Assembly: GCA_902781465.1 (NCBI GenBank)
Contig: CACZJK010000003.1
Span: 170,579 to 234,578, forward strand
Length of the DNA: 64,000 nt
Direction: 5' to 3'
Origin: an uncultured Pseudomonadota bacterium
GTDB taxonomy: Bacteria; Pseudomonadota; Alphaproteobacteria; Rs-D84
In this document: in pieces, positions 1 through 64,000 of the stretch
How the letters are laid out: each line of letters begins with the position of its first letter
How positions within the stretch are numbered: the first letter of the stretch is position 1
The notes under the pieces: generated by a model
The model's database searches: none
Seen by the model: only the letters and a program-made list of their open reading frames with translations
What the model was told of the DNA's origin: nothing
Program-made: the position numbers and the translations under genes

Positions 1-312
1 AATAATCATCAGCAACCACAGCATAATCCAAGGGCGTGCGCCGACAAAATATACAGAAACCAACATCAAAATCAACCAAGCAAAAAAAGCGATGAAATAA
101 AAAGAGTGTTTGTTGAAAGTGTCGCTGTCTGCGCTTTTGAAGTTTTTCAAAGTTTCATACATTGCACCAATTACAACTAAAACACCCAACCAACGCACAG
201 CGTGAATTTGTGGAAAATAATATTCCAAAGCAATAATCACACCCAACACTGCCAACATTGCAGATGCTGATATAACGCGCAAGGTTGTATTAGATAATTC
301 AGATAATTTCAT
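1..312 (-). CDS. cdsA: Phosphatidate cytidylyltransferase, N-terminal part (partial)
   Basis: The 104 codons visible here start at an ATG two bases after the uppS stop and stay open to the window edge. The product shows several hydrophobic segments (roughly residues 11-28, 40-52 and 70-88) separated by short polar stretches, as in the membrane enzyme that makes CDP-diacylglycerol from phosphatidate and CTP. The catalytic C-terminal signature lies outside the window, so the call rests on topology and on the frr-uppS-cdsA order that is standard in proteobacteria. It is the last visible gene of a minus-strand operon. Confidence 0.72.
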   Translation of the reverse strand, partial: MKLSELSNTTLRVISASAMLAVLGVIIALEYYFPQIHAVRWLGVLVVIGAMYETLKNFKSADSDTFNKHSFYFIAFFAWLILMLVSVYFVGARPWIMLWLLMII

Positions 313-313
313 T

Positions 314-1069
314 TTATTTTTTCCCCGAATAATTTTTCTTTTTACCACCGCCAAAACGACGATCGCGTTTAGAGTATTCTTCCAAAACATGTTGCCATAA
401 TTTTTCAGATTTAACTAAATCAGGCCAATGTTCTGGGATGAAAAGCAATTCTGCATAGGCCAATTTCCAAAGCAAGAAATTAGAAATGCGATTTTCATTA
501 CTGGTTCGAACCATCAAATCTACTGGTAATAAATCGCCAGTATCCATAAATGTTTCAAAAGAGTCTTTATCAACCGTTTCGCCATTTTCAATTGCGGCAT
601 TTACTGCGCGAATAATTTCGTCTTGTCCGCCGTAATTCAGTGCAAATACAACAGTTCCGCCGGTGTTTTCAGCAGAAACTTCTTCCAATTTATCGCACAA
701 TTTAGCCAATTTCTTAGGCAATTTTTCACGCGAACCAACAACACGATAGCGCAGATTTTTTTCAATCGCGTGTTTCATATTTTTGTTCAGTTCTGTGTAA
801 AAAAGATTCATTAAAAAATCGACTTCTTCTTTACTGCGATTCCAGTTTTCTGTTGAAAAGATATAGAAAGTAATCGTTGAAACACCGCGTGCCATAAACC
901 AATCAACCAAGTTTTCAAAGTTGGAAATACCTGCTTGGTGTCCCATCAAAGGTGGTAATCCCCGCATTTCAGCCCAACGACGATTACCATCGCAAATAAA
1001 TGCGATGTGTTGTGGAATTTTAACAGGCGCGTCAGATTTAACGGCTTTTTTCTTGAAAATATTAAACAT
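314..1069 (-). CDS. uppS: Isoprenyl transferase (undecaprenyl diphosphate synthase)
   Basis: A cis-prenyltransferase of 251 aa, the usual length, that condenses isopentenyl diphosphate units onto farnesyl diphosphate to give the C55 lipid carrier for peptidoglycan and surface glycans. The substrate-binding motif DGNRRWA follows HIAFIC near residue 25, and the C-terminal RTSNENRISNFLLW/AYAEL block is present; the more usual wording is RTSGE.R. It lies between frr (15-bp gap) and cdsA (nearly abutting), so the three are probably co-transcribed. Confidence 0.96.
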   Translation of the reverse strand: MFNIFKKKAVKSDAPVKIPQHIAFICDGNRRWAEMRGLPPLMGHQAGISNFENLVDWFMARGVSTITFYIFSTENWNRSKEEVDFLMNLFYTELNKNMKHAIEKNLRYRVVGSREKLPKKLAKLCDKLEEVSAENTGGTVVFALNYGGQDEIIRAVNAAIENGETVDKDSFETFMDTGDLLPVDLMVRTSNENRISNFLLWKLAYAELLFIPEHWPDLVKSEKLWQHVLEEYSKRDRRFGGGKKKNYSGKK

Positions 1070-1084
1070 TATGTTTCCTTTTAC

Positions 1085-1645
1085 TTAGACAGACATAATA
1101 TCAGTTTCTTTTTGTTTAGCCATTGCGTCGACTTCATTTCCGCGTGCATCAAAAACTTTTTGAATATCTTCTTCGTATTTGCGTTGATCGTCTTCGGAAA
1201 TTTCTTTATCTGTGACCGCGCGTTTGATTTTAGACATCGCATCTTGGCGAATGTTGCGCATAGAAATTTTTGCTTCTTCAGCGTATTTGCCGGCAACCTT
1301 GGTCAATTCACGACGGCGTTCTTCGGTAAGTGGTGGCAAATTCAAACGGATAACGCCACCCGCAGTCATAGGATTCAATCCCAAACCAGAATCACGAATC
1401 GCTTTTTCCACGGCCGGTGCATTTGACACATCCCAAACCGTCACAGATAAAGTCTGTGTATCTGGTGTTGATACTGTTGCGACCTGATTCAATGGCATTT
1501 CAGAGCCATATACAGGAACCTTGACACCGTCCAATAAGTGGATAGAAGCGCGGCCTGTGCGCAATCCTGCGTATTCGTTTTGTAATACTTCCAGTGTTTG
1601 GGCTGTTTTTTGTTCTACTTCGGTTTTAAGTGCTGAATAATCCAT
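1085..1645 (-). CDS. frr: Ribosome recycling factor
   Basis: The 186-aa product matches the usual RRF length and contains the family landmarks GLRTGRAS near residue 27, NQVATVS, WD, NPMTAGGVIRLNLPPLTEERR and the basic helix MRNIRQDAMSKIKR. It splits post-termination ribosomes with EF-G. An AAGGAGTAA Shine-Dalgarno precedes the ATG. It is the first gene of the frr-uppS-cdsA run; pyrH, a common upstream neighbour, is replaced here by tRNA genes. Confidence 0.97.
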   Translation of the reverse strand: MDYSALKTEVEQKTAQTLEVLQNEYAGLRTGRASIHLLDGVKVPVYGSEMPLNQVATVSTPDTQTLSVTVWDVSNAPAVEKAIRDSGLGLNPMTAGGVIRLNLPPLTEERRRELTKVAGKYAEEAKISMRNIRQDAMSKIKRAVTDKEISEDDQRKYEEDIQKVFDARGNEVDAMAKQKETDIMSV

Positions 1646-1693
1646 AATATTTACTCCTTAAATTATTCTTTTATAAAAGGTTAGCAAAATGAT

Positions 1694-1722
1694 TTGACTT
1701 TTGGCAAGAAGAAATATAGAAT
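1694..1722 (+). promoter_or_regulatory. sigma70-type promoter of tRNA-Ala
   Basis: TTGACT and TAGAAT are separated by 17 bases and end 12 bases before the tRNA-Ala gene. This fits a short 5' leader that RNase P would remove. Confidence 0.7.
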
Positions 1723-1734
1723 AAGTTTCCGCAT

Positions 1735-1810
1735 GGGGTTGTAGCTCAGTTGGTAGAGCACTTGCATGGCATGCAAGGGGTCGTCAGTTCGAGTCTGATC
1801 AGCTCCACCA
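1735..1810 (+). tRNA. tRNA-Ala (anticodon GGC)
   Basis: A full cloverleaf can be drawn: acceptor GGGGTTG with CAGCTCC, a D arm GCTC/GAGC, an anticodon stem CTTGC/GCAAG around the loop ATGGCAT (anticodon GGC), a T arm with GTTCGAG, and an encoded CCA at 1808-1810. Confidence 0.96.
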
Positions 1811-1857
1811 CCGATTTTCGTTATTGCGCGCGGAACGCACAATTAAGAAAATCGAGT

Positions 1858-1885
1858 GTCCACCGAAGCCTTGGCGAAGGCGGAC
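1858..1885. repeat. Short palindromic repeat (REP-like)
   Basis: An interrupted palindrome, GTCCACC at one end and GGCGGAC at the other with GCC/GGC inside, lies in the spacer between two tRNA genes. A related copy is at 13778-13808. Just before it, CGATTTTC (1812-1819) and GAAAATCG (1847-1854) form another inverted repeat, possibly a processing or terminator structure for tRNA-Ala. Confidence 0.5.
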
Positions 1886-1902
1886 TTAAATTAAAAAGTT
1901 AT

Positions 1903-1980
1903 GGCGGGTGTAGCTCAGTTGGTTAGAGCGTCGGTTTGTGGTACCGAATGTCGCCAGTTCGAATCTGGTCACCCGCCCCA
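1903..1980 (+). tRNA. tRNA-His (anticodon GTG)
   Basis: The acceptor GCGGGTG pairs with CACCCGC, the anticodon loop TTGTGGT gives GTG, and CCA is encoded at 1978-1980. A G at position -1 (1903) faces the discriminator C73 (1977), the canonical histidine identity pair. Confidence 0.96.
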
Positions 1981-1990
1981 TTAAATTAAA

Positions 1991-2017
1991 AAATGGACCG
2001 AAAGGCCCATTTTTTTA
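1991..2017 (+). terminator. Intrinsic terminator after tRNA-His
   Basis: AAATGG.CC and GG.CCATTT pair around a GAAA tetraloop and are followed by a T-run. It ends at the 3' end of the convergent minus-strand gene and may serve both strands. Confidence 0.75.
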
Positions 2018-2359
2018 TTTCGTTAATTCGTATGAGTTTTCTATCAAATTTTGAATGTTTTTCATCGGTAATGTGCCATCCAGCAATATAGTTATCCAAT
2101 GATTTTTGTTCATATGATATGCCGGCAAAATACCTTTGACGCCATGAAAAAAATCTGCATCATCTGTTTTAAGGTTTATAATATCAATATTCCCATCGCC
2201 GGTCAGTTTCAAAATACTGCGTGGCACAGTACCAACAAGGGCGAACCATTTATTATTGTTTTTGTGTCTGAATATGCAATATGTTGGATAACGTTTCCAC
2301 AGATATTCTGGGGAAACGTTATATTTTTTATTTATAGATTTTATGATTTCATTTTTCAT
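2015..2359 (-). CDS. MmcQ/YjbR-like protein
   Basis: A 114-aa protein of the MmcQ/YjbR (CyaY-fold) family. It has the N-terminal pattern W-K-R-YP, then FRHKNNNKWFALVG and the C-terminal HMNKNHWITILLDG, with the W.. and LLDG elements typical of the family. The start codon overlaps the stop of the upstream hydrolase by one base (TAATG), so the two are translationally coupled. A DNA-binding role has been suggested for the family, but the biological function is unsettled. Confidence 0.85.
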   Translation of the reverse strand: MKNEIIKSINKKYNVSPEYLWKRYPTYCIFRHKNNNKWFALVGTVPRSILKLTGDGNIDIINLKTDDADFFHGVKGILPAYHMNKNHWITILLDGTLPMKNIQNLIENSYELTK

Positions 2360-3381
2360 TATTTCAAATTTGTTTTAAAGAATTGTTCCAATTTGTTAAA
2401 TGGTATTTTTTCCATATTGTCGTATAAATCAACATGGTTTGCACCTGGGATAATCATCAATTCTTTATTATCGCCCTTCAGTTTTTCAAAGGCACCTTCG
2501 CTGAAATAACGGCTGTGTGCTTTTTCGCCATGTACCAATAATACAGGTGTGCGTATTTCATCAGCGCGTTGTAAAATTGGCATATTAATAAATGATAAAG
2601 AACTTGTTTTGTTCCAGCCACCATTAGAATTTAATGAACGCTTATGATATCCACGTGGTGTTTTGTAATAAGCATAATAATCTTTTACAAATTGTGGCGC
2701 ATCTTCTGGTAATGGGTCAACAACACCGCCGGCCAAATCGTATTTACCATTTTTATAATCGATTGTGCGCTGTTCGTTTAACGCCTTTTTAGTCGCAAAA
2801 CGGGCATCAGCATTGTCATCAGCATCATAATATCCATTTGCAGAAATACGTGTCATATCATACATGGTTGATGCAACTGTTGCTTTGATACGAGTATCCA
2901 TAGCGGCCGCATTTATTGCCATACCGCCCCAACCACAAATACCAATTATACCGATTTTTTCTGCATCTACATCTTTGCGTGTGCTCAGGTAATCAACGGC
3001 CGCAGAAAAATCTTCGGTGTTTATATCAGGGGATGCAACATAACGAACATTACCGCCACTTTCGCCAGTGAAAGATGGGTCAAATGCCAACGTGATAAAA
3101 CCACGTGATGCCATTTCTTGGGCATATAGGCCCGACGATTGTTCTTTGACCGCACCAAATGGACCAGATACTGCGATTGCAGGCATTTTCCCGGCGGATT
3201 TGTTTTTTGGAATATATAAATCGCCAGTAAGTTTTATTCCATAACGATTATGAAAGTGTACCTTTTGAGTGATAACATCAGGGTTCTTTGGGAACACATT
3301 ATCCCATTTATTACATTGGAAAATAAAATATCCAAAAATCCCGAAAATTACGATAAATGCTAATAAGATTGTCCATTTCAT
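2359..3381 (-). CDS. Alpha/beta hydrolase (YcjY/dienelactone hydrolase-like), membrane-anchored
   Basis: I chose the ATG at 3381 because GAAAGGAGTT lies just before it; a longer reading frame to 3438 lacks such a site. The 340-aa product begins with a single hydrophobic segment (residues 4-22), a membrane anchor or uncleaved signal. The hydrolase core shows SGPFGAVKEQSSG for the oxyanion region, a GICGWGG nucleophile elbow with Cys in the nucleophile position, as in YcjY and dienelactone hydrolases, VLLVHGE for the acid and GANHVDLYD for the catalytic His. The substrate is unknown. It is co-transcribed with the MmcQ-like gene. Confidence 0.85.
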   Translation of the reverse strand: MKWTILLAFIVIFGIFGYFIFQCNKWDNVFPKNPDVITQKVHFHNRYGIKLTGDLYIPKNKSAGKMPAIAVSGPFGAVKEQSSGLYAQEMASRGFITLAFDPSFTGESGGNVRYVASPDINTEDFSAAVDYLSTRKDVDAEKIGIIGICGWGGMAINAAAMDTRIKATVASTMYDMTRISANGYYDADDNADARFATKKALNEQRTIDYKNGKYDLAGGVVDPLPEDAPQFVKDYYAYYKTPRGYHKRSLNSNGGWNKTSSLSFINMPILQRADEIRTPVLLVHGEKAHSRYFSEGAFEKLKGDNKELMIIPGANHVDLYDNMEKIPFNKLEQFFKTNLK

Positions 3382-3476
3382 TTTTAACTCCTTTCTGTGC
3401 GTAATGTACAAAATACACAAAATTTTTGCAAGAAACAATTTTCAATATTATGGGAAAAAATTGTCAGTTCAATCTT

Positions 3477-3659
3477 AATTCCCCCCATCCAAAGGGCAGG
3501 GGAATTACCGTTGTTTACGCGCGGTCTGGGTTCTCCCCCCATGGGGGAGTTCGCGTAGCAGGAGGGGGGTATTCCGGTGTATACCTTCATCCGAACTGTT
3601 GGAACAGATTTTTCAACCCCCCTCGCCCTGCGGGCCCTCTCCCCCAGCATGGGGGAGAA
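3477..3659. repeat. Dispersed GC-rich inverted-repeat element, copy 1
   Basis: A block of G- and C-runs standing out from AT-rich surroundings. It starts with an AATTCCCC/GGGGAATT hairpin (3477-3506). The main part (3531-3659) begins TTCTCCCCCC and ends GGGGGAGAA; its two halves are inverted complements, with GGAGGGGGG around 3570 facing CCCCCCTC around 3618. Copies 2-5 are at 5915, 14349, 30230 and 30907. It sits 3' of a secreted-protein gene. Confidence 0.7.
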
Positions 3660-3664
3660 CCGTT

Positions 3665-4804
3665 TTAGTTATTTGTTGTGACGACTTTCCATCCACCGAA
3701 TACGTATCCTGGACGTGTTGGTGTTGCTGGTAATGTCACAGAACCACCGTATGTACACTGGTTTGTTGTGTGGGCTTCGCCATTCGCCGGGTTCCAATCG
3801 ATTGTAATTGTGTTCGCCTCACACATCGCCGGACCAGATTCGACAGAACTAAACATCGCAGTACGGAACGAAAGTGAACCAGATGTATTTTGTCTCATAA
3901 GGTTAGCACATGCTCCTGCACAGTCTTCGTAGCACCCAGGATAAGATTGGTCGTTTGCATCAGTTATCAACCAAGGTGCAGATAAAGCAACAGAAGTGCC
4001 GTTTTTTGGTGTGTAGCTATCTAACCGACAATAGCAATAATATTCTTCAGAATTTTCATCACCAAAAGATGATATTGTCTTTGCACTGTCCGTTTGCAAT
4101 ACATACGTCCCGCCTTCACCAGCCCATGGATCTGTCGGGCTATTTATTAGGGTTACACAATCACCGTATCCGTGTATTTTTCCTTTATCACCATAATCTA
4201 CAAGAAATTCGCTATAACTAGTTAAATTATGTTTATTTGTGTTATAAGTTTCGCCCCCAGCACCATAATATCCATAATCTGTTCCGGCAGTTGTTCCAAT
4301 TATTGTATTAAGGTCTGGTGCCGTCACTGCTGCCTTCACATGATAACCTGCATCACATCCGGTTGGGGCACAGGTATCTGTGCCATTACCATAGTAATCA
4401 TTTCCGGTCACCCCGGTTGCGTGCGCTATTGTCACATTACCACTGCATGCGCGATAACATTGTTCATTACTGGATGCGCCGGCCGCAGAATTAGTATATC
4501 CGGTTGGACATGTTTGTAATCCCATACTGGCATCCGCAAAAGTCTGATTCGTAAATCCTGGACAAAATGATCCTGCTGGACATGTTTGGTGTTGTGATAC
4601 TGTATTATTTGAAAATAATAAATACTGTCCTGCTGGTTCTGTATATTGGGCCGCTGTCCAAAGGGCTTCAAGATCCGTATTGTTTTCTGTCGCGCCGATT
4701 GTGGTGCTGTCACAGGTCGCACTTGACGCGTCACTGGCGATATCTGCGTATGATGGCATTGCCACAATCATACATATTGCAGATGTTAAAAATATTTTTT
4801 TCAT
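3665..4804 (-). CDS. Secreted Cys-rich protein with C-terminal InlB-type repeat
   Basis: The start at 4804 is set by AGGAAC upstream and gives a signal peptide MKKIFLTSAICMIVAMPSYA. The mature part has Cys pairs spaced as in GCC2/GCC3-like extracellular modules (CPAGSFCPG, CPTGYTN, CSGN, CDAGYH), a central stretch without recognisable family (residues about 180-330), and ends in a Listeria-Bacteroides (InlB B) repeat: ITIDWNP...CTYGGSVTLP.TPTRPGYVFGGWK. Function unknown; surface display or adhesion is inferred. It is the only solitary member of the family here and has the same type of attenuator leader as the paired operons. Confidence 0.8.
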   Translation of the reverse strand: MKKIFLTSAICMIVAMPSYADIASDASSATCDSTTIGATENNTDLEALWTAAQYTEPAGQYLLFSNNTVSQHQTCPAGSFCPGFTNQTFADASMGLQTCPTGYTNSAAGASSNEQCYRACSGNVTIAHATGVTGNDYYGNGTDTCAPTGCDAGYHVKAAVTAPDLNTIIGTTAGTDYGYYGAGGETYNTNKHNLTSYSEFLVDYGDKGKIHGYGDCVTLINSPTDPWAGEGGTYVLQTDSAKTISSFGDENSEEYYCYCRLDSYTPKNGTSVALSAPWLITDANDQSYPGCYEDCAGACANLMRQNTSGSLSFRTAMFSSVESGPAMCEANTITIDWNPANGEAHTTNQCTYGGSVTLPATPTRPGYVFGGWKVVTTNN

Positions 4805-5075
4805 TGTTCCTTTCCTTTTCTTCCTGTTGTTAAAAAACAGAACCGCACTTATAATCAAGGGCGGTTGGAGGTTCGAAACAATTAAGATAGAAATTGCGCC
4901 AATATTTTACCAAATGGTATTATTTTTGGACCCTCCAACCCTTCTTTGTTGATTGGAGTATTTTACATTCAAATATAAATATATACCTGAACGCTATCTT
5001 ATGGGGTTTCGAATCCCCATCAACAAAACACTTGCCGACAAAATGATTTTAACAAATATTAAAAATCAAAGTAAA
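4805..5075 (-). promoter_or_regulatory. Promoter and attenuator leader RNA A (class 1)
   Basis: Read on the minus strand: TTTACT (5070-5075), 18 bases, TAAAAT (5046-5051), then a 7-bp hairpin with a 5-base loop (5020-5038) followed by ATGGGG/CCCCAT. An anti-antiterminator CTCCAA (plus-strand 4953-4958) can pair with the antiterminator strand GGTTGGAGG (4932-4940), which in turn is the exact complement of CCTCCAACC (4863-4871). That last segment includes part of the terminator 5' arm AACCGC...GCGGTT (4841-4866) with its U-run at 4832-4837. The gene's Shine-Dalgarno follows. It is inferred to be an on/off transcription attenuator; the ligand is unknown. Confidence 0.65.
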
Positions 5076-5101
5076 GTGAAAAATAATCTTGTTTTTATAA
5101 C

Positions 5102-5130
5102 TTGACTTTTTAAGCAGTTGTTTTTAATAT
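5102..5130 (+). promoter_or_regulatory. sigma70-type promoter of the SIMPL gene
   Basis: TTGACT (5102-5107), 17 bases, TAATAT (5125-5130). The AAGGGGGAAA Shine-Dalgarno and ATG follow about 20 bases later. Confidence 0.6.
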
Positions 5131-5159
5131 ATAACGCGAAAGATAACAAGGGGGAAAAT

Positions 5160-5906
5160 ATGAAAATTTCTGAAAAATTGAAAAATTTACCAACACTGTG
5201 GGTTGCAATTATGGCGTTTGGTGTCGCGTTGGGCGGGTTCTTTATTGGTAATGGTGTGTATAATTCTTTGGCGGCGCGCACGGTCACAGTCAAAGGATTG
5301 GCCGAAATGGATGTGGTTGCAGATACTGCTGTTTGGAATATTAAATTCAGTCGTGTCGGGGGCGATTTGGTACGCGTGCAATCTGATATTGATAATGATA
5401 TCGCAAAAACACGTAAATTTTTGACTGATAATGGTTTCGAAGAAAGCGAATTACAAAACATGCGTATAACGGTGCGTGATAAATTCGCTGGTTATTCCGA
5501 ATTACAACGCAAAGCCGAAGAACAAAACGACAGATATGTTATCGAAACCGGTGTTATGGTGCGTTCAAATTCTGTGAATTTGGTTGATGCTGTATCACGT
5601 AAAATGGGCGAATTAGTGCGTCAAGGCGTAACCGTAACAGAAGATTATGCGGGGCCTATTTATGTATTTAACGGCCTTAATAATATCAAAATCAAAATGA
5701 TAGAATTGGCAACCAAAAATGCTACATCAGCCGGCGAACAATTTGCAAAAGATGCCGGTGCAACATTGGGTAAAATTAAAACTGCGAACCAGGGAACTTT
5801 CAGTATATCTTCCCGTGATCAAGTTGACGCGTGGTCTGATAATGAAAAGCAGTCTATAAATAAACGTGTTCGTGTGGTTTCAACAATAACGTTCTTTTTA
5901 AGATAA
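5160..5906 (+). CDS. SIMPL domain (DUF541) protein
   Basis: The ATG at 5160 is preceded by AAGGGGGAAAAT. The 248-aa product has one N-terminal hydrophobic segment (residues 14-34) and then the SIMPL/DUF541 domain: TVTVKGLAEMDVVADTAVW, a middle block with RVQSDI..K, and the C-terminal NKRVRVVSTITF. Such proteins are exported or membrane-anchored and of uncertain role; E. coli YggE has been linked to oxidative stress. It is monocistronic: repeat copy 2 and the ligA promoter follow. Confidence 0.88.
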   Translation: MKISEKLKNLPTLWVAIMAFGVALGGFFIGNGVYNSLAARTVTVKGLAEMDVVADTAVWNIKFSRVGGDLVRVQSDIDNDIAKTRKFLTDNGFEESELQNMRITVRDKFAGYSELQRKAEEQNDRYVIETGVMVRSNSVNLVDAVSRKMGELVRQGVTVTEDYAGPIYVFNGLNNIKIKMIELATKNATSAGEQFAKDAGATLGKIKTANQGTFSISSRDQVDAWSDNEKQSINKRVRVVSTITFFLR

Positions 5907-5914
5907 TCTTTTTT

Positions 5915-8066
<2,152 letters not shown>

Positions 8067-8075
8067 GGGGGCGTC

Positions 8076-9833
8076 GTGATAAGAAATTCACGTGATAAAA
8101 AGTCTGAACAAAAGCGTTCGTGGAAGGCGCGATTGATTGGTTTTATTGCTAATGTATTTTTGATTTGTGTCGCGATTGCAGGATTGTATGTTTTGTTTGT
8201 ATTTTTACAAATGCCATCACTTGATTCTGTATTACATGAAACGCGCGAACCGGCAATAGTCTTTTTGGACAGAAATGGTCGTGAAATAAGGTCTGATGGT
8301 CGAATAATGGGTGCCGCGGTTTCTGTGAATAATTTACCCCCACATGTCTGGCAGGCAATCGTTGCAATCGAAGACAAAAGATTCTTTGAACACGGGGCGA
8401 TATCTTATCGTGGAACAGCGCGCGCGGTCTTTTTGAATATGTTTCGTGGACATTTTGCGGCCGGCGGTTCTACTATAACACAACAGACGGCTAAAAATAT
8501 ATTTTTGTCGCGCGAAAAGAAATTGTCACGCAAAATTCAAGAACTGATATTGTCGATGTGGCTGGAAAGCCGGTTTGACAAGAATCAAATTCTTGATTTG
8601 TATATGAACAGAATTTCTTTGGTCGGCGGAATGCGTGGTATAGATGCGGCATCTAACGCGTTATTCGGACATGGTGCGCGCGAAATGAGTGTCGCAGAAT
8701 CTGCACAAATTGCCGCGATGTTAAAAGCGCCAAGTGCTTACAGCCCTGTAAAGAATCCTGAACGTAATATAAAACGTGCCAAGGTTGTGTTGGCCGAAAT
8801 GGTGCGACAAAATTACATCAGTTTGGAAACTGCGCGAAAGGCAGCGTCTGAATTAAAGCAGTCTGTAATTCCCCAGGATAAAAATTTATATCGCTATTGG
8901 ACAGATTTTGTTCGTGATGAAATTGAATCGCGTATGGGTGAAATAAATCAGGATTTGTATGTTTATACTACACTAGATAGTAAAATCCAGAAACGAGTTG
9001 CCACAACTTTGGCGGATAATATTGGTGAATATCAGGGTGCAATTGTTGCAATAGAACGCGATGGTGCTATTATTTCTATGGTTGGTGGTGATGATTACAG
9101 TGTCAGCCAATTCAATCGTGTCTTGGCTTTGCGTCAACCGGGTTCAGCGTTCAAACCAGTTGTATATCTGGTTGCACTGGAAAATGGTATGACGCCAGAA
9201 TCTTATGTAAATGATTCCCCATTTGCGATTGGTGATTATAACCCAAAGAATTATGATGAAAGATATTATGGTGGTATAACTTTGGCAACGGCGTTTGCGA
9301 AAAGTGTAAATTCTGTGCCATTAAAACTGACCAAGGAATATGGTATAGATTCTGTCTTGAAAATGGCGGCGCGTTTGGGGGTTGGAAATAATTTGAAACG
9401 CGAATATTCTACGGTTTTGGGTGCTTCGGAAATGTCTTTATTAGATTTAACAACGATTTATTCTGTGATTTGGAATGATGGAAAATCAGTGCATCCTTAT
9501 TCTATTACCAAGATAACAGATGCGGGCGGACATACAATATATTCGCGTAATCCATCAGATGAAATGACTATCTTGCAACCTCAGACGGTTGAATATATGA
9601 AGGAATTGCTGTATGAAGTTGTTACCAAGGGAACCGGTAAACGCGCATATACACCAAATGTCTTTGGAGGAAAAACAGGAACCAGTAATGATAACAGGGA
9701 TGCTTGGTTTGTTGGAACTACACCAGATTTTGTAATGGGTGTTTGGGTTGGTCGCGATGATAACAAACCAATGTCTTCAAAGATTACAGGCGGTACATTA
9801 CCAGCCACAATTTTCCATGAAATCGTGAAATAA
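8076..9833 (+). CDS. Class A penicillin-binding protein (transglycosylase/transpeptidase)
   Basis: A bifunctional peptidoglycan synthase: lipid II polymerisation plus crosslinking in the periplasm. It starts at GTG 8076 after AGGGGGGC. There is one N-terminal membrane helix (residues about 21-44). The GT51 motifs are IEDKRFFEHGA, GGSTITQQTAKN and KIQELILS; the transpeptidase motifs are SAFKP (SxxK), SVN (SxN) and GKTGTSN (KTG). At 585 aa it is short for a class A enzyme, closer to PBP1C- or PBP2D-like forms, with little linker or C-terminal extension. Confidence 0.93.
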   Translation: MIRNSRDKKSEQKRSWKARLIGFIANVFLICVAIAGLYVLFVFLQMPSLDSVLHETREPAIVFLDRNGREIRSDGRIMGAAVSVNNLPPHVWQAIVAIEDKRFFEHGAISYRGTARAVFLNMFRGHFAAGGSTITQQTAKNIFLSREKKLSRKIQELILSMWLESRFDKNQILDLYMNRISLVGGMRGIDAASNALFGHGAREMSVAESAQIAAMLKAPSAYSPVKNPERNIKRAKVVLAEMVRQNYISLETARKAASELKQSVIPQDKNLYRYWTDFVRDEIESRMGEINQDLYVYTTLDSKIQKRVATTLADNIGEYQGAIVAIERDGAIISMVGGDDYSVSQFNRVLALRQPGSAFKPVVYLVALENGMTPESYVNDSPFAIGDYNPKNYDERYYGGITLATAFAKSVNSVPLKLTKEYGIDSVLKMAARLGVGNNLKREYSTVLGASEMSLLDLTTIYSVIWNDGKSVHPYSITKITDAGGHTIYSRNPSDEMTILQPQTVEYMKELLYEVVTKGTGKRAYTPNVFGGKTGTSNDNRDAWFVGTTPDFVMGVWVGRDDNKPMSSKITGGTLPATIFHEIVK

Positions 9834-9845
9834 AGGTTATACATT

Positions 9846-10427
9846 ATGAATATAGATGCAATAAAACCATCAGAAATAAAAGTTGCAGAATTTGTATTAA
9901 AACAAATACCGGCAACTTTGGAATATGCCCAACAAATATTTGATATCTTTCATGAAGATCCTGAAAGTTTCAAATATTGGATGGAATACGGGCTTTACAA
10001 GGATGTAGATGAAGTTTTAAGCGAATATCAAAATAAGTATAAAGACAAAGGTTTTTGTAAATATGCAATGTATGGCATATTTAAGAATGGCGAATTGTTG
10101 GGTGAAATCGGTCTTGGGTGTATTTATACACGTCGTCAAACTGCAGAAATTGGTTGGTGGTTAAGAAAATCTGCCCGGGGGCAAGGTATAATAGATAAGT
10201 TGTTGCCAACAATAGAAAAATTGGCTTTTGAAACATACGATTTGCATAAACTAACAATTTGGACAGATAAAGAGAACATAGCAACACAAAAACACGCAGA
10301 AAAAAATGGCTATGTTTATGAAGGCTGTTTGCGCGAAGAAAATACTTGGAATGACGGAACACATCACAGTACTGTTTTATATGGTAAATTGAAATCTGAA
10401 TGGCAACAAAAAGCGGCCGTCAAATAA
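9846..10427 (+). CDS. GNAT family N-acetyltransferase (RimJ/RimL type)
   Basis: The 193-aa product has the GNAT core: GELLGEIGLG for beta strands 2-3, AEIGWWLRKSARGQGI for the acetyl-CoA loop (R/Q-x-x-G-x-G/A variant), TIWTDKENIATQKHAEKNGYVYEG for the C-terminal half. This resembles enzymes that acetylate ribosomal protein N-termini or small amines; the substrate cannot be read from sequence. It follows the PBP gene by 12 bases and may be co-transcribed. Confidence 0.88.
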   Translation: MNIDAIKPSEIKVAEFVLKQIPATLEYAQQIFDIFHEDPESFKYWMEYGLYKDVDEVLSEYQNKYKDKGFCKYAMYGIFKNGELLGEIGLGCIYTRRQTAEIGWWLRKSARGQGIIDKLLPTIEKLAFETYDLHKLTIWTDKENIATQKHAEKNGYVYEGCLREENTWNDGTHHSTVLYGKLKSEWQQKAAVK

Positions 10428-10432
10428 ACAAT

Positions 10433-10461
10433 TTGCTTTTTATTTATATGGGTGCTATGCT
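10433..10461 (+). promoter_or_regulatory. sigma70-type promoter
   Basis: TTGCTT (10433-10438), 17 bases, TATGCT (10456-10461), 21 bases upstream of the membrane-protein ATG at 10483. Confidence 0.55.
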
Positions 10462-10482
10462 TTTTTTCGCAAGAGATAGTTT

Positions 10483-11508
10483 ATGTCAGTAAAAACAAAA
10501 CGTTTTTTTAAAAAACTTATCAGTTATGCCGGAATTTTCTTTTTTATATTGGCCGCGGGCATGCTTTATTGGCAATTGCGTAATTATTCATTGATGGATA
10601 TTGCGCGCGCACTTTGGCACATACCATTTATAAACTTGGTTTTGGCATGTGTGGCATGTTTGTTCGGGTATATTGCGTTGTCGCTTTATGATTATCTGGC
10701 ACTGGATTATGTTGGGCGCAAAGTATCCTGGTGGAAATGGATGTTGGCCGGGATGTTGGGTTTTGCGATATCTAATAATGCCGGCCATGCGGTGGTCAGT
10801 GGTGGCGCAATCAGGTATCGTTTATATACGCGTTGGCGCGTGCCGGGTTCTGACATTGTAAAAATGTTAATGTTTTCTGGATTTACTTTCTTTCTTGGAT
10901 ATGCCGCGATTGCGGTGATTGGATATTTTCTTGTGCCAAATGATATGTTCGCAAATTCTGCGGGTGCTGCATTTGGTGTAAACGGCTTGTTCATAGTATG
11001 TTTGTCTGTGATATTGGCATATTATACGATTGCAACAATGCTTAGCGGGAAAAGCATAAGAATTGGTGAAATAAAAATTCATATTCCAACAATCGGTGAA
11101 GCGATAGTTCAAACAATTTTGGGTATCGCAGATGCGCTTTGTGCGGGTATGGTTCTTTATTTCTGTATCAGTCCGTTTATAGATATGCCGTTTGGTGTGT
11201 TTATCGGATTGTATGTGATAGCAAACGTTGCTGGCGTTTTCAGCCAGGTTCCGGGTGGTATCGGTGTTTTTGAATCTATATTTATGGTGGCTTTGCCGGA
11301 AAGTACGGACAAGGCTGCTGTTTTTGGGGCCCTGTTGGCGTACAGAATAATATATTATGTTTTGCCATTGATAGGGGTTGGTGGTTTGTTCTTTATATAT
11401 GAACGTTGGTTGCGTGCGCGTATGAAAAGATGGCTGAACGAGGCCAAGGAAAAAATGCCACACATCCAAATACAATTACCACATAAAAAGCAAAAGATTC
11501 AAAAATAA
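10483..11508 (+). CDS. UPF0104 / lysylphosphatidylglycerol synthase transmembrane-like protein
   Basis: A polytopic membrane protein of 341 aa with about eight hydrophobic segments. It carries the family pattern in which a conserved polar SNNAGHAVVSGGAIRYRLY block follows the third helix and QVPGGIGVFE the sixth. It corresponds to the flippase-like domain of MprF/AglD families (UPF0104) but lacks the cytosolic synthase domain, so it probably moves or binds lipids rather than aminoacylating them. The C-terminal tail is highly basic. Confidence 0.85.
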   Translation: MSVKTKRFFKKLISYAGIFFFILAAGMLYWQLRNYSLMDIARALWHIPFINLVLACVACLFGYIALSLYDYLALDYVGRKVSWWKWMLAGMLGFAISNNAGHAVVSGGAIRYRLYTRWRVPGSDIVKMLMFSGFTFFLGYAAIAVIGYFLVPNDMFANSAGAAFGVNGLFIVCLSVILAYYTIATMLSGKSIRIGEIKIHIPTIGEAIVQTILGIADALCAGMVLYFCISPFIDMPFGVFIGLYVIANVAGVFSQVPGGIGVFESIFMVALPESTDKAAVFGALLAYRIIYYVLPLIGVGGLFFIYERWLRARMKRWLNEAKEKMPHIQIQLPHKKQKIQK

Positions 11509-11513
11509 ACACC

Positions 11514-11542
11514 TTGCCTTTGGAACGCGTGTCTGTTATCAT
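11514..11542 (+). promoter_or_regulatory. sigma70-type promoter of the rne leader
   Basis: TTGCCT (11514-11519), 17 bases, TATCAT (11537-11542). Transcription from here would leave a 5' UTR of about 160 bases before rne, a plausible target for the autoregulation known for RNase E mRNAs. Confidence 0.55.
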
Positions 11543-11711
11543 AAAAAACGTTGTATAAAATGGGGTAAAATGGTGTTAGTTTTGTCACTTTTTACTGTAA
11601 TTTGCGTCGCGCTTTTTGTTATCGTTGCGTGCTTCCTTGGCATGGGCGGGATTGCCCCATGGGAACAGGTTGCGTCTGTTTTATACATACCCAACACAAA
11701 AGGATTATTAA

Positions 11712-13511
11712 ATGTCAAAAAAGATATATGTGGATGGTGTCCATCCAGAAGAAACACGTGTGGTGGTTGTCGACAGTGCTACAAATCGTGTGACTGATTT
11801 TGACGTGGAAACAACGACTAAACCTCAGATAAAGGGTAATATTTATCTGGCCAAGGTTATTCGTGTTGAACCATCACTTCAGGCTGCTTTTGTTGACTAT
11901 GGCACTGGTAAAAATGGTTTCTTGCCATTTTCTGAAATTCATCCAGATTATTACCAGGTTACCCCAGAACAAAAGAAAAAATTACTAGAATTGGCGCATG
12001 CTAATATCGTTGATGACGATGACGATCCAAATGATGAAGAAGACGAAATCGCAGAATACGATGATCACAGCGCTGGTGAAGATAACAAAGAATTGTTGAA
12101 ACGTGCCCACGAATTCAAAATTCAAGACGTTATCAAACCAAAGCAAATCTTGCTGGTCCAGGGCGTAAAGGAAGAACGCGGACAAAAGGGCGCATCAATG
12201 ACAACTTATTTGTCTTTGGCGGGTCGTTTTGCGGTTTTGATGCCTAATTCCAGAAAGCGCAACAGTTATGGTGTGTCAAAGAAAATTTCTGACAAAGCAG
12301 AACGTGCGCGTTTGCGTGAAATATTGCATGCGTTGAAAATACCAAAGGGCATGACTGTTGTTTTAAGAACTGCGGCCCAAGATGCATCTGCGGATGATAT
12401 TACAAAAGATTATGAATATTTAACATCGCTTTGGAACGATATTCGTAAAACAACTTTGGAATCTGTGGCACCTGTCACAATTCATACCGAAGATTCTTTG
12501 CTTCGTCGCGTTGTTCGTGATTTTATTTCTGACAAAGACGATGTTATGTATGTCCAAGGCCAAGAAGCATTTGATGAAGCCAAGGCTTATTTCCAACAAA
12601 TGTATGGCAAGGCACCTCGTAAACAATTGGTTCAATACAAAGATGCTGCAGTTCCTTTAATGACCAAGGCTGGTGTTGAAAAACAATTGGAAGGATTGCA
12701 CGGTCCATACGTCACATTGCCATCTGGCGGTTCTATTGTTATCAATCAAACAGAAGCAATGGTGACAATCGACGTTAACTCTTCCCGTGCGATTAAGGAA
12801 AAAGATATTGAACAAACCGCATTAAACACTAACTTGGAAGCGGCCGAAGAAATCGCTTTGCAATTACGTTTGCGTGATTTGGCAGGTATTGTTGCAATTG
12901 ACTTTATCGATATGGAAGAAGAAAAGAATAACCGCAAATTGGAACAAAAAATGCGCGAAGTTATGAAACATGACCGCGCACGTACACAGGTTGCAAAGAT
13001 TAACGCATTTGGTGTTTTGATGTTATCACGTCAAAGATTGCGTTCTTCATTTATTGAATCTTCGTATGTCGTATGTCCGCACTGTATGGGGGCGGGCGTA
13101 GTTCCATCTATTCAAACTGCATCAATTATCTTGTTCCGTCATTTACAGGAAAAATTGTTGGCCAAGGCTGCACAAAAAATCATTATGACAGTGCCAAGCG
13201 ATGTCGCAATTTACCTGTTGAATCAAAAGCGCGCTGAATTGGCGGCGATGGAAAAAGAATTTGAAACAGAAATCGTTATCGTTGGCGATGACAGTTTGAT
13301 GAATATTGACCAATATTCGATTCAACGTGTTATGGCAGACAGCGTAAAAACAGACGATGTTTTGGATGCTCACGAACCATCCAGTGATGCGAAAAAGAAA
13401 AACGCACAACATACGGATGCGAAACGTGTGACAACCACTGCGCCACGTCATCGTAAACCAATCAAAAAACAACCAAAGAAACAATCTTTGTGGAAAAAGT
13501 TAGTCGGTTGA
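11712..13511 (+). CDS. rne: Ribonuclease E/G
   Basis: An endoribonuclease that cuts single-stranded AU-rich RNA during mRNA decay and rRNA/tRNA maturation. The 599-aa product has an S1 domain (GNIYLAKVIRVEPSLQAAFVDYG...GFLPFSEIH), the 5' sensor/RNase H-like region, the catalytic VTIDVNSS and GIVAIDFIDM motifs with metal-binding Asp, and the Zn-link CPHCMGAG. The S1 domain holds a long acidic insertion (around residues 95-125). The usual long C-terminal degradosome scaffold is reduced to a short basic tail (TAPRHRKPIKKQPKK), so it is closer to RNase G in length but RNase E-like in insertions. Confidence 0.93.
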   Translation: MSKKIYVDGVHPEETRVVVVDSATNRVTDFDVETTTKPQIKGNIYLAKVIRVEPSLQAAFVDYGTGKNGFLPFSEIHPDYYQVTPEQKKKLLELAHANIVDDDDDPNDEEDEIAEYDDHSAGEDNKELLKRAHEFKIQDVIKPKQILLVQGVKEERGQKGASMTTYLSLAGRFAVLMPNSRKRNSYGVSKKISDKAERARLREILHALKIPKGMTVVLRTAAQDASADDITKDYEYLTSLWNDIRKTTLESVAPVTIHTEDSLLRRVVRDFISDKDDVMYVQGQEAFDEAKAYFQQMYGKAPRKQLVQYKDAAVPLMTKAGVEKQLEGLHGPYVTLPSGGSIVINQTEAMVTIDVNSSRAIKEKDIEQTALNTNLEAAEEIALQLRLRDLAGIVAIDFIDMEEEKNNRKLEQKMREVMKHDRARTQVAKINAFGVLMLSRQRLRSSFIESSYVVCPHCMGAGVVPSIQTASIILFRHLQEKLLAKAAQKIIMTVPSDVAIYLLNQKRAELAAMEKEFETEIVIVGDDSLMNIDQYSIQRVMADSVKTDDVLDAHEPSSDAKKKNAQHTDAKRVTTTAPRHRKPIKKQPKKQSLWKKLVG

Positions 13512-13575
13512 TTTTTTTCAATTGACTAATCTCGCTGCAGCGATAGCGAAAGCGGATGGTTGGATAAAGAATAAG

Positions 13576-13602
13576 AAACCGCCCAAACGGGCGGTTTTTT
13601 TA
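13576..13602 (+). terminator. Intrinsic terminator of rne
   Basis: A perfect AAACCGCCC / GGGCGGTTT stem with a four-base loop, followed by a T-run. Confidence 0.9.
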
Positions 13603-13618
13603 TTTGTTTTTTTATTGA

Positions 13619-13759
13619 TTATTTGCAGCTGTTAATCAATTTAGAAATAGAAATATCTTTGTGGAACAAGAATTCATATTCACAGTTTCCAGATTTGTAA
13701 TAACCACCGCAAGAAGCCAATGTCAATACGGCGAAGAACAATAATAATGCTTTTTTCAT
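13619..13759 (-). CDS. Small lipoprotein (46 aa)
   Basis: A short gene with a clear AAAGGAGATAAAAT ribosome-binding site before its ATG at 13759. The product has a lipoprotein signal peptide, MKKALLLFFAVLTLASC, with LASC as lipobox (lipidated Cys17), and a 29-residue mature part with two further Cys. It resembles small entericidin-like or orphan lipoproteins only in size. The function is unknown; an envelope location is inferred. Confidence 0.75.
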   Translation of the reverse strand: MKKALLLFFAVLTLASCGGYYKSGNCEYEFLFHKDISISKLINSCK

Positions 13760-13777
13760 ATTTTATCTCCTTTTCTT

Positions 13778-13808
13778 GTCCACCAAAGTCCAAAGGACGA
13801 CGGCGGAT
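13778..13808. repeat. Short palindromic repeat, second copy
   Basis: GTCCACC...GTCC-AAA-GGAC...GGCGGAT resembles the palindrome at 1858-1885 in outer arms and spacing. It lies upstream of the small lipoprotein gene. Confidence 0.4.
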
Positions 13809-13868
13809 GTGTTTAAACACAAAGGCATTATGAAAATATTCCTGACATTTTGCAAGCGTTTTTTAATT

Positions 13869-14333
13869 TTATTTCTTTACCCGCCAACCACCAAACTTAT
13901 ACCCAGGCCTTACCGGTGTTGGTGGTAATGTTATTGCGCCACCGTATGTGCAGGTATTTTGCACCGTATTTGTTCCATCGTCCCAATTTATCTTTATTGT
14001 ATTTGGTTCGAATATAGCAAACAATTCATGTCCAAAGTTAGACGAACACGCGTTCGATATATTTTCATTAAATTGTGTTTTGTATTTTATTCCCTGTGAT
14101 ATTGTTGGGTTATAATTAAATGTTCCGCCATTACATGTATATCCATTTGGACATTGAACACATCCCAATGTATCCGCAGGTAGAAATTGTCCAGATTGAC
14201 ACGTATAACTATTTATTTCAAACACCGCATATAAATCATTACCAATAACCCCACATTGATTTGGTATCGTTTCGGTATAATATGCGAATACCGGTTGAAT
14301 AAACAGTAAAGATAATAATAAAATTTTTTTCAT
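13869..14333 (-). CDS. Secreted Cys-rich/InlB-repeat protein (second gene of pair B)
   Basis: A 154-aa protein with signal peptide MKKILLLSLLFIQPVFA, one Cys-rich module (YTCQSGQFLPADTLGCVQCPNGYTCNGGTFNYNPTISQGI) and a C-terminal InlB-type repeat (IKINWDDGTNTVQNTCTYGG...PGYKFGGWR) that ends the protein. The 20 bases upstream, including AAGGAGATATAGAT, are identical to those before its paralogue at 30878. It is probably translated from the same transcript as the lectin-like gene at 15258; repeat copy 3 lies between them. Function unknown; extracellular location inferred. Confidence 0.82.
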   Translation of the reverse strand: MKKILLLSLLFIQPVFAYYTETIPNQCGVIGNDLYAVFEINSYTCQSGQFLPADTLGCVQCPNGYTCNGGTFNYNPTISQGIKYKTQFNENISNACSSNFGHELFAIFEPNTIKINWDDGTNTVQNTCTYGGAITLPPTPVRPGYKFGGWRVKK

Positions 14334-14348
14334 ATCTATATCTCCTTA

Positions 14349-14460
14349 TTCTCCCCTTGGGGGGAGAGGGCCCGCAGGGCGAGGGAGGTTAAGATTCCAG
14401 ATAATAAATTATCTTGAAACCCTCCCCCCGGCTGCGCCGCACCCCCTCCAAAGGGGGAAT
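14349..14460. repeat. Dispersed GC-rich inverted-repeat element, copy 3
   Basis: It begins TTCTCCCCTTGGGGGGAGAGG and ends CCTCCAAAGGGGGAATA, with GGGCCCGCAGGGCGAGGGAGG opposite CCCTCCCCCCGGCTGCGCC. It occupies almost all of the spacer between the two genes of secreted pair B and would be transcribed as a stable stem. Confidence 0.7.
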
Positions 14461-14466
14461 ACAAAA

Positions 14467-15258
14467 TTATTCCCCAATAACTGGACCGGCGATGAATTGA
14501 CCAGTGCCGGCGTTGTAATAGAACTTACGTTCTACTTTGTCATACATACACGGCGTGCCGTTGCCGTCAAGAACTGGGATAAAATCACGGACAAGGATAT
14601 TACTGCTGTTATATATCCTGAAATTATACAAGCGTACATAATCAAATTGTGCTGCTGTACCTGCTTGGTTTGTTGCAAAAATATATAGATTATTGGCTGT
14701 TGTAAAAACATCTGCTGTTTGAGAGATTCCTCCACAAACATATTCAACATTGTTAAACGCGAATTTACAAGAACTTGGTTTAAACAGTATATTATTTACT
14801 ATATTGACAATTGGCGAAAATAGAGTTGGTTCAACACCAAAGGCCGTTTCAGTCCGAGCTCTACTATAAAATGTTTTATTGTTTGAATAATAAGTTACTC
14901 CTAGATATCTGCCATTTGTCCATATTTGGTTTTCTTTTGAACCAAAAAATGTTGTAACTTCTTCTATCCTAGTCCAAGCCATTTTTATTACAAAAGTGTA
15001 ATCAGTAGAAACAGTTGTGCCAGTATCAATATATTGTGTCCCTGTCGATTCCAGGTATTCAATCGGAACATAACGTGCCCAGCCCTTAAAGGTATAACCA
15101 CGTTTGGTTGGGGTGGTTGGTAATAATATATCATTACCACTTTCGCATTGTGTGGTTGTATAAACATTACCGTCTATATACCAATTTAATGTTTCTGTTT
15201 GTGCAAAAGACACGCTACACATAAATATTGTGGTTATAAAGAAAGCGATTCGTCTCAT
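14467..15258 (-). CDS. Secreted InlB-repeat plus lectin-fold-like protein (first gene of pair B)
   Basis: A 263-aa protein with a signal peptide ending in SVSFAQ. An InlB-type repeat (LNWYIDGNVYTTTQC...TKRGYTFKGW) is at the mature N-terminus, followed by the block YVPIEYLESTGTQYIDTG that in gut bacteria usually opens a LamG/concanavalin-like beta-sandwich. The end, LVRDFIPVLDGNGTPCMYD....FYYNAGTGQFIAGPVIGE, is shared with the first genes of pairs C and D. The lectin-fold assignment is inference. It is preceded by attenuator leader B. Confidence 0.82.
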   Translation of the reverse strand: MRRIAFFITTIFMCSVSFAQTETLNWYIDGNVYTTTQCESGNDILLPTTPTKRGYTFKGWARYVPIEYLESTGTQYIDTGTTVSTDYTFVIKMAWTRIEEVTTFFGSKENQIWTNGRYLGVTYYSNNKTFYSRARTETAFGVEPTLFSPIVNIVNNILFKPSSCKFAFNNVEYVCGGISQTADVFTTANNLYIFATNQAGTAAQFDYVRLYNFRIYNSSNILVRDFIPVLDGNGTPCMYDKVERKFYYNAGTGQFIAGPVIGE

Positions 15259-15496
15259 ATTTTTCCTCCAACTTTTTTCTTAAACGAAAGAACCGCTCTA
15301 AAAAAGGGCGGTTGGAGGTTAATCGCATTTCGTATCAAAATGTGCTGCTTATTCAATATATTCACAGCCCCCCAACCAATCTTAGTTGGAGATTTTAACG
15401 TCTTTTCAAGACGGATACTCAACGGGCGATTAAACCCCATCAGGAAAACTCTTCCTGACGTTTTTTAGTCTATCAAATTACTATCAAAGTCTGCAA
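15259..15496 (-). promoter_or_regulatory. Promoter and attenuator leader RNA B (class 1)
   Basis: Minus strand: TTGCAG (15491-15496), 18 bases, TAGACT (15467-15472); then a perfect 7-bp hairpin TCAGGAA/TTCCTGA with a 5-base loop (15440-15458) followed by TGGGG. A hairpin CCAAC/GTTGG (15372-15389) holds the antiterminator strand GGTTGGGGG (15369-15377), which can instead pair with CCTCCAACC (15310-15318). That segment overlaps the terminator 5' arm AACCGC, with GCGGTT at 15291-15296. The U-run is weaker than in leader A. Against leader A, the 5' hairpin keeps length and loop while its stem sequence covaries. Confidence 0.65.
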
Positions 15497-15503
15497 GCGT
15501 TTT

Positions 15504-16799
15504 TTATTTCTTTAATATATCACCAGATTTTATATATTCTGGTGAATTTTTCTTTGATTTTTGTTGTGCCTTTTTCGCATATTTGTGTGCGTTGGCTTTA
15601 TCACCGTTCATATTGTAAAATTCAGCCATTGCCCAATCTGATTCACCATCAACCGTCACACGTGCCAATATCCAATATGCCAATGGTGATGGTTCGGTTA
15701 ATATAACACGCTTAGACAATTCTGTTGCGCGTTGTTTATCGCCAGGCTTGTTTCGTTCGCTTAATACCAATGCCAATGCAGTTTCAATTTGTGGCGCATT
15801 TTTCGATAATTGCAAAGATTTTTCGTATGCATTAACACTGTCGTCGTATGCGCCAAATTGGTATTCTATATCGCCCAATAATTCGTAAAAGTAAGGATTG
15901 TTAGGATGTCGTTTAATCAGTGTTTGTGTGCCAGTTTTTGCCGTCTTTAAATCGCCACCCCGCATATTAGCAATTGCGCGCGCATAAATTGCCGCGTCGC
16001 TTTTGTTGGAATAAGGGTATTTTGTTATAACTGATTTATCATTGTCCAGATAACCTATCAATTTAGCGCGCAAGATTTCATAATTCGCGTTTTCGTTTGC
16101 TGTTTTGTCCGCCGATGCTGTCGGCACTTTTTTCAGTTTAGATATTTTTGTTTTTGTATTATTTATACGTTCGTTTGTCAGCGGGTGATTGATACGGTTT
16201 GGGTTCAATTTTGATTCTATTGCGCCATGCATTTCACGCATTTGTTCGAAAACTGTAATCAGTCCATTTGGATCTTTGTTGGCTTTTACCATTAAATCGA
16301 CCGCCATATCGTCTGCCATACGTTCTTCATCCCTGGAAAAAGACAACATAGATTGCTGGGCGATACCACTGGCCCCCGCCATAACACCAACACCTGCGGT
16401 TGGATTGCCGCCTGCAACCATTAAACCAACACCAAGGGCCTGAATTATCAAAGTTCGCACCATTTCATCGTGCATCCGTTGTGACATTTGAACCATATGA
16501 CCACCGATGGTATGCCCCAATTCGTGTGCAATAACCGCACGTAAAGCGTTCGGATTTTTAATTTGTTTCAAAAGGCCTGTATAAACAAAAATGTCTTCGC
16601 CCCCGCGGACAAAGGCATTAAAATCATTATCGTTGACAATATAGATTTTCAATCTGCTTTCTGGAATATCGGCGGCAATCGCGACTGGTTTTATAATTTC
16701 TGTAATCTGCTTTTCGATTTCTGTATCGTTGATAAGCGTTGCGGCATTCGCACCAAACGCAACAAAAACAGAAAACAAAATCGTCAATATACGTTTCAT
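15504..16799 (-). CDS. M48 family metalloprotease with TPR repeats (BepA-like)
   Basis: The start at 16799 overlaps the recG stop by one base (TAATG). The product (431 aa) has a signal peptide (MKRILTILFSVFVAFGANA), a peptidase M48 domain with zinc motif HELGH in VIAHELGHTIGGH and a downstream Glu in RDEERMADDMAVD, then C-terminal TPR-like helices (YFYELLGDIEYQFGAYDDSVNAYEKSLQL). BepA-type periplasmic proteases monitor outer-membrane protein assembly; that role is inferred from architecture. Confidence 0.9.
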   Translation of the reverse strand: MKRILTILFSVFVAFGANAATLINDTEIEKQITEIIKPVAIAADIPESRLKIYIVNDNDFNAFVRGGEDIFVYTGLLKQIKNPNALRAVIAHELGHTIGGHMVQMSQRMHDEMVRTLIIQALGVGLMVAGGNPTAGVGVMAGASGIAQQSMLSFSRDEERMADDMAVDLMVKANKDPNGLITVFEQMREMHGAIESKLNPNRINHPLTNERINNTKTKISKLKKVPTASADKTANENANYEILRAKLIGYLDNDKSVITKYPYSNKSDAAIYARAIANMRGGDLKTAKTGTQTLIKRHPNNPYFYELLGDIEYQFGAYDDSVNAYEKSLQLSKNAPQIETALALVLSERNKPGDKQRATELSKRVILTEPSPLAYWILARVTVDGESDWAMAEFYNMNGDKANAHKYAKKAQQKSKKNSPEYIKSGDILKK

Positions 16800-18865
16800 T
16801 ATGCCCCCGCAACAGTTGAACAATCAAATATCTGACGCAGTGTGCGCGCCCATTGTTCGTCTTCGCTATTATTATTCATGGCGGCAGTTTGTGCCAATTT
16901 GAATAAATCCCTGTGTTCACGATAATTTACAAAATGATATTGTATCCAACCGCTTTGACGCGTGCCCAGTAATTCACCAACACCGCGCATCATTAAATCT
17001 TGTTCAGCGATAACAAAGCCGTCGTCTGTTTCGCATAATACATCCAACCTTTTTATACCGTCTGGCGAAGTGTTTAATCCGTATAATAATACACAATATG
17101 ATTGCTTAGAACCACGTCCCACGCGGCCGCGTAATTGATGCAGTGCGGCCAAACCAAATCTTTCTGCGTTTTCAATAACCATAATAGTTGCAGACGGGAC
17201 ATCAATGCCAACTTCGATAACAGTGGTCGAAACCAAAACGCGCATTTTTGAATCAGGGTCTGCAAATTCAGTCATAACTGCATCGCGTTGTTTCTTGTCC
17301 ATTTGACCATGGCAAAGTCCGGTGCCAGGGAAATATTTTTTCAATTCTTCAAATCGTGCTTCGGCGGCGGTCATATCTGAAACCTCGGATTCTGCGACCA
17401 AAGGGCAAACCCAGAATATTTTTGCACCATTTGCAACCTGGGGTGCAATGCGTTCTATCAAAGCATTAACACGTGCCACCGGCAATTTCGAAGTCTTGAT
17501 AGGCATACGGCCCGCCGGTTTTTCATTTATAATCGAAATATCCATATCACCATAAACTGTCATAGACAAAGTGCGCGGAATAGGGGTCGCAGACAATGCC
17601 AACATATCAGGATTATTGCCTTTGGCGCGCATGGCGGTGCGCTGGTCAACGCCAAATCGGTGCTGTTCATCGATTATAACCAAACCTAAATCGCGGTATT
17701 CGACATCTTCACTGAATAACGCGTGTGTTCCAATTGCGATTTTAGTACGTCCTGATTTAAGTGATATCAATTTTTCGCGACGCGCCACACCTTTATCGCG
17801 GCCGGTTAACACTTCACAGACCAGTCCCAATTTATCACACATAGGTTTGATTTTTGCAAAATGTTGCTGAGCCAGAGTGTCTGTTGGTGCCAATATAACG
17901 GTCTGCGCGCCACTTTCGGCCATCTTTACCGCCGCCGCCATCGCAACCATGGTTTTACCAGAACCAACATCGCCTTGAACCAGGCGCATCATCGGAACAT
18001 CGCGTTTGAAATCTGCAAAAATCTCATCGATTGTACGCTGCTGTGCGCCTGTTAAATCAAAAGGCAATATTTCATAAAACTTGTCGATAAGGTTTTTATT
18101 TGATACACGAACAGGGCGTGTGTTTTTATGTTCCAAACGTGCACGACGATTTATTGCAATCGCGCTTTGATGTGCAAACAATTCAGAATATGCCAATTTC
18201 GCGATAAATGTTCCATTAGGCGCCAGGTCGTCATTGGTTTCTGGATAATGCACATGTTCTAATGCATCCAGGAATTCCAGCATCCTTTCGCTAAGTTTAT
18301 ACGCGGCAATGCGTTCGTGCATGATATTAAAAATCTGGTCGCGAACAGCGGAAAAAGTTTTCTGACTTAACCCTTCGCCAGATGGATATATCGCCTGGTG
18401 CTGGGGAATCTTATACGCGTTTTCAGGAACTTCGATAAAGTCTGGATGATTGATAATTGCGCCACCACGATTGTTGTAATCCAGTTTACCACTGACAATT
18501 CGCCATTGGCCAACCGGCAATTTTTCAGTCCAGTAATCAAGGAATTTCGTATTGAAAAATTGAATAGTCACAGGTGCTGCAAATTTATCAGCACATACTA
18601 TTTGCGTAGGTGTGCGACGTCCTTTGAAAAAGCCACCTTTTTTAACAGATTTTATTTGCAATGAAATCGTGATGGTATCGCCAACCTGGGCATTTACGAC
18701 TGAATCCAGAATTTCGCGCGGACGAACATACGACGGAATATGCAACAAGAAATCAAGAACGCGACGACCGCCCAAAACTTCGTTAAACTTAGACGCCAAA
18801 ACAGGTCCAACGCCATGTATAAATTGTAAATCAGTATTAAAAAAATCAAAGATTTCTTTGTCCAT
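16799..18865 (-). CDS. recG: ATP-dependent DNA helicase RecG
   Basis: Remodels stalled forks and branched DNA. The 688-aa protein shows the N-terminal wedge (FIHGVGPVLASKF; OB-fold with VSGKLDYN), Walker A GDVGSGKT, the RecG-type Walker B DEQHRFG, ALSATPIPRTL, VCPLV and the C-terminal GRVGRG motif VI and LMMRGVGELLGTRQSG. It is the first gene of a two-gene operon with the M48 protease. The gene starts 64 bases before the promoter of the divergent leader D. Confidence 0.96.
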   Translation of the reverse strand: MDKEIFDFFNTDLQFIHGVGPVLASKFNEVLGGRRVLDFLLHIPSYVRPREILDSVVNAQVGDTITISLQIKSVKKGGFFKGRRTPTQIVCADKFAAPVTIQFFNTKFLDYWTEKLPVGQWRIVSGKLDYNNRGGAIINHPDFIEVPENAYKIPQHQAIYPSGEGLSQKTFSAVRDQIFNIMHERIAAYKLSERMLEFLDALEHVHYPETNDDLAPNGTFIAKLAYSELFAHQSAIAINRRARLEHKNTRPVRVSNKNLIDKFYEILPFDLTGAQQRTIDEIFADFKRDVPMMRLVQGDVGSGKTMVAMAAAVKMAESGAQTVILAPTDTLAQQHFAKIKPMCDKLGLVCEVLTGRDKGVARREKLISLKSGRTKIAIGTHALFSEDVEYRDLGLVIIDEQHRFGVDQRTAMRAKGNNPDMLALSATPIPRTLSMTVYGDMDISIINEKPAGRMPIKTSKLPVARVNALIERIAPQVANGAKIFWVCPLVAESEVSDMTAAEARFEELKKYFPGTGLCHGQMDKKQRDAVMTEFADPDSKMRVLVSTTVIEVGIDVPSATIMVIENAERFGLAALHQLRGRVGRGSKQSYCVLLYGLNTSPDGIKRLDVLCETDDGFVIAEQDLMMRGVGELLGTRQSGWIQYHFVNYREHRDLFKLAQTAAMNNNSEDEQWARTLRQIFDCSTVAGA

Positions 18866-18928
18866 ATTATAAATTTAGCAAATTTTTTAAGTTTGTGCCA
18901 ACAAAAAACAAAGACAATTATTTTTCAA

Positions 18929-19195
18929 TTCACAAAGTATAAAACTTTTGTTAGAATTAAAAATGAATCCAATGGGAATTGGGTTCGGGTCTTTCAAGCC
19001 CATAAAGCACGGTGTGAATTGCATCGTAATCCAAATATACCAGATGGCACATCTGGAATGCCTGACCTTATGGTTGGGTATGGGTTGTTATAAAACAGGT
19101 TTATCCGAAGACGCCCGCTCATTTGCTTTATGAGTTGAAAATACCCGACCGCCCGTTTTCATTGGCGGTTTTATTTTTTGGCAAAGGGGAAAATT
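18929..19195 (+). promoter_or_regulatory. Promoter and attenuator leader RNA D (class 2)
   Basis: TTCACA (18929-18934), 17 bases, TAGAAT (18952-18957). The 5' hairpin AATCCAAT-GGGA-ATTGGGTT (18966-18985, GNRA-type loop) is followed by CGGG. Then come a variable 7-bp hairpin CCAGATG/CATCTGG (19040-19056) and CCTGACC-TTAT-GGTTGGG (19061-19078). Its second strand GGTTGGGTAT (19072-19081) is fully complementary, with one G-U, to ATACCCGACC (19141-19150), which overlaps the terminator arm ACCGCC (19148-19153; GGCGGT at 19164-19169; T-run to 19179). The Shine-Dalgarno AAAGGGGA follows. Confidence 0.7.
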
Positions 19196-19933
19196 ATGAA
19201 AAAGATATTACTGATATTTAGTGTTTTATCTATATGTACTGTTGCAACCGCACAAACTATAAAATGGTATGTTGGAGATCAAGTCTATCATACATCTATT
19301 TGTGAAAATGGTTCTAGTGTGACACCGCCAACACCACCGGAAAAATATGGCTACCATTTTACAGGATGGGAAACAACATATATTCCTGTTGAGTATATAG
19401 AATCAGATGGTGCGCAATATATTGATACAGGATACAGATTTGGTGGAAATACAAAAGTTATTTTTAAAGCAAACTGGACTGTTTTACCAAAATATTTATT
19501 TGGAGCTAATTCTGGTGGTGGAGAGCAGCTATTACAATATAATAGTGGTTATCTGATGGGAAGATCTTATTCTTTCTCTCCAACAATAAAAACAAATACA
19601 GATACTTTTGTTGAAATGCAAATGTATCAACGAGATTCGTTTGTGACAATAAATAATACTCGTGTGTTTAGTACTACTAGTGAAGCTTCAAATACAAAAT
19701 CAATCTATTTATTTGCAGTTGTAAATAGTGCTGCTGCGAATGATAATACGGCTGTTGGTCTTAAAATGAAGATATACTATTTCAAACTATACAAAGAAGG
19801 GGTTTTGGTTCGTGATTTTGTTCCGGCTCTTGATCATAACAATGTTCCGTGTATGTATGATAATGTGACAAGACAATTTTTTTATAACGGTGGCACCGGT
19901 GAATTTACAGCAGGATCTATTGTTGGAGAATAA
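19196..19933 (+). CDS. Secreted InlB-repeat plus lectin-fold-like protein (first gene of pair D)
   Basis: The ATG at 19196 follows AAAGGGGA; an upstream TTG at 19178 lies inside the terminator and is rejected. The 245-aa product has a signal peptide (MKKILLIFSVLSICTVATAQ), an N-terminal InlB-type repeat (IKWYVGDQVYHTSIC...YGYHFTGW) and the putative beta-sandwich opening IPVEYIESDGAQYIDTGY. It ends with LVRDFVPALDHNNVPCMYD...FYNGGTGEFTAGSIVGE. Three bases separate it from the Cys-rich partner. Function unknown, surface-exposed by inference. Confidence 0.85.
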   Translation: MKKILLIFSVLSICTVATAQTIKWYVGDQVYHTSICENGSSVTPPTPPEKYGYHFTGWETTYIPVEYIESDGAQYIDTGYRFGGNTKVIFKANWTVLPKYLFGANSGGGEQLLQYNSGYLMGRSYSFSPTIKTNTDTFVEMQMYQRDSFVTINNTRVFSTTSEASNTKSIYLFAVVNSAAANDNTAVGLKMKIYYFKLYKEGVLVRDFVPALDHNNVPCMYDNVTRQFFYNGGTGEFTAGSIVGE

Positions 19934-19935
19934 AT

Positions 19936-20397
19936 ATGAAAAACATGTGTATTTTTTTATTGATTATTATATTAATTAAACCTTGTTTGGCAGATATCAC
20001 CTGTGATGATACTGTAGATTATAAGGCATTTAAAGCTATCTATGAACCGTATACCTATACTTGTGCTCCAGGGGAGTTTTTGCCAGCGAACACATTTATG
20101 TGTAAACCATGTCCGTCGGGTTATGTTTGTAATGGCGGCACTTTCAATTTTGATCCTAATATGTACCAAGGAATAGTTTTGGACTTAATACCAGAATCAA
20201 CAATAAATTATGTTTGTGCTAGCAATTTTACACCTAAATTACGTGCTGTGTACGAACCAAACACAATAACGATAAATTGGGATGATGGAACGAATACGAC
20301 ACAGAATACTTGTGTTTATGGTCAATCAATAACATTACCACCGGAACCAGTCCGGCCGGGATATAAGTTCGGCGGGTGGAGAGTAAAAAGGAATTAA
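19936..20397 (+). CDS. Secreted Cys-rich/InlB-repeat protein (second gene of pair D)
   Basis: A 153-aa protein with signal peptide (MKNMCIFLLIIILIKPCLA), a Cys module (YTCAPGEFLPANTFMCKPCPSGYVCNGGTF) and the C-terminal repeat ITINWDDGTNTTQNTCVYG...RPGYKFGGWR. It starts 3 bases after the first gene, whose tail GTTGGAGAATAA supplies its Shine-Dalgarno, so the two are tightly coupled. Its own terminator follows directly. The last 45 residues are nearly identical to those of the pair B and pair C partners, while the middle is diverged. Confidence 0.85.
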   Translation: MKNMCIFLLIIILIKPCLADITCDDTVDYKAFKAIYEPYTYTCAPGEFLPANTFMCKPCPSGYVCNGGTFNFDPNMYQGIVLDLIPESTINYVCASNFTPKLRAVYEPNTITINWDDGTNTTQNTCVYGQSITLPPEPVRPGYKFGGWRVKRN

Positions 20398-20427
20398 AAA
20401 ACCACCCAATCGGGTGGTTTTTTTATT
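20398..20427 (+). terminator. Intrinsic terminator of pair D, bidirectional
   Basis: AACCACCC-AATC-GGGTGGTT with an A-run before and a T-run after. It lies between convergent pair D and ackA and could stop both. Confidence 0.88.
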
Positions 20428-20435
20428 TCAATTCA

Positions 20436-21671
20436 TTATTTTGCAAATGAATAATCCATTTTCAAATGGTCGGCGTTATATGTGCCGTTCATAATTGCCA
20501 AAGTATCTTCAACAATTACTAATTCTTCATTTGTTGCAATCTTAAAGATTTTAATGCGTGAATCAGGTGTGCTTAAAACTGCTTCTGGAACATCACGGCT
20601 GATGTTTTTGTTGGTTTCTTTGTCCATTTTAATACCCAATTCTTCCAAGCCTTCACAGAATTTTTCACGCATATAATCGTCGTTTTCACAAACACCAGCG
20701 GTCAACACCAATGCATCAACGTGACCCAATTCAGCCATATATGCACCGATGAATTTTTTGACTGTTTGTGCCTGCATTTCCAATGCTAATTTACAGTCTT
20801 CATTGCATTCTTGGTTTTCTTTGACATCGCGACCATCGCTGTAGCATGTTGTCACGCCCATCAAACCAGATTTTTTATTCAATTCATTTTGAATCATTTC
20901 AATTGGCAAACCTTTGCGGGACGCAACATAAGATGGAATAGATGGGTCAATATCACCACAACGTGTTCCCATCATCAATCCTGCGGTTGGTGTCATACCC
21001 ATAGATGTATCTACGGAAACACCGTTTTTGATTGCTGTGATAGAAGCACCAGAACCAATGTGTGCTGTGATTAAATTGCATTCACTGGCTGGCTTGCCCA
21101 ACATAGCGGCCGCACGTTTAGAAACATACAAATGAGATGTTCCGTGGAAACCGTATCTGCGAACGCCCAATTCTGTGTACCATTCTTTTGGCACAGGATA
21201 ACGGTAAGACACAGGTTGCATTGTTTGATGGAACGCAGTATCAAATACAGCAACTTGCTTTGCATTTGGCAATAATTGTTGTGCTGTAATAATGCCCAAA
21301 ATACCACTTGGGTTGTGCAAAGGTGCCAAAGGCGTCAATTCACGCAAAGTTTTAATAACTTCATCAGTCACTTCCACAGAAGAGGCAAATTTATCGCCAC
21401 CCATAACAACACGATGACCAACACCACCGATTTCGTTCATATCAATGGATGCTTCGCGTAACATTTGCATAACAACACTTAAAGCTTCCTTGTGGTCTTT
21501 CATTTCGGTCACTTTTTTATCTTTGTGACCGTCTGGATATTTTTGGGTCACGAAAGAATCTGGTAATCCGATTTTTTCAACGTTTCCGCCAACAATGGCT
21601 GTTTTAGTATCTGCATCAAAAACCTGGTATTTCAGGGATGATGAACCGCAATTCAAAGCAAGTATGTACAT
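20436..21671 (-). CDS. ackA: Acetate kinase
   Basis: Interconverts acetate plus ATP with acetyl phosphate plus ADP. The 411-aa protein shows the ASKHA signatures LALNCGSSSLKYQV at the N-terminus, RRYGFHGTSHLYV, HIGSGASITAIKNG and DTSMGMTPTAGLMMGTRCGDIDPS, with the C-terminal VLTAGVCEND. AAAAGGAT precedes the ATG. It is usually paired with pta, which is not in this window. It makes acetate fermentation or acetyl-phosphate metabolism likely. Confidence 0.96.
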   Translation of the reverse strand: MYILALNCGSSSLKYQVFDADTKTAIVGGNVEKIGLPDSFVTQKYPDGHKDKKVTEMKDHKEALSVVMQMLREASIDMNEIGGVGHRVVMGGDKFASSVEVTDEVIKTLRELTPLAPLHNPSGILGIITAQQLLPNAKQVAVFDTAFHQTMQPVSYRYPVPKEWYTELGVRRYGFHGTSHLYVSKRAAAMLGKPASECNLITAHIGSGASITAIKNGVSVDTSMGMTPTAGLMMGTRCGDIDPSIPSYVASRKGLPIEMIQNELNKKSGLMGVTTCYSDGRDVKENQECNEDCKLALEMQAQTVKKFIGAYMAELGHVDALVLTAGVCENDDYMREKFCEGLEELGIKMDKETNKNISRDVPEAVLSTPDSRIKIFKIATNEELVIVEDTLAIMNGTYNADHLKMDYSFAK

Positions 21672-21730
21672 GTGTTATCCTTTTCTTAAATCTTTTTACG
21701 ACAACACGATAGCAAATCATTTTATCCGTT

Positions 21731-22312
21731 TCAATAATAAACTGTGAAAACAACTTTCCATTTGCTGGTGGTTAAATTAGTCTTTACCCCAGTTGTTTTA
21801 TGCGGAACCCAAAAAGTTTGTCCCCCAGAAAACATACGAACGTGCAAAATATAATCGCCGATATAAGTATAAATCAAAGGCATCGCATAATCGCCAATTC
21901 CAAAAGCACTGGTTTCATCGCCCGCGACATATCCGGCATCGTCTGATTGGCAAACCAGTGTGGCGCGCGCAAACAAAGGCAAAGTGTCTAAATCGCTGAA
22001 ATAATCGTCGAAATATTGGACATTGTTGCCAATCGATACAGGGTCAGTAGATTTTGATTGAATATCTGAGCTTTGATATGTGTCAAAAAGCGTTTGCCAA
22101 AAACTGGCCGGTACAGAATTTATATCAAAAGTTTCGATTTCGCGTGCGGCTTCGACTTCGTCAGCGCGGGCCAGGGCAATACCGCCCAAAGTTTCCCCGT
22201 CGTGCAGTCGGACGGTTTTATTAGTTGTATCCATAGTAATTTCACCGGCCAAGCCTGTAAAATTATCATTTTGTGCGGCTGTCCCGCGACGAATCTGCAG
22301 AATTCGTGTCAT
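21731..22312 (-). CDS. Protein with Mtd-type N-terminal domain (phage tail/tropism-like)
   Basis: The first 50 residues, MTRILQIRRGTAAQN-DNFTGLAGEITMDTTNKTVRLHDG, match the small N-terminal domain found on phage receptor-binding proteins such as the Bordetella major tropism determinant and on prophage tail fibres. The rest of the 193 aa is a beta-rich domain of no recognised family. No other phage structural gene lies nearby, and no reverse transcriptase or template repeat is visible. It may be a prophage relic or a gene adopted by the host. Shine-Dalgarno AAAAGGA is present. Confidence 0.7.
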   Translation of the reverse strand: MTRILQIRRGTAAQNDNFTGLAGEITMDTTNKTVRLHDGETLGGIALARADEVEAAREIETFDINSVPASFWQTLFDTYQSSDIQSKSTDPVSIGNNVQYFDDYFSDLDTLPLFARATLVCQSDDAGYVAGDETSAFGIGDYAMPLIYTYIGDYILHVRMFSGGQTFWVPHKTTGVKTNLTTSKWKVVFTVYY

Positions 22313-22331
22313 ATTAAATCCTTTTAGTTTA

Positions 22332-22373
22332 AAATGTTTGGAAAATAAAAACGGACAGGAATTAACCCGTCCG
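22332..22373 (-). terminator. Intrinsic terminator of the 846-aa gene
   Basis: On the minus strand CGGACGGG pairs with the CC.GTCCG complement around AATTAA and is followed by TTTTTATTTT. It sits between the 846-aa gene and the Mtd-like gene. Confidence 0.7.
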
Positions 22374-22408
22374 AATTGATTGCATTATATCACAAATCAA
22401 CCTAAAAA

Positions 22409-24949
22409 TCAAGCCGCAAGACCATAATCTCTTTGATAATCTATCCACATTTGTTGTTTGTTTTTATCAAATTTCTGTTGCGCGCGTTTCAAACTTAAAG
22501 CCCAGGTTCTATTATCTCCGCTTTGCAAGAAATTCCAATAATTTTCCAATTCTATAATTTTATTTTTGTTATTATCAGGCCAATTTAGTAATGCAGCATT
22601 TCTTCTGTTTATTGCGGCGGTCAATTCTGCGATTTCTTCGTTGGCATGTCTGAATTGTTTTGTTTTGCTGCTAAGAGCATTATATCTTTGTTGTAATGCG
22701 TTGTACCCTGCTTCCGTGTTGGCAAGGTTTTGTTCAGCATTTTCGTAAATTCGGTTTCGTGCAGCCAACGTGTTCATTTTTGTTTGGGCAGGAACCACAG
22801 TATTTGTGAAATAATTAGGATCAGACTGCTTGGTTATTTTGTCGTCTAATTTTGCAGTTATCTCATAATATTGTGTTTTTAATTGTTTTAAATCTTCGGT
22901 CAGTTGTGCTTCTTTTTCTTTTTTCTCTTCATCCCCCATAGGTAATCCTGTCAATGTATCTATATATGTATTTGGGTTCAGTATTTCTTTTCTTTTTGCA
23001 ACCATTTCGTTCTTTTTATTGTTTTGCTCGTTAGTTAAGGTTGCGATGTCTGTTGGTAAATTATTATATTCATCAACTATGGATTTATTTTGTGCATATT
23101 CATCATGTACAGATTTATATCTTTCCATACGTTGTTTGTAAGTTTCCATAGTTCTTTTGTATGCATCAAGTCTTGCTTTTTGATTAGCAACCTGTTGTTC
23201 CTTTCTGACAATAGTGGTGTCATTGATATTGTGTCGTCTATCGAGTTGGTTTAAATCGTTATTATACGCGGCAATTTGTGCCTGGTCCGCATTATTTTGA
23301 TCTGTTGTCAATTGTGTGTCAACGGCTCTTTTATTAGTCAGTCTTTGTCTTTCGGCAGTTAAGTTTGTGACCAACGGACCTTTTTGGTTATTTTTTTCTT
23401 TGAATTCCATACCTGACATCATAATTTTATTTCGTGCAATTGTAATGCTGTACCCAATTCCCAAGAATGCCGCTTTAACACTTTTGTCGAAAGCTTTTGT
23501 AACGAACTGGATGCCTTCGTTTTTATTCCAGGACAGTTTGCCATCGGAAAATACATTAAATTCTGTTTGCTTCATAGCATCCATAACTTTACTTGTCAGC
23601 ATCCCGTATTTCATTGCTGTCATAATTTCCATGGCTGTCTTTGCTTTTTCCATGGCGTGTATATCATCATTAGCAGGATCTGTGGCTTTTAATATAATTT
23701 GTTCTATGACAGCCTTCATTTGTTCTGCATTTTTCCATGCACCTGCAACGGCTTTTGGCATGCTTTTTGCAATTGGTTCCATTGTTTCTGTGAACCATTT
23801 AAAATGTTGACGAGATACAGGATCGCCAAGTTTACCTTCGATATCAGATTTTTTCTTAAGTAAACCGTCTAGTCCGTCGACAGGTTTGACCCCGGCTTTG
23901 TCTATGGCTGCAAAAACACTTTTTGCGTTTTTGCTGAAAAATAATGCACCACCACGTAATTCTTCATATTTCTTAAAACTGTCGGCATAAGTATCCTTTG
24001 TCCATTTTTCGATTTGTTGAAGTGGTGTCAATTTGTCAGATATTTTTGGACCAACATAGTTTTCTGAATTACTATCTTGATAATTAACTTCTTTTTCTGC
24101 TTTTCCGATTGCTTCAACAATTTTGTAATTATCGTATTTTTCAAAACGAGAGCGAATTGTTTTATTAAAGTATAATGTTTGTAAAAGTCCCGTTTTATCG
24201 TTTTTTAAGTATATTTGACGAAAGTTTTGTAAAGTAGTGTTTGGAATACTTGCAGGATCAGTAGCAAAAGCAGAATCAGATAAGACGTTTGCAATATTAT
24301 CCTTTATTGCATATATAGCCTGATATTCTTGTGAGTTTTGATCAATAGAAGAATACCAACCAACAACATCTGATAAAGTTTTCGCAACCTGCTGAATCTT
24401 TTTCTGAACAGAGTTGTCTGTATCATACTGTCCGTTTGAACATTTTGTTAATAACTCTTGCAATTTTTCTTTGGACTCAAATACGGCTTTGCCATCAGAT
24501 TTTGTGGTGTTTGCTACGATATAGTCTTGTAAGTTCGGATAATTTTGTAATAATTGTAAAATTTTGGTGATACCGTCTGCACAATCTCTTGATGCTGGCG
24601 CTGTATGAAACAGTTTTCCAGGTCCGAAATATTGATTTACTAAATCTCTAGATTGAGGGTCTTTATCTTTAAATGTGTTTAAATCTGCCGCCATACCGGC
24701 AAAGACGTTTTGAAACGCTACAAAAAGTTTGCGTGCTTCTGCTTCCGATAAAGCACTGTCGTCATCAGGTGCAGGTAAATCATTTTGTTTTTTTCCATCT
24801 GGGGTATCGTGCATATAATCACGAACCCATAAGCGCATATCATCGGTCAGGGCATCGTTTTTCAGCCAATCCATAAATTTGGCACGGACAGGGGCAGGCA
24901 TAGAATTAAAATGCAACTGCTTAAAATATTTCTTTAAAAATTTATCCAT
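22409..24949 (-). CDS. Large hypothetical protein with coiled-coil C-terminal third
   Basis: I do not recognise the family of this 846-aa protein. It has no signal peptide or membrane segment. The N-terminus (MDKFLKKYFKQLHFNSMP) is followed by a globular, Asp/Lys-rich region to about residue 500. From about 530 to 800 it is Gln/Asn/Lys/Glu-rich with heptad character (VRKEQQVANQKARLDAYKRTM, NLANTEAGYNALQQRYNAL), a likely long coiled coil. A strong promoter and its own terminator make it a single-gene unit. A structural or scaffold role, or a phage-derived origin given the adjacent Mtd-like gene, are guesses. Confidence 0.75.
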   Translation of the reverse strand: MDKFLKKYFKQLHFNSMPAPVRAKFMDWLKNDALTDDMRLWVRDYMHDTPDGKKQNDLPAPDDDSALSEAEARKLFVAFQNVFAGMAADLNTFKDKDPQSRDLVNQYFGPGKLFHTAPASRDCADGITKILQLLQNYPNLQDYIVANTTKSDGKAVFESKEKLQELLTKCSNGQYDTDNSVQKKIQQVAKTLSDVVGWYSSIDQNSQEYQAIYAIKDNIANVLSDSAFATDPASIPNTTLQNFRQIYLKNDKTGLLQTLYFNKTIRSRFEKYDNYKIVEAIGKAEKEVNYQDSNSENYVGPKISDKLTPLQQIEKWTKDTYADSFKKYEELRGGALFFSKNAKSVFAAIDKAGVKPVDGLDGLLKKKSDIEGKLGDPVSRQHFKWFTETMEPIAKSMPKAVAGAWKNAEQMKAVIEQIILKATDPANDDIHAMEKAKTAMEIMTAMKYGMLTSKVMDAMKQTEFNVFSDGKLSWNKNEGIQFVTKAFDKSVKAAFLGIGYSITIARNKIMMSGMEFKEKNNQKGPLVTNLTAERQRLTNKRAVDTQLTTDQNNADQAQIAAYNNDLNQLDRRHNINDTTIVRKEQQVANQKARLDAYKRTMETYKQRMERYKSVHDEYAQNKSIVDEYNNLPTDIATLTNEQNNKKNEMVAKRKEILNPNTYIDTLTGLPMGDEEKKEKEAQLTEDLKQLKTQYYEITAKLDDKITKQSDPNYFTNTVVPAQTKMNTLAARNRIYENAEQNLANTEAGYNALQQRYNALSSKTKQFRHANEEIAELTAAINRRNAALLNWPDNNKNKIIELENYWNFLQSGDNRTWALSLKRAQQKFDKNKQQMWIDYQRDYGLAA

Positions 24950-24985
24950 AACATACCCCTTTGGTTTACACCATCCAACATTATA

Positions 24986-25014
24986 ATTATAGCAGTTTTT
25001 AGGTGGTTTTTCAA
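24986..25014 (-). promoter_or_regulatory. Strong sigma70-type promoter of the 846-aa gene
   Basis: On the minus strand TTGAAA (25009-25014), 17 bases, TATAAT (24986-24991). The gene starts about 36 bases downstream. Confidence 0.75.
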
Positions 25015-25084
25015 GGGGCAGGGTGCTTTTTTGTGGGGTTTTGTTCCTGTATCAAATTTTGTAAAAAATCTTATAATTTGTAAT

Positions 25085-25705
25085 ATGGTTTTAATGAATA
25101 TTGTTTTGAAATCTATACCTTATGTCCTGTCCATAGCGGGCGGTATAATCGTTTTTGATGTTTCCCAAGATTATCTGCATGATCCAGGCTGGATTGATTT
25201 GATGGATAATGTTGCGGCATCGCTTTTGGCAATACCTTTGGTGTTTTTGTTTTATGATTATTCTAATTTCTTGGTGACGCGCCGTGTGCATCGTCATCAA
25301 CATACCAACCTTATTAATACATTGGATGGGTATTTGTTTAAAATTTTGACACAAATGAAGAATATAATTGGCCTTGATCACATAGAGGTCCCAATGCAAG
25401 ATATAAATTTGAATTATAAAAAATTGAATCTTGATGCTAAGTATTTGCGCGCAATTCGAAAGCAATTAAATAATCTGGAAGATTTGCTTTACAAATCTGA
25501 TAAAATTGAAGTGCTGGATCCACAACATACCCAGATTTTATCTTTTGTTGCCCAAGACTTAAACCAGATTTTGAACGAGTGTAAATATCATAATTCACCA
25601 CGGGAAATCGCGCGTTATATTGAAACCACTCTTTCGATGATAGACGACTGGTTTTATGCCACGGGTTATACTTCGCGCAAGAAATTAAAATCAAACCCGA
25701 ATTAA
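25085..25705 (+). CDS. Hypothetical membrane protein
   Basis: A protein of about 206 aa with two hydrophobic helices near the N-terminus (SIPYVLSIAGGIIVFDV and NVAASLLAIPLVFLFYDY) and a cytosolic, mostly helical remainder. Family not recognised. The start is uncertain: ATGs at 25085 and 25094 are both possible, without a Shine-Dalgarno. A TATAAT at 25072-25077 ends 7 bases before the first, so the mRNA may be leaderless, as for ligA. Confidence 0.7.
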   Translation: MVLMNIVLKSIPYVLSIAGGIIVFDVSQDYLHDPGWIDLMDNVAASLLAIPLVFLFYDYSNFLVTRRVHRHQHTNLINTLDGYLFKILTQMKNIIGLDHIEVPMQDINLNYKKLNLDAKYLRAIRKQLNNLEDLLYKSDKIEVLDPQHTQILSFVAQDLNQILNECKYHNSPREIARYIETTLSMIDDWFYATGYTSRKKLKSNPN

Positions 25706-25717
25706 AAAAATGGGGGT

Positions 25718-26104
25718 GTTCTCGTCCTGTGCCTAAAAAATAAAATCACCTTTCGGTGATTTAATTTTTCTGGTGGAGGCACAGAGACTGGCTCGGCATA
25801 AATGCCTGTGCCGCATTCGTATTGTATTCACTACACTTTGTTTGTGAATACAAACTCATAGTCGAACTCTGTCGTTCTCGTCCTGTGCCTAAAAAATAAA
25901 ATCACCTTTCGGTGATTTAATTTTTTTGGTGGAGGCACAGAGACTGGCTCGGCATAAATGCCTGTGCCGCATTCGTATTATGTTCGCTGCACTTTGTTTG
26001 CAAACATAAACTCATAGTCGAACTCTGTCGTTCTCGTCTTGTGCCTAAAAAATAAAATCACCTTTCGGTGATTTAATTTTTTTGGTGGAGGCACAGAGAC
26101 TCGA
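25718..26104. repeat. Tandem 156-bp repeats containing tRNA-Lys 3' end, terminator and a covarying hairpin
   Basis: Two full units (25718-25873 and 25874-26029) and a third that runs into tRNA-Lys. Read on the minus strand, each full unit has CAGAGTTCGA, an insert of roughly 80 bases, GTCTCTGTGCCTCCACCA (the exact 3' end of tRNA-Lys) and the tRNA's terminator hairpin. The insert holds a hairpin GTATTCAC/GTGAATAC in one unit and ATGTTCGC/GCAAACAT in the other, with compensatory changes at three pairs. AGGCACAG near the 5' side can also pair with CTGTGCCT near the CCA end. Confidence 0.75.
26046..26074 (-). terminator. Intrinsic terminator of tRNA-Lys
   Basis: On the minus strand AAATCACC-GAAA-GGTGATTT followed by TATTTTTTA, 9 bases past the tRNA CCA. 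Identical copies are in the two tandem repeat units to the left. Confidence 0.85.
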
Positions 26105-26158
26105 ACTCTGGACCCAATGATTAAAAGTCATTTGCTCTACCAACTGAGCTATGCCTCC
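26083..26158 (-). tRNA. tRNA-Lys (anticodon TTT)
   Basis: The acceptor GGAGGCA pairs with TGCCTCC, the anticodon stem AATGA/TCATT encloses CTTTTAA (anticodon TTT), the T arm is CAGAG-TTCGAGT-CTCTG, and CCA is encoded (plus-strand TGG at 26083-26085). Confidence 0.96.
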
Positions 26159-26329
26159 AAAGAACTCTTTCAAAGCGTTCGCGGGACATTTTTACACATA
26201 AAAAAATAAAAATCAAGAAAAATTTACAATTTTTTATAAAAATGTGAATTTGGATATTTTTCTTGGTGTTTGAATTGGAAAACAAAATGTTCTTTTTTTT
26301 AATACCCAAATTCACACCTTTATTATGCA

Positions 26330-26364
26330 AAAAAACAGGGATCCAAACAATTTGTTTGAATCCC
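26330..26364 (-). terminator. Intrinsic terminator of the Nudix-like operon
   Basis: On the minus strand GGGATTCAAAC and GTTTGGATCCC form a stem with a short AT loop, followed by TGTTTTTTT. Confidence 0.8.
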
Positions 26365-26384
26365 TAGGTTTTTATGGACAAACC

Positions 26385-26951
26385 TTATTTTGTTTTTTGT
26401 TGTTGATTCATTGTGCCCAGAATTCCGCGAACAATGCCGATATAAAATTGCATTGCTTCCATTTCTGTATCAAAACTGCGGGTTTCGCCGATATAATGAT
26501 TTTTGACTTTTACAACATATTGTTTCGTTGTTGCGTCAAAAGCAGGCTTTGCAATAATGCATGATATGGCATCGTCCAAAGAAGCAGATTTTTTAACAAC
26601 TTCTTTAGTGTTTGTCATATGCATTATAATTTTTTTGGTTGCCGGGGTTAAATTTAATTCTAATACCTTGTACAAAGGCACCCAGTCCATAAGGTCGTGT
26701 TCGAATAATCTGATACAGTTGTTATAACTTTTGATATCATATACGAATATTTCTTGATCCAAAGAAGTAATTAATTTACCAACTTTTGCATCAATTCTAA
26801 ATTTTCTGTCCAATTCACGTTTCAGAGCCGCAGACATGCGTTCTCCATTTGTGGCGGCTCCGTTTGGTAATTCCCAAAGGTGGTTATCTTGTCTTTTTAA
26901 CAACAGTATCCCTTCTTCTTTTTTTATAATGGCGATAACGTGTTTTAACAT
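26385..26951 (-). CDS. Nudix-like protein with degenerate Nudix box
   Basis: The N-terminal half reads like a Nudix hydrolase: a beta strand HVIAIIKKEEGILLLKRQ, then W-ELPNG and GAATNGERMSAALKRELDRKF in the place of the Nudix box. The G-x5-E and RE-L positions are kept, but the metal-binding EE pair is replaced by RK, so hydrolysis is doubtful. The C-terminal 80 residues (ASLDDAISCIIAKPAFDATTKQYVVKVKNHYIGETRSFDTEMEAMQFY) have no recognised family. It starts three bases after a 49-aa ORF and is probably translated with it. Confidence 0.65.
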   Translation of the reverse strand: MLKHVIAIIKKEEGILLLKRQDNHLWELPNGAATNGERMSAALKRELDRKFRIDAKVGKLITSLDQEIFVYDIKSYNNCIRLFEHDLMDWVPLYKVLELNLTPATKKIIMHMTNTKEVVKKSASLDDAISCIIAKPAFDATTKQYVVKVKNHYIGETRSFDTEMEAMQFYIGIVRGILGTMNQQQKTK

Positions 26952-26954
26952 TTT

Positions 26955-27104
26955 TTATCTTTTGTTTATATTGTTAGAGTTTGCGATAACTTCGTAAAAG
27001 AATTTTTTGGCTTTTGTCCCATCAACAATGATAGGAAGCACAGCGCAATTATCGGAAACAGATAATTGTTCGAAACTTTGAATTTTTTGTAATGTATCTA
27101 CCAT
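26955..27104 (-). CDS. Small hypothetical protein (49 aa)
   Basis: The ATG at 27104 has AGAGGTAAACA upstream; the longer frame to 27266 has no such site. The product is MVDTLQKIQSFEQLSVSDN and 30 further residues, without a membrane segment or known motif. It ends three bases before the Nudix-like gene, so it may be a partner or a translational leader for it. Confidence 0.5.
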   Translation of the reverse strand: MVDTLQKIQSFEQLSVSDNCAVLPIIVDGTKAKKFFYEVIANSNNINKR

Positions 27105-27220
27105 TTGTTTACCTCTTTTTTGTGGGCAAGGGAAACACAGCCTAGCATACATAAAATTAAAATCAAGATAAAAAAATTCCTGATTGATAAAATAAAAAGT
27201 AAATGATATTGTTAGAAACA

Positions 27221-27772
27221 ATGAAAAATAAACCTTTGATTTGTGGAATAGTTGCTGTTGGCCCAAATAATGTTATTGGGCGTGATGGTAAAATGCCGTG
27301 GTATAATAAGCAAGATTTGTATTTTTTTAAAAAACAGACGCTGGGGTTTCCGTGTATATTTGGAAAAACTACTTATGAAAATTTGCCAATTAAGCCATTG
27401 CCGGGGCGATTGAATATAGTCTGTTCTTCTGGGTATAAAATTGAAAAGATTGGTGATGTTTTGCGTGTTCCTTCGTTAGAAGAAGCTTTGGAACAATGCG
27501 GCAATTCGGAACGGGTTTTTGTTTGTGGTGGTGCGATGCTTTATAAATATGCATTGGAACACGATTTGATAGATGTTATGTATCTGACAAAAATACATGA
27601 TGAACAGTTGAAACAAAATATTGCTAAAAATCCAGATGCTTACACATATTTTCCATATAATTTTGACCCTGGGAAATGGGCGAAAATGCGAACAGATTAT
27701 CCGCCACATTTATTGCCAGTGGAAACCTCTGGCACAAGGGCTGTTTTTTACAAATATATTCGAATAAGATAA
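27221..27772 (+). CDS. folA: Dihydrofolate reductase
   Basis: Reduces dihydrofolate with NADPH for thymidylate and purine synthesis. Recognised by ICGIVAVGPNNVIGRDGKMPW near the N-terminus, FKKQTLGFPCIFGKTTYENLP for the cofactor region and VFVCGGAMLYKYAL. At 183 aa it is slightly longer than the usual 160 aa, with a longer C-terminal strand region. Two in-frame ATGs (27203 and 27221) are possible; I prefer the second because it aligns with family N-termini. Neither has a strong Shine-Dalgarno. thyA is not nearby. Confidence 0.9.
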   Translation: MKNKPLICGIVAVGPNNVIGRDGKMPWYNKQDLYFFKKQTLGFPCIFGKTTYENLPIKPLPGRLNIVCSSGYKIEKIGDVLRVPSLEEALEQCGNSERVFVCGGAMLYKYALEHDLIDVMYLTKIHDEQLKQNIAKNPDAYTYFPYNFDPGKWAKMRTDYPPHLLPVETSGTRAVFYKYIRIR

Positions 27773-27784
27773 TCTGTTTATTAT

Positions 27785-27813
27785 TTGACACTTGCTGTTT
27801 ATGGTAGTAAAGT
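27785..27813 (+). promoter_or_regulatory. sigma70-type promoter of proS
   Basis: Consensus TTGACA (27785-27790), 17 bases, TAAAGT (27808-27813). The proS ATG lies 36 bases downstream behind ACGGGGAAAC. Confidence 0.7.
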
Positions 27814-27848
27814 TTGACGGTAAAACACAAAACCTAACGGGGAAACAA

Positions 27849-29627
27849 ATGAAAATAAACGAAATATTGGGTAAAAGATACAAAGAAAAACCAAACGATG
27901 CTAAATTAAAAAGTCATGAATTATTGTTGCGTGGTGGCTATATTCGCCCGGTCAGCAGTGGTATTTTCTCTGTTTTGATGCCAGGCCTTCGTGTTTTAAA
28001 GAATATTGAAAACATTGTCCGCCAAGAAATCAACAATGTAGGTGGCCAAGAAGTTGAAATGCCTTTGGTTCAGCCAAAAGAATTATGGCAAGAATCTGGC
28101 CGTTATGAGGCTATCAATGATGAATTGGTACGTTTCAAGGACAGAAATGACCACGATAATGTTTTGGCGATGACTCACGAAGAAGCGGCGGTTGCTTTGG
28201 CGCGTACAGAAGCGACATCTTACAAAGATTATCCTTTTTCGATTTATCAATTTGCCAAGAAATTCCGCGATGAAGCACGCCCACGTGGTGGCCTGGTTCG
28301 TGTAAAAGAATTCACTATGAAAGACGCTTATTCCTTTCATCGTGATTTAGACAGTTTGAATAAAACATATCTGGAATACGCCATCGCTTATGACAGAATA
28401 TTCGCGCGCGCTGGTATCCCAGAAGTCATTTCTATACAATCAGACAGCGGTATGATGGGTGGAAAAATCGCACACGAATATATGTTGTTGACCCCATCAG
28501 GCGAAGATACAATTATAACCTGTGATAAATGTGGCTATAAAGCGAACAAGGAAGTTGCTGTTTCTAAAATCGCTGTTAAAAACGGCGATGAAGAAATGTT
28601 GGCTTTGGAAAAAGTCCACACACCTGATATTAAAACAATTGAAGATTTGGCAAAGCATTTTGGTATTGAAACATACCGTATGGCCAAAGCAGTTGTTTAT
28701 AAAAATCCAACTACTAACCAGGCTGTTATCGTTATGATACGTGGCGACCGCGAAGTCAACGAAAACAAATTGGCCAAGATTTTACAGTTTGTTCCAGAAT
28801 TCGCAGACGATGCTGTATTTGCGGCATCTGGCATAGTCCCAGGATTTGCGTCTGCCTATGGTGCAAAAAATGCGATAGTTGTTGTCGATGAATCTTTGCG
28901 CAACGAACGCAATTTGATTACAGGCGCGAACGAACGTGATTACCATATCAAGAATTTTAATGTAGAACGCGATTTACCAGACGCTAAATTCGCAGACGTG
29001 GCCTCTGTTATGGATGGGGACACTTGCGCAATTTGTGGCGCGCCTATCAAGGTCAATCGTGGAATCGAAGTAGGTAATATTTTCCAATTGGGTGATAAAT
29101 ATACAACACCTATGAAAATGACATATACAGATGAAAACGGGACATTACAAACGCCAATTATGGGTTGTTATGGTATCGGTATTGGTCGTTTAATGGCCAG
29201 TGTTATCGAAGCCAAACACGATGATCGTGGTCCTATTTGGCCTGTTTCGATTGCGCCTTGGGTTGTGTCTGTAACTGCGCTGGCATCCAAGAATCCTGAA
29301 ATCGATACAGTAAAGATTGCTGGTGATTTATACGAACAATTACAAAAAGCAGGCTTGTCTGTATTATTGGATGATCGTGAAACCAGTGCCGGCGAAAAAT
29401 TCGCAGATATTGATTTATTGGGCATTCCATTACAATTGGTGGCCAGCCAGAAAACCCTTGAACAAAATCAAATCGAAGTCAAAGTTCGTGAAACAGGCGA
29501 AAAGACTTTGATTGATTTGGATAAAGTTGTTGCGTATGCAATCGATTGGGTTCGTGCCGAAAACGAAAAGTTGATGGATATTGCTGCCAATGTCAAAGGT
29601 CTGGATACAAGTTTCATAAAGAAATAA
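27849..29627 (+). CDS. proS: Prolyl-tRNA synthetase, bacterial long form
   Basis: Charges tRNA-Pro. The start at 27849 follows a Shine-Dalgarno; the frame is open further upstream. The 592-aa product has class II motif 1 (VSSGIFSVLMPGLRVLKNIENIVRQE), TH-E loop AMTHEEA, motif 2 KFRDEARPRGGLVRVKEFTMKDAYSFH, an editing-type insertion domain (about residues 225-400) with YRMAKAVVY, motif 3 GIGIGRLMASVIEAKHDDRG and a C-terminal anticodon-binding domain. The next gene starts two bases after its stop. Confidence 0.96.
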   Translation: MKINEILGKRYKEKPNDAKLKSHELLLRGGYIRPVSSGIFSVLMPGLRVLKNIENIVRQEINNVGGQEVEMPLVQPKELWQESGRYEAINDELVRFKDRNDHDNVLAMTHEEAAVALARTEATSYKDYPFSIYQFAKKFRDEARPRGGLVRVKEFTMKDAYSFHRDLDSLNKTYLEYAIAYDRIFARAGIPEVISIQSDSGMMGGKIAHEYMLLTPSGEDTIITCDKCGYKANKEVAVSKIAVKNGDEEMLALEKVHTPDIKTIEDLAKHFGIETYRMAKAVVYKNPTTNQAVIVMIRGDREVNENKLAKILQFVPEFADDAVFAASGIVPGFASAYGAKNAIVVVDESLRNERNLITGANERDYHIKNFNVERDLPDAKFADVASVMDGDTCAICGAPIKVNRGIEVGNIFQLGDKYTTPMKMTYTDENGTLQTPIMGCYGIGIGRLMASVIEAKHDDRGPIWPVSIAPWVVSVTALASKNPEIDTVKIAGDLYEQLQKAGLSVLLDDRETSAGEKFADIDLLGIPLQLVASQKTLEQNQIEVKVRETGEKTLIDLDKVVAYAIDWVRAENEKLMDIAANVKGLDTSFIKK

Positions 29628-29628
29628 T

Positions 29629-30192
29629 ATGATAGTAAGTTTTGACCTGGACGATGTGATTTTTAATATGCGCCCGCTTACCCTTGAAGCCTTTAAAAGG
29701 GCAGGGTTGCCGTTTGTTAAACAGACTTCGTGGAACATTGACGAAATATTTCCGAAAAAGTTGTGTGATAACCTGATAGACCTGTGGGCCAGTGATATGC
29801 TTTACACAATGCCGGTTCTTGATAAACAAATGCCGTATATCTTGAACAACCTTATGGCACAACCGGGCGTGGATGTTTTGTTTGTGACAGAACGCAGATT
29901 GAAACAGCCTGAAAAAACATTTCGTCAGTTAAGAAATGCCGGAATAAATTGCAGTTATGCTCAGGTATATGACCAAGAAGGCCTTAAATCTGATATTTTA
30001 AGGGAAATTGGCCCAGATATTCATTTTGACGACAGTCCAAATGTTATTCAGGGGTGTCTGACTAAATCTGTGCCGGTCGTAATGATAAGTAATAATTCAA
30101 CGCTTTACAATCACCACCTGCGCGGCGTGGTTAAATATTACACAAATTTGCGTACCGCATTGAACAAAGAAGTCTTAAACAAAATCAGATAA
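29629..30192 (+). CDS. HAD-superfamily 5'-nucleotidase-like phosphatase
   Basis: A 187-aa protein beginning with HAD motif I as SFDLDDVIF (nucleophile DLD). LFVTERR takes the motif II position, K in EGLKSDILR motif III, and HFDDSPNVI motif IV. This arrangement resembles the 5'(3')-deoxyribonucleotidase (NT5C/YorS) branch. The substrate is not readable from sequence. It is translationally linked to proS by a one-base spacer. Confidence 0.78.
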   Translation: MIVSFDLDDVIFNMRPLTLEAFKRAGLPFVKQTSWNIDEIFPKKLCDNLIDLWASDMLYTMPVLDKQMPYILNNLMAQPGVDVLFVTERRLKQPEKTFRQLRNAGINCSYAQVYDQEGLKSDILREIGPDIHFDDSPNVIQGCLTKSVPVVMISNNSTLYNHHLRGVVKYYTNLRTALNKEVLNKIR

Positions 30193-30229
30193 CTTTCACA
30201 ATCTGTCTTTGTTATTGTCGCGGACCAGG

Positions 30230-30362
30230 TTCTCCCCCCGTGGGGGAGTTCGCGTAGCAGGAGGGGGGTATTCTGGTTTATTTGTTATACCGAACGACTG
30301 GGACAATTGTTTTTCAACCCCCCTCACCACTTCGTGGTCCTCTCCCCCACGTTGGGGGAGAA
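30230..30362. repeat. Dispersed GC-rich inverted-repeat element, copy 4
   Basis: It begins TTCTCCCCCCGTGGGGGAG, continues TTCGCGTAGCAGGAGGGGGGT exactly as copy 1, and ends CCCCACGTTGGGGGAGAA. It abuts the stop codon of the Cys-rich gene of pair C. Copies 1 and 4 also share the AT-rich centre in part (ATTC-GGT, CCGAAC-G-TGG-ACA). Confidence 0.7.
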
Positions 30363-30878
30363 CTAATTTGGGTTCTTAATCCGCCACCCACCGAACTTAT
30401 ACCCTGGTCTGGTTGGTTCTGGTGGTAATGTTATCGCACCACCATATAAACAGGTATTTTGGGTAATATTTGTCCCATCATCCCAGTTTATAGTTATTGT
30501 ATTTGGTATGAATACAGGTTCTAATTTTGCGCTTTCTGATTCATCTGGGAATAACAGATTTACATTACAACCATTATAAACATTTTCTGATATAGGGTTT
30601 TTGAAAGATATGCCTTGGTTTCTATCTGGATTATATGCATATGTCCCACCCGGACAATCATAACCAGATGGACACGATACACAACCCAAGGCATCCTTTG
30701 GTAAATAATAACCATTATTACAATTATAGGTATTTATATTGAATACAGGTAATAGCACAGACATATTATCAAACACAGACAAGACCGTATTATTACAACC
30801 ATTGTTTATATTATTGTCGATAACATCTGCCAATGATGGTTGTGTAAGTAATAAAGATAATAACAAAATTTTTTTCAT
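30363..30878 (-). CDS. Secreted Cys-rich/InlB-repeat protein (second gene of pair C)
   Basis: A 171-aa protein with signal peptide MKKILLLSLLLTQPSLA, the pattern INTYNCNNGYYLPKDALGC then CVSCPSGYDCPGGTYAYNPDRNQGI, and a C-terminal InlB-type repeat ITINWDDGTNITQNTCLYGG...PGYKFGGWR. It has the AAGGAGATATAGAT start region shared with pair B. An extra N-terminal segment (NNINNGCNNTVLSVFDNM) resembles the one in the pair E protein (NVVNGCNTNFLDLIGG). It is bracketed by repeat copies 4 and 5. Confidence 0.83.
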   Translation of the reverse strand: MKKILLLSLLLTQPSLADVIDNNINNGCNNTVLSVFDNMSVLLPVFNINTYNCNNGYYLPKDALGCVSCPSGYDCPGGTYAYNPDRNQGISFKNPISENVYNGCNVNLLFPDESESAKLEPVFIPNTITINWDDGTNITQNTCLYGGAITLPPEPTRPGYKFGGWRIKNPN

Positions 30879-30906
30879 ATCTATATCTCCTTATTCCAGA
30901 GGGCCT

Positions 30907-31010
30907 AATTCCCCTCTTGGGAGGGGAGGACCGCTTGCGGTGGGGAGGGGACAAATAAAATATTAAATATAAATTTAATCGGACAATCCACCCCTCCGGT
31001 GGAGGGGAAT
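30907..31010. repeat. Dispersed GC-rich inverted-repeat element, copy 5
   Basis: It begins AATTCCCCTCTTGGGAGGGG and ends CCCCTCCGGTGGAGGGGAAT, with an AT-rich centre. It fills the spacer between the two genes of secreted pair C, the same position as copy 3 in pair B. Confidence 0.68.
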
Positions 31011-31051
31011 CCGCAGGATGCACCAGAGCGACGGCGCATGGCGAATTTTAT

Positions 31052-31783
31052 CTATTCCCCAGAACCTATGATTGGACCCGCGATGAATTGACCTGTGCCG
31101 GCATTGTAATAGAATTTATGTTCCACCAAGTCATACAAGCACGGTGTGCCGTCTTTGATTACAGGAATAAAATCACGAACAAGGATGTCGTTGACGTATA
31201 TTTGAAAATAATATAGTTTTAATACCTTTTTAGAAATACCACCAAAAGACGATTCTGCAAATAAAAATATCGGTAAATTATTGGTTGAAGAACTTTTGTT
31301 TAAACCCATAATTACATTGTTTATTTTAATATAAGAATTGTTTTTATACATCTGCATTTCTACTATATAATCTATGTTTTTTTGTATCGCTGGAGATATA
31401 TCAAATCTACTGCCCATTAAATATCCAGAAGAAGCCCAAAGAAAATTTTCACCACCAGAACTATTTGCTCCAAATATCACACCATCGACATTATTCCAAT
31501 TAATTTTAAAAATAAGTTTAACCGTGCCATCAAAAGTATACCCTGTATCAATATACTGTGTCCCCGTACTTTCCAAATATTCGATTCGTTGGATGTTGGC
31601 GGCGCGCCAGCCGGCAAAGGTATAACCGCGTTTTGTTGGTGGGGTTGGTAATATTAAATCGTCACCAACTGTACATGTTGCACTTTCATATACTGTATCA
31701 TCTTCATTCATATAATACAGGTTTATCGCATATAAAGGTACGCTAAGAAATATTGCGGTTATAAATAATAAAAACTTTTTCAT
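31052..31783 (-). CDS. Secreted InlB-repeat plus lectin-fold-like protein (first gene of pair C)
   Basis: I chose the ATG at 31783, after GGGGGAAAGG, rather than the long frame to 32062, which runs through the structured leader. The 243-aa product has a signal peptide (MKKFLLFITAIFLSVPLYA), the N-terminal repeat with TKRGYTFAGW, and RIEYLESTGTQYIDTGYTFDG opening the putative beta-sandwich. The C-terminal LVRDFIPVIKDGTPCLYD...FYYNAGTGQFIAGPIIGSGE is common to the first genes of the pairs. Confidence 0.84.
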   Translation of the reverse strand: MKKFLLFITAIFLSVPLYAINLYYMNEDDTVYESATCTVGDDLILPTPPTKRGYTFAGWRAANIQRIEYLESTGTQYIDTGYTFDGTVKLIFKINWNNVDGVIFGANSSGGENFLWASSGYLMGSRFDISPAIQKNIDYIVEMQMYKNNSYIKINNVIMGLNKSSSTNNLPIFLFAESSFGGISKKVLKLYYFQIYVNDILVRDFIPVIKDGTPCLYDLVEHKFYYNAGTGQFIAGPIIGSGE

Positions 31784-32022
31784 CCTTTCCCCCGATTTTG
31801 TAATAAAAAGACCGTCCAAAAGGCGGTCGGGGGTTAGAACAGCACATATATAAGATGCCCCGCTTACGCGGCACCCCGACCAAATGTCAGGGGTTTGGCA
31901 ACAAAGTGCCAAGGGCGGATTACGACACAACGCGCGCCGTATATATAAGGGATGTTCTAAGTCCCGAAACCAATTCCCATTGGATTCAATATTATTATAA
32001 AAGAAAGCCCGATAAATGTAAA
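31784..32022 (-). promoter_or_regulatory. Promoter and attenuator leader RNA C (class 2)
   Basis: Minus strand: TTTACA (32017-32022), 17 bases, TATAAT (31994-31999). The 5' hairpin AATCCAAT-GGGA-ATTGGTTT (31967-31986) starts about 7 bases after the -10 box and is followed by CGGG. Further on, TTGGC/GCCAA forms the variable hairpin and CCCC.GAC/GTCGGGG (plus-strand 31875-31893) the anti-antiterminator. GGTCGGGG (31874-31881) is exactly complementary to CCCCGACC (31825-31832), which overlaps the terminator arm GACCGCC paired to GG.CGGTC (31810-31828) before a U-run. The gene starts after GGGGGAAAGG. Confidence 0.7.
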
Positions 32023-32188
32023 TTGAAAAAAATTGCCTGCTTTTTATATATGAAAAATACACTGTATCATAGTTTTTTCTAGGTTTGAATTCTTATTGTG
32101 GTTGTTTTTATTGAATTTATTCTTGTTGTCTGATAATCTTCTTAATTGGATAGTAAACAAAATAACAATTTCAAGGAAGGAGTATACT

Positions 32189-32437
32189 ATGAATCATTAT
32201 CAAATTTGGCATGCGATAGAATTGTTTGCTCGCGAACATGGAATGAGTTGTTCTGGGCTTGCTAAATACAGTGGACTGGATCCAACCACTTTTAACAAAA
32301 GCAAACGGGAATCAGTTTTTGGTCAACCGCGTTGGCCTTCGACGTCCAGTATTGCAAAGATAATAAATGCGACCGGTGCAAAGCCTGATGATTTCTTTAA
32401 ACTTGTTGGCGCCAATAATAATTCAAATGAAAAATGA
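32189..32437 (+). CDS. Small HTH regulator (phage-repressor-type DNA-binding domain only)
   Basis: The ATG at 32189 follows AAGGAAGGAG. The 82-aa protein consists of the helix-turn-helix that begins alphaproteobacterial S24/LexA-like repressors: IELFAREHGMSCSGLAKYSGL, then DPTTFNKSKR and the wing-like QPRWPSTSSIAKIINATG. The C-terminal autoprotease domain is absent. A 54%-like paralogue by eye is at 54776. It is divergent from leader C with promoters about 170 bases apart, so it may control the secreted-protein operon. Confidence 0.8.
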   Translation: MNHYQIWHAIELFAREHGMSCSGLAKYSGLDPTTFNKSKRESVFGQPRWPSTSSIAKIINATGAKPDDFFKLVGANNNSNEK

Positions 32438-32462
32438 CAAGAATATTTGTCCGAAACAATAT

Positions 32463-32484
32463 AAAAAAGGTGCCGTTTGGCACC
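32463..32484 (-). terminator. Intrinsic terminator of metK
   Basis: GGTGCC-AAAC-GGCACC on the minus strand followed by TTTTTTAT. It begins 5 bases after the metK stop and is oriented against the HTH gene from the left. Confidence 0.8.
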
Positions 32485-32488
32485 TTGT

Positions 32489-33499
32489 CTAACCTTGTAT
32501 TCCAGATATACTTTTGTCGCATAATTTTGCATAAATCGGTTTATTCAAACCATAGGCTTTTATTAAGTTACTTGGTTTTTGATTGCACCAGAGATCGTGA
32601 TAGGAAACAACCCCGTTTTTAATTGTTTTAATCAGGCCACTGGGCAACTCGGCACGTCCGATGCACGAAGACAGGTAAACAAAGCATTCATCGTTGTCGG
32701 CCAAGTTTTCGCACGCCAGGATACGAGCATACACATTAAGGGTTAAATCTGCCTTGCTGGGGTCCTTGGTCCATGGACTGCCACCACCAATCGGGCAGGC
32801 GGTGGAATAAAAGTCACAGGCTAATTTGCGTCCGGTAACACCACAATCGGCGATGGAACCATGATATGTATAACGTCCGGTACCATTTATGATAATGTTC
32901 GCTGGCTTTTCGCCTAGGACAGAAATCACAAAATCGGTCAGATCTTCGTCCCTTAGCATTGGTATTGCCACGATAGCGGTTTCAATCTTGTCATCGTTCA
33001 AAGTGATTTGGGTTTTAATGTCTAAACCAAGATTATCGGATTGACGTGCCTTTTCGTACAGGGCTTTGTTAAGCTTCCGGGCCAAAAACAATTCCCGATT
33101 TATCTTCCCTTCGCCTTGGCAGGCATAACCAACAAACACGCCCTGATCACCCCAGCCGTCCTGATTAACCCCTTTGGCGATATCGGACGATTGTACTCCA
33201 ATCATGTTGATAACTTTGACCTTGTCCGGATCAATAGCATATTCTCCCCATATTGACGCATAACGTTCATCGTACCCTATCTCTGAAAGGGCAGACTTAA
33301 CATGGTCAGTCAAATCGCCGAGTGGGGCAGAGGTAGTAACTTCACCGCCAAGAACAACGGTGTTATCCTTGATCATAACTTCAACGGCATATCTGGTATG
33401 TGGGTCTTGTTCGATTAACCGATCCAATATGTAACTTGAAATGTAATCGGCGATTTTATCTGGGTGTCCCAATGACACCGCTTCTGCTGTTCTTTGCAT
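32489..33499 (-). CDS. metK: S-adenosylmethionine synthetase, short divergent form
   Basis: Makes SAM from methionine and ATP. The 336-aa product keeps SLGHPDKIADYIS (methionine/ATP loop), VVLGGEVTTSA, QDGWGDQGVFVGYAC, GRKLACDFY and GGGSPWTKDPSKADLTLNVYARILA. It is about 45 residues shorter than the usual 380-390 aa and lacks the common N-terminal strand and part of the C-terminus. Base composition looks richer in GC than the flanks, which may signal transfer. AAAGGAGTATATT precedes the ATG. A SAM-II riboswitch and a leader ORF precede the gene. Confidence 0.9.
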   Translation of the reverse strand: MQRTAEAVSLGHPDKIADYISSYILDRLIEQDPHTRYAVEVMIKDNTVVLGGEVTTSAPLGDLTDHVKSALSEIGYDERYASIWGEYAIDPDKVKVINMIGVQSSDIAKGVNQDGWGDQGVFVGYACQGEGKINRELFLARKLNKALYEKARQSDNLGLDIKTQITLNDDKIETAIVAIPMLRDEDLTDFVISVLGEKPANIIINGTGRYTYHGSIADCGVTGRKLACDFYSTACPIGGGSPWTKDPSKADLTLNVYARILACENLADNDECFVYLSSCIGRAELPSGLIKTIKNGVVSYHDLWCNQKPSNLIKAYGLNKPIYAKLCDKSISGIQG

Positions 33500-33612
33500 A
33501 ATATACTCCTTTGGTTTTTGCAGTAAGAACCAAAGGTGGATTTCATATAGCTACCAACACAGGTGCAAACGTCCTGTGCAAAATGCGGCATAAAATATAG
33601 GAAAAATTGCAT
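33415..33612 (-). CDS. Leader ORF overlapping the metK start
   Basis: A 65-codon frame with an excellent AAGGAG Shine-Dalgarno that forms the 3' part of the SAM-II riboswitch. It starts MQFFLYFMPHFAQDVCTCV and reads through the metK ribosome-binding site into metK in another frame, overlapping its start by 85 bases. Translation would cross the hairpin that hides the metK Shine-Dalgarno, so it may act by coupling. No protein family is recognised; the peptide itself may not matter. Confidence 0.4.
   Translation of the reverse strand: MQFFLYFMPHFAQDVCTCVGSYMKSTFGSYCKNQRSILCKEQQKRCHWDTQIKSPITFQVTYWIG
33508..33543 (-). promoter_or_regulatory. metK Shine-Dalgarno sequestering hairpin and competing strand
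   Basis: On the minus strand CCTTTGG (33530-33536) pairs perfectly with CCAAAGG (33508-33514), which covers most of the AAAGGAG ribosome-binding site. The same 5' arm belongs to AAATCCACCTT (33533-33543), an 11-bp exact complement of AAGGTGGATTT (33660-33670) in the riboswitch. The two pairings exclude each other. Confidence 0.6.
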
Positions 33613-33619
33613 ATAACAA

Positions 33620-33673
33620 CTCCTTGTTTAGTCCATTTAGAGGTAGGACAAGTCAGGTTAAATCCACCTTGAT
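33620..33673 (-). promoter_or_regulatory. SAM-II riboswitch
   Basis: The minus strand carries the SAM-II conserved blocks in order: GGATTTAACC, a short P1 (AGGTGGA 33663-33669 with TCC.ACCT 33641-33648), CTAAATG and CTAAACAAGGAG. P2 of the H-type pseudoknot can form between CTTGT (33648-33652) and ACAAG (33623-33627), the latter reaching into the Shine-Dalgarno of the leader ORF. SAM-II aptamers sense S-adenosylmethionine and are typical of Alphaproteobacteria. The match is from memory of the class, not a covariance search. Confidence 0.72.
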
Positions 33674-33680
33674 TGAAAGT

Positions 33681-33709
33681 AGTATAACATAGCCCCAAAA
33701 TAAAATCAA
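33681..33709 (-). promoter_or_regulatory. sigma70-type promoter of the metK leader
   Basis: On the minus strand TTGATT (33704-33709), 17 bases, TATACT (33681-33686). The predicted start is within about 7 bases of the SAM-II aptamer. Confidence 0.72.
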
Positions 33710-33842
33710 TAAGGAAAGGAAACCTATTGGCTTATTCGGGCTAATATTTGGTGTAAATATATGTAATTTTCTAATTGGTTCTGAGCGTATGTGAGCGTAT
33801 TCAATGCATTGTGTAAAGAAATCTTAACACTCGCAAAACATT

Positions 33843-33865
33843 AAAAAATCCGCAGAAATCTGCGG
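33843..33865 (-). terminator. Terminator hairpin at the left island edge
   Basis: On the minus strand CCGCAGA/TCTGCGG with a two-base loop is followed by ATTTTTTAA. No gene ends here. Together with GAGCCA just upstream on that strand it may be the original 3' end and terminator of tRNA-Asn before the island inserted. The stretch 33710-33842 holds nothing else I can identify. Confidence 0.55.
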
Positions 33866-33889
33866 AAATCTTGGCTCAGAGGGTTGAAC

Positions 33890-34042
33890 ATGGGTCGTAC
33901 AAGAGAAGTATTAGATTTACTTGAGTTAGGTAAAAATGTTTCAAATTTAATGCAGCGTCTATCATCAGAAAATGTGTCAACCCAGCAGGAATCAGACAAA
34001 AACAGTCAAAATGACACCAACGCCGACAATCTGCTAAACTGA
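33890..34042 (+). CDS. Small ORF (50 aa) at the left island edge
   Basis: ATG at 33890 with AGAGGG seven bases upstream. The product (MGRTREVLDLLELGKNVSN...) is polar, Asn/Gln/Asp-rich in its second half, and unrecognised. Its stop lies in the first bases of the att-like repeat at 34041, so it may be a gene cut short by integration. Confidence 0.35.
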   Translation: MGRTREVLDLLELGKNVSNLMQRLSSENVSTQQESDKNSQNDTNADNLLN

Positions 34043-34114
34043 CACACGGATTAACAGTATTATAACTACTGCAAAGATAAACTGTAACTTGATACGGATT
34101 ATTTGTTAATAAAA

Positions 34115-34127
34115 CCCCGGAAATCTG
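34115..34127. repeat. Internal copy of the sequence flanking tRNA-Asn
   Basis: CCCCGGAAATCTG here is identical to 52841-52853 next to the tRNA-Asn 3' end. It lies 57 bases inside the anticodon-type repeat and may be a remnant of an attP or of a second integration. Confidence 0.45.
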
Positions 34128-34281
34128 CTGCGTAGGCATGTTGTGAATCATTTAATATAGGTGTCTTTTAGTGTTAATTTTTTACAAAACAACATAGATT
34201 TAATTGTGGTTAATTAATGGTTTTTAAGGTAACAAGTTGGATTTTGGTAGGATTGAAAAATCCTACCGGACCTCGCAAATA

Positions 34282-34351
34282 TTTTTTCTATTATAATAGA
34301 AATTTTATCAAAATTAAACTTTTTTTCTATCGTAATAGAAATTTAGTCAAA
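34282..34351. repeat. Two direct repeats with palindromic cores near the integrase (candidate arm sites)
   Basis: Two units of about 31 bases (34282-34312 and 34321-34351) at a 39-bp period. Their cores are TTTCTATTATAATAGAAA, a perfect palindrome, and TTTCTATCGTAATAGAAA. Placed 3' of the integrase gene and near the left end, they are candidates for integrase or Xis binding. Confidence 0.55.
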
Positions 34352-34360
34352 TATAAGAAA

Positions 34361-34384
34361 TAAAAAGCACCCATAACGGGTGCT
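34361..34384 (-). terminator. Intrinsic terminator of the integrase gene
   Basis: AGCACCC-GTTAT-GGGTGCT on the minus strand followed by TTTTTA. Confidence 0.85.
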
Positions 34385-34409
34385 AAATTCACATACAAAA
34401 TAATAAGGG

Positions 34410-35759
34410 TTATTTTATTTTCATTGCATCAGTAAGTTCAGCCACTCCAGATTCAAGATAAACCTGTTGGTCTTCTTTAAGCATAGGTGAATATGTTTTT
34501 TGTACAACAGCAGGTGTGTTCCCAAGTACTTTAGCTATTTGTTCACAAGATCTTCCAGCCTTAACCATATATGCACCAACACTACGTCTTAAATCATGGA
34601 TTCTGTACATATGATTTTGTCTCTTTTTTCTTTTTAATGTTTTGCCATTGACTGTATACTCAACATATTCTATTGATTCTTCATCTGAAGGGTCATAAAA
34701 TTCTATACCTTCTTGTCTCAATCTGGCCTTAAGATGTTTTAAAAATCTATGAAAAACATATGTATAATTTTTTATGTGTTTGCCGGAATTTTTAGAGTCT
34801 GGAAATAAATAATCCTCAGGATTATGTTTGGTTTTTGCCATTTGTCTCAGCACCTTCTTGAATTCTTGTGATACCGGAATATCTTTTGAGCCCTTCTTGT
34901 TGTGGCCTTTAGGTTCTGCTATGTGCACAACTTCATTGGGGGTTGTGTTTGATTTTTTGAGGTTAATTTTTTTTAAATCAGACCATTTTAACTGTAATAT
35001 TTCGTTTTCTCTTAACCCAGAATATAAACTAAGTTTAATAAAGTTTTTAAAGCCATCATTTCTTTTCCATTTTTCTAATTCATCCATAAAATATGGTAAA
35101 TGTTCTGGGGTTATAAATACATGGCGTGCTTCTTCTGGATAGTATTTTATACCCTTTGTAGGGTTTTTAAATGTATCAGGTGCCAAATCTTCATTGATAA
35201 GGGCGTTGAATATAGTTCTTAACATACTTATTGCTCTGTTAGCGGTTTGTGGGCTTAGACCAGAATCTTTTATTTGTTTGTGTAGCTGTATTAATTCGGC
35301 TTTCTGAATAGAAAATATAGGTTTGTTATGTAAACTACTTAATAGATTATTAAACATACCCAAATCTTTTTGATTTGTCTTAGGATCTCTTTCACAACAA
35401 TATTTAGGAAAGTATTCGTTCAAAACCCATTTTTTTAAAGTGGTACTAGGATCGAGTTTTTGATATAAATTTGCTTCTGGATTAAGGGCATTTGAAGCCA
35501 TTTCTAACAGTTGTTTCTGTACCTCTGCACGTGCTCTTTCATATGGCAAATTCGGAAAATTCCCTAAAATAGTTTCTTTGATTTTGTTAGTGCCCTTAAT
35601 TTTTTTATAAATTTCCCAGCTCTTTTTACCGGAAGGGTAGACAAGAATACATAATTCGCTTTGGTCGCTATCGTGTACTCTGTACTTTTTGTTTGGATCT
35701 GGTTGTAATTCTTGTACTTTTGTTTTGCTACTTAATTTTAATGACTTTTTAATTTCCAT
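34410..35759 (-). CDS. Tyrosine recombinase/integrase of the island
   Basis: A 449-aa phage-type integrase. It has an N-terminal arm-binding region (YRVHDSDQSELCILVYPSGKKSWEIYKK, P4-integrase-like), a SAM-like core-binding domain (TANRAISMLRTIFNALINEDL) and the catalytic domain with Arg I in YSGLRENEILQL, H-x-x-R in HDLRRS, LG-TPAVVQKTYSPM with the nucleophile Tyr. It should catalyse integration and excision at tRNA-Asn. Three 21-bp palindromes lie in its promoter region. Confidence 0.93.
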   Translation of the reverse strand: MEIKKSLKLSSKTKVQELQPDPNKKYRVHDSDQSELCILVYPSGKKSWEIYKKIKGTNKIKETILGNFPNLPYERARAEVQKQLLEMASNALNPEANLYQKLDPSTTLKKWVLNEYFPKYCCERDPKTNQKDLGMFNNLLSSLHNKPIFSIQKAELIQLHKQIKDSGLSPQTANRAISMLRTIFNALINEDLAPDTFKNPTKGIKYYPEEARHVFITPEHLPYFMDELEKWKRNDGFKNFIKLSLYSGLRENEILQLKWSDLKKINLKKSNTTPNEVVHIAEPKGHNKKGSKDIPVSQEFKKVLRQMAKTKHNPEDYLFPDSKNSGKHIKNYTYVFHRFLKHLKARLRQEGIEFYDPSDEESIEYVEYTVNGKTLKRKKRQNHMYRIHDLRRSVGAYMVKAGRSCEQIAKVLGNTPAVVQKTYSPMLKEDQQVYLESGVAELTDAMKIK

Positions 35760-35775
35760 TTATCACTCCTTTTGT

Positions 35776-35867
35776 TGCAATAGTTGTTATACTGTAAATC
35801 TGGTTTTAAATAATGCAGTAGTTATGGTACTGCAATACTAATATAATGCAATAGTTTTAATATTGCA
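35776..35867. promoter_or_regulatory. Three 21-bp palindromic operators upstream of the integrase
   Basis: TGCAATA-N7-TACTGTA (35776-35796), TGCAGTA-N7-TACTGCA (35814-35834) and TGCAATA-N7-TATTGCA (35847-35867). All have the same 7-7-7 layout. Two further sites precede the Xis-like gene at 49273 and 49336. They lie between the divergent integrase and HsdS-like genes, and the first overlaps a possible TATAAC -10 box for the integrase. Confidence 0.7.
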
Positions 35868-35877
35868 AGCTTTTTTG

Positions 35878-35905
35878 TTGATTTTTTGAAAATTTTTTGT
35901 ACAAT
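35878..35905 (+). promoter_or_regulatory. sigma70-type promoter of the HsdS-like gene
   Basis: TTGATT (35878-35883), 16 bases, TACAAT (35900-35905), 32 bases before the ATG with AATAGGAGT as Shine-Dalgarno. Confidence 0.55.
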
Positions 35906-35937
35906 GTGCTTAATGAATACATAAATAGGAGTCTTTT

Positions 35938-36594
35938 ATGTCAAAAATTGCGACATTGGGTGAAATATCAGATATAAGTCTTGGTAGAGATTTTAGAGGT
36001 TCTATTAAGGCTGATAAAGATGGTGATATAAAGGTCTTGCAACCTAAAGAAGTTTTTTCCGAAAGCATAGATGATGCGATCTTTGTTAAAAGGGAAAAAG
36101 TTGGCGTTCTCCAAGACAGATTATTAAGATCTGGTGATATTTTATGCTCAATAAGACATAAATTTGTATCAATGGTTGTGAAAGAAGAATGGTTAACCGG
36201 ACCAGTTATTGCAAATTCAGGTCTCTTTATTATACGTTTAAATAGCACAGAATATCTTCCTGAATATGTATCTGCGTTTATTAATTGTTTCTTTGAACGT
36301 CAAGAATTTCAAGATATGTTGGAAAAACAAGAACAAGAAAAGATAAAAGAAGGTAAAAAACCTAGTGTAAGATTATTAACCAAAGATTATTTATCTTCTG
36401 TATCTGTCCCTAAAAAAAGCATAGAAGAACAACGTAAAATCGTTGCTGAAATTCGTGAGGCACAATCAAACTTTCGTAAATTAACGGATAGTTTGAACGA
36501 AGAAAAAAAGCGTATAGAGGATAAATATAAACAAGCAACCAAAGATTATTGTATGGGAATGGAGCTTGCTTATAACGGTATCGTGGCTAAATAA
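35938..36594 (+). CDS. HsdS-like specificity protein with a single target-recognition domain
   Basis: The 218-aa product has the fold pattern of half a type I S subunit: KIATLGEISDISLGRDFRG at the start, RSGDILCSIRHKFV and PVIANSGLFIIRLNS in the TRD, SVPKKSIEEQRKIVAEIREAQ and a C-terminal coiled-coil spacer (LTDSLNEEKKRIEDKYKQ). A normal HsdS has two such halves, so this one would act as a dimer or with another protein. No hsdM or hsdR of type I lies next to it. It may lend specificity to the downstream methyltransferase or be a remnant. Confidence 0.8.
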   Translation: MSKIATLGEISDISLGRDFRGSIKADKDGDIKVLQPKEVFSESIDDAIFVKREKVGVLQDRLLRSGDILCSIRHKFVSMVVKEEWLTGPVIANSGLFIIRLNSTEYLPEYVSAFINCFFERQEFQDMLEKQEQEKIKEGKKPSVRLLTKDYLSSVSVPKKSIEEQRKIVAEIREAQSNFRKLTDSLNEEKKRIEDKYKQATKDYCMGMELAYNGIVAK

Positions 36595-36604
36595 ATAACG
36601 TTCT

Positions 36605-36850
36605 TTACAATAGCTTTTGAAGGAATTTCATTATCTCAGAATCTGTAAGATTCAATGCTCTTAAAATTGCTATCAGATCCATAATATCAAGTCTTCTTTC
36701 ACAAGTTTCTGCTCTGCCAATGTAAGAATGTGCCATGCCTAGCTTATTGGCCAAATCTCTTTGTGAAATACCTTGTTTCATTCTGATTGACTTCAAAGAT
36801 TCAATCATTTTCTTGTATTTAGGGTCAAAAATAGTTTTCTTTTTCATCAT
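36605..36850 (-). CDS. XRE-family transcriptional regulator
   Basis: A product of about 81 aa dominated by a Cro/C1-type HTH: MIESLKSIRMKQGISQRDLANKL, GMAHSYIGRAETCERRLDIMDLIAILRALN. I start it at the double ATG at 36847-36850, since the extension to 36931 overlaps the divergent gene's start. It is the best local candidate for binding the 21-bp palindromes near the integrase, but that is inference. Confidence 0.82.
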   Translation of the reverse strand: MMKKKTIFDPKYKKMIESLKSIRMKQGISQRDLANKLGMAHSYIGRAETCERRLDIMDLIAILRALNLTDSEIMKFLQKLL

Positions 36851-36930
36851 GTTCTCATTTTGAGTCCAAATACCTCTTGAATCCAAATTGAGAGCATTGT
36901 ATAGTGTTTTTATAAGGTTTGACACCCACA

Positions 36931-37689
36931 ATGAAAAACTATGATCTGACTATCATCAATTACGAGAACCAAAATTTGGTGTTTGATGTCTATGAACCAG
37001 AAACTGTCAAAGAAGCACTTTGTGGTCTTTCAAATATGCAACTCAAAGATAATCAAGGGATGGTTTATTTGCCTATTTCTAATTCTGGGAGTCCTTGCAT
37101 ACACCCAGAGTGGATAACAACAAAGGCTACGTATTTTCCGGTTGATTTTGTATTTATAAATTGGAACGGAACTATTGTTCAGATTGATACAGTTCCTGCT
37201 TTATTAGACGAAACTCATATAAACTCAAAGGCAGTGTGTGTATTAGAGCTAAATGCTGGTACCTGTGAGAAAATGAAAATATCTATTGGTGATAATATTT
37301 TACATAAGAGATTGTACAGATTGCTAGATAACCGTATATTATTCAACGAAAAGGCCTTTACAGACTTAAAGAAAGCTTCTTATGATCAGATTACAGGAAT
37401 CGTAGCTTTTGCATATCTGTACCCAGAAATAATACTTTTATTCACGTCTTCAAAGGCATTCTTTATAGATGCAGCCAATTATGATTATGACAAGGTGTGT
37501 CAAATCATCCCTTTATGGGCAGAAATAAAGAAAAGTTTTTTTACCGAGCACCCGGATTGGGATATTTATATTGTAAATGCTGGGCAATTGTTCATAAAGC
37601 ATGAATATAATACAGCTTTTCTTAAAAAAATTGGCAATAAGACCGAAGTATCAAAGAGATGGATAGAAACATTACTTTCCTTGATATAA
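36931..37689 (+). CDS. DUF192-like domain protein with extra C-terminal domain
   Basis: The ATG at 36931 is preferred to a TTG at 36919. Residues about 1-115 follow the DUF192 pattern: V-DVYEPETVKEALCGLSNMQL, NQGMVYLP, YFPVDFVFINWNGTIVQID and AVCVLELNAGTCEKMKISIGD. DUF192 proteins are normally short and exported; here there is no signal peptide, and the remaining roughly 135 residues (TDLKKASYDQITGIVAFAYLYPE...) are unrecognised. It stands between the XRE gene and the restriction operon in the defence island. Confidence 0.65.
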   Translation: MKNYDLTIINYENQNLVFDVYEPETVKEALCGLSNMQLKDNQGMVYLPISNSGSPCIHPEWITTKATYFPVDFVFINWNGTIVQIDTVPALLDETHINSKAVCVLELNAGTCEKMKISIGDNILHKRLYRLLDNRILFNEKAFTDLKKASYDQITGIVAFAYLYPEIILLFTSSKAFFIDAANYDYDKVCQIIPLWAEIKKSFFTEHPDWDIYIVNAGQLFIKHEYNTAFLKKIGNKTEVSKRWIETLLSLI

Positions 37690-37738
37690 TATTTATGATG
37701 TGCTACCTATTAAATAACAAATTAAAAGGATCTTGATC

Positions 37739-37861
37739 ATGCCGTATCACAAACCAAAACAAGCAGTATTTATTAGCAAGGGCTGGTTCATATTTTGGAG
37801 CTTAGTATGTCCTCCCATCGCATTCTTCTATGTTATATGTGCAAATTCTATAGAAATATAA
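37739..37861 (+). CDS. Small membrane protein (40 aa)
   Basis: ATG at 37739 with AAAAGGA eight bases upstream, the same motif that precedes the helicase gene. The product MPYHKPKQAVFISKGWFIFW continues into one hydrophobic helix (WFIFWSLVCPPIAFFYVICA) and ends at TAA 37861. No family recognised. Its place directly before the restriction operon is suggestive but unproven. Confidence 0.5.
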   Translation: MPYHKPKQAVFISKGWFIFWSLVCPPIAFFYVICANSIEI

Positions 37862-37883
37862 TGAATTATTATTGTATTTCTGA

Positions 37884-37912
37884 TTGAGATTTTTTACCCC
37901 ATGTGTTAGAAT
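37884..37912 (+). promoter_or_regulatory. sigma70-type promoter of the restriction-modification operon
   Basis: TTGAGA (37884-37889), 17 bases, TAGAAT (37907-37912). The helicase ATG follows 26 bases later behind AAAAGGATG. Confidence 0.65.
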
Positions 37913-37938
37913 ATTCCTGAAAATTAAAAGGATGCATT

Positions 37939-40900
37939 ATGTCTGGAACCCTTATAATAAATGACTCTAATTCTGTATTGGCAGATCAAATAAATTCTAC
38001 CTTGGATACAAGTACTGATATTAGTTTTTTGGTGGGATATTTTTATTTTTCTGGATTTGCAGAATTATACAAGAAAATCGGCAACAGAAAAATGAGAATC
38101 CTCGTTGGATTAGATATAGATGTTGATATATATAACGTTGTCAGAGAGTGCGAAAAGACATATAGCCCTGTAAAAACTTATATGTCACAAAGTCGTATAC
38201 GAGATGATTATTATAAACATCTTGTCGAGCTGTTTAAAACAGATATTTTTGATTCAAAAGAGAACGAAGCAGCTTTCAGATTATTTTGTAAAAAGATAGA
38301 AGATGGTACTTTAGAAATACGAAAAACACTAGAACCAAATCATTCGAAGTTGTATTTATTCCAAGCAGAAAACCAATCTGATCCTACTATGCCAGGACAC
38401 ATGATATTAGGGTCTAGTAATTTGTCGAGATCGGGTTTAAGAAGCCAAAACGAATTAAACGTAATTTTCCACGATGAAGACTATAATAAAGGGAAGGATC
38501 TTTTTGATAAATTGTGGTTTACTGCCACACCAATTGCAGATATGCAACTGTTTCAGGAATTTAAAAATAAAGTTTTACAAAACATATGGTTAGATAAGTT
38601 ACCTAGCCCTTATGTTGTATATTTAAGGGTTTTAGAAGAATATTTCTCTAGTAATATGCCTGACGGATATATAAAAACTCCTAGCCAATTAGCAGGATAC
38701 ACAGATTTGGAGTATCAAACAGATGCTATAAAAAGTGCTATTGCGAAATTAAAACGTCATAATGGTGTTATTATCGCTGACGTTGTAGGATTGGGAAAAT
38801 CTGTCATAGGTTCTTCTATTGCGGCTAACATGAATATTCCTGTCGTGGTTATTTGTCCTCCTCACTTACAGCAACAATGGGAAGATTATTGTAGCCAGTT
38901 TGGAATTGGAAATATTTCACATGTTTATTCTAGTGGAAAAATAGAAGATGCAGTAAAGAAGCACGGGAATTCAGAACAAGAACTATTAATAATTGTCGAT
39001 GAAGCTCACCGATATAGGAATGAAAAAACAGACGATTATGCTAGACTAAAAATACTTTGTAACGGCAATAAAGTTGTATTGTTAACTGCGACCCCATACA
39101 ACAATAGACCAAAAGACTTGGCTAATTTAATATATTTATTTCAAAAACCAGGTAAATCTACATTAAAAAATGTGGAAAATCTTGGTTCTGAATTTGATGA
39201 TCTTATTGCAAAATATAAAAATGCCTATAATGTCACTAAAAAGGATAATTCTCCAGAAGCAATGAAAGCTTTTGTAGAAACATCAAAAAATATTGCTAAA
39301 CGCATTCAAAATTTGATTGCTCCTGTAACTATTAGACGTTCAAGAAAAGATTTGCAAGAAATAAAGAAATATGCAAAAGATTTGAAAGAACGAGGAATGG
39401 AATTTTCTCATGTAGCCGATCCCCAATCTTTAGAGTACGACATCAGTCCTGTTAGAGATATTTATCTGGAAACTCTTAATGCAATATATCCACGCAATAT
39501 AGAAGAGATTGATGAAGATGTACAGAAATTAGACGAAACAACTTATAAAGCTGCACGCTATAAAGCTTTACTCTATGTAAAACCAGAGTTTGCAGACAAA
39601 GTTATTAGACAATTACAAGAAGAAGGTTACGAAGATATTGATTTTGTTATGAATCAATCGCAACGACAATTAGCTAAATTTATGAGAAGGTTACTTGTTC
39701 AGCGTTTTGAATCATCAATTGCCGCTTTTCAAGCGTCCTTGGACTTGTTGATAAGTAATTCCGAAAATATTATAAAATTTATTGAACACAGAAATACTAT
39801 CCCTGTATATAAAAGAGGAAATTTACCAGATATAGAAAAACTGCGGGATGTAGCAGAAGATACTTTGCTCGGTGTCGAAGAAGCTCTTGAAGCACAAGTT
39901 GCACAATTAAAAAACAAGGGGTTGTTTGAAATCAAAATCGAATACATAGATCCAAAGTTCATAGAAGATGTAAAATCAGATATATCTATATTAAAAAACA
40001 TTAGGGACAAATGGTTCGGTAAAGATAAAAAAATTAAAGCAGACCCGAAGATTGAAAGTTTTATTACAAAAATAAAAGAACAGCTTGCTAAAGAGCCTGA
40101 AAACAAAGATGAACCAGAAAGAAAAATAGTTGTATTTAGTGGGTATGCTGATACAGCAAAATATTTATATGACAGATTACATGAAGAAAGATTACCTGTA
40201 TTTTATTATTCTTCTTTGACAGCTTCGAAAGCTAATAGAACGACAATTGTGGAAAATTTCGACGCAGGGAAACCGACAAATGAACAACGTAATGATTTTA
40301 AAATATTGATAGCAACAGATGCTATCGCCGAAGGTTATAGTTTGCATCGTGCTGGCACAATAATCAATTACGATATACCATACAATCCAACAGTTGTCAT
40401 TCAACGTGTAGGACGTATAAACCGTATAAACAAAAAAGTATTTAATACTTTGTATATATATAATTTCTTCCCAACAGACATTGGTGAAGCCGAAGTTGGA
40501 GTAAAGAAAATCTCTACTATCAAAATGAGAATGATAAACACAATCATGGGCAGTGATACTAAAACACTTACCAATGATGAACAATTAGAGAGATTTATTG
40601 CTAAAAGTTACAAGAATGCTCAAGATGAAGCAGATCAATTATCGTGGGAAACCCAATATATTAATGATTGGCTTTCAGCAAAAAACACACCAGAATACAA
40701 AGAGGCCTTAGCTATAAGTCCTCGAACAAGAATTCATAAAACAGATAAAACCGTGGATAATAGAGTGATTGTATTTGGTAAACAAGGGGAAGAATGTATC
40801 TTTAAACAAATATTTAAAAGCACTAAAGCACCAGAATTAATGAATGCAGAAGACGCTTTGCCTTTGTTTAAATCTGACAAAAAAGATGTTGCATTAAATG

Positions 40901-41235
40901 TTACAGACAGCTTTGATGAATTGTACCAAATCATAAAAGCAAACCTATTTACAAGTTTGCATGTCAAGAATTCTCCTCAACAAGGAGCGGCTTTGGCGAA
41001 AATAAACGTTTGGAGAAATGATCCAAATTTTGCTAGTTGGTCAGAATATCTCGAATTATTAACCAAAGCTATAGAAATAGACGATATTCAAAATTATAAA
41101 CCTATTAAGAAAGCAAAAGATCCAACAGAATTATCAGAGTTAATTCCTATGGGATATTTGCAAAAAACAGCTGATATTATAGCAAAGATTGAAGCAGAAC
41201 CAACAGATATAATATTGACGGAGGAATTGTCATGA
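37939..41235 (+). CDS. PLD-nuclease/SF2-helicase fusion, restriction subunit
   Basis: A 1098-aa protein. The N-terminal phospholipase D-type nuclease domain has one HKD-like motif (NHSKLYLF near residue 133, then MILGSSNLSRSG). A Swi2/Snf2-type SF2 motor follows: YQTDAIKSAI, Walker A ADVVGLGKSV (near 285), VDEAHRYRN (near 354), LLTATPYNNRP, and in the second RecA lobe ATDAIAEGYSLH and QRVGRINRINK. The C-terminal 250 residues are of unknown fold. The stop overlaps the methyltransferase start by four bases (ATGA). I infer a translocating restriction enzyme that cleaves unmodified DNA. Confidence 0.88.
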   Translation: MSGTLIINDSNSVLADQINSTLDTSTDISFLVGYFYFSGFAELYKKIGNRKMRILVGLDIDVDIYNVVRECEKTYSPVKTYMSQSRIRDDYYKHLVELFKTDIFDSKENEAAFRLFCKKIEDGTLEIRKTLEPNHSKLYLFQAENQSDPTMPGHMILGSSNLSRSGLRSQNELNVIFHDEDYNKGKDLFDKLWFTATPIADMQLFQEFKNKVLQNIWLDKLPSPYVVYLRVLEEYFSSNMPDGYIKTPSQLAGYTDLEYQTDAIKSAIAKLKRHNGVIIADVVGLGKSVIGSSIAANMNIPVVVICPPHLQQQWEDYCSQFGIGNISHVYSSGKIEDAVKKHGNSEQELLIIVDEAHRYRNEKTDDYARLKILCNGNKVVLLTATPYNNRPKDLANLIYLFQKPGKSTLKNVENLGSEFDDLIAKYKNAYNVTKKDNSPEAMKAFVETSKNIAKRIQNLIAPVTIRRSRKDLQEIKKYAKDLKERGMEFSHVADPQSLEYDISPVRDIYLETLNAIYPRNIEEIDEDVQKLDETTYKAARYKALLYVKPEFADKVIRQLQEEGYEDIDFVMNQSQRQLAKFMRRLLVQRFESSIAAFQASLDLLISNSENIIKFIEHRNTIPVYKRGNLPDIEKLRDVAEDTLLGVEEALEAQVAQLKNKGLFEIKIEYIDPKFIEDVKSDISILKNIRDKWFGKDKKIKADPKIESFITKIKEQLAKEPENKDEPERKIVVFSGYADTAKYLYDRLHEERLPVFYYSSLTASKANRTTIVENFDAGKPTNEQRNDFKILIATDAIAEGYSLHRAGTIINYDIPYNPTVVIQRVGRINRINKKVFNTLYIYNFFPTDIGEAEVGVKKISTIKMRMINTIMGSDTKTLTNDEQLERFIAKSYKNAQDEADQLSWETQYINDWLSAKNTPEYKEALAISPRTRIHKTDKTVDNRVIVFGKQGEECIFKQIFKSTKAPELMNAEDALPLFKSDKKDVALNVTDSFDELYQIIKANLFTSLHVKNSPQQGAALAKINVWRNDPNFASWSEYLELLTKAIEIDDIQNYKPIKKAKDPTELSELIPMGYLQKTADIIAKIEAEPTDIILTEELS

Positions 41236-44200
41236 TGAATTTTAATGCACCGTATAATCGTGAGAATTTTGTAGATTTTCTACGTTTTCAATTCCTACCA
41301 TCTGATTATCAACCTTCTGAACAACCAATTGCATATAATGTGGGAAAAACAGCTAAGATACTATCAATAACAGAACTTGGATATTCTGCATCATTAAACC
41401 TGCATGTGTTAGAAATCACGCATAATTCATCGAATGATGCCAGGGTCACTTTATCAAAAGAAATATTTTCTTTTTTGCGTAATAATGCTTGGTACAATTG
41501 TCTTGTGGCCTTTGTTCCAAACAATGATCGCAGTGTTTATAGATTGTCTTTCATAAAGCAAACACCAAAATTAATAGATAACAAATTAGATTGGGATCAT
41601 AGTAATCCAAAAAGATACTCTTTCTTATTAGGGGTTGGTCAACATGTAAAAACCCCACAAACATATCTTGGCAAGAGAGTTTTTAATATTACAGAATTGG
41701 AAGAATGTTTCTCTGTAGAAACTTTAACAAAAGAGTTTTATAGTGAATTGTACAATTGGTATTTGTGGGCGTCTTCACCTGATGTGAACATTCATTATCC
41801 AAACAATGCTTGCGATCCAGACGATGATAGAGACTATCTTTCAGAACATCTAATTCGATTAATAACACGTTTAATGTTTGTATGGTTTATCAAACAAAAA
41901 AATTTTATACCAAAGGAATTATTTGATGTAAACGACTTACAGAATAATATTCTGCTTGATTTTGACCCTGATAGTTACAAACAAGGCAACTATTACAATG
42001 CTATCTTACAAAATTTGTTCTTTGCATCATTAAATAAAAAAATTACTGAACGTAAGTTTGCATCTGGTGCACGAGAATACGGTATAAAAACATTGTTTAG
42101 AGATAACGACGGGAAGAAGGCGTCTAATACATGGTTCAAAATGTCTCATGATCAGATTTTGAAGTTATTTGAACCCGTGCCTTTCCTGAATGGAGGATTG
42201 TTTGAATGTCTAGATAAACCTAAAGAATGTGAATCAGACGAAGCGTGCGATGATAAGAATGTGAAGATATTGTATTTTGATGGTTTTAGTCGTGATGATA
42301 TGTCAAAAAAGAGAGCTTTTATACCAAATGCTATATTTTTTGCACCTGAACACGAAGTTATTCTTCCACAAGAAACCAAATCTAAAATGGTCAGTGGAAT
42401 TATAAATATATTTCAAAAATACAATTTTACTGTTGAAGAAAATACCCCAAATGATGTTGATGTTGCTTTAGACCCAGAATTGCTTGGTAAAGTGTTTGAA
42501 AATCTATTGGCTGCGTACAATCCAGAAACAGGTGAAAGTGCTAGAAAAAGCTCAGGTAGTTTTTATACACCACGTGAAATAGTTGATTATATGGTTGATA
42601 AATCAATTAATGCATATTTGGACACAAAATTAACTAAAGATTATAGTTTTGAAGAACTGAAACAAGCCCTGTTTGACATTAAAATTATAGATCCCGCTTG
42701 TGGGTCTGGGGCTTTTCCTATGGGTATATTAAATAATATTTTCAATAGGTTACGAGATGTTGACCCTACGTTAGATCCATATAAAACAAAATTACAATTG
42801 ATTGAAAATTGTATTTATGGAGTGGATATTCAACCAATCGCTGTTCAAATTAGTAAATTAAGATTCTTCATTTCTTTGATTTGTGAACAAAAAGAACAAA
42901 ATACAGACCCAAACACAAATTATGGTATAGAACAATTGCCAAATTTGGAAACCAAGTTTGTGGCTGCCAATACTCTTATAAAAGTAAAGCGTTCTAAAGT
43001 GTTATCTTTTGATGATGCAAAGATAGAAGAAGTAAGAAATAGAATAAACAATATTAGACGTCTACATTTTCATGCTAAAACATGGAAAGAAAAGAAAGAA
43101 TATAGGGAGAGAGATACAGATTTACGTAAAGAATTGTTATCGCTATTGAAAAATAACGGTCTAGATACACCTGAATTACGCAAACAAGCAGAGAGTATTG
43201 CTAAATGGGATCCGTACAATCAAAATAATGCAGCCGATTTTTTTGATAATGAATGGATGTTTGGTATGGACGAGGGGTTTGATATAGTGATAGGCAATCC
43301 TCCATATGTTCAGATGCAAAAGTTTAGATTATCTGATGAAGAAAAAAAAGCGGGCAAGCTAGATATGCAGCAGAAATATCAACAACAAGATTATGAATCG
43401 TACGCTTCTATGGGGGATTTATATCAATTGTTTTATGAAAGGGGGATGGATTTACTGAAAAAAGACGGGTTCTTGTGCTACATAACAAGCAACAAATGGT
43501 TGAGATCTGGATATGGCGAAACAACAAGAAAATTATTTTCTACAAAATACACACCAAAATTATTGTTGGATCTTGGTGGGCAGGTGTTTAAAAGTGCAAC
43601 TGTTGATACTAATATCTTATTGGAACAAAAAATTGCCTCTAAAAACAAAGCGAAAACGCTTTGCTGGACAAAGCCTAAAGATGTAGACCCAGAAAATATG
43701 AGTGTTTTAGTGGATCAACAAGGTCAATATATGCAATTTGATTCTGAGCCCTGGGTCATTTTGTCCCCAATAGAACAGTCTATCAAAGAAAAAATAGAAA
43801 AATACGGCACCCCACTAAAGGATTGGAATATTAGTATCAACTATGGCATAAAAACTGGTTGTAATGAAGCATTTATAATCAGCGAAGAGAAGAAAAACGA
43901 ACTTATTGCTAAGGATCCGAAATCGGCTGAAATTATACGACCGATTTTACGAGGCAAAGATATAAAACGTGGAGGATTCGATTTCGCTAATTTATATCTG
44001 ATCGTCACCCACAATGGTTATGACAAAGTTCCAAGAGTAAACATTAATGCTTACCCTGCAATCAAAGAATGGTTGGATAAAGGCGGTATAGCATATAACG
44101 GCAAACCATACAAAGGGTATGAAACCATAGCTGCAAGAGCCGATCAGGGGGATACACCATATAATTTACGTAGCTGCGTTTATATGGACGATTTTAATAA

Positions 44201-44525
44201 GCCAAAATTATGTTGGACGCCAGTCAATTCAGAATACAGATTTGCTGTTATAGATGCTGGTATCTACGTAAATAATGGTATTTTTATGATAACCGGTGAA
44301 CATTTAGATATATTATGCTCAATATTAAATTCTAATTTGTTTATATATTACTTCAATCTGCTTCTCTCAACAGGTTACCAATATGGATCTAAAGATGTAT
44401 TTGAAAATTTACCAGTTAATATAGAAATAGCAACAAAACACAATCTATCAGAAGTGGATATTTTTAGAGCGTATCATTTGTCCGAAGACGAAATAAATTG
44501 TATTTCAGAATCGCTCAAATCATAG
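41232..44525 (+). CDS. Eco57I-type N6-adenine methyltransferase with C-terminal target-recognition domain (phase-variable)
   Basis: A 1097-aa protein. The N-terminal roughly 400 residues resemble those of large type IIG/ISP methyltransferases. The m6A core has motif I DPACGSGAFP (near 486), GVDIQPIAVQISKLR, and motif IV IVIGNPPYVQM (near 688). From about residue 900 (RPILRGKDIKRGG) a TaqI-like recognition domain begins (NAYPAIKEWLDKGG, YMDDFNKPKLCW, ITGEHLDILCSILNS). The 19-bp sequence encoding RPILRG is the left arm of an inversion repeat, and an inverted second recognition domain lies downstream. The gene is co-translated with the PLD-helicase. Confidence 0.9.
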   Translation: MMNFNAPYNRENFVDFLRFQFLPSDYQPSEQPIAYNVGKTAKILSITELGYSASLNLHVLEITHNSSNDARVTLSKEIFSFLRNNAWYNCLVAFVPNNDRSVYRLSFIKQTPKLIDNKLDWDHSNPKRYSFLLGVGQHVKTPQTYLGKRVFNITELEECFSVETLTKEFYSELYNWYLWASSPDVNIHYPNNACDPDDDRDYLSEHLIRLITRLMFVWFIKQKNFIPKELFDVNDLQNNILLDFDPDSYKQGNYYNAILQNLFFASLNKKITERKFASGAREYGIKTLFRDNDGKKASNTWFKMSHDQILKLFEPVPFLNGGLFECLDKPKECESDEACDDKNVKILYFDGFSRDDMSKKRAFIPNAIFFAPEHEVILPQETKSKMVSGIINIFQKYNFTVEENTPNDVDVALDPELLGKVFENLLAAYNPETGESARKSSGSFYTPREIVDYMVDKSINAYLDTKLTKDYSFEELKQALFDIKIIDPACGSGAFPMGILNNIFNRLRDVDPTLDPYKTKLQLIENCIYGVDIQPIAVQISKLRFFISLICEQKEQNTDPNTNYGIEQLPNLETKFVAANTLIKVKRSKVLSFDDAKIEEVRNRINNIRRLHFHAKTWKEKKEYRERDTDLRKELLSLLKNNGLDTPELRKQAESIAKWDPYNQNNAADFFDNEWMFGMDEGFDIVIGNPPYVQMQKFRLSDEEKKAGKLDMQQKYQQQDYESYASMGDLYQLFYERGMDLLKKDGFLCYITSNKWLRSGYGETTRKLFSTKYTPKLLLDLGGQVFKSATVDTNILLEQKIASKNKAKTLCWTKPKDVDPENMSVLVDQQGQYMQFDSEPWVILSPIEQSIKEKIEKYGTPLKDWNISINYGIKTGCNEAFIISEEKKNELIAKDPKSAEIIRPILRGKDIKRGGFDFANLYLIVTHNGYDKVPRVNINAYPAIKEWLDKGGIAYNGKPYKGYETIAARADQGDTPYNLRSCVYMDDFNKPKLCWTPVNSEYRFAVIDAGIYVNNGIFMITGEHLDILCSILNSNLFIYYFNLLLSTGYQYGSKDVFENLPVNIEIATKHNLSEVDIFRAYHLSEDEINCISESLKS

Positions 44526-45137
44526 AGTTTTGCTACAAGATCATCCACTGCCGTTTCTGATGAGTTGGTAATAGTTTTTTCTACTTCTGTAGTTGGTTTT
44601 ATTATTGGTAATTTTTCTAAAAATGCTTTCTTGTATCGAAAACCGCTTTCACCTAAACCGCCTCCAGCATAATAATGTTTAAAAGCGAAAGCTAATAATT
44701 TAGAATGCAACATTTTCTGTAAATACTCTAGATGTTCTCCTGTCATCAAAAATGAGGTCGCTTCATTATAAAAAGAACCATTTGCATCAAAATAAAATCG
44801 TGGTTCTTGCACAATTTCACTATACATTAATTTTGGCTTATTAAAATCGTCCCAATAACTTATGCTATCCTGTGTTTCAAACCATTCATTATTCGTTTTT
44901 TTGCGTGATTTGAATTTGTTGCCATTAACAATGTGCTCACTACCAGTTTGTTCTAAACGCAGTTTGCCAGTTCCTATCGGACTAGTTGGCAAAACCCAAT
45001 CCCCGTTTATAAGCCAATCTTTAATAGCAGGAAAATCGTTTATATCGTAATGTTTGCTTGGAAAAGTACAAATCAAATACAAATTAGCAAATTCATAACC
45101 ATTTCTTTGAATATCACGGCCTCGTAAAATCGGTCGT
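43937..45137. mobile_element. Invertible DNA segment switching the methyltransferase recognition domain
   Basis: Perfect 19-bp inverted repeats, ACGACCGATTTTACGAGGC at 43937-43955 and its complement at 45119-45137, bound 1201 bp. The two ends encode, in opposite directions, alternative C-terminal recognition domains that both read RPILRG across the repeat in frame. Flipping the segment would join residues 1-902 of the methyltransferase to the other 220-residue domain. A serine invertase gene begins 57 bases beyond the right repeat. Confidence 0.88.
44474..45082 (-). CDS. Silent alternative target-recognition domain of the methyltransferase
   Basis: The frame continues upstream to the inverted repeat at 45137 (RPILRGRDIQRNGYEFANLYLICTF...), so the ATG at 45082 is incidental. 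It is a C-terminal cassette, not an independent gene. It parallels the expressed domain in FPAIKDWL, YWDDFNKPKLMYSE, FLMTGEHLEYLQKMLHSK and LYDLSDSEIQFI, but the recognition parts differ, which predicts a different DNA target. Its 3' end overlaps the expressed copy by 52 bases on the opposite strand. There is no ribosome-binding site at its ATG. Confidence 0.85.
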   Translation of the reverse strand: MYLICTFPSKHYDINDFPAIKDWLINGDWVLPTSPIGTGKLRLEQTGSEHIVNGNKFKSRKKTNNEWFETQDSISYWDDFNKPKLMYSEIVQEPRFYFDANGSFYNEATSFLMTGEHLEYLQKMLHSKLLAFAFKHYYAGGGLGESGFRYKKAFLEKLPIIKPTTEVEKTITNSSETAVDDLVAKLYDLSDSEIQFISSSDK

Positions 45138-45194
45138 TTTATTTAAGCTATTATTATTAGATCTGGGAAAGGTACAAACAAATAGGATAAAAAC

Positions 45195-45797
45195 ATGATA
45201 TACGCTTATATAAGGGTTAGTACCGACAAACAAACAACAGAAAATCAACGGTATGAAATAAACAAATATTGCCTAACAAACAATATTCAGGTGGATAAAT
45301 GGGTTGAAGAAACAATTAGTGCAACCAAAGACCTAAACAAACGCAAACTAGGCAGAATTATTAAACAGCTACATAATGGGGATATATTGTTAGCCAGTGA
45401 ATTATCAAGATTAGGACGTAGGCTGCTTGAGGTTATGTCTATATTGAATCATTGCATAAATACTGGGATTAATGTTTGGACAATCAAAGATAATTTCAAA
45501 TTAGACACGGGAATACAATCAAAAGTTCTAGCATTTGCGTTTGGGCTGGCAGCCGAAATCGAAAAAAATTTGATTTCGCAAAGGACCAAGCAAGCATTGG
45601 AAGCAAAAAGAGCAGCAGGTGTTATATTAGGAAGACCCAAAGGCCGTTTAAGCACCAAATTGAAATTAACGGGTAAAGAAAACGATATAATATCTTTATT
45701 ACAAACAGGGATGTCTAAAAGGAAAGTAGCAAATAAACTAAAAGTGAACAGAAATACATTGGCTAAGTTTCTAAAAAGGTTAAATTTGAATGTGTAA
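45195..45797 (+). CDS. Serine recombinase / DNA invertase
   Basis: A 200-aa small serine recombinase of the Hin/Gin/resolvase type. It has YIRVSTDKQT with the nucleophile Ser, LASELSRLGRRLLEVMSIL, the conserved GLAAEIEKNLISQRTKQALEAKRAAG E-helix, GRPKGR and a C-terminal HTH (GMSKRKVANKLKVNRNTLAKFL). Its gene starts 57 bases from the right 19-bp inverted repeat, so it almost certainly flips the neighbouring recognition-domain segment. Confidence 0.93.
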   Translation: MIYAYIRVSTDKQTTENQRYEINKYCLTNNIQVDKWVEETISATKDLNKRKLGRIIKQLHNGDILLASELSRLGRRLLEVMSILNHCINTGINVWTIKDNFKLDTGIQSKVLAFAFGLAAEIEKNLISQRTKQALEAKRAAGVILGRPKGRLSTKLKLTGKENDIISLLQTGMSKRKVANKLKVNRNTLAKFLKRLNLNV

Positions 45798-45860
45798 TCA
45801 AAATAATTTAGGCTTTTTTTGCAAATGATTATAAAATATGGAAGACAATGGGACAGATAA

Positions 45861-46190
45861 CTAATACTCCTTATTCAAAATTTTCTGCTCTTGTTCTTTA
45901 ACGTATCTTCCAAATTTGCTTCCTTGGTAGTTGTTTTCTTCAAATGCTGCTGGGAAAGCTTGCATGAGAGAACTTAACTTGTATACCAAATCTGCCGTTA
46001 CCTTAAGTTGATCACCAGTATCAAGGAAAGTAACATTTTCTGGCCACGTTATACCTGAAAATTCACCTTCTTCATCAAAGAATACCACAATCCCAGAAAT
46101 TTGAATATAGTTATCAAGGATAAAAACCACCTCTTGCTCATTTGTGTTTCCATCCTTTGCTTCTGTCTTTAATACTCTTGTAACATGCAT
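45861..46190 (-). CDS. Hypothetical protein
   Basis: The ATG at 46190 has GAGGTTTATT upstream. The 109-aa product (MHVTRVLKTEAKDGNTNEQE...) has no signal peptide or membrane segment and no recognised family; it alternates strands (VVFILDNYIQISGIVVFFDEEGEF) with a helical C-terminus. Its upstream region shares ATAGAACTCGTTTT with that of the gene at 47262, suggesting shared control. Confidence 0.6.
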   Translation of the reverse strand: MHVTRVLKTEAKDGNTNEQEVVFILDNYIQISGIVVFFDEEGEFSGITWPENVTFLDTGDQLKVTADLVYKLSSLMQAFPAAFEENNYQGSKFGRYVKEQEQKILNKEY

Positions 46191-46419
46191 AATAAACCTC
46201 TCATATTTAATAGAACTCGTTTTTAATTCTAAAAATATGTGTCTGGAGTTTTTTTGTTGTTCTATATACATAAGCTAGGTGATAAATCGATATGCTCCTG
46301 ATGTTTTGGACTCCTATGGTTGGTCAGGATTTTATTGATCTATTTTTTAATCCTTTTGTTTATAGAGTTGACATCGCCTAGCTTTGTAAAAGTGCCAAAA
46401 TGCACGTTTCTATTTGTGT
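46191..46419. other. Intergenic region with inverted repeat and shared motif
   Basis: It contains ATAGAACTCGTTTT (46210-46223), repeated at 47318-47331, and a long-range inverted repeat AAGCTAGG.GAT / ATC.CCTAGCTT (about 46271-46282 and 46375-46386), followed by a GTGC/GCAC hairpin. No ORF with a ribosome-binding site is visible, so a small RNA is possible. Confidence 0.35.
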
Positions 46420-47262
46420 TTATTTTGGTATCTCTATCAGAATATCTTCTAAATAACTAATAGTGCATATACCGTTTCTATATATCTCGTTTGTGCCGTC
46501 ACCAAGGCAAATAGGGGCAACATAGCATTTATAACGATCATCAATAAAATAATTATTTTTAAAATCGGTTGCGTTATATGTTTGTAGTTTTTCCCTGTTA
46601 TCGACTTGCTTTACAAAAACCTGACAGACATTTCCTTCGGAATCGCAAAAGCGTATATTGTCGAAAGGCCAGTCATCCCGAAAGATGTTACATGAAAATA
46701 TTTCCATCTCTTCGCTTTCCATTGCACCAATTATTGTTCTTACGGAAATAAGAAGTCTTTCGTATGTGGATATCGGTGTCGGATCATCAGATGCGACAGT
46801 TAAAGGATTTATTTCTTGTTCTGTCTCTACGTCCACCAATTTTAAAGCTACAGAAAAGGTTCGTGATATACCTGTATCTTTTCCATAAATATATAAAAAG
46901 CACGGAATAAACTTATACTCATATGAGTAGCTTATGAATTCTTCTATTGGATTTATTTCATCAGGTGGAAATTCTTCTTCTTGTCGTTCTCCATTGATGA
47001 AATACACAAATTTTATAGCAAATACAGAGTTTTTATACTGAAAAATCAGATCTGCAAATGATTTTTCGTTTGTATTGGTTTTTAACCACGAGAAACCCTT
47101 GGTCTGTTTCATAATTTTGTTTTCGATATGTTTCTTTGCTAACTCTGTGACTGTATATGGGCAAAAAAATCCTTCCCCTCTGAAAGCTATTCTGGTGTCG
47201 GGGTTGCAGTTTTGTACTTTTACCCCCATTTTTATTTTATTATTTATTATATTGTTAGACAT
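46420..47262 (-). CDS. Hypothetical island protein
   Basis: A 280-aa soluble protein with a good AAGGAGTAC ribosome-binding site. I do not recognise it. The N-terminus is basic (IINNKIKMGVKVQNCN), followed by an alpha/beta region rich in aromatic residues (FSWLKTNTNEKSFADLIFQYKNSVFAIKFVYFINGE) and a C-terminal beta-rich part. It lies in the replication/excision half of the island, divergent from the AlpA-like gene. Confidence 0.65.
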   Translation of the reverse strand: MSNNIINNKIKMGVKVQNCNPDTRIAFRGEGFFCPYTVTELAKKHIENKIMKQTKGFSWLKTNTNEKSFADLIFQYKNSVFAIKFVYFINGERQEEEFPPDEINPIEEFISYSYEYKFIPCFLYIYGKDTGISRTFSVALKLVDVETEQEINPLTVASDDPTPISTYERLLISVRTIIGAMESEEMEIFSCNIFRDDWPFDNIRFCDSEGNVCQVFVKQVDNREKLQTYNATDFKNNYFIDDRYKCYVAPICLGDGTNEIYRNGICTISYLEDILIEIPK

Positions 47263-47572
47263 AATGTACTCCTTAGGTTTAGTAACTATTATTTGTACGT
47301 GTTATCTGTACATATAAATAGAACTCGTTTTGTAAAAATATTTTCTGAAAAATTTTTTTTAGTGGTTGAAACAGGAGATAAAACAACAAACTATTTGCTA
47401 TATAATGTGATTATATGCTATGCTCATACATATTCAGAAAAGGGGTATGTTTTCGGTACTAAGCTCACAGATTCCCACAAAAATACTGTATATAAGCAGT
47501 TTTTTATTAATTTTTATGAGTGCACTTTCATATGTTTTTGAGGTTCTTATATATAAGAACATAAGGAATATT
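47263..47572. promoter_or_regulatory. Divergent regulatory region with an 18-bp perfect palindrome
   Basis: GTTCTTATATATAAGAAC (47543-47560) is a perfect palindrome ending 12 bases before the ATG of the AlpA-like gene, overlapping where its mRNA should start. The copy of ATAGAACTCGTTTT at 47318-47331 lies on the side of the leftward gene. Nothing else with coding support is seen in these 310 bases. Confidence 0.5.
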
Positions 47573-47803
47573 ATGATCAATAATAAGATGCTTTATGAAT
47601 GTCCTTTGATCACAGTGGCAGAACTTGCAGATATGTTACATCTTAGTAAAAGCTTCCTGTACCATGATATTTATAAAGCCAAACAAAAACACACTAGACC
47701 TTTGTTACCTCATATAAAGCTGGGGGGACGTATCTTTTATAGAACTAGCGATGTCAAAGACATGATAGATAAAGAATTCAGTAAACCCATAAACTTTTTT
47801 TAG
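47573..47803 (+). CDS. AlpA/excisionase-like HTH protein
   Basis: The ATG at 47573 follows ATAAGGAATATT. The 76-aa product has a MerR/AlpA-type helix-turn-helix (LITVAELADMLHLSKSFLYHDIYKAK) and the IKLGGRIFYRTSDVKDMIDKEF tail typical of AlpA and Xis-like proteins of satellites and integrative elements. Its promoter holds the 47543-47560 palindrome, so it may regulate itself. Confidence 0.78.
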   Translation: MINNKMLYECPLITVAELADMLHLSKSFLYHDIYKAKQKHTRPLLPHIKLGGRIFYRTSDVKDMIDKEFSKPINFF

Positions 47804-47829
47804 ATCTTCTGTTTCTAGTTATCCTTTCG

Positions 47830-48804
47830 TTATTCATGGATTATTGTATATCGAATCATCTTTAAAGTTATCCACTTGGCTTTGTCTAAAACCTTTCCTT
47901 TTATAATATTTGGATGCTTCATTATAACAAACCAGACAGATAACCATGAGAATATTATCTCATAAAGCTTAAAAGTTGTTTCTTTGACTGAAGTATAAAT
48001 AGGTGTTCCAAATCCAGTAGTATATATTTGTTTAATTTTTGGTGTTTTATTTACATACTGTTCCCAATCAATATTAAACCATGTCTTTAAATCAAATATA
48101 TAGCTTTTTTCTTGCTCTGCTGTTGTTTCTTTTAGATTTTTTAGCATATATGCCAATAATCCTGGTTTATAATAAACCCTTTGAATTTTAAATACAGTTT
48201 TATAAAATTTGTGTTTTTTTATAACTGCAGATGCTGCCATATCTAATTGTGTTATAATGTTGTCTTGTATGCGTTCTTTCCACGTTGGTTCCCAATCAAT
48301 AGTAAATAAATGTAAATGATAAAAACCTTTTTCACAACACTCCATAACTCCTTTAAAAGGTAATGCACAACCAGGTTTCTTCCATCTATTAGAGCCTACA
48401 AAATAGTATTCAAATTCCCTAAGAATTTGTCTGTATCGTTGCTTCGCTAAATCGTGATTACGGGTTCTTATTAATCCTTCTTTGTTTGCGTGCGGTAATT
48501 TAATTGTAATGAAATATGTTGGATTATATTGACTTAGATAATCAAACCATAATTGTTGATATCTTGTTAAAACTATGTTTTCAGGGTTACCTGTTTCTTC
48601 AGATATTTTTTGTCTGAATTTTCCGTTATCGGTATAATCAAATTCACCACCATAAACTCTTAATAACTCTTGTAGAGATAAATGATATTTTTTCTTATCC
48701 CACCCTGTATAAAAAGACTTTGTTTTTATTACTTCACCATACTTAGATATGAACATTTCTAATTCTTCATTACTTAATGATTTTATATTTATGGTTGGTT
48801 TCAA
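47830..48804 (-). CDS. HUH-endonuclease replication initiator-like protein
   Basis: A 324-aa protein with the features of rolling-circle Rep/HUH proteins: a strand YFITIKLP as motif 1, the metal-binding HUH as FYHLHLF (about residue 165) and a downstream Tyr/Lys helix PGLLAYMLKNLKE as candidate motif 3. The C-terminus has a hydrophobic stretch (EIIFSWLSVWFVIM). It could nick the element for rolling-circle replication or transfer, as in satellites and inoviruses. The assignment is from motifs only. Confidence 0.65.
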   Translation of the reverse strand: MKPTINIKSLSNEELEMFISKYGEVIKTKSFYTGWDKKKYHLSLQELLRVYGGEFDYTDNGKFRQKISEETGNPENIVLTRYQQLWFDYLSQYNPTYFITIKLPHANKEGLIRTRNHDLAKQRYRQILREFEYYFVGSNRWKKPGCALPFKGVMECCEKGFYHLHLFTIDWEPTWKERIQDNIITQLDMAASAVIKKHKFYKTVFKIQRVYYKPGLLAYMLKNLKETTAEQEKSYIFDLKTWFNIDWEQYVNKTPKIKQIYTTGFGTPIYTSVKETTFKLYEIIFSWLSVWFVIMKHPNIIKGKVLDKAKWITLKMIRYTIIHE

Positions 48805-48839
48805 TTAATCCTCCTTATTTATTATTAGTATTATTATTA

Positions 48840-48980
48840 ATAGTATTTCAACCTCGCAAATGTCTCATGCATTGCAAGTTAAGTTGTTTCTGATAGGGCA
48901 ATCTGTGATAGAAACAGAATTTATACCACGGATTACCTTTTGTGTTAGAACTGTTATGTTTAGTAACAGTGTTGTTTTTC
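48840..48980. other. Hairpin-rich AT region beside the Rep gene (candidate origin)
   Basis: GTTTCT and AGAAAC (about 48885-48914) can pair around a 20-base loop, and ACTGTTA-N7-TAACAGT (48950-48970) forms a perfect 7-bp stem. They lie just upstream of the Rep-like gene, a common place for a double-strand origin. ACCTCGCAAAT here is repeated at about 34270 near the left island end. No coding sequence is seen. Confidence 0.4.
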
Positions 48981-49039
48981 TTTCTTTATTTTGTATAAAA
49001 TACAGAGCTTTATGAATGTTTAGAATATGCGTTATTACA

Positions 49040-49252
49040 TCATATTGTTGCGATTTGAATTGTGTGTGCGGCTCTGTATTTATCCAAAGTGCTCTTTAAG
49101 TAGCAGACCTTCTTACCATCTTTAAAGTAGGGAAGATCTTCTTTGCTACCTTTGCATCTATATACTGCCAATACCCCAGTAGTAGTTCCTAAGTATTTAG
49201 CGGCTTCAGCAGTGCTCATAAGAGGGTCAAAATTTTCTTTCGCTTCGTACAT
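49040..49252 (-). CDS. Excisionase-like HTH protein
   Basis: A 70-aa protein with the DNA-binding layout of Xis/MerR-type domains: MSTAEAAKYLGTTTGVLAVYRCKG, then DLPYFKDGKKVCYLKSTLDKYRAAH. The start at 49252 leaves two 21-bp palindromes (49273 and 49336) in its promoter, the same motif as before the integrase. This is expected if one repressor controls excision and integration together. Confidence 0.8.
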   Translation of the reverse strand: MYEAKENFDPLMSTAEAAKYLGTTTGVLAVYRCKGSKEDLPYFKDGKKVCYLKSTLDKYRAAHTIQIATI

Positions 49253-49272
49253 TTTATAATCCTTTATTTGTA

Positions 49273-49356
49273 TACAGTATTTACACTACTGCAGATATTG
49301 TTAAAAAGAAAAACCAGATGAATCGGTTTGTTTTTTACAGTAGTAATAATACTGCA
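49273..49356. promoter_or_regulatory. Two 21-bp palindromic operators upstream of the Xis-like gene
   Basis: TACAGTA-N7-TACTGCA at 49273-49293 and TACAGTA-N7-TACTGCA at 49336-49356. The arms and spacing match the three sites upstream of the integrase more than 13 kb away. Confidence 0.7.
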
Positions 49357-49446
49357 ATAAAATAAAAAGTCAAGCCAAAAAAGAAAAAATTAATTTTTAT
49401 AAGGGTTTACCGTGATGTGTCTATAAACACTATAAAAAACGATATT

Positions 49447-51897
49447 TTATGGTAAAAATTTATCTAATTCAAACTTAAAGAAATCGTCAGAAGTGTTTTT
49501 GTATTCTGAAAATTGCTCATTATATGTTAAATTTCCGATATTGTTTATTGATAAATTTTCCAATTGGTTATCTACAATTAGTTTATTTATTATATTTAGA
49601 CTCAATCCTAATTTGCTTAAGGCTAAAATTAGCTCATCGTTAGTACCATATACCAAATAATTATAAATGTCTTCAGATATAATTTCGTAATCTAACATTA
49701 ATTGGAAAAATTTATTTAATTTAAAACTTACAAAATCTTCTTCTAGTTTTATTTTAACAATGGATATATTCACTATATCGGCAAATGTTTTTGTTGTTAG
49801 ATTTATATAAAAATTTTGATTTTTTGTATAACAGCCATATTCATTACATTCTCCATATCCTTGAGTTCCAATCCATAAATATGGGTTGTGTGCTTTGTTG
49901 GCTGAGAGGTATCTAGCCATTAGAGAGATTTGTTCTTTTAATGATTTTTTTCTGTATTTGGTTATAAGATTGTAGTAATAACCTTGGGTTTTAATATTAA
50001 TTAACCGTTTAAATTCTTTGTCTTTTATATGGTTGGATACATCGGATAAAAATATATTATTCAACACTTGGAATATATATTCTTTTTCCGATAAAACCCC
50101 GTTGTTTTCTTTATAATTTTCTATTTTTCTCATAATTGTTGTACATAATTCATCATCCATGTCATATATTGTATTCATGCCCAACTTTAACATGTTTTGC
50201 TTTAATATTTGTACATCGTTATTAGCACAATCAAATACTATTGTTTCGTTTTGTATTATTTGTTCGCATTTTTGTTTCTGTTTTTGACCATCTTCTGTTG
50301 CTTCGTTAAATTTCGACATGTCAAAAGTATCTAATAAAGGATTATCAACCTCATCTTTAAAGTCAGAAGTTCTTAATAGCTCTATTTTTTTCTGCATACT
50401 ACAGGAACAAAACTCCTCATTGTTTTCTATAAAATGAATTGTCGGTAATAGTTTTGATAAGTTATCAATAGAGTCCGTGAACACCATATTTAACCGATTA
50501 ACTCTACCAATCAGATTAATAATAGAATTTTTTGATAATCCGAAAGCATCTACGATAAATAAGGTATCAAAAGGTAAATTTATACCCTCTAGTATCACAT
50601 TATTTGCGATTAAAAATTTTATCTGTGGGATTTTATTAAACTTGTATTCCAAATAGTCCTTTATATCATCTGGTATTTTACCATGGATATACATTATCCC
50701 TTTGTTTAAATATTTAGAAATATAAAAGTCTTCGTGAACATATTTGTTTAAAGTATCTATTATTTGGATAATTTCGTTATTAACTTCCATATCAGGAGCA
50801 TTCATAAATAACCGTTTTGCAAATTTTTCTATTTTTGTTGGGGAATAAAGATATATAAAATTTTTTTCTTTGGCATATGTGGTGATATATTGCAAATAAT
50901 TATCTGCATGTCGATCAATGGAATAGAATTGGTTAAAAAATCTATTGTATATAAGTATTTCACCATTATTTGAATATTCATAAATTATAGGTTCTTTAAT
51001 ATTGAAAGATATTTTATATTCTCTGATATGTTGATTTCCCAAGGAAATATTTTGACTGTTTCTTATTAACGGAGACAAATACAATATTTTAATATCCCCA
51101 TTCCTGATTTTTGATAATTTAACAAGTCTGCTTAATAAAATACTTCTATCCGTGTTTTCTAACAATCTATGTGCTTCATCTATATATAAAACATCAAAAG
51201 ACACATCTGGATGTTTTTCCAGTAATCTTAATGCTCGTTCTTGTGTAAACACCACAATAAAACGCTCGTCGTCATTATCGTACATTTCATCATGAATTAA
51301 TACACGCATATTAAGAAATGCTTTTTTTATATTTTTATACGTTTGCATTAACAACGATTTTGTTGGTACTATCACAGCAAATCTATTAAAAATACTTAGG
51401 TTTTGCTTGATATGTTCTATTATAATCTGGCTCTTTCCAAAGGAAGTTGGTGCAACATAACTTATATAAGACTCTTGTGAAGATAAAATGCCTATTCGTG
51501 ATGTGTTTTGTTCTTTTGTTTCTAGTATGCCATTATGAGAAAATAATGTTGTTGTTGCAGCAAAAATGGTTTCGGTTAATATAGATTTATCAAAGTTTAG
51601 AGCTTTTTTAATTATAACATCAGAAACTGGATAGAATCCCATATTTACAGACAAATCATACAATGGACTCCAGTCTTGAAACAAAATAGAATATTTTAGA
51701 ATTATAAAATAAGCAAACTCTAAAGCTGTTTTATAAGTGTTATCTTTTTGATATTGTTCAAATAGCAAAATAGCAAGACTTAACAAAAATTGTTTTTCTT
51801 CATTATTGAGAGAAGTATCCGATAAAAACAACCTCTTTATTATATTATTAACCTCTGGAAAATCTCTTAAATTGGTAATTTGTACAGCTTCGCTCAT
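49447..51897 (-). CDS. hamB: Hachiman-type helicase HamB
   Basis: An 816-aa SF2 helicase with a long helical N-terminus, Walker A APTSFGKS (near residue 149), VIVPTKSL, Walker B as YIDEAHRLL, and a second lobe with IANNVILEGINLPFDTLFIVDAF and LIGRVNRLN. It lies one base after a DUF1837-like gene, which is the two-gene layout of the Hachiman anti-phage system, where HamB unwinds or senses DNA and licenses the HamA nuclease. Recognition rests on gene order and partner rather than on a profile search. Confidence 0.78.
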   Translation of the reverse strand: MSEAVQITNLRDFPEVNNIIKRLFLSDTSLNNEEKQFLLSLAILLFEQYQKDNTYKTALEFAYFIILKYSILFQDWSPLYDLSVNMGFYPVSDVIIKKALNFDKSILTETIFAATTTLFSHNGILETKEQNTSRIGILSSQESYISYVAPTSFGKSQIIIEHIKQNLSIFNRFAVIVPTKSLLMQTYKNIKKAFLNMRVLIHDEMYDNDDERFIVVFTQERALRLLEKHPDVSFDVLYIDEAHRLLENTDRSILLSRLVKLSKIRNGDIKILYLSPLIRNSQNISLGNQHIREYKISFNIKEPIIYEYSNNGEILIYNRFFNQFYSIDRHADNYLQYITTYAKEKNFIYLYSPTKIEKFAKRLFMNAPDMEVNNEIIQIIDTLNKYVHEDFYISKYLNKGIMYIHGKIPDDIKDYLEYKFNKIPQIKFLIANNVILEGINLPFDTLFIVDAFGLSKNSIINLIGRVNRLNMVFTDSIDNLSKLLPTIHFIENNEEFCSCSMQKKIELLRTSDFKDEVDNPLLDTFDMSKFNEATEDGQKQKQKCEQIIQNETIVFDCANNDVQILKQNMLKLGMNTIYDMDDELCTTIMRKIENYKENNGVLSEKEYIFQVLNNIFLSDVSNHIKDKEFKRLINIKTQGYYYNLITKYRKKSLKEQISLMARYLSANKAHNPYLWIGTQGYGECNEYGCYTKNQNFYINLTTKTFADIVNISIVKIKLEEDFVSFKLNKFFQLMLDYEIISEDIYNYLVYGTNDELILALSKLGLSLNIINKLIVDNQLENLSINNIGNLTYNEQFSEYKNTSDDFFKFELDKFLP

Positions 51898-51898
51898 A

Positions 51899-52657
51899 TT
51901 AACCTTCTAAATATTGTTTGAACATGTTATAGCTTTTCTGGGTTACACATATCACATGTATATTTTTGCCCTTTAATACTTGCATGTTTTTAATAGATTC
52001 TTTTATTCTGTTATGATCATATTGCTCCCAAATACCATTTAGAAATATAGTTGCACAAGGTACTATATTAAGTTCCTCAATAGAGTGATATGTATGGTTT
52101 GTAAAATCATCAGATAATTTTTTTATGGTTTGTCGCAGTGTTTTCTTTGTGCCTACAATTTTTGCGTGGTTGTAGGCATTAAGCCATGGGTTGTTTGATT
52201 CTCCTGTTGAAACCTTTTGTTTTAAATCGTTAAACGCTTCTCTAACTTTCGAAGCGTGACTTATCCCAACAGATGTTGAATCTCCAGATTTGCTTTCCAT
52301 AATCCACAGTTTTTCGGCGTCTGAATACAATCCGTCAAATCCTTTTTTTATAGTGCCTGTTTCTAAATTTAAAAATAGACACTCTTGATTGAATCCTATT
52401 TGTCTCATATATAAATGTATAAAAAATTCTGCTATCGCCCCTTTTTGAGTTGCTTCGGACCAAGAATTTAACCTTTGCGTTAGAATTATTTTAGCATTTT
52501 GCAAATCGTCTGGTTCGTCCAAACAAATCTGACTAAGGTTATTATCAATTATATTTTTTAAGGTGTTGCCTATACGTTCCACATCAACTATACTGATGTG
52601 GATATTGTCATCTATATCAAATTCTGTAACAGAAAAAGGTATTTCCTGCTCTGACAT
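51899..52657 (-). CDS. hamA: Hachiman-type nuclease HamA (DUF1837)
   Basis: A 252-aa protein with the DUF1837 pattern: WSEATQKGAIAEFFIHLYMRQIG, then a PD-(D/E)xK-like core KKGFDGLYSDAEKLWIMESKSG (Asp in GFDG, ESK as E-x-K), and a C-terminal half ending IHVICVTQKSYN. In Hachiman, HamA is the DNA-degrading effector controlled by HamB. The catalytic residues appear intact. It is the first gene of the pair, at the right end of the island. Confidence 0.8.
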   Translation of the reverse strand: MSEQEIPFSVTEFDIDDNIHISIVDVERIGNTLKNIIDNNLSQICLDEPDDLQNAKIILTQRLNSWSEATQKGAIAEFFIHLYMRQIGFNQECLFLNLETGTIKKGFDGLYSDAEKLWIMESKSGDSTSVGISHASKVREAFNDLKQKVSTGESNNPWLNAYNHAKIVGTKKTLRQTIKKLSDDFTNHTYHSIEELNIVPCATIFLNGIWEQYDHNRIKESIKNMQVLKGKNIHVICVTQKSYNMFKQYLEG

Positions 52658-52807
52658 AAGTTTCTAGCTTCCTTTTGTTCTGTATATTACACAATAAAAA
52701 TGAAAATTCCATCGATTTATACTACTTTTAGACATATAAAAACAGGTAGGATTATTAACCAGATTTAACCAGAATTAATGGAATTAGTTGGATTCTAGTA
52801 GGATTTT

Positions 52808-52843
52808 AAAAAGGGCTTCAAAACAAAAAGTCTTGAAAGCCCC
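52808..52843 (-). terminator. Terminator downstream of tRNA-Asn
   Basis: On the minus strand GGGCTTTCAA pairs with TTGAAGCCC (one bulge) and is followed by TTTTTAAA. This terminator lies on the island side of the tRNA, so it was probably brought in by the element. Confidence 0.7.
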
Positions 52844-52851
52844 GGAAATCT

Positions 52852-52926
52852 GGCTCGGGCAGTTGGATTCGAACCAACGACATACGGATTAACAGTCCGT
52901 TGTTCTACCGACTGAACTATGCCCGA
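52852..52926 (-). tRNA. tRNA-Asn (anticodon GTT)
   Basis: Acceptor TCGGGCA with TGCCCGA, discriminator G, encoded CCA (plus-strand TGG 52852-52854), anticodon stem ACGGA/TCCGT around CTGTTAA giving GTT, and T arm GTTGG-TTCGAAT-CCAAC. It is the integration site of the island. Confidence 0.96.
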
Positions 52927-53157
52927 ATAACGCGACATATAATAACTCTAAAATCCGCACAAGTCAAGGACTTTGTGAAGATTTTGCAAAGAAATTTTGT
53001 CTGCCCTAGTAATCCGCCTTTTTAGGCAAAATTTATCTCGGTGTAGACAGGGCGTAAAACGTTGTTAAAAATATATGAAAGTCAAAATGTCTCTATAGAT
53101 ATATTCACATACGGTTTTGCTACAAACTAATATATTTTACAATTCGTCTTTGTTTGT

Positions 53158-53445
53158 TCATAGAACGGCCATATTCTTAGGGTTAATAACGATGCCTGTC
53201 GGATACTTTGCGTTGGGTATAGTGGGTGTATCGTTGCGCTGGGTAGCTTTAAGGCTGGCGACCATTTGAACGAACTTGTTTTGTATACGGCGGAGCAACC
53301 ATGCCTGACGACAGGTCGATTTACCACCATTTGTTCGACGAATTGCGGCCTGTAGTTCGCGTAAAGACCGACATGCGGCAAAGTATAATATCACAAAATC
53401 TGTGCGATGGTTGGGCAAAATATCGTCAAAATGCGTATATTTCAT
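53158..53445 (-). CDS. Hypothetical protein (95 aa)
   Basis: The ATG at 53445 follows AAAAGGATTGTCT. The product MKYTHFDDILPNHRTDFVIL... has a basic, helical middle (ACRSLRELQAAIRRTNGGKSTCRQAWLLRRIQNKF) and no membrane segment or known motif. It lies between tRNA-Asn and a repeat that flanks the HxlR/cupin cassette. It may be a remnant of mobile DNA. The 231 bases between the tRNA and this gene show nothing I can name. Confidence 0.45.
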   Translation of the reverse strand: MKYTHFDDILPNHRTDFVILYFAACRSLRELQAAIRRTNGGKSTCRQAWLLRRIQNKFVQMVASLKATQRNDTPTIPNAKYPTGIVINPKNMAVL

Positions 53446-53471
53446 AGACAATCCTTTTAAGGTTGTCGTAT

Positions 53472-53517
53472 TTGGCATAATCTTTCGGCAAAAGTCCAGT
53501 TGTTTGTTCGGAAGAAT
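53472..53517. repeat. Direct repeat flanking the HxlR/cupin cassette, left copy
   Basis: It opens TTGGCATAATCTTTC and includes TCCAGTT and TTTGTTCGG, in the same order as 54385-54430; the copies are about 46 bp and imperfect. They bracket 0.87 kb. Confidence 0.55.
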
Positions 53518-53522
53518 CGGTA

Positions 53523-53843
53523 CTATTTAAGATTTTTCTTATAATCCGTTCCCCATTTTGCCATGGAATCTAAAATTGGCGATAAACTGTTTCCAAGTTT
53601 TGTCATACTGTATTCAACACGTGGGGGAACTTCGGCATAGACCTTTCTTGATACCAGACCATCGTTTTCCAGTTCACGCAGATTATCGGTCAAAACTTTT
53701 TGACTGCATCCAACACTGCGTTGTAATTCTTTGAACCTTTTTGTGCCAGTTAGTAAATCACGAATTATCAAAACCTTCCGCTTTGTGCCAATTAACATCA
53801 ACAAAGTTGCCACCGGGCATTCTGGTAAATCAGATTTTTTCAT
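53523..53843 (-). CDS. HxlR-family transcriptional regulator
   Basis: The ATG at 53843 has AAAGGAAAAGA upstream. The 106-aa product is a complete HxlR-type winged helix: CPVATLLMLIGTKRKVLIIRDLLTGTKRFKELQRSVGCSQKVLTDNLRELENDGLVSRKVYAEVPPRVEYSMTKLG, with the one N-terminal Cys (Cys7) that serves as a redox or electrophile sensor in several members. It is divergent from the cupin gene and probably represses it through the inverted repeat in between. Confidence 0.9.
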   Translation of the reverse strand: MKKSDLPECPVATLLMLIGTKRKVLIIRDLLTGTKRFKELQRSVGCSQKVLTDNLRELENDGLVSRKVYAEVPPRVEYSMTKLGNSLSPILDSMAKWGTDYKKNLK

Positions 53844-53888
53844 TGTCTTTTCCTTTGTTTTACACAATAGTTTCTTTTATAATACTAT

Positions 53889-53936
53889 GTTATAAAAATG
53901 TGCCTACTTTACAAATCGTTTATAACAGTATAAAAT
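53889..53936 (+). promoter_or_regulatory. Cupin promoter with HxlR-type operator
   Basis: TTTACA (53908-53913), 17 bases, TAAAAT (53931-53936). GTTATAAA (53889-53896) and TTTATAAC (53919-53926) form an inverted repeat that straddles the -35 box. Confidence 0.6.
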
Positions 53937-53965
53937 AGATACACATAAAAATAAAGGAGAAATTT

Positions 53966-54343
53966 ATGGCAAAATATTCATCTACAAATTTTGGAACAAT
54001 GGCAGATGTTGCAAAGACAGAATATGGTAAGGCTTTTCTGCACGATGCGCTTGGCTTAACATCTGCAGAAATTTCGGTTAGTGTTATGCCTGCTGGTGCA
54101 AAATCACCATTTAATCATATTCATAAACAAAACGAAGAAATCTATATCTTTTTAACTGGCAATGGTACATTTACGGTTGATGATGAAAAAATTGAAATTA
54201 AACCGGGAAGTGCTATTCGTGTTGCAACTGGGGCGAAACGTGCGATGGAAAATACAGGCGCAACTGAAATGCAATATATATGTATCCAGGCAAAAGAAAA
54301 TTCGTTGACGCAATTTGCCTTTGCCGATGCCGAGGTTTGTTAA
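53966..54343 (+). CDS. Cupin-domain protein
   Basis: A 125-aa single-domain cupin. The metal-site motifs are PFNHIHKQNEEIYIFLTGNGTFTVD (G-H-x-H-x-E-like, with HIH and E) and PGSAIRVATGAKRAMENTG in the second motif, where the usual His is replaced. It is preceded by AAAGGAGAAA and followed by a strong terminator. Paired with a divergent HxlR regulator, it may handle a small reactive metabolite; the substrate is unknown. Confidence 0.85.
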   Translation: MAKYSSTNFGTMADVAKTEYGKAFLHDALGLTSAEISVSVMPAGAKSPFNHIHKQNEEIYIFLTGNGTFTVDDEKIEIKPGSAIRVATGAKRAMENTGATEMQYICIQAKENSLTQFAFADAEVC

Positions 54344-54359
54344 TGTGTATTACAAACAA

Positions 54360-54383
54360 AAGGTGCCAAGCGGCACCTTTTTT
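54360..54383 (+). terminator. Intrinsic terminator of the cupin gene
   Basis: AAGGTGCC-AAGC-GGCACCTT followed by a T-run, 17 bases after the stop. Confidence 0.88.
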
Positions 54384-54384
54384 A

Positions 54385-54430
54385 TTGGCATAATCTTTCA
54401 CCACTTGTCCAGTTATTTGTTCGGGAAAAT
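54385..54430. repeat. Direct repeat flanking the HxlR/cupin cassette, right copy
   Basis: The partner of 53472-53517: TTGGCATAATCTTTC, TCCAGTT-TTTGTTCGG in the same order and spacing. Confidence 0.55.
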
Positions 54431-54761
54431 AGCATATTGTTCTGTATTTCCAAATAGAAGTATAAAGAACAAGGAATCGTGTGTTCGTCGTCCTTGGTGG
54501 TGTAGAACATGTGTAACAGGGACATGGAATTGCCAAGGCGAATTTCTGCGTAGTGTGGAGTGCTTTGGGGCAAAAGAAGGTTCTGTATAAAACATATATA
54601 ACAAGAATTTTTAAGTGTATTTATAGCGGTTTTCGAATCGTTTGGGGTTAAATAAAAACCTGTTGTGTTTCTCTGTTTAACGGTATTGATTTCTATTTAT
54701 GGTTGAAATAATTGAAATATAATATTCTGATGATAATATATGTTATGATTTTAATCATATA
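54431..54761. other. Non-coding stretch without identifiable content
   Basis: About 330 bases without an ORF that has a ribosome-binding site. The first 150 bases are more GC-rich and contain short stems; the rest is AT-rich. I see no RNA gene I can name. Confidence 0.4.
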
Positions 54762-54775
54762 CCAAGGAGGTTATA

Positions 54776-55021
54776 ATGACGCATTCACAGGTTTGGCAGG
54801 CAATAGAATTTTTTGCCAAAGAGCGCGGTTTAACATGTTCTGGGTTGGCGCGTCGCAGTGGATTAAGCCCGACCACGTTTAATAAAAGTAAGCGTTTTTA
54901 TGTTTCGGGTCGTCCGCGTTGGGTATCATTGGAAAGCGTGGCGAAAGTAATAAATTTTGCGAATATTTCGGCCACAGAATTCTTTAAATACGTTGACGCC
55001 GCCCCACAAAAAACGAAATAG
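54776..55021 (+). CDS. Small HTH regulator (phage-repressor-type DNA-binding domain only)
   Basis: An 81-aa paralogue of the protein at 32189, with CAAGGAGG as Shine-Dalgarno. It reads IEFFAKERGLTCSGLARRSGL, SPTTFNKSKR and RPRWVSLESVAKVINFAN, that is, the N-terminal HTH of S24-type phage repressors without the peptidase domain. Its stop lies 15 bases before the -35 box of leader E, on the same strand, which makes it a candidate local regulator of secreted pair E. Confidence 0.82.
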   Translation: MTHSQVWQAIEFFAKERGLTCSGLARRSGLSPTTFNKSKRFYVSGRPRWVSLESVAKVINFANISATEFFKYVDAAPQKTK

Positions 55022-55035
55022 CATTTTGTTATATA

Positions 55036-55293
55036 TTGACTTTTTTTGTGGTTTGTGGCACACTGTTAAATGAATCCAAGGGATTGGGTTCGGGGCTTTA
55101 GCAGGCCTATACACTCGGCGCGAGAGCGTCGTAATCTGATGTTTGTCGGTGCTTGTTGCGCCGTTGTCATCCCTGACCTCTATGGTTGGGGAGCCGTGAG
55201 TGTATATATAAAGGCCACGGAATCACTAGTGTATGATTGCTAACTCCCCGACCGCCTTTTGGACGGTCTTTTTTATTGCCAAAAGGGGAGAAA
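55036..55293 (+). promoter_or_regulatory. Promoter and attenuator leader RNA E (class 2)
   Basis: TTGACT (55036-55041), 17 bases, a weak CACACT (55059-55064). The 5' hairpin AATCCAA-GGGA-TTGGGTT (55073-55090) is one base pair shorter than in leader D but keeps the GNRA loop, and is followed by CGGGG. CCCTGACC (55171-55178) pairs with GGTTGGGG (55184-55191). The strand GGTTGGGGAG (55184-55193) is fully complementary, with one G-U, to CTCCCCGACC (55244-55253), which overlaps the terminator GACCGCC-TTTT-GG.CGGTC (55250-55268) with its T-run. Shine-Dalgarno AAAAGGGGAG follows. Confidence 0.7.
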
Positions 55294-56016
55294 ATGAAAC
55301 GGTTTTTAATGTTATTATCATTACTATTCTGTAATACAGTATGTGCAGATACAATAACTTTAAAATGGTTTAATGAAGGTCAATCTGAATATACAACCAC
55401 AACATGCCAAACTGGTGAAGATATAATATTGCCGCAAACAACACCAGTAAAACGAGGGTATACATTTGTAGGATGGAAAAAAGCAGATTATGTACCTATA
55501 CAATACATAGAAGGTATAGGTGGTGGACTTCAACGTATAGATACTGGCATTAATTCATATCTTGATAGCCATATAGCAATTAAGATTTCAACAGTAAGTG
55601 CAGGTTCAGGTGATTGTATAATGGGTAGTTATAGAGGAATAGGTTTTTCTATCATTGGGGTTAATTATTTTTATTTATTTTTAGGTGTGACCCAGGTACA
55701 AGGACGTTCTGGCTATACAGCGATTCTTGAACAAAATGGGCACCAGTCTTTTATTGATGGGAATCTTATAGGGACCGTTGGTGGAAATGCATTTCAATCT
55801 GGTAAGATATATATTTTGTCTAATGGAACAGATAGTTCTAATGCGAAAGGCGTATTCCGCATTCATTGGGCAAAAATATGGAAAGATGATACTTTGCAAC
55901 GAGATTTTATACCTGTTCTTGATTCAAATGGGATTCCATGTTTATACGATAAAGTTTCTGAACAATACTTTTATGATGAAAATGGAAATTCTTTTAATGC
56001 AGGACCTGTGATATAA
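55294..56016 (+). CDS. Secreted InlB-repeat plus lectin-fold-like protein (first gene of pair E)
   Basis: A 240-aa protein starting after AAAAGGGGAG. Signal peptide MKRFLMLLSLLFCNTVCA, N-terminal InlB-type repeat (LKWFNEGQSEYTTTTC...VKRGYTFVGW), then YVPIQYIEGIGGGLQRIDTG, a diverged form of the beta-sandwich opening. The C-terminal QRDFIPVLDSNGIPCLYDKV...FNAGPVI matches the family. The middle is unlike the other members, which suggests diversification for different ligands. It is separated by one base from its partner. Confidence 0.83.
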   Translation: MKRFLMLLSLLFCNTVCADTITLKWFNEGQSEYTTTTCQTGEDIILPQTTPVKRGYTFVGWKKADYVPIQYIEGIGGGLQRIDTGINSYLDSHIAIKISTVSAGSGDCIMGSYRGIGFSIIGVNYFYLFLGVTQVQGRSGYTAILEQNGHQSFIDGNLIGTVGGNAFQSGKIYILSNGTDSSNAKGVFRIHWAKIWKDDTLQRDFIPVLDSNGIPCLYDKVSEQYFYDENGNSFNAGPVI

Positions 56017-56017
56017 C

Positions 56018-56788
56018 ATGTTAAAATATTTATTTATTTTTGTTCTTTTATGTGTTCCTTTTGCAGTACAAGCAGATAACATTACCAATAATGTTGTTAA
56101 TGGTTGTAATACAAATTTTTTGGATTTGATAGGCGGAATCGCAAATTTTGTCCCAGATTTTAGTATAAATCAATATACGTGTGACGTTGGAAATTACCTC
56201 CCTGCGAATTCAGAATCTTGCGCAATATGTCCTGATAGTTTTACGTGTATCGGTGGAACTTTTGATTTTGATGAAACAAAATCACAAGGAATTGTTTATA
56301 ACAGTGTAATAAATCAAAATATTGCGAATGCATGTTCTGAAAATATGACTGTTTTTGAAGCTATATTTTATCCAACACAATATACCTGTTCCGCGGGTTA
56401 TTATTTACCGGCAAACGTAGATGAATGTAGAAAATGCTTAAACGACCATTATTGTCCTGGTGGTAATTTAACATTTAATGAAACAACACCACAAGGAATT
56501 ACTGCATGTCCGTCTGAACATCCTTTTGCGCCGGCCGGTATGTGGGCCGCTACACAGTGTGGTCGCATTTTACATATTGGCAACGAAATAATCTATTTAC
56601 ATCAATCGCCAGCCAATCCAACAGAACACCGTTTGTATGTTCGCGTAAATGATACTGTATATTCGGTAAATCTGACCCAAAAACAAGATGACCCAGATGA
56701 TATAAAAATGTCCGCCGGTGCCAATCGTTCGTTGCATATTATGTTTAATGATATTGAATATTTGGCCCACGATGATTCGGTTGAATAA
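56018..56788 (+). CDS. Secreted protein with two Cys-rich modules (second gene of pair E)
   Basis: A 256-aa protein with signal peptide MLKYLFIFVLLCVPFAVQA. Two tandem Cys modules follow: YTCDVGNYLPANSESCAICPDSFTCIGGTF, then YTCSAGYYLPANVDECRKC and HYCPGGNLTF. The C-terminal InlB repeat of its paralogues is replaced by an unrelated beta-rich domain (GRILHIGNEIIYLHQSP...DIEYLAHDDSVE). It is the longest second-gene member. Extracellular location is inferred. Confidence 0.82.
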   Translation: MLKYLFIFVLLCVPFAVQADNITNNVVNGCNTNFLDLIGGIANFVPDFSINQYTCDVGNYLPANSESCAICPDSFTCIGGTFDFDETKSQGIVYNSVINQNIANACSENMTVFEAIFYPTQYTCSAGYYLPANVDECRKCLNDHYCPGGNLTFNETTPQGITACPSEHPFAPAGMWAATQCGRILHIGNEIIYLHQSPANPTEHRLYVRVNDTVYSVNLTQKQDDPDDIKMSAGANRSLHIMFNDIEYLAHDDSVE

Positions 56789-56814
56789 AAAACGCTTTTC
56801 AAAGTTTGTTCGTT

Positions 56815-56844
56815 TTGCTAGGATTATATTCAAGTGAATATAAT
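56815..56844 (+). promoter_or_regulatory. Promoter with palindromic operator for the export operon
   Basis: TTGCTA (56815-56820), 18 bases, TATAAT (56839-56844). ATTATATTCA-AG-TGAATATAAT (56823-56844) is a perfect 10-bp inverted repeat that ends exactly at the -10 box, so a bound repressor would block it. Confidence 0.65.
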
Positions 56845-56856
56845 GTAGGGGTTTTT

Positions 56857-58200
56857 ATGAAATTTCATATTGCTTTGATTGCCGGTTTTTTGCCTGTTAT
56901 GGCGTTTGGTGCTGACGATTGTGCGACAATGCGTAATGTGCCAGAGGCAGTTCAATCTTTACAAGACGTTGTCCATATGGGGCTTTGTCGTAATCCACAG
57001 ACTGCGGCGGCATATGCGGCATTGCGTTCCAGTCATTTCAGCAAGAACGCGGCATATTCGTCTTATTTGCCGTCTGTGTCTGCCGGGGTAAGTGCCAGTA
57101 AAAATTTCGCCCAGAGCAAAGATACAAGAAATCCAAATTATGATTGGGGTTATGGTGGTTCGATTTCTGCATCTTATCTGATATTTGATTTTGGTAAGCG
57201 AGAATCTGATTTTGCGCAAACTTTGGCTTTATATCGTGCGGCCGGTTTTGATTTCAGTGAAACCGTCCAAAATTTCGTTTATGGTTTGGTTGGTTCTTAC
57301 TATGAATTATTAAAGGCCGATGCGGATGTTGAATCTGCGGAATCTGCGTTAAAGGTTGCACAGACTGCAAAAGATACAGCCGATAAAAAATTCAAGGCCG
57401 GTGTAGTGGCCAAGGCGGATGTGTATAAAGCCGAAACTACATTGGCTTCGTCCCAGTTATCTTTGGAACGCGCCAAAAATAATCGTGAAATAGCCAAGGG
57501 AACTTTGCTGACCAAACTGTCTTTCCCGGCCAATCAGGAAATTAAAATTGCAGATATGTCTTCGACCTTTGGCAGCGAGGCTGAAAATGAAAATATAGAC
57601 GAATTGATAGAAATTGCGCGCGAAAAAAGACCAGATTTGTTAAAGGCTGCGGCAAATAAAGATGCGGCATGGCATAAAAGAAATTCTGCCTTTTTGAAAA
57701 ATTTGCCGTCTATTTCTGCAAATGCCAATGTTGGTTGGAACGATGAAAGATTGCCAGGCGTCTTTGAACTGGATTCAAATCGTATGAGTGGTTCGATTGG
57801 TATTCGTGCTTCGATGCCTTTGTTCGCAGGGTTTGCAAATGTATATGGCGCACGTGCTGCTGAATCTGATTATGAACGGGCCAAATATAACGAAGAACAA
57901 ACGACTAATGCGGCGATGATGGATGTTTTTACTGCATATCAAAATTACAAGACCGCACAAACTGTTTTGAAACATACTAATGCTTTACTTAAATCTGCCA
58001 CGGAATCTGAACGCGTGACCGCCGGTATGTATAAAGTAGGGCGGGCAACAATGCTGGATTGGCAGACGTCCCAGTCGGAATTAGTCAATGCGCAAAAACA
58101 AAATAATGCTGCAAAATATGATTTGTTTGTAAAGCGTGCCGCGGTTGCGCTGGCAATCGGCGATATTAAATCAGAGATAGAAGGAACCAAAGATGAATAA
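56857..58200 (+). CDS. TolC-family outer-membrane efflux protein
   Basis: The ATG at 56857 follows GTAGGGG. The product (447 aa) has a signal peptide ending FGA and two OEP repeats with long helices: SLQDVVHMGLCRNPQTAAAYAALRSS, a coiled-coil block AESALKVAQTAKDTADKKFKAGVVAKADVYKAETTLASSQL, and the second repeat EQTTNAAMMDVFTAYQNYKTAQTVL...YKVGRATMLDWQTSQSELVNAQ. It forms the outer-membrane channel of the exporter encoded next. The stop overlaps the adaptor gene by eight bases. Confidence 0.93.
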   Translation: MKFHIALIAGFLPVMAFGADDCATMRNVPEAVQSLQDVVHMGLCRNPQTAAAYAALRSSHFSKNAAYSSYLPSVSAGVSASKNFAQSKDTRNPNYDWGYGGSISASYLIFDFGKRESDFAQTLALYRAAGFDFSETVQNFVYGLVGSYYELLKADADVESAESALKVAQTAKDTADKKFKAGVVAKADVYKAETTLASSQLSLERAKNNREIAKGTLLTKLSFPANQEIKIADMSSTFGSEAENENIDELIEIAREKRPDLLKAAANKDAAWHKRNSAFLKNLPSISANANVGWNDERLPGVFELDSNRMSGSIGIRASMPLFAGFANVYGARAAESDYERAKYNEEQTTNAAMMDVFTAYQNYKTAQTVLKHTNALLKSATESERVTAGMYKVGRATMLDWQTSQSELVNAQKQNNAAKYDLFVKRAAVALAIGDIKSEIEGTKDE

Positions 58201-59368
58201 GAAAAAAAATTGGCTTTTGCGTCATAAATGGTGGCTGATATTTTTTGCTGCCCTGATTGTTGTCGTGTGGGGATTACGGACAAATTCGCCCCAGGCATCT
58301 AAAAAGAAATTTGTGACAATGGATGTTAAATATGGCGATATTTCACAGACTGTGACCGCAACTGGGGAAATTATGCCATTAAACACAGTCAGTGTTGGTT
58401 CCCAGGTTTCTGGCACTATCGAAGAAATTTTTGTCGATTATAATTCAACGGTTAAAAAAGGCGACAAGTTGCTGACCATAGAACCGTCTGTATTACAGGC
58501 TTCTGTTGACGAAGCCAAGGCTGCGCTGGACAGTGCGATATCGCAACGTAATTATGCAAAAAATGAATATAATCGTAATAAAACACTTTATAACGACGGC
58601 TTTATCGCACGCAGTGAACTGGAAAAAGCCCAGACAACTTTTGAACAGGCTGAATCTGCGGTTGTGCGTGCGCAATCACAATATGACAAGGCTGTCACTA
58701 ATCTTGGATATGCAACCATTATATCGCCTGTGGACGGAACTGTGATTTCAAGAAAGGTGGATAAAGGGCAAACTGTTGCGGCTTCGTTCCAAACACCAGA
58801 CCTTTTCGAAATTGCAGAAGATTTAACAAAAATGCAAATTGAAACTGCTGTGTCAGAGGCTGATATTGGTGTTATAAAGCAGGGTCAGCCGGTGACATTT
58901 ACTGTGGACGCTTATTCATCACAGACTTTTGAGGGTTCTGTTCGTCAAATTCGTTTGTCCCCAACAATGACTTCTAATGTGGTTGTTTATACTGTGGTTA
59001 TTGATGTGGATAATAATGATTTGAAATTGATGCCGGGAATGACTGCTTTCGTGACAATTGTTGTAAATTCTGCGAAAGATACTTGGAAAGCAAATAATTC
59101 TGCGTTCCTTTTGCGTAATTTTAATGGAATTATCGATGTTTCAAGTGATGCGATAAATCCAAATAATCATTTGGCAATTCAAAGGGATGGGGAAATTATA
59201 CTGGTTCCTTATACCAAAGGCATCGCGACCGCGACAGAAACACAGATTATATCTGATGAAATCAAAGAGGGCGATAAAATCGTTGTCGGTTATATTGGCC
59301 AAGAATCGACCTCTAAAAAATCTGGTAATAATCGTGGTGGAATGATGGGCGGACCAGGACCGCGTTAA
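58193..59368 (+). CDS. macA: MacA-like periplasmic adaptor (membrane fusion protein)
   Basis: A 391-aa protein with one N-terminal membrane helix (KWWLIFFAALIVVVWGL), a lipoyl half-motif VTATGEIMPLNTVSVGSQVSGTIEEIFVDYN, a coiled-coil hairpin (AKAALDSAISQRNYAKNEYNRNKTLYNDGFI), the second lipoyl half ISPVDGTVISRKVDKGQTV and beta-barrel domains. It bridges the inner-membrane ABC transporter to TolC. The end is Gly/Arg-rich (GGMMGGPGPR). Confidence 0.92.
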   Translation: MNKKKNWLLRHKWWLIFFAALIVVVWGLRTNSPQASKKKFVTMDVKYGDISQTVTATGEIMPLNTVSVGSQVSGTIEEIFVDYNSTVKKGDKLLTIEPSVLQASVDEAKAALDSAISQRNYAKNEYNRNKTLYNDGFIARSELEKAQTTFEQAESAVVRAQSQYDKAVTNLGYATIISPVDGTVISRKVDKGQTVAASFQTPDLFEIAEDLTKMQIETAVSEADIGVIKQGQPVTFTVDAYSSQTFEGSVRQIRLSPTMTSNVVVYTVVIDVDNNDLKLMPGMTAFVTIVVNSAKDTWKANNSAFLLRNFNGIIDVSSDAINPNNHLAIQRDGEIILVPYTKGIATATETQIISDEIKEGDKIVVGYIGQESTSKKSGNNRGGMMGGPGPR

Positions 59369-59378
59369 GGATTTATAA

Positions 59379-60125
59379 ATGAAACAAATACCTGTTATAT
59401 CAATGAAAAAAATCTGTAAAAGTTTTCCAATGGAAATTGGGGGCGATCAACAGGTTTTGTTTGATATAACTTTTACAATAAAAAGTGGTGAATTTGTTGC
59501 GATTATGGGTCCATCTGGTTCTGGTAAATCAACATGTATGAATATCGTCGGTGCTTTGGACAGCGCTACATCCGGTACTTATGAATTATATGGCAAAGAT
59601 ATAACGACTTTATCTGCGGATGAATTGGCAAAAATAAGAAATGAATATATCGGCTTTGTTTTTCAAAACTTTAATTTATTACCAAAGCGAAACATTTTGG
59701 ACAATGTTATGTTGCCACTGATGTATCGCGGATTACCAATGGAAGAACGTCTGAATCGTGCGCGTGAAATGCTGAAATTGGTTGGCCTTGAAAAGTTCGA
59801 AACTTATTTGCCAACACAATTGTCGGGCGGTATGCGCCAACGCGTTGCAATTGCACGTGCTTTGGCAGGAAATCCTAAATTGATTTTGGCGGATGAACCA
59901 ACTGGCGCGCTTGATTCCAAAATGGGGAATGAGATATTAAAGTTTTTCAAGAAATTAAATAAAGAACTGGGGATTACTATAATTATGATTACGCACGAAT
60001 TTGAAATCGCAAAGTATGCAAATCGTGTAATTCATATTTACGACGGTCGTATTACTTACGATGGTGCAATTCCTAAAAACGAATCTGTGTTATTAAAGTC
60101 TGAAAAAAGGGCGCATAAAAAATGA
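59379..60125 (+). CDS. ABC transporter ATP-binding protein (MacB/LolD type)
   Basis: A 248-aa ATPase with Walker A GPSGSGKST, Q-loop FVFQNFNLLPK, signature LSGGMRQRVAIARAL, Walker B LILADEPTGALD and H-loop MITHEFE. In E. coli MacB this domain is fused to the permease; here it is a separate gene whose stop overlaps the permease start by four bases (ATGA). It drives export of a peptide, toxin or lipid substrate that cannot be told from sequence. Confidence 0.93.
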   Translation: MKQIPVISMKKICKSFPMEIGGDQQVLFDITFTIKSGEFVAIMGPSGSGKSTCMNIVGALDSATSGTYELYGKDITTLSADELAKIRNEYIGFVFQNFNLLPKRNILDNVMLPLMYRGLPMEERLNRAREMLKLVGLEKFETYLPTQLSGGMRQRVAIARALAGNPKLILADEPTGALDSKMGNEILKFFKKLNKELGITIIMITHEFEIAKYANRVIHIYDGRITYDGAIPKNESVLLKSEKRAHKK

Positions 60126-61339
60126 CGTTTTACGATATTCTTCATGAATCTTGGCTGTCTATAAGCGGTAATAAGATGCGTTCGTTCTTGACGGTGCTGG
60201 GTATCGTTATCGGTATTATGGCGGTTGTGATAATGGTTGCAGTTGGTGAAACTGTGCAACAGTCTATCACAGACCAATTTTCATCACTTGGGACTAATAC
60301 GATTATGATACGTGCAGGCGCGGCACAAAGCGGTGGGGTGCGTTCTGGAAATCGTATGACTTTGACTATGGATGATGTCAAATATATCGCTCAATTGCCA
60401 GATGTCGCCGCGGCCAGTCCGATTGAAAACAGTGGGGCCCAGGTTGTGTATGGAAATAAAAACTGGTCTACATCAATGGTTGGTGTGTATCCGGGTTATG
60501 CAACGGTTCAAAATATAGAAATGGAATATGGTTCATTTATTGATGAATCTGCGGTTCGTAATGCGTCGACTTATGTTGTTATTGGACCTGATACTGCCGA
60601 AGAATTGGGTATGCCAAAAAATCCAGTCGGGGAAATTATTCGTGTTCGTAATACCCCATTGACTGTTATAGGTGTGACCAAGGCCAAGGGTGATTCTGCG
60701 ATGGGGTCCCAGGACGATATGTTGATAGTGCCGATAACAACACTTAAAAAGCGTATCAATGGTTCGCGCTTTCCGAATTCTGTTGGTTCTGTTTCATTAA
60801 AATTATATCAAGATGCAGATAACAATATAGCAACAGACCAAATAACGGCGCTTTTGCGTCAAAGACATAAATTAAAAGACGGTGATGCAGATGATTTTCA
60901 AATAACAGATATGAAACAGGTTATGGAAACAATGTCAACAGTGACAGGATATCTGACTTTGCTTTTGATTGCAATTGCGGCAATATCGCTTTTGGTGGGG
61001 TCAATTGGAATTATGAACATGATGTTGGTTTCTGTGGCGGAAAGAACGCGCGAAATTGGTATTAGAAAGGCAATCGGTGCACAAGAAAGCACAATAATCA
61101 CTCAATTCTTGTCAGAATCAATTTTGATTTCGTTTATTGGTTCGATGTTCGGGCTTATTCTGGGGGTAGGGTTATCGCAAGGTGTTGGTCGTTTTGTAAT
61201 GCACTATAATGTTCCGTTTTCAATTTGGCCAGTGGTTGTATCTATATCTGTTGCGGTGGTGGTTGGTTTGGTTTCTGGGGTAATGCCCGCAATCAAAGCG
61301 GCAAAATTAAACCCAATTGACAGTTTAAGATACGAATAA
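60122..61339 (+). CDS. MacB/FtsX-type ABC transporter permease
   Basis: A 405-aa permease with the four-helix MacB layout: an N-terminal helix (TVLGIVIGIMAVVIMVAVGE), a large periplasmic domain (residues about 45-275, with NTIMIRAGAAQSGG and GNRMTLTMDDVKYI), and three C-terminal helices including MNMMLVSVAERTREIGIRKAIGA and LNPIDSLRYE. It completes a TolC-adaptor-ATPase-permease operon of four overlapping or nearly adjacent genes. Confidence 0.93.
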   Translation: MTFYDILHESWLSISGNKMRSFLTVLGIVIGIMAVVIMVAVGETVQQSITDQFSSLGTNTIMIRAGAAQSGGVRSGNRMTLTMDDVKYIAQLPDVAAASPIENSGAQVVYGNKNWSTSMVGVYPGYATVQNIEMEYGSFIDESAVRNASTYVVIGPDTAEELGMPKNPVGEIIRVRNTPLTVIGVTKAKGDSAMGSQDDMLIVPITTLKKRINGSRFPNSVGSVSLKLYQDADNNIATDQITALLRQRHKLKDGDADDFQITDMKQVMETMSTVTGYLTLLLIAIAAISLLVGSIGIMNMMLVSVAERTREIGIRKAIGAQESTIITQFLSESILISFIGSMFGLILGVGLSQGVGRFVMHYNVPFSIWPVVVSISVAVVVGLVSGVMPAIKAAKLNPIDSLRYE

Positions 61340-61341
61340 TT

Positions 61342-62055
61342 TTAATCGTTATTGAATACTTTTTCACAAATATCAATTTTTTGATTTGTCCAAACCAAAC
61401 TGGCGAATACAGGGCATCTTGTACAAGGACACGATTTACATATTTTGCCAGATTTTAACATTTTCAAAATATTTTTATATTGTGTTGAATTCAATGCTTT
61501 TTCCATGCCTAAATCAAAAGCATTAACAGGGTGTTTCGTGTCTGGATTTTGCCAACAGCCAAGTAATGAACCATCATAATTTAACATAGGTTCTTTTAAT
61601 AAATTCAAGCACGCAATATTTTGAATGTCGTCGGCCAGGTTGTAAAAAGCATACGAAGATGCAGATATTTCATCCTGGGGTGTATGTTTCATTGGAATAA
61701 TAATATTGATATCAGGCAAATCAGAACCAAATTGTTGTTTATATTTGTTTAATAATTTTACATTATGTTCGTCTTCGTGAATATTTATCAATATAACATT
61801 ATTGTATTCAACCAAAGCACGTAAGTTTTCATCGCTGGTTTTGCCAACTTCGCCAAATATAAGGTATATATTATTTATTGCACAAAAACGAACCATTTCA
61901 GGGAATTCAGGCATATCAAATACAGCCATACCAATAAAAGCAACGCGTCGAATAAAGGGTGATTTTTGAATAAACTGTTTGAATTTTTCAAAATCAATCG
62001 CTTTTTCAGTCGAAATAATTGCTATGTGATTAACATTTTCAGTATTTATGAACAT
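61342..62055 (-). CDS. SPASM-domain protein lacking the radical-SAM cysteine motif
   Basis: The C-terminal 80 residues read as a SPASM-type iron-sulfur region: LNYDGSLLGCWQNPDTKHPVNAFDLGMEKALNS, then CKSCPCTRCPVF. The N-terminal part keeps an alpha/beta-barrel-like pattern (RRVAFIGMAVFDMPEFPEMVRFC, ILINIHEDE), but no C-x3-C-x2-C motif is present, so radical chemistry is unlikely unless a partner supplies it. It overlaps the GT8 gene and belongs to the glycosyltransferase cluster. Confidence 0.7.
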   Translation of the reverse strand: MFINTENVNHIAIISTEKAIDFEKFKQFIQKSPFIRRVAFIGMAVFDMPEFPEMVRFCAINNIYLIFGEVGKTSDENLRALVEYNNVILINIHEDEHNVKLLNKYKQQFGSDLPDINIIIPMKHTPQDEISASSYAFYNLADDIQNIACLNLLKEPMLNYDGSLLGCWQNPDTKHPVNAFDLGMEKALNSTQYKNILKMLKSGKICKSCPCTRCPVFASLVWTNQKIDICEKVFNND

Positions 62056-63023
62056 TTTAATTGGTCCCTGTTGTTTTTTAATATAGTTATTAAATCAGTT
62101 TTGTTTTTGCTTATTGTGCGTGTCCAAATTTTAATATTAAAGGCATAATATTTAACCTGTTCTGTGATTTTAGTTTGTTTTAATACCATTGTATATTTTT
62201 CGTGGTATATAAAATATCGACTGTTAAATAAAATCTGTTTGAACAAGACACATAATCTGTCAAAAATACAAGGTATATATTTCCTGTAAATTGCACTGTA
62301 TTTTATTGGGGCGTTTTTCATCCAAGGTTTTATCGCGGATAAAAAGTGTACAATCACAGGTTTGTTGTCTAATTTAACAGTATCATTTGTGGCAAACTGT
62401 TTATTATACATATTATTTACGCGTTCTATTTTTCCGTCGCATATAACATTGATAGCATCTTGATCTGGAAATTTAGCCATATCAGGATTATCGAAAATCC
62501 ATCGTGTGCATTTATCGGAAAAACCAAATTCACGACATTTTTTTATATCAAATAAAATCATACCAGAATTAAAATAATTTGCGGTTTTCAAGAAAGGGAT
62601 ACGTGATTTATAAGAAAATCTGTCCACAACCATAGATACAATTTTATCATCGCCCATTTCCATATTAAAGAATTTGAATAAATCTTGTAAAACCAAGGTG
62701 TCGCCATCAATATATAAAATACGCTGATAATCTTTGAAAATTTCTGGAATCATAATGCGGTAAAAGATAGCGCGCGTCCAATGTTGCATATCCAGTCCAT
62801 GAAAATCAAATTCATATTTTGACATATCTGTAAAATCAAAAGACAAATTTGTCCCGGCATACTTTTTTACCAATTTATCACGATATTGCTGTGACAGTCC
62901 TGTAAATAAAATATGAATAATATATTTGTGAGCAGCGCTGTTTTTATAAACAGAATTCACCAGTGCCAACAAAGGCAACCGATAATTATTATCAACAGCA
63001 ATACATAAATGTACAGTATCCAT
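62046..63023 (-). CDS. Glycosyltransferase family 8
   Basis: A 325-aa protein with the GT8 signatures: N-terminal HLCIAVDNNYRLPLLALVNSV, the metal-binding D-x-D in RILYIDGDTLVLQDL, FNSGMILFDIKKC, DQDAINVIC and HFLSAIKPW. GT8 enzymes of bacteria usually add galactose or glucose to lipopolysaccharide. The C-terminal tail is amphipathic and basic, as expected for membrane association. Its start overlaps the GT2 gene stop by one base. Confidence 0.93.
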   Translation of the reverse strand: MDTVHLCIAVDNNYRLPLLALVNSVYKNSAAHKYIIHILFTGLSQQYRDKLVKKYAGTNLSFDFTDMSKYEFDFHGLDMQHWTRAIFYRIMIPEIFKDYQRILYIDGDTLVLQDLFKFFNMEMGDDKIVSMVVDRFSYKSRIPFLKTANYFNSGMILFDIKKCREFGFSDKCTRWIFDNPDMAKFPDQDAINVICDGKIERVNNMYNKQFATNDTVKLDNKPVIVHFLSAIKPWMKNAPIKYSAIYRKYIPCIFDRLCVLFKQILFNSRYFIYHEKYTMVLKQTKITEQVKYYAFNIKIWTRTISKNKTDLITILKNNRDQLKCS

Positions 63024-63670
63024 TATTTCCCCACAAAATGTTTTCTTATTATTTTTGCATAATCAGATTTTTCGCGCACTCCCATTGTTCGCCCCATATT
63101 GTTTTTGTGAATACGACGCATACACAATACATCATCTATTTCTTTTATTTTTAATCCACTTTTCTTTGCGCGTAATAACCAATCATACCCATCACCACAG
63201 AGCAAATCTTCATCAAAACCACCAACACAATCAAATGCAGATTTTTTGAACATCGCACATCCTGCAATAACCCCATGTGAAGAAGTTTTTGTTTCCGCAG
63301 TAATATCTTTACAGTCTGATGATACAAAATCGCTTCTACGGCCAATTATACCATCAAAATCGTCAATTCGATTTTCCATTGTGCTTATTGCATCTTTATT
63401 TAATACATCATCTGCATCCATAAAGATTACATATTCACCTTTTGCGGCTTTTAACCCAATATTTCGTGCGACAACAGGGCCAGAGTGTTCAATAGTAATA
63501 ACTTTGTCTGTATATTTTTTTGCAATTTGTTCGCTGTTGTCAGTCGAAGCATCATTAACAACAATAATTTCAATATCTGTATTTGGCAAACTGGACAAAC
63601 ATTCGTCCAAATATTTTTCGCCATTAAAAACAGGTATTATTATTGAAATCATTTTGCTACAGGTGTCCAT
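63023..63670 (-). CDS. Glycosyltransferase family 2
   Basis: A 215-aa GT-A fold enzyme: SIIIPVFNGEKYLDECLSSL, IEIIVVNDASTDNSEQIAKKY, ARNIGLKAAKGEYVIFMDADDVL with the D-x-D motif, and FDEDLLCGDGYDWLLRAKK for the acceptor region. It probably takes part in surface polysaccharide or LPS assembly with the GT8 neighbour. The short length suggests it lacks accessory domains. Confidence 0.92.
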   Translation of the reverse strand: MDTCSKMISIIIPVFNGEKYLDECLSSLPNTDIEIIVVNDASTDNSEQIAKKYTDKVITIEHSGPVVARNIGLKAAKGEYVIFMDADDVLNKDAISTMENRIDDFDGIIGRRSDFVSSDCKDITAETKTSSHGVIAGCAMFKKSAFDCVGGFDEDLLCGDGYDWLLRAKKSGLKIKEIDDVLCMRRIHKNNMGRTMGVREKSDYAKIIRKHFVGK

Positions 63671-64000
63671 CCGTCCAAAGATACATCATGAATAGGATCG
63701 TCAAGCAACAGTTTTTGAACATCGTTTGATGGTGTGATTTCATAATCGAAATCTTCTTCTTGTAAATCTTGGTACGTTAAATCGTTAATAATAACTGTAT
63801 CAATATTGTCATGTTCCTTGCTTTCAACAATCAATTGATATTTGATTAAATTATCAAAAACATTATCTATGCGATTTTCATAATCAGACGGTATTTCAGG
63901 AAACTTTGAAAAAATATCTTTGATTTCGCTTAAATCTTTGCCGTTTAACAAGAATCTTAAAATTAAACTTGCAAACAAAGGCAACAGGTAAAACATACCG
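63649..64000 (-). CDS. Hypothetical protein, C-terminal part (partial)
   Basis: The frame stays open to the window edge; the ATG at 63996 may be internal. The visible 115 residues begin with a hydrophobic-looking stretch (FYLLPLFASLILRFLLNG) and continue with an acidic tail (NDLTYQDLQEEDFDYE...DDPIHDVSLDGWTPVAK). No family recognised. It overlaps the GT2 start by 22 bases and heads the visible part of the glycosyltransferase cluster. Confidence 0.55.
   Translation of the reverse strand, partial: GMFYLLPLFASLILRFLLNGKDLSEIKDIFSKFPEIPSDYENRIDNVFDNLIKYQLIVESKEHDNIDTVIINDLTYQDLQEEDFDYEITPSNDVQKLLLDDPIHDVSLDGWTPVAK

Follow-up and report, generated by a model that had tools for sequence, protein, structure and literature searches.

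Within the 64,000-nucleotide stretch of DNA analysed here (the window), leader E extends on the plus strand from its P1 hairpin through the Shine-Dalgarno sequence (55072..55290), ahead of a gene for a Flg_new repeat protein that starts at 55294 (+). The leader begins with P1, a 5′ hairpin with a GNRA-type loop (55072..55091), followed by the P2 hairpin (55092..55107), whose loop, TTAGCA (55098-55103), constitutes docking site 1 and resembles a1 of C4. The strand ATACACT (55109..55115) constitutes docking site 2 and resembles b1 of C4. Next come P3, a hairpin of variable length (55116..55163), and the 5′ strand of the anti-antiterminator P4, CCCTGACC (55171..55178), whose partner (55184-55191) falls within the antiterminator strand, namely the P5 5′ strand GGTTGGGGAG (55184..55193). 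The P7 hairpin (55221..55238) exposes AGTGTAT (55228-55234), which pairs with site 2, and the junction J7/5, TGCTAA (55238..55243), is the partner of site 1. The P5 3′ strand CTCCCCGACC (55244..55253) has GACC in common with the intrinsic terminator (55250..55274). Two related genes for Cro/C1-type HTH proteins of about 81 amino acids lie directly upstream of leaders E and C (54776-55021 and 32189-32437, both on the plus strand); the HTH_26 score of both proteins is slightly under the Pfam cut-off, and a third relative is the product of a gene that itself stands behind a leader (L160).

The window contains four sister leaders. Leader D (18965..19170, +) has site 1 at 18992-18997, site 2 at 19001-19009, the P4 5′ strand at 19060-19067, P5 formed by 19072-19081 with 19141-19150, and its terminator at 19147-19169. 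The other three are on the minus strand. In leader C (31805..31987), site 1 (31953-31960) and site 2 (31940-31946) are followed by the P4 5′ strand (31886-31893), P5 (31874-31881 with 31825-31832) and the terminator (31810-31828). Leader B (15291..15458) carries site 1 at 15426-15433, site 2 at 15414-15418, P5 at 15370-15377 with 15310-15318, and a terminator at 15291-15313, and the corresponding parts of leader A (4841..5041) are at 5006-5013, 4994-5001, 4932-4940 with 4863-4871, and 4841-4866. All five leaders beat each of 200 dinucleotide shuffles in folding (z from -3.5 to -5.3). In leader E, the P5 3′ strand (55244-55249) has a second complement in the Shine-Dalgarno region (55285-55290), and the same strand in leaders B and C (15311-15318 and 31826-31832) is complementary to the Shine-Dalgarno sequence before 15258 and before 31783, respectively; translation control could thus exist too.

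Judged from sequence and predicted structure, the five leaders all belong to a single family of large RNAs that is widespread in Alphaproteobacteria. A covariance model, R1 (197 positions, 53 pairs), built from 18 aligned leaders (leader E and 17 from other genomes), matches leaders E, D, C, B and A with 148.8, 85.4, 57.6, 27.9 and 26.7 bits, at rough E-values of 2e-40 to 5e-6. This bears out the first-pass annotation, which had placed five leaders of one family at these positions. The genome of the window contains at least 15 copies, 14 of them found by R1 in the genome search and the last being leader A, which was matched in the window search only. Among 40 related genomes, 33 contain R1 matches, with up to 51 copies per genome of about 1 Mb, and a DNA search with leader E finds relatives in 20; the genome with 51 leaders in about 1.0 Mb (G014, JAFSDI contigs) has approximately one per 20 kb. 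Of 385 Alphaproteobacteria sampled, 27 carry the family, some of them with genomes of 2-5 Mb, and the nine R1-positive genomes of a phylum-wide sample are all Alphaproteobacteria; several of the genomes in these surveys are incomplete. A gapped pattern of the P5 strands retrieves 110 stretches from public genomes, almost all from gut or termite-gut Alphaproteobacteria, with two records named Candidatus Enterousia and three evident high-G+C false positives. Carriage by viruses was considered as well: one viral contig with a leader (L257) has it beside a lipoprotein gene and in a form identical to a chromosomal copy (L180/G006), and is thus uninformative on phages.

The helices covary. Over 122 matches, 49 of the 53 pairs show changes on both sides and 94.8% of the cells pair; none of 500 shuffles reached these values on any measure, and slid controls did not come near either. 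This agrees with the selection at the RNA level proposed at first pass, with the proviso that the structure itself guided the helix alignment; the permutation test of the docking pairs, which are outside the model, is therefore the stronger proof.

The anatomy of the switch is highly conserved. P4 (CCCUGAC with GGUCGGGG) and P5 (GGUCGGGG with CCCCGACC) are competing helices. Of 103 leaders, 102 have the anti-antiterminator hairpin and 101 have a terminator that borrows bases from the P5 3′ strand; a U-run follows in 152 of 168 leaders. The complementarity between the antiterminator strand and the terminator 5′ arm, noted at first pass, is true of all five window leaders, and the attenuator layout described there is upheld by these counts. 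A −10 box with at least five of six matches to TATAAT is found in 98 of 118 leaders, as compared with 79 of 354 background windows, and in most leaders this sigma-70 element stands 6-7 nt ahead of the first hairpin, which makes the leader most likely the 5′ end of the transcript. The promoter assigned to every leader at first pass thus holds for most of the family, with the −35-like TTGACT (55036-55041) as the only clear promoter element in leader E. On sequence evidence, the leaders therefore combine an upstream promoter with an antiterminator and an intrinsic terminator that exclude each other, as expected of a transcription attenuator. In nearest-neighbour calculations, the OFF state is favoured by a median of 9.8 kcal/mol without docking and the ON state by 3.1 kcal/mol with docking, the docking energies being crude sums without loop penalties. 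The 4 nt after P5 are most often GCCA (48 of 122 gut leaders), and ACCA in several distant leaders; this tail resembles a tRNA acceptor end and might allow RNase P or CCA-related recognition.

The two long-range pairings of leader E, between the P2 loop and J7/5 and between the strand after P2 and the P7 loop, were missed at first pass and recur throughout the family. Measured as contiguous Watson-Crick bases in 104 non-redundant leaders, site 1 forms 6.04 bp with its own partner vs 3.14 with the partners of other leaders, and site 2 forms 6.78 vs 2.89; for neither site did any of 10,000 permutations reach the observed value, which establishes both pairings and their specificity in cis. Both are kept in all 15 known copies of the window's own genome, and cis docking also holds in the more distant leaders sampled across the class (0/5000). 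The docking sites are the fastest-evolving segments, with 50-56% identity (70% for J7/5); P5 is 94-96% identical between leaders of 72-92% overall identity. One leader (L259/L124; G015:C14:126336-126528) has target sites unmatched to its own 3′ domain, whose sites equal those of another leader (L108), as if recombined; it is an exception that counts against the docking proposal made below, and offers a natural cis versus trans test; 16 matches in its genome were examined as possible partners, and most of the weak ones look like chance.

The genes behind the leaders are accessory surface and defence genes with no shared pathway. By a simple heuristic, signal-like N termini are found in 84 of 149 such genes vs 133 of 610 other ORFs (p 1.6e-15), and the Pfam domains comprise Flg_new repeats, glycosyltransferases, outer-membrane barrels, surface antigens, DNA methylases and GmrSD. 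The first-pass statement that a leader precedes every secreted-protein operon fails for the secreted M48 peptidase gene at 15504-16799, which lacks one, and the restriction to secreted proteins does not extend beyond the window, where glycosyltransferase, methylase and restriction genes are also preceded by leaders. Nor do the data support a common signal that switches the family as a set, since the parts that would carry specificity vary from copy to copy, each pairing with its own partner, and evolve fastest. What survives of that interpretation is the attenuator, the selection on RNA and the absence of a named riboswitch class.

At gathering score, Rfam recognises only four tRNAs in the window and none of the leaders. 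Relaxed thresholds qualify this result: in many leaders, precisely the P5-P7 domain is hit by RF02221, the model of the integron/prophage sRNA sRNA-Xcc1, with 31-43 bits against a gathering score of 53. Leader A is one of these (4855-4940, −; 39.2 bits, E 7.9e-6 for the genome). Model positions 1-87 align end to end with the P5/P6/P7 three-way architecture and its conserved internal loop, and R1 reciprocally finds RF02221 loci, several over their full length. RF02221 is present in 58 of 398 Pseudomonadota genomes. In 26 of its loci, the P7 loop and the junction pair both with an upstream hairpin and strand and with the ribosome-binding site (RBS) of the next gene (0/5000 for each), and nine of ten next genes tested encode Bro-N, P22_AR_N, KilA-N, pRha or SymE. 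Loci L227-L256 have the look of complete C4-type systems, with two upstream targets, an antisense RNA and RBS targets, ahead of phage antirepressor genes. The leaders have no such copy at the RBS, the hallmark target of C4 regulation, whether in gut genomes (5.38 vs 5.26 bp, 483/5000) or class-wide (2220/5000). sRNA-Xcc1 has been reported as an 88-nt RNA (PMC2996969), and the Rfam model starts at the first base of P5, as would fit an RNA processed out of a longer transcript.

Based on the above data, we propose, with somewhat more confidence than doubt, that each leader is an antisense module of the C4/sRNA-Xcc1 type, placed in cis, converted to a transcription attenuator and open to input from sister RNAs. 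Transcription would begin at the 5′ hairpin, and the RNA would first make two short target sites, the P2 loop and the strand after P2. The 3′ antisense domain, closed by P5, would come next and present the P7 loop and J7/5, complementary to these sites. In the ON state, the sites would be docked and P5 closed, the 5′ arm of the terminator would be sequestered and the gene transcribed; in the OFF state, the P5 5′ strand would be captured by P4 and the terminator would form. Docking would thus favour read-through. As input, the likeliest candidate is an antisense module that stems from transcripts made earlier off the same leader; perhaps freed by cleavage before P5, it would act in trans by binding the nascent target sites of sister transcripts, blocking docking and forcing termination. 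The outcome would be a self-specific negative feedback, like that of the C4 or P4 CI immunity RNAs. No match to Hfq was found in the window's own genome, which means that the trans step would need to be independent of this protein.

An attenuator that acts in cis only has appreciable though lesser plausibility. In such a leader, docking would be a switch set by transcription speed, temperature, Mg2+, an RNA-binding protein or processive antitermination, and the variable sites would drift neutrally, complementarity alone mattering. Every pairing is indeed satisfied in cis, and neither the RBS target nor Hfq was found. Moreover, cross-pairing among copies of the same genome is no rarer than between genomes; trans action might produce selection against cross-talk, and the lack of any sign of it, i.e., of an excess of orthogonality within genomes, is a point against the trans mechanism. 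Such a leader would, however, leave two observations unexplained, namely the layout it has in common with the trans-acting C4/Xcc1 antisense RNAs and the faster divergence of the docking sites relative to the other paired regions.

The size of this multi-helix RNA, its expression platform and the conserved internal loop of P6 (UAUAAAACAGG / CCGAAAG) could also suggest a riboswitch, in which a metabolite or ion bound at this loop or at the junction would stabilise P5. We consider this unlikely: the genes behind the leaders have no common pathway, Rfam yields no hit to a riboswitch class even with E-values up to 10, and the P6 loop is conserved in sRNA-Xcc1 loci as well, which makes it a structural part of the P5-P7 domain. 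Leader-peptide or T-box-like attenuation, sensing translation or tRNA, has hardly any probability. Long open frames are visible by eye in leaders D and E, but a Shine-Dalgarno sequence and ATG with at least 15 codons in the first 45 nt occurs in only 4 of 122 leaders, and segment lengths are evenly spread over the three frames; a leader peptide was rejected on these two grounds, and no T-box match was found in Rfam.

The proposed antisense attenuator adds to the known repertoire a large structured cis-regulatory RNA family in Alphaproteobacteria, absent from Rfam 15 and present in very many copies in gut lineages, and provides a testable example of gut bacteria with reduced genomes turning a phage immunity RNA to everyday gene control. 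A bolder extension, which we rate as rather improbable, is that of a phage-immunity circuit domesticated and multiplied into dozens of independent self-antisense attenuators per genome of about 1 Mb, each in charge of one surface or defence gene. If true, it would give each cell a heritable or bistable choice of surface proteins, an RNA-based alternative to phase variation.

The relationship of the leaders to known antisense systems can be viewed at three levels. With RF02221, they share the P5-P6-P7 three-way domain, an AUA..A internal loop opposite GAA, a UUUUgA junction, and the upstream hairpin and pairing strand. RF02221 loci differ in having the second target copy at the RBS and in standing mostly before antirepressors or SymE, whereas the leaders have a terminator overlapping P5 and lack the RBS copy. 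In the phage P1 record, the order is a1, b1, C4, a2, b2, with C4 directing its hairpin loop CACTAAC against b1/b2 and the CTGTCAA that comes next against a1/a2; the C4 precedent is reviewed in PMC12197685. The leaders likewise have upstream a1/b1-like sites complementary to the hairpin loop of an antisense domain and to the adjacent strand. They share with C4 (RF01695, RF03163; phages P1/P7) the order of promoter, a1, b1 and an antisense RNA closed by a long helix, in which the hairpin loop pairs with one target and the strand directly after it with the other. Unlike C4, they have no a2/b2 at the RBS and are predicted to attenuate at an intrinsic terminator rather than block translation. The link to P1 C4 is one of layout only: the Rfam C4 models (RF01695, RF02944, RF03163) match no leader up to E 10, and Rfam does not put sRNA-Xcc1 in the C4 clan. 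In satellite phage P4, pairing of CI RNA with two sites, one upstream and one downstream, ends transcription prematurely (PMC4825925). The leaders would resemble it in mechanism, by an antisense RNA that comes from the leader itself, by pairing with an upstream site and by premature termination, and CI differs in using a downstream site (seqC) as well as seqA. Because their upstream sites and RBS copies are laid out as in P1, we conclude that the sRNA-Xcc1 loci are probably C4-type systems, which would tie this Rfam family to the phage C4 antisense RNAs with a1/b1 upstream and a2/b2 at the RBS, and that the alphaproteobacterial leaders appear to be a variant that has dispensed with the RBS copies and uses terminator control instead.
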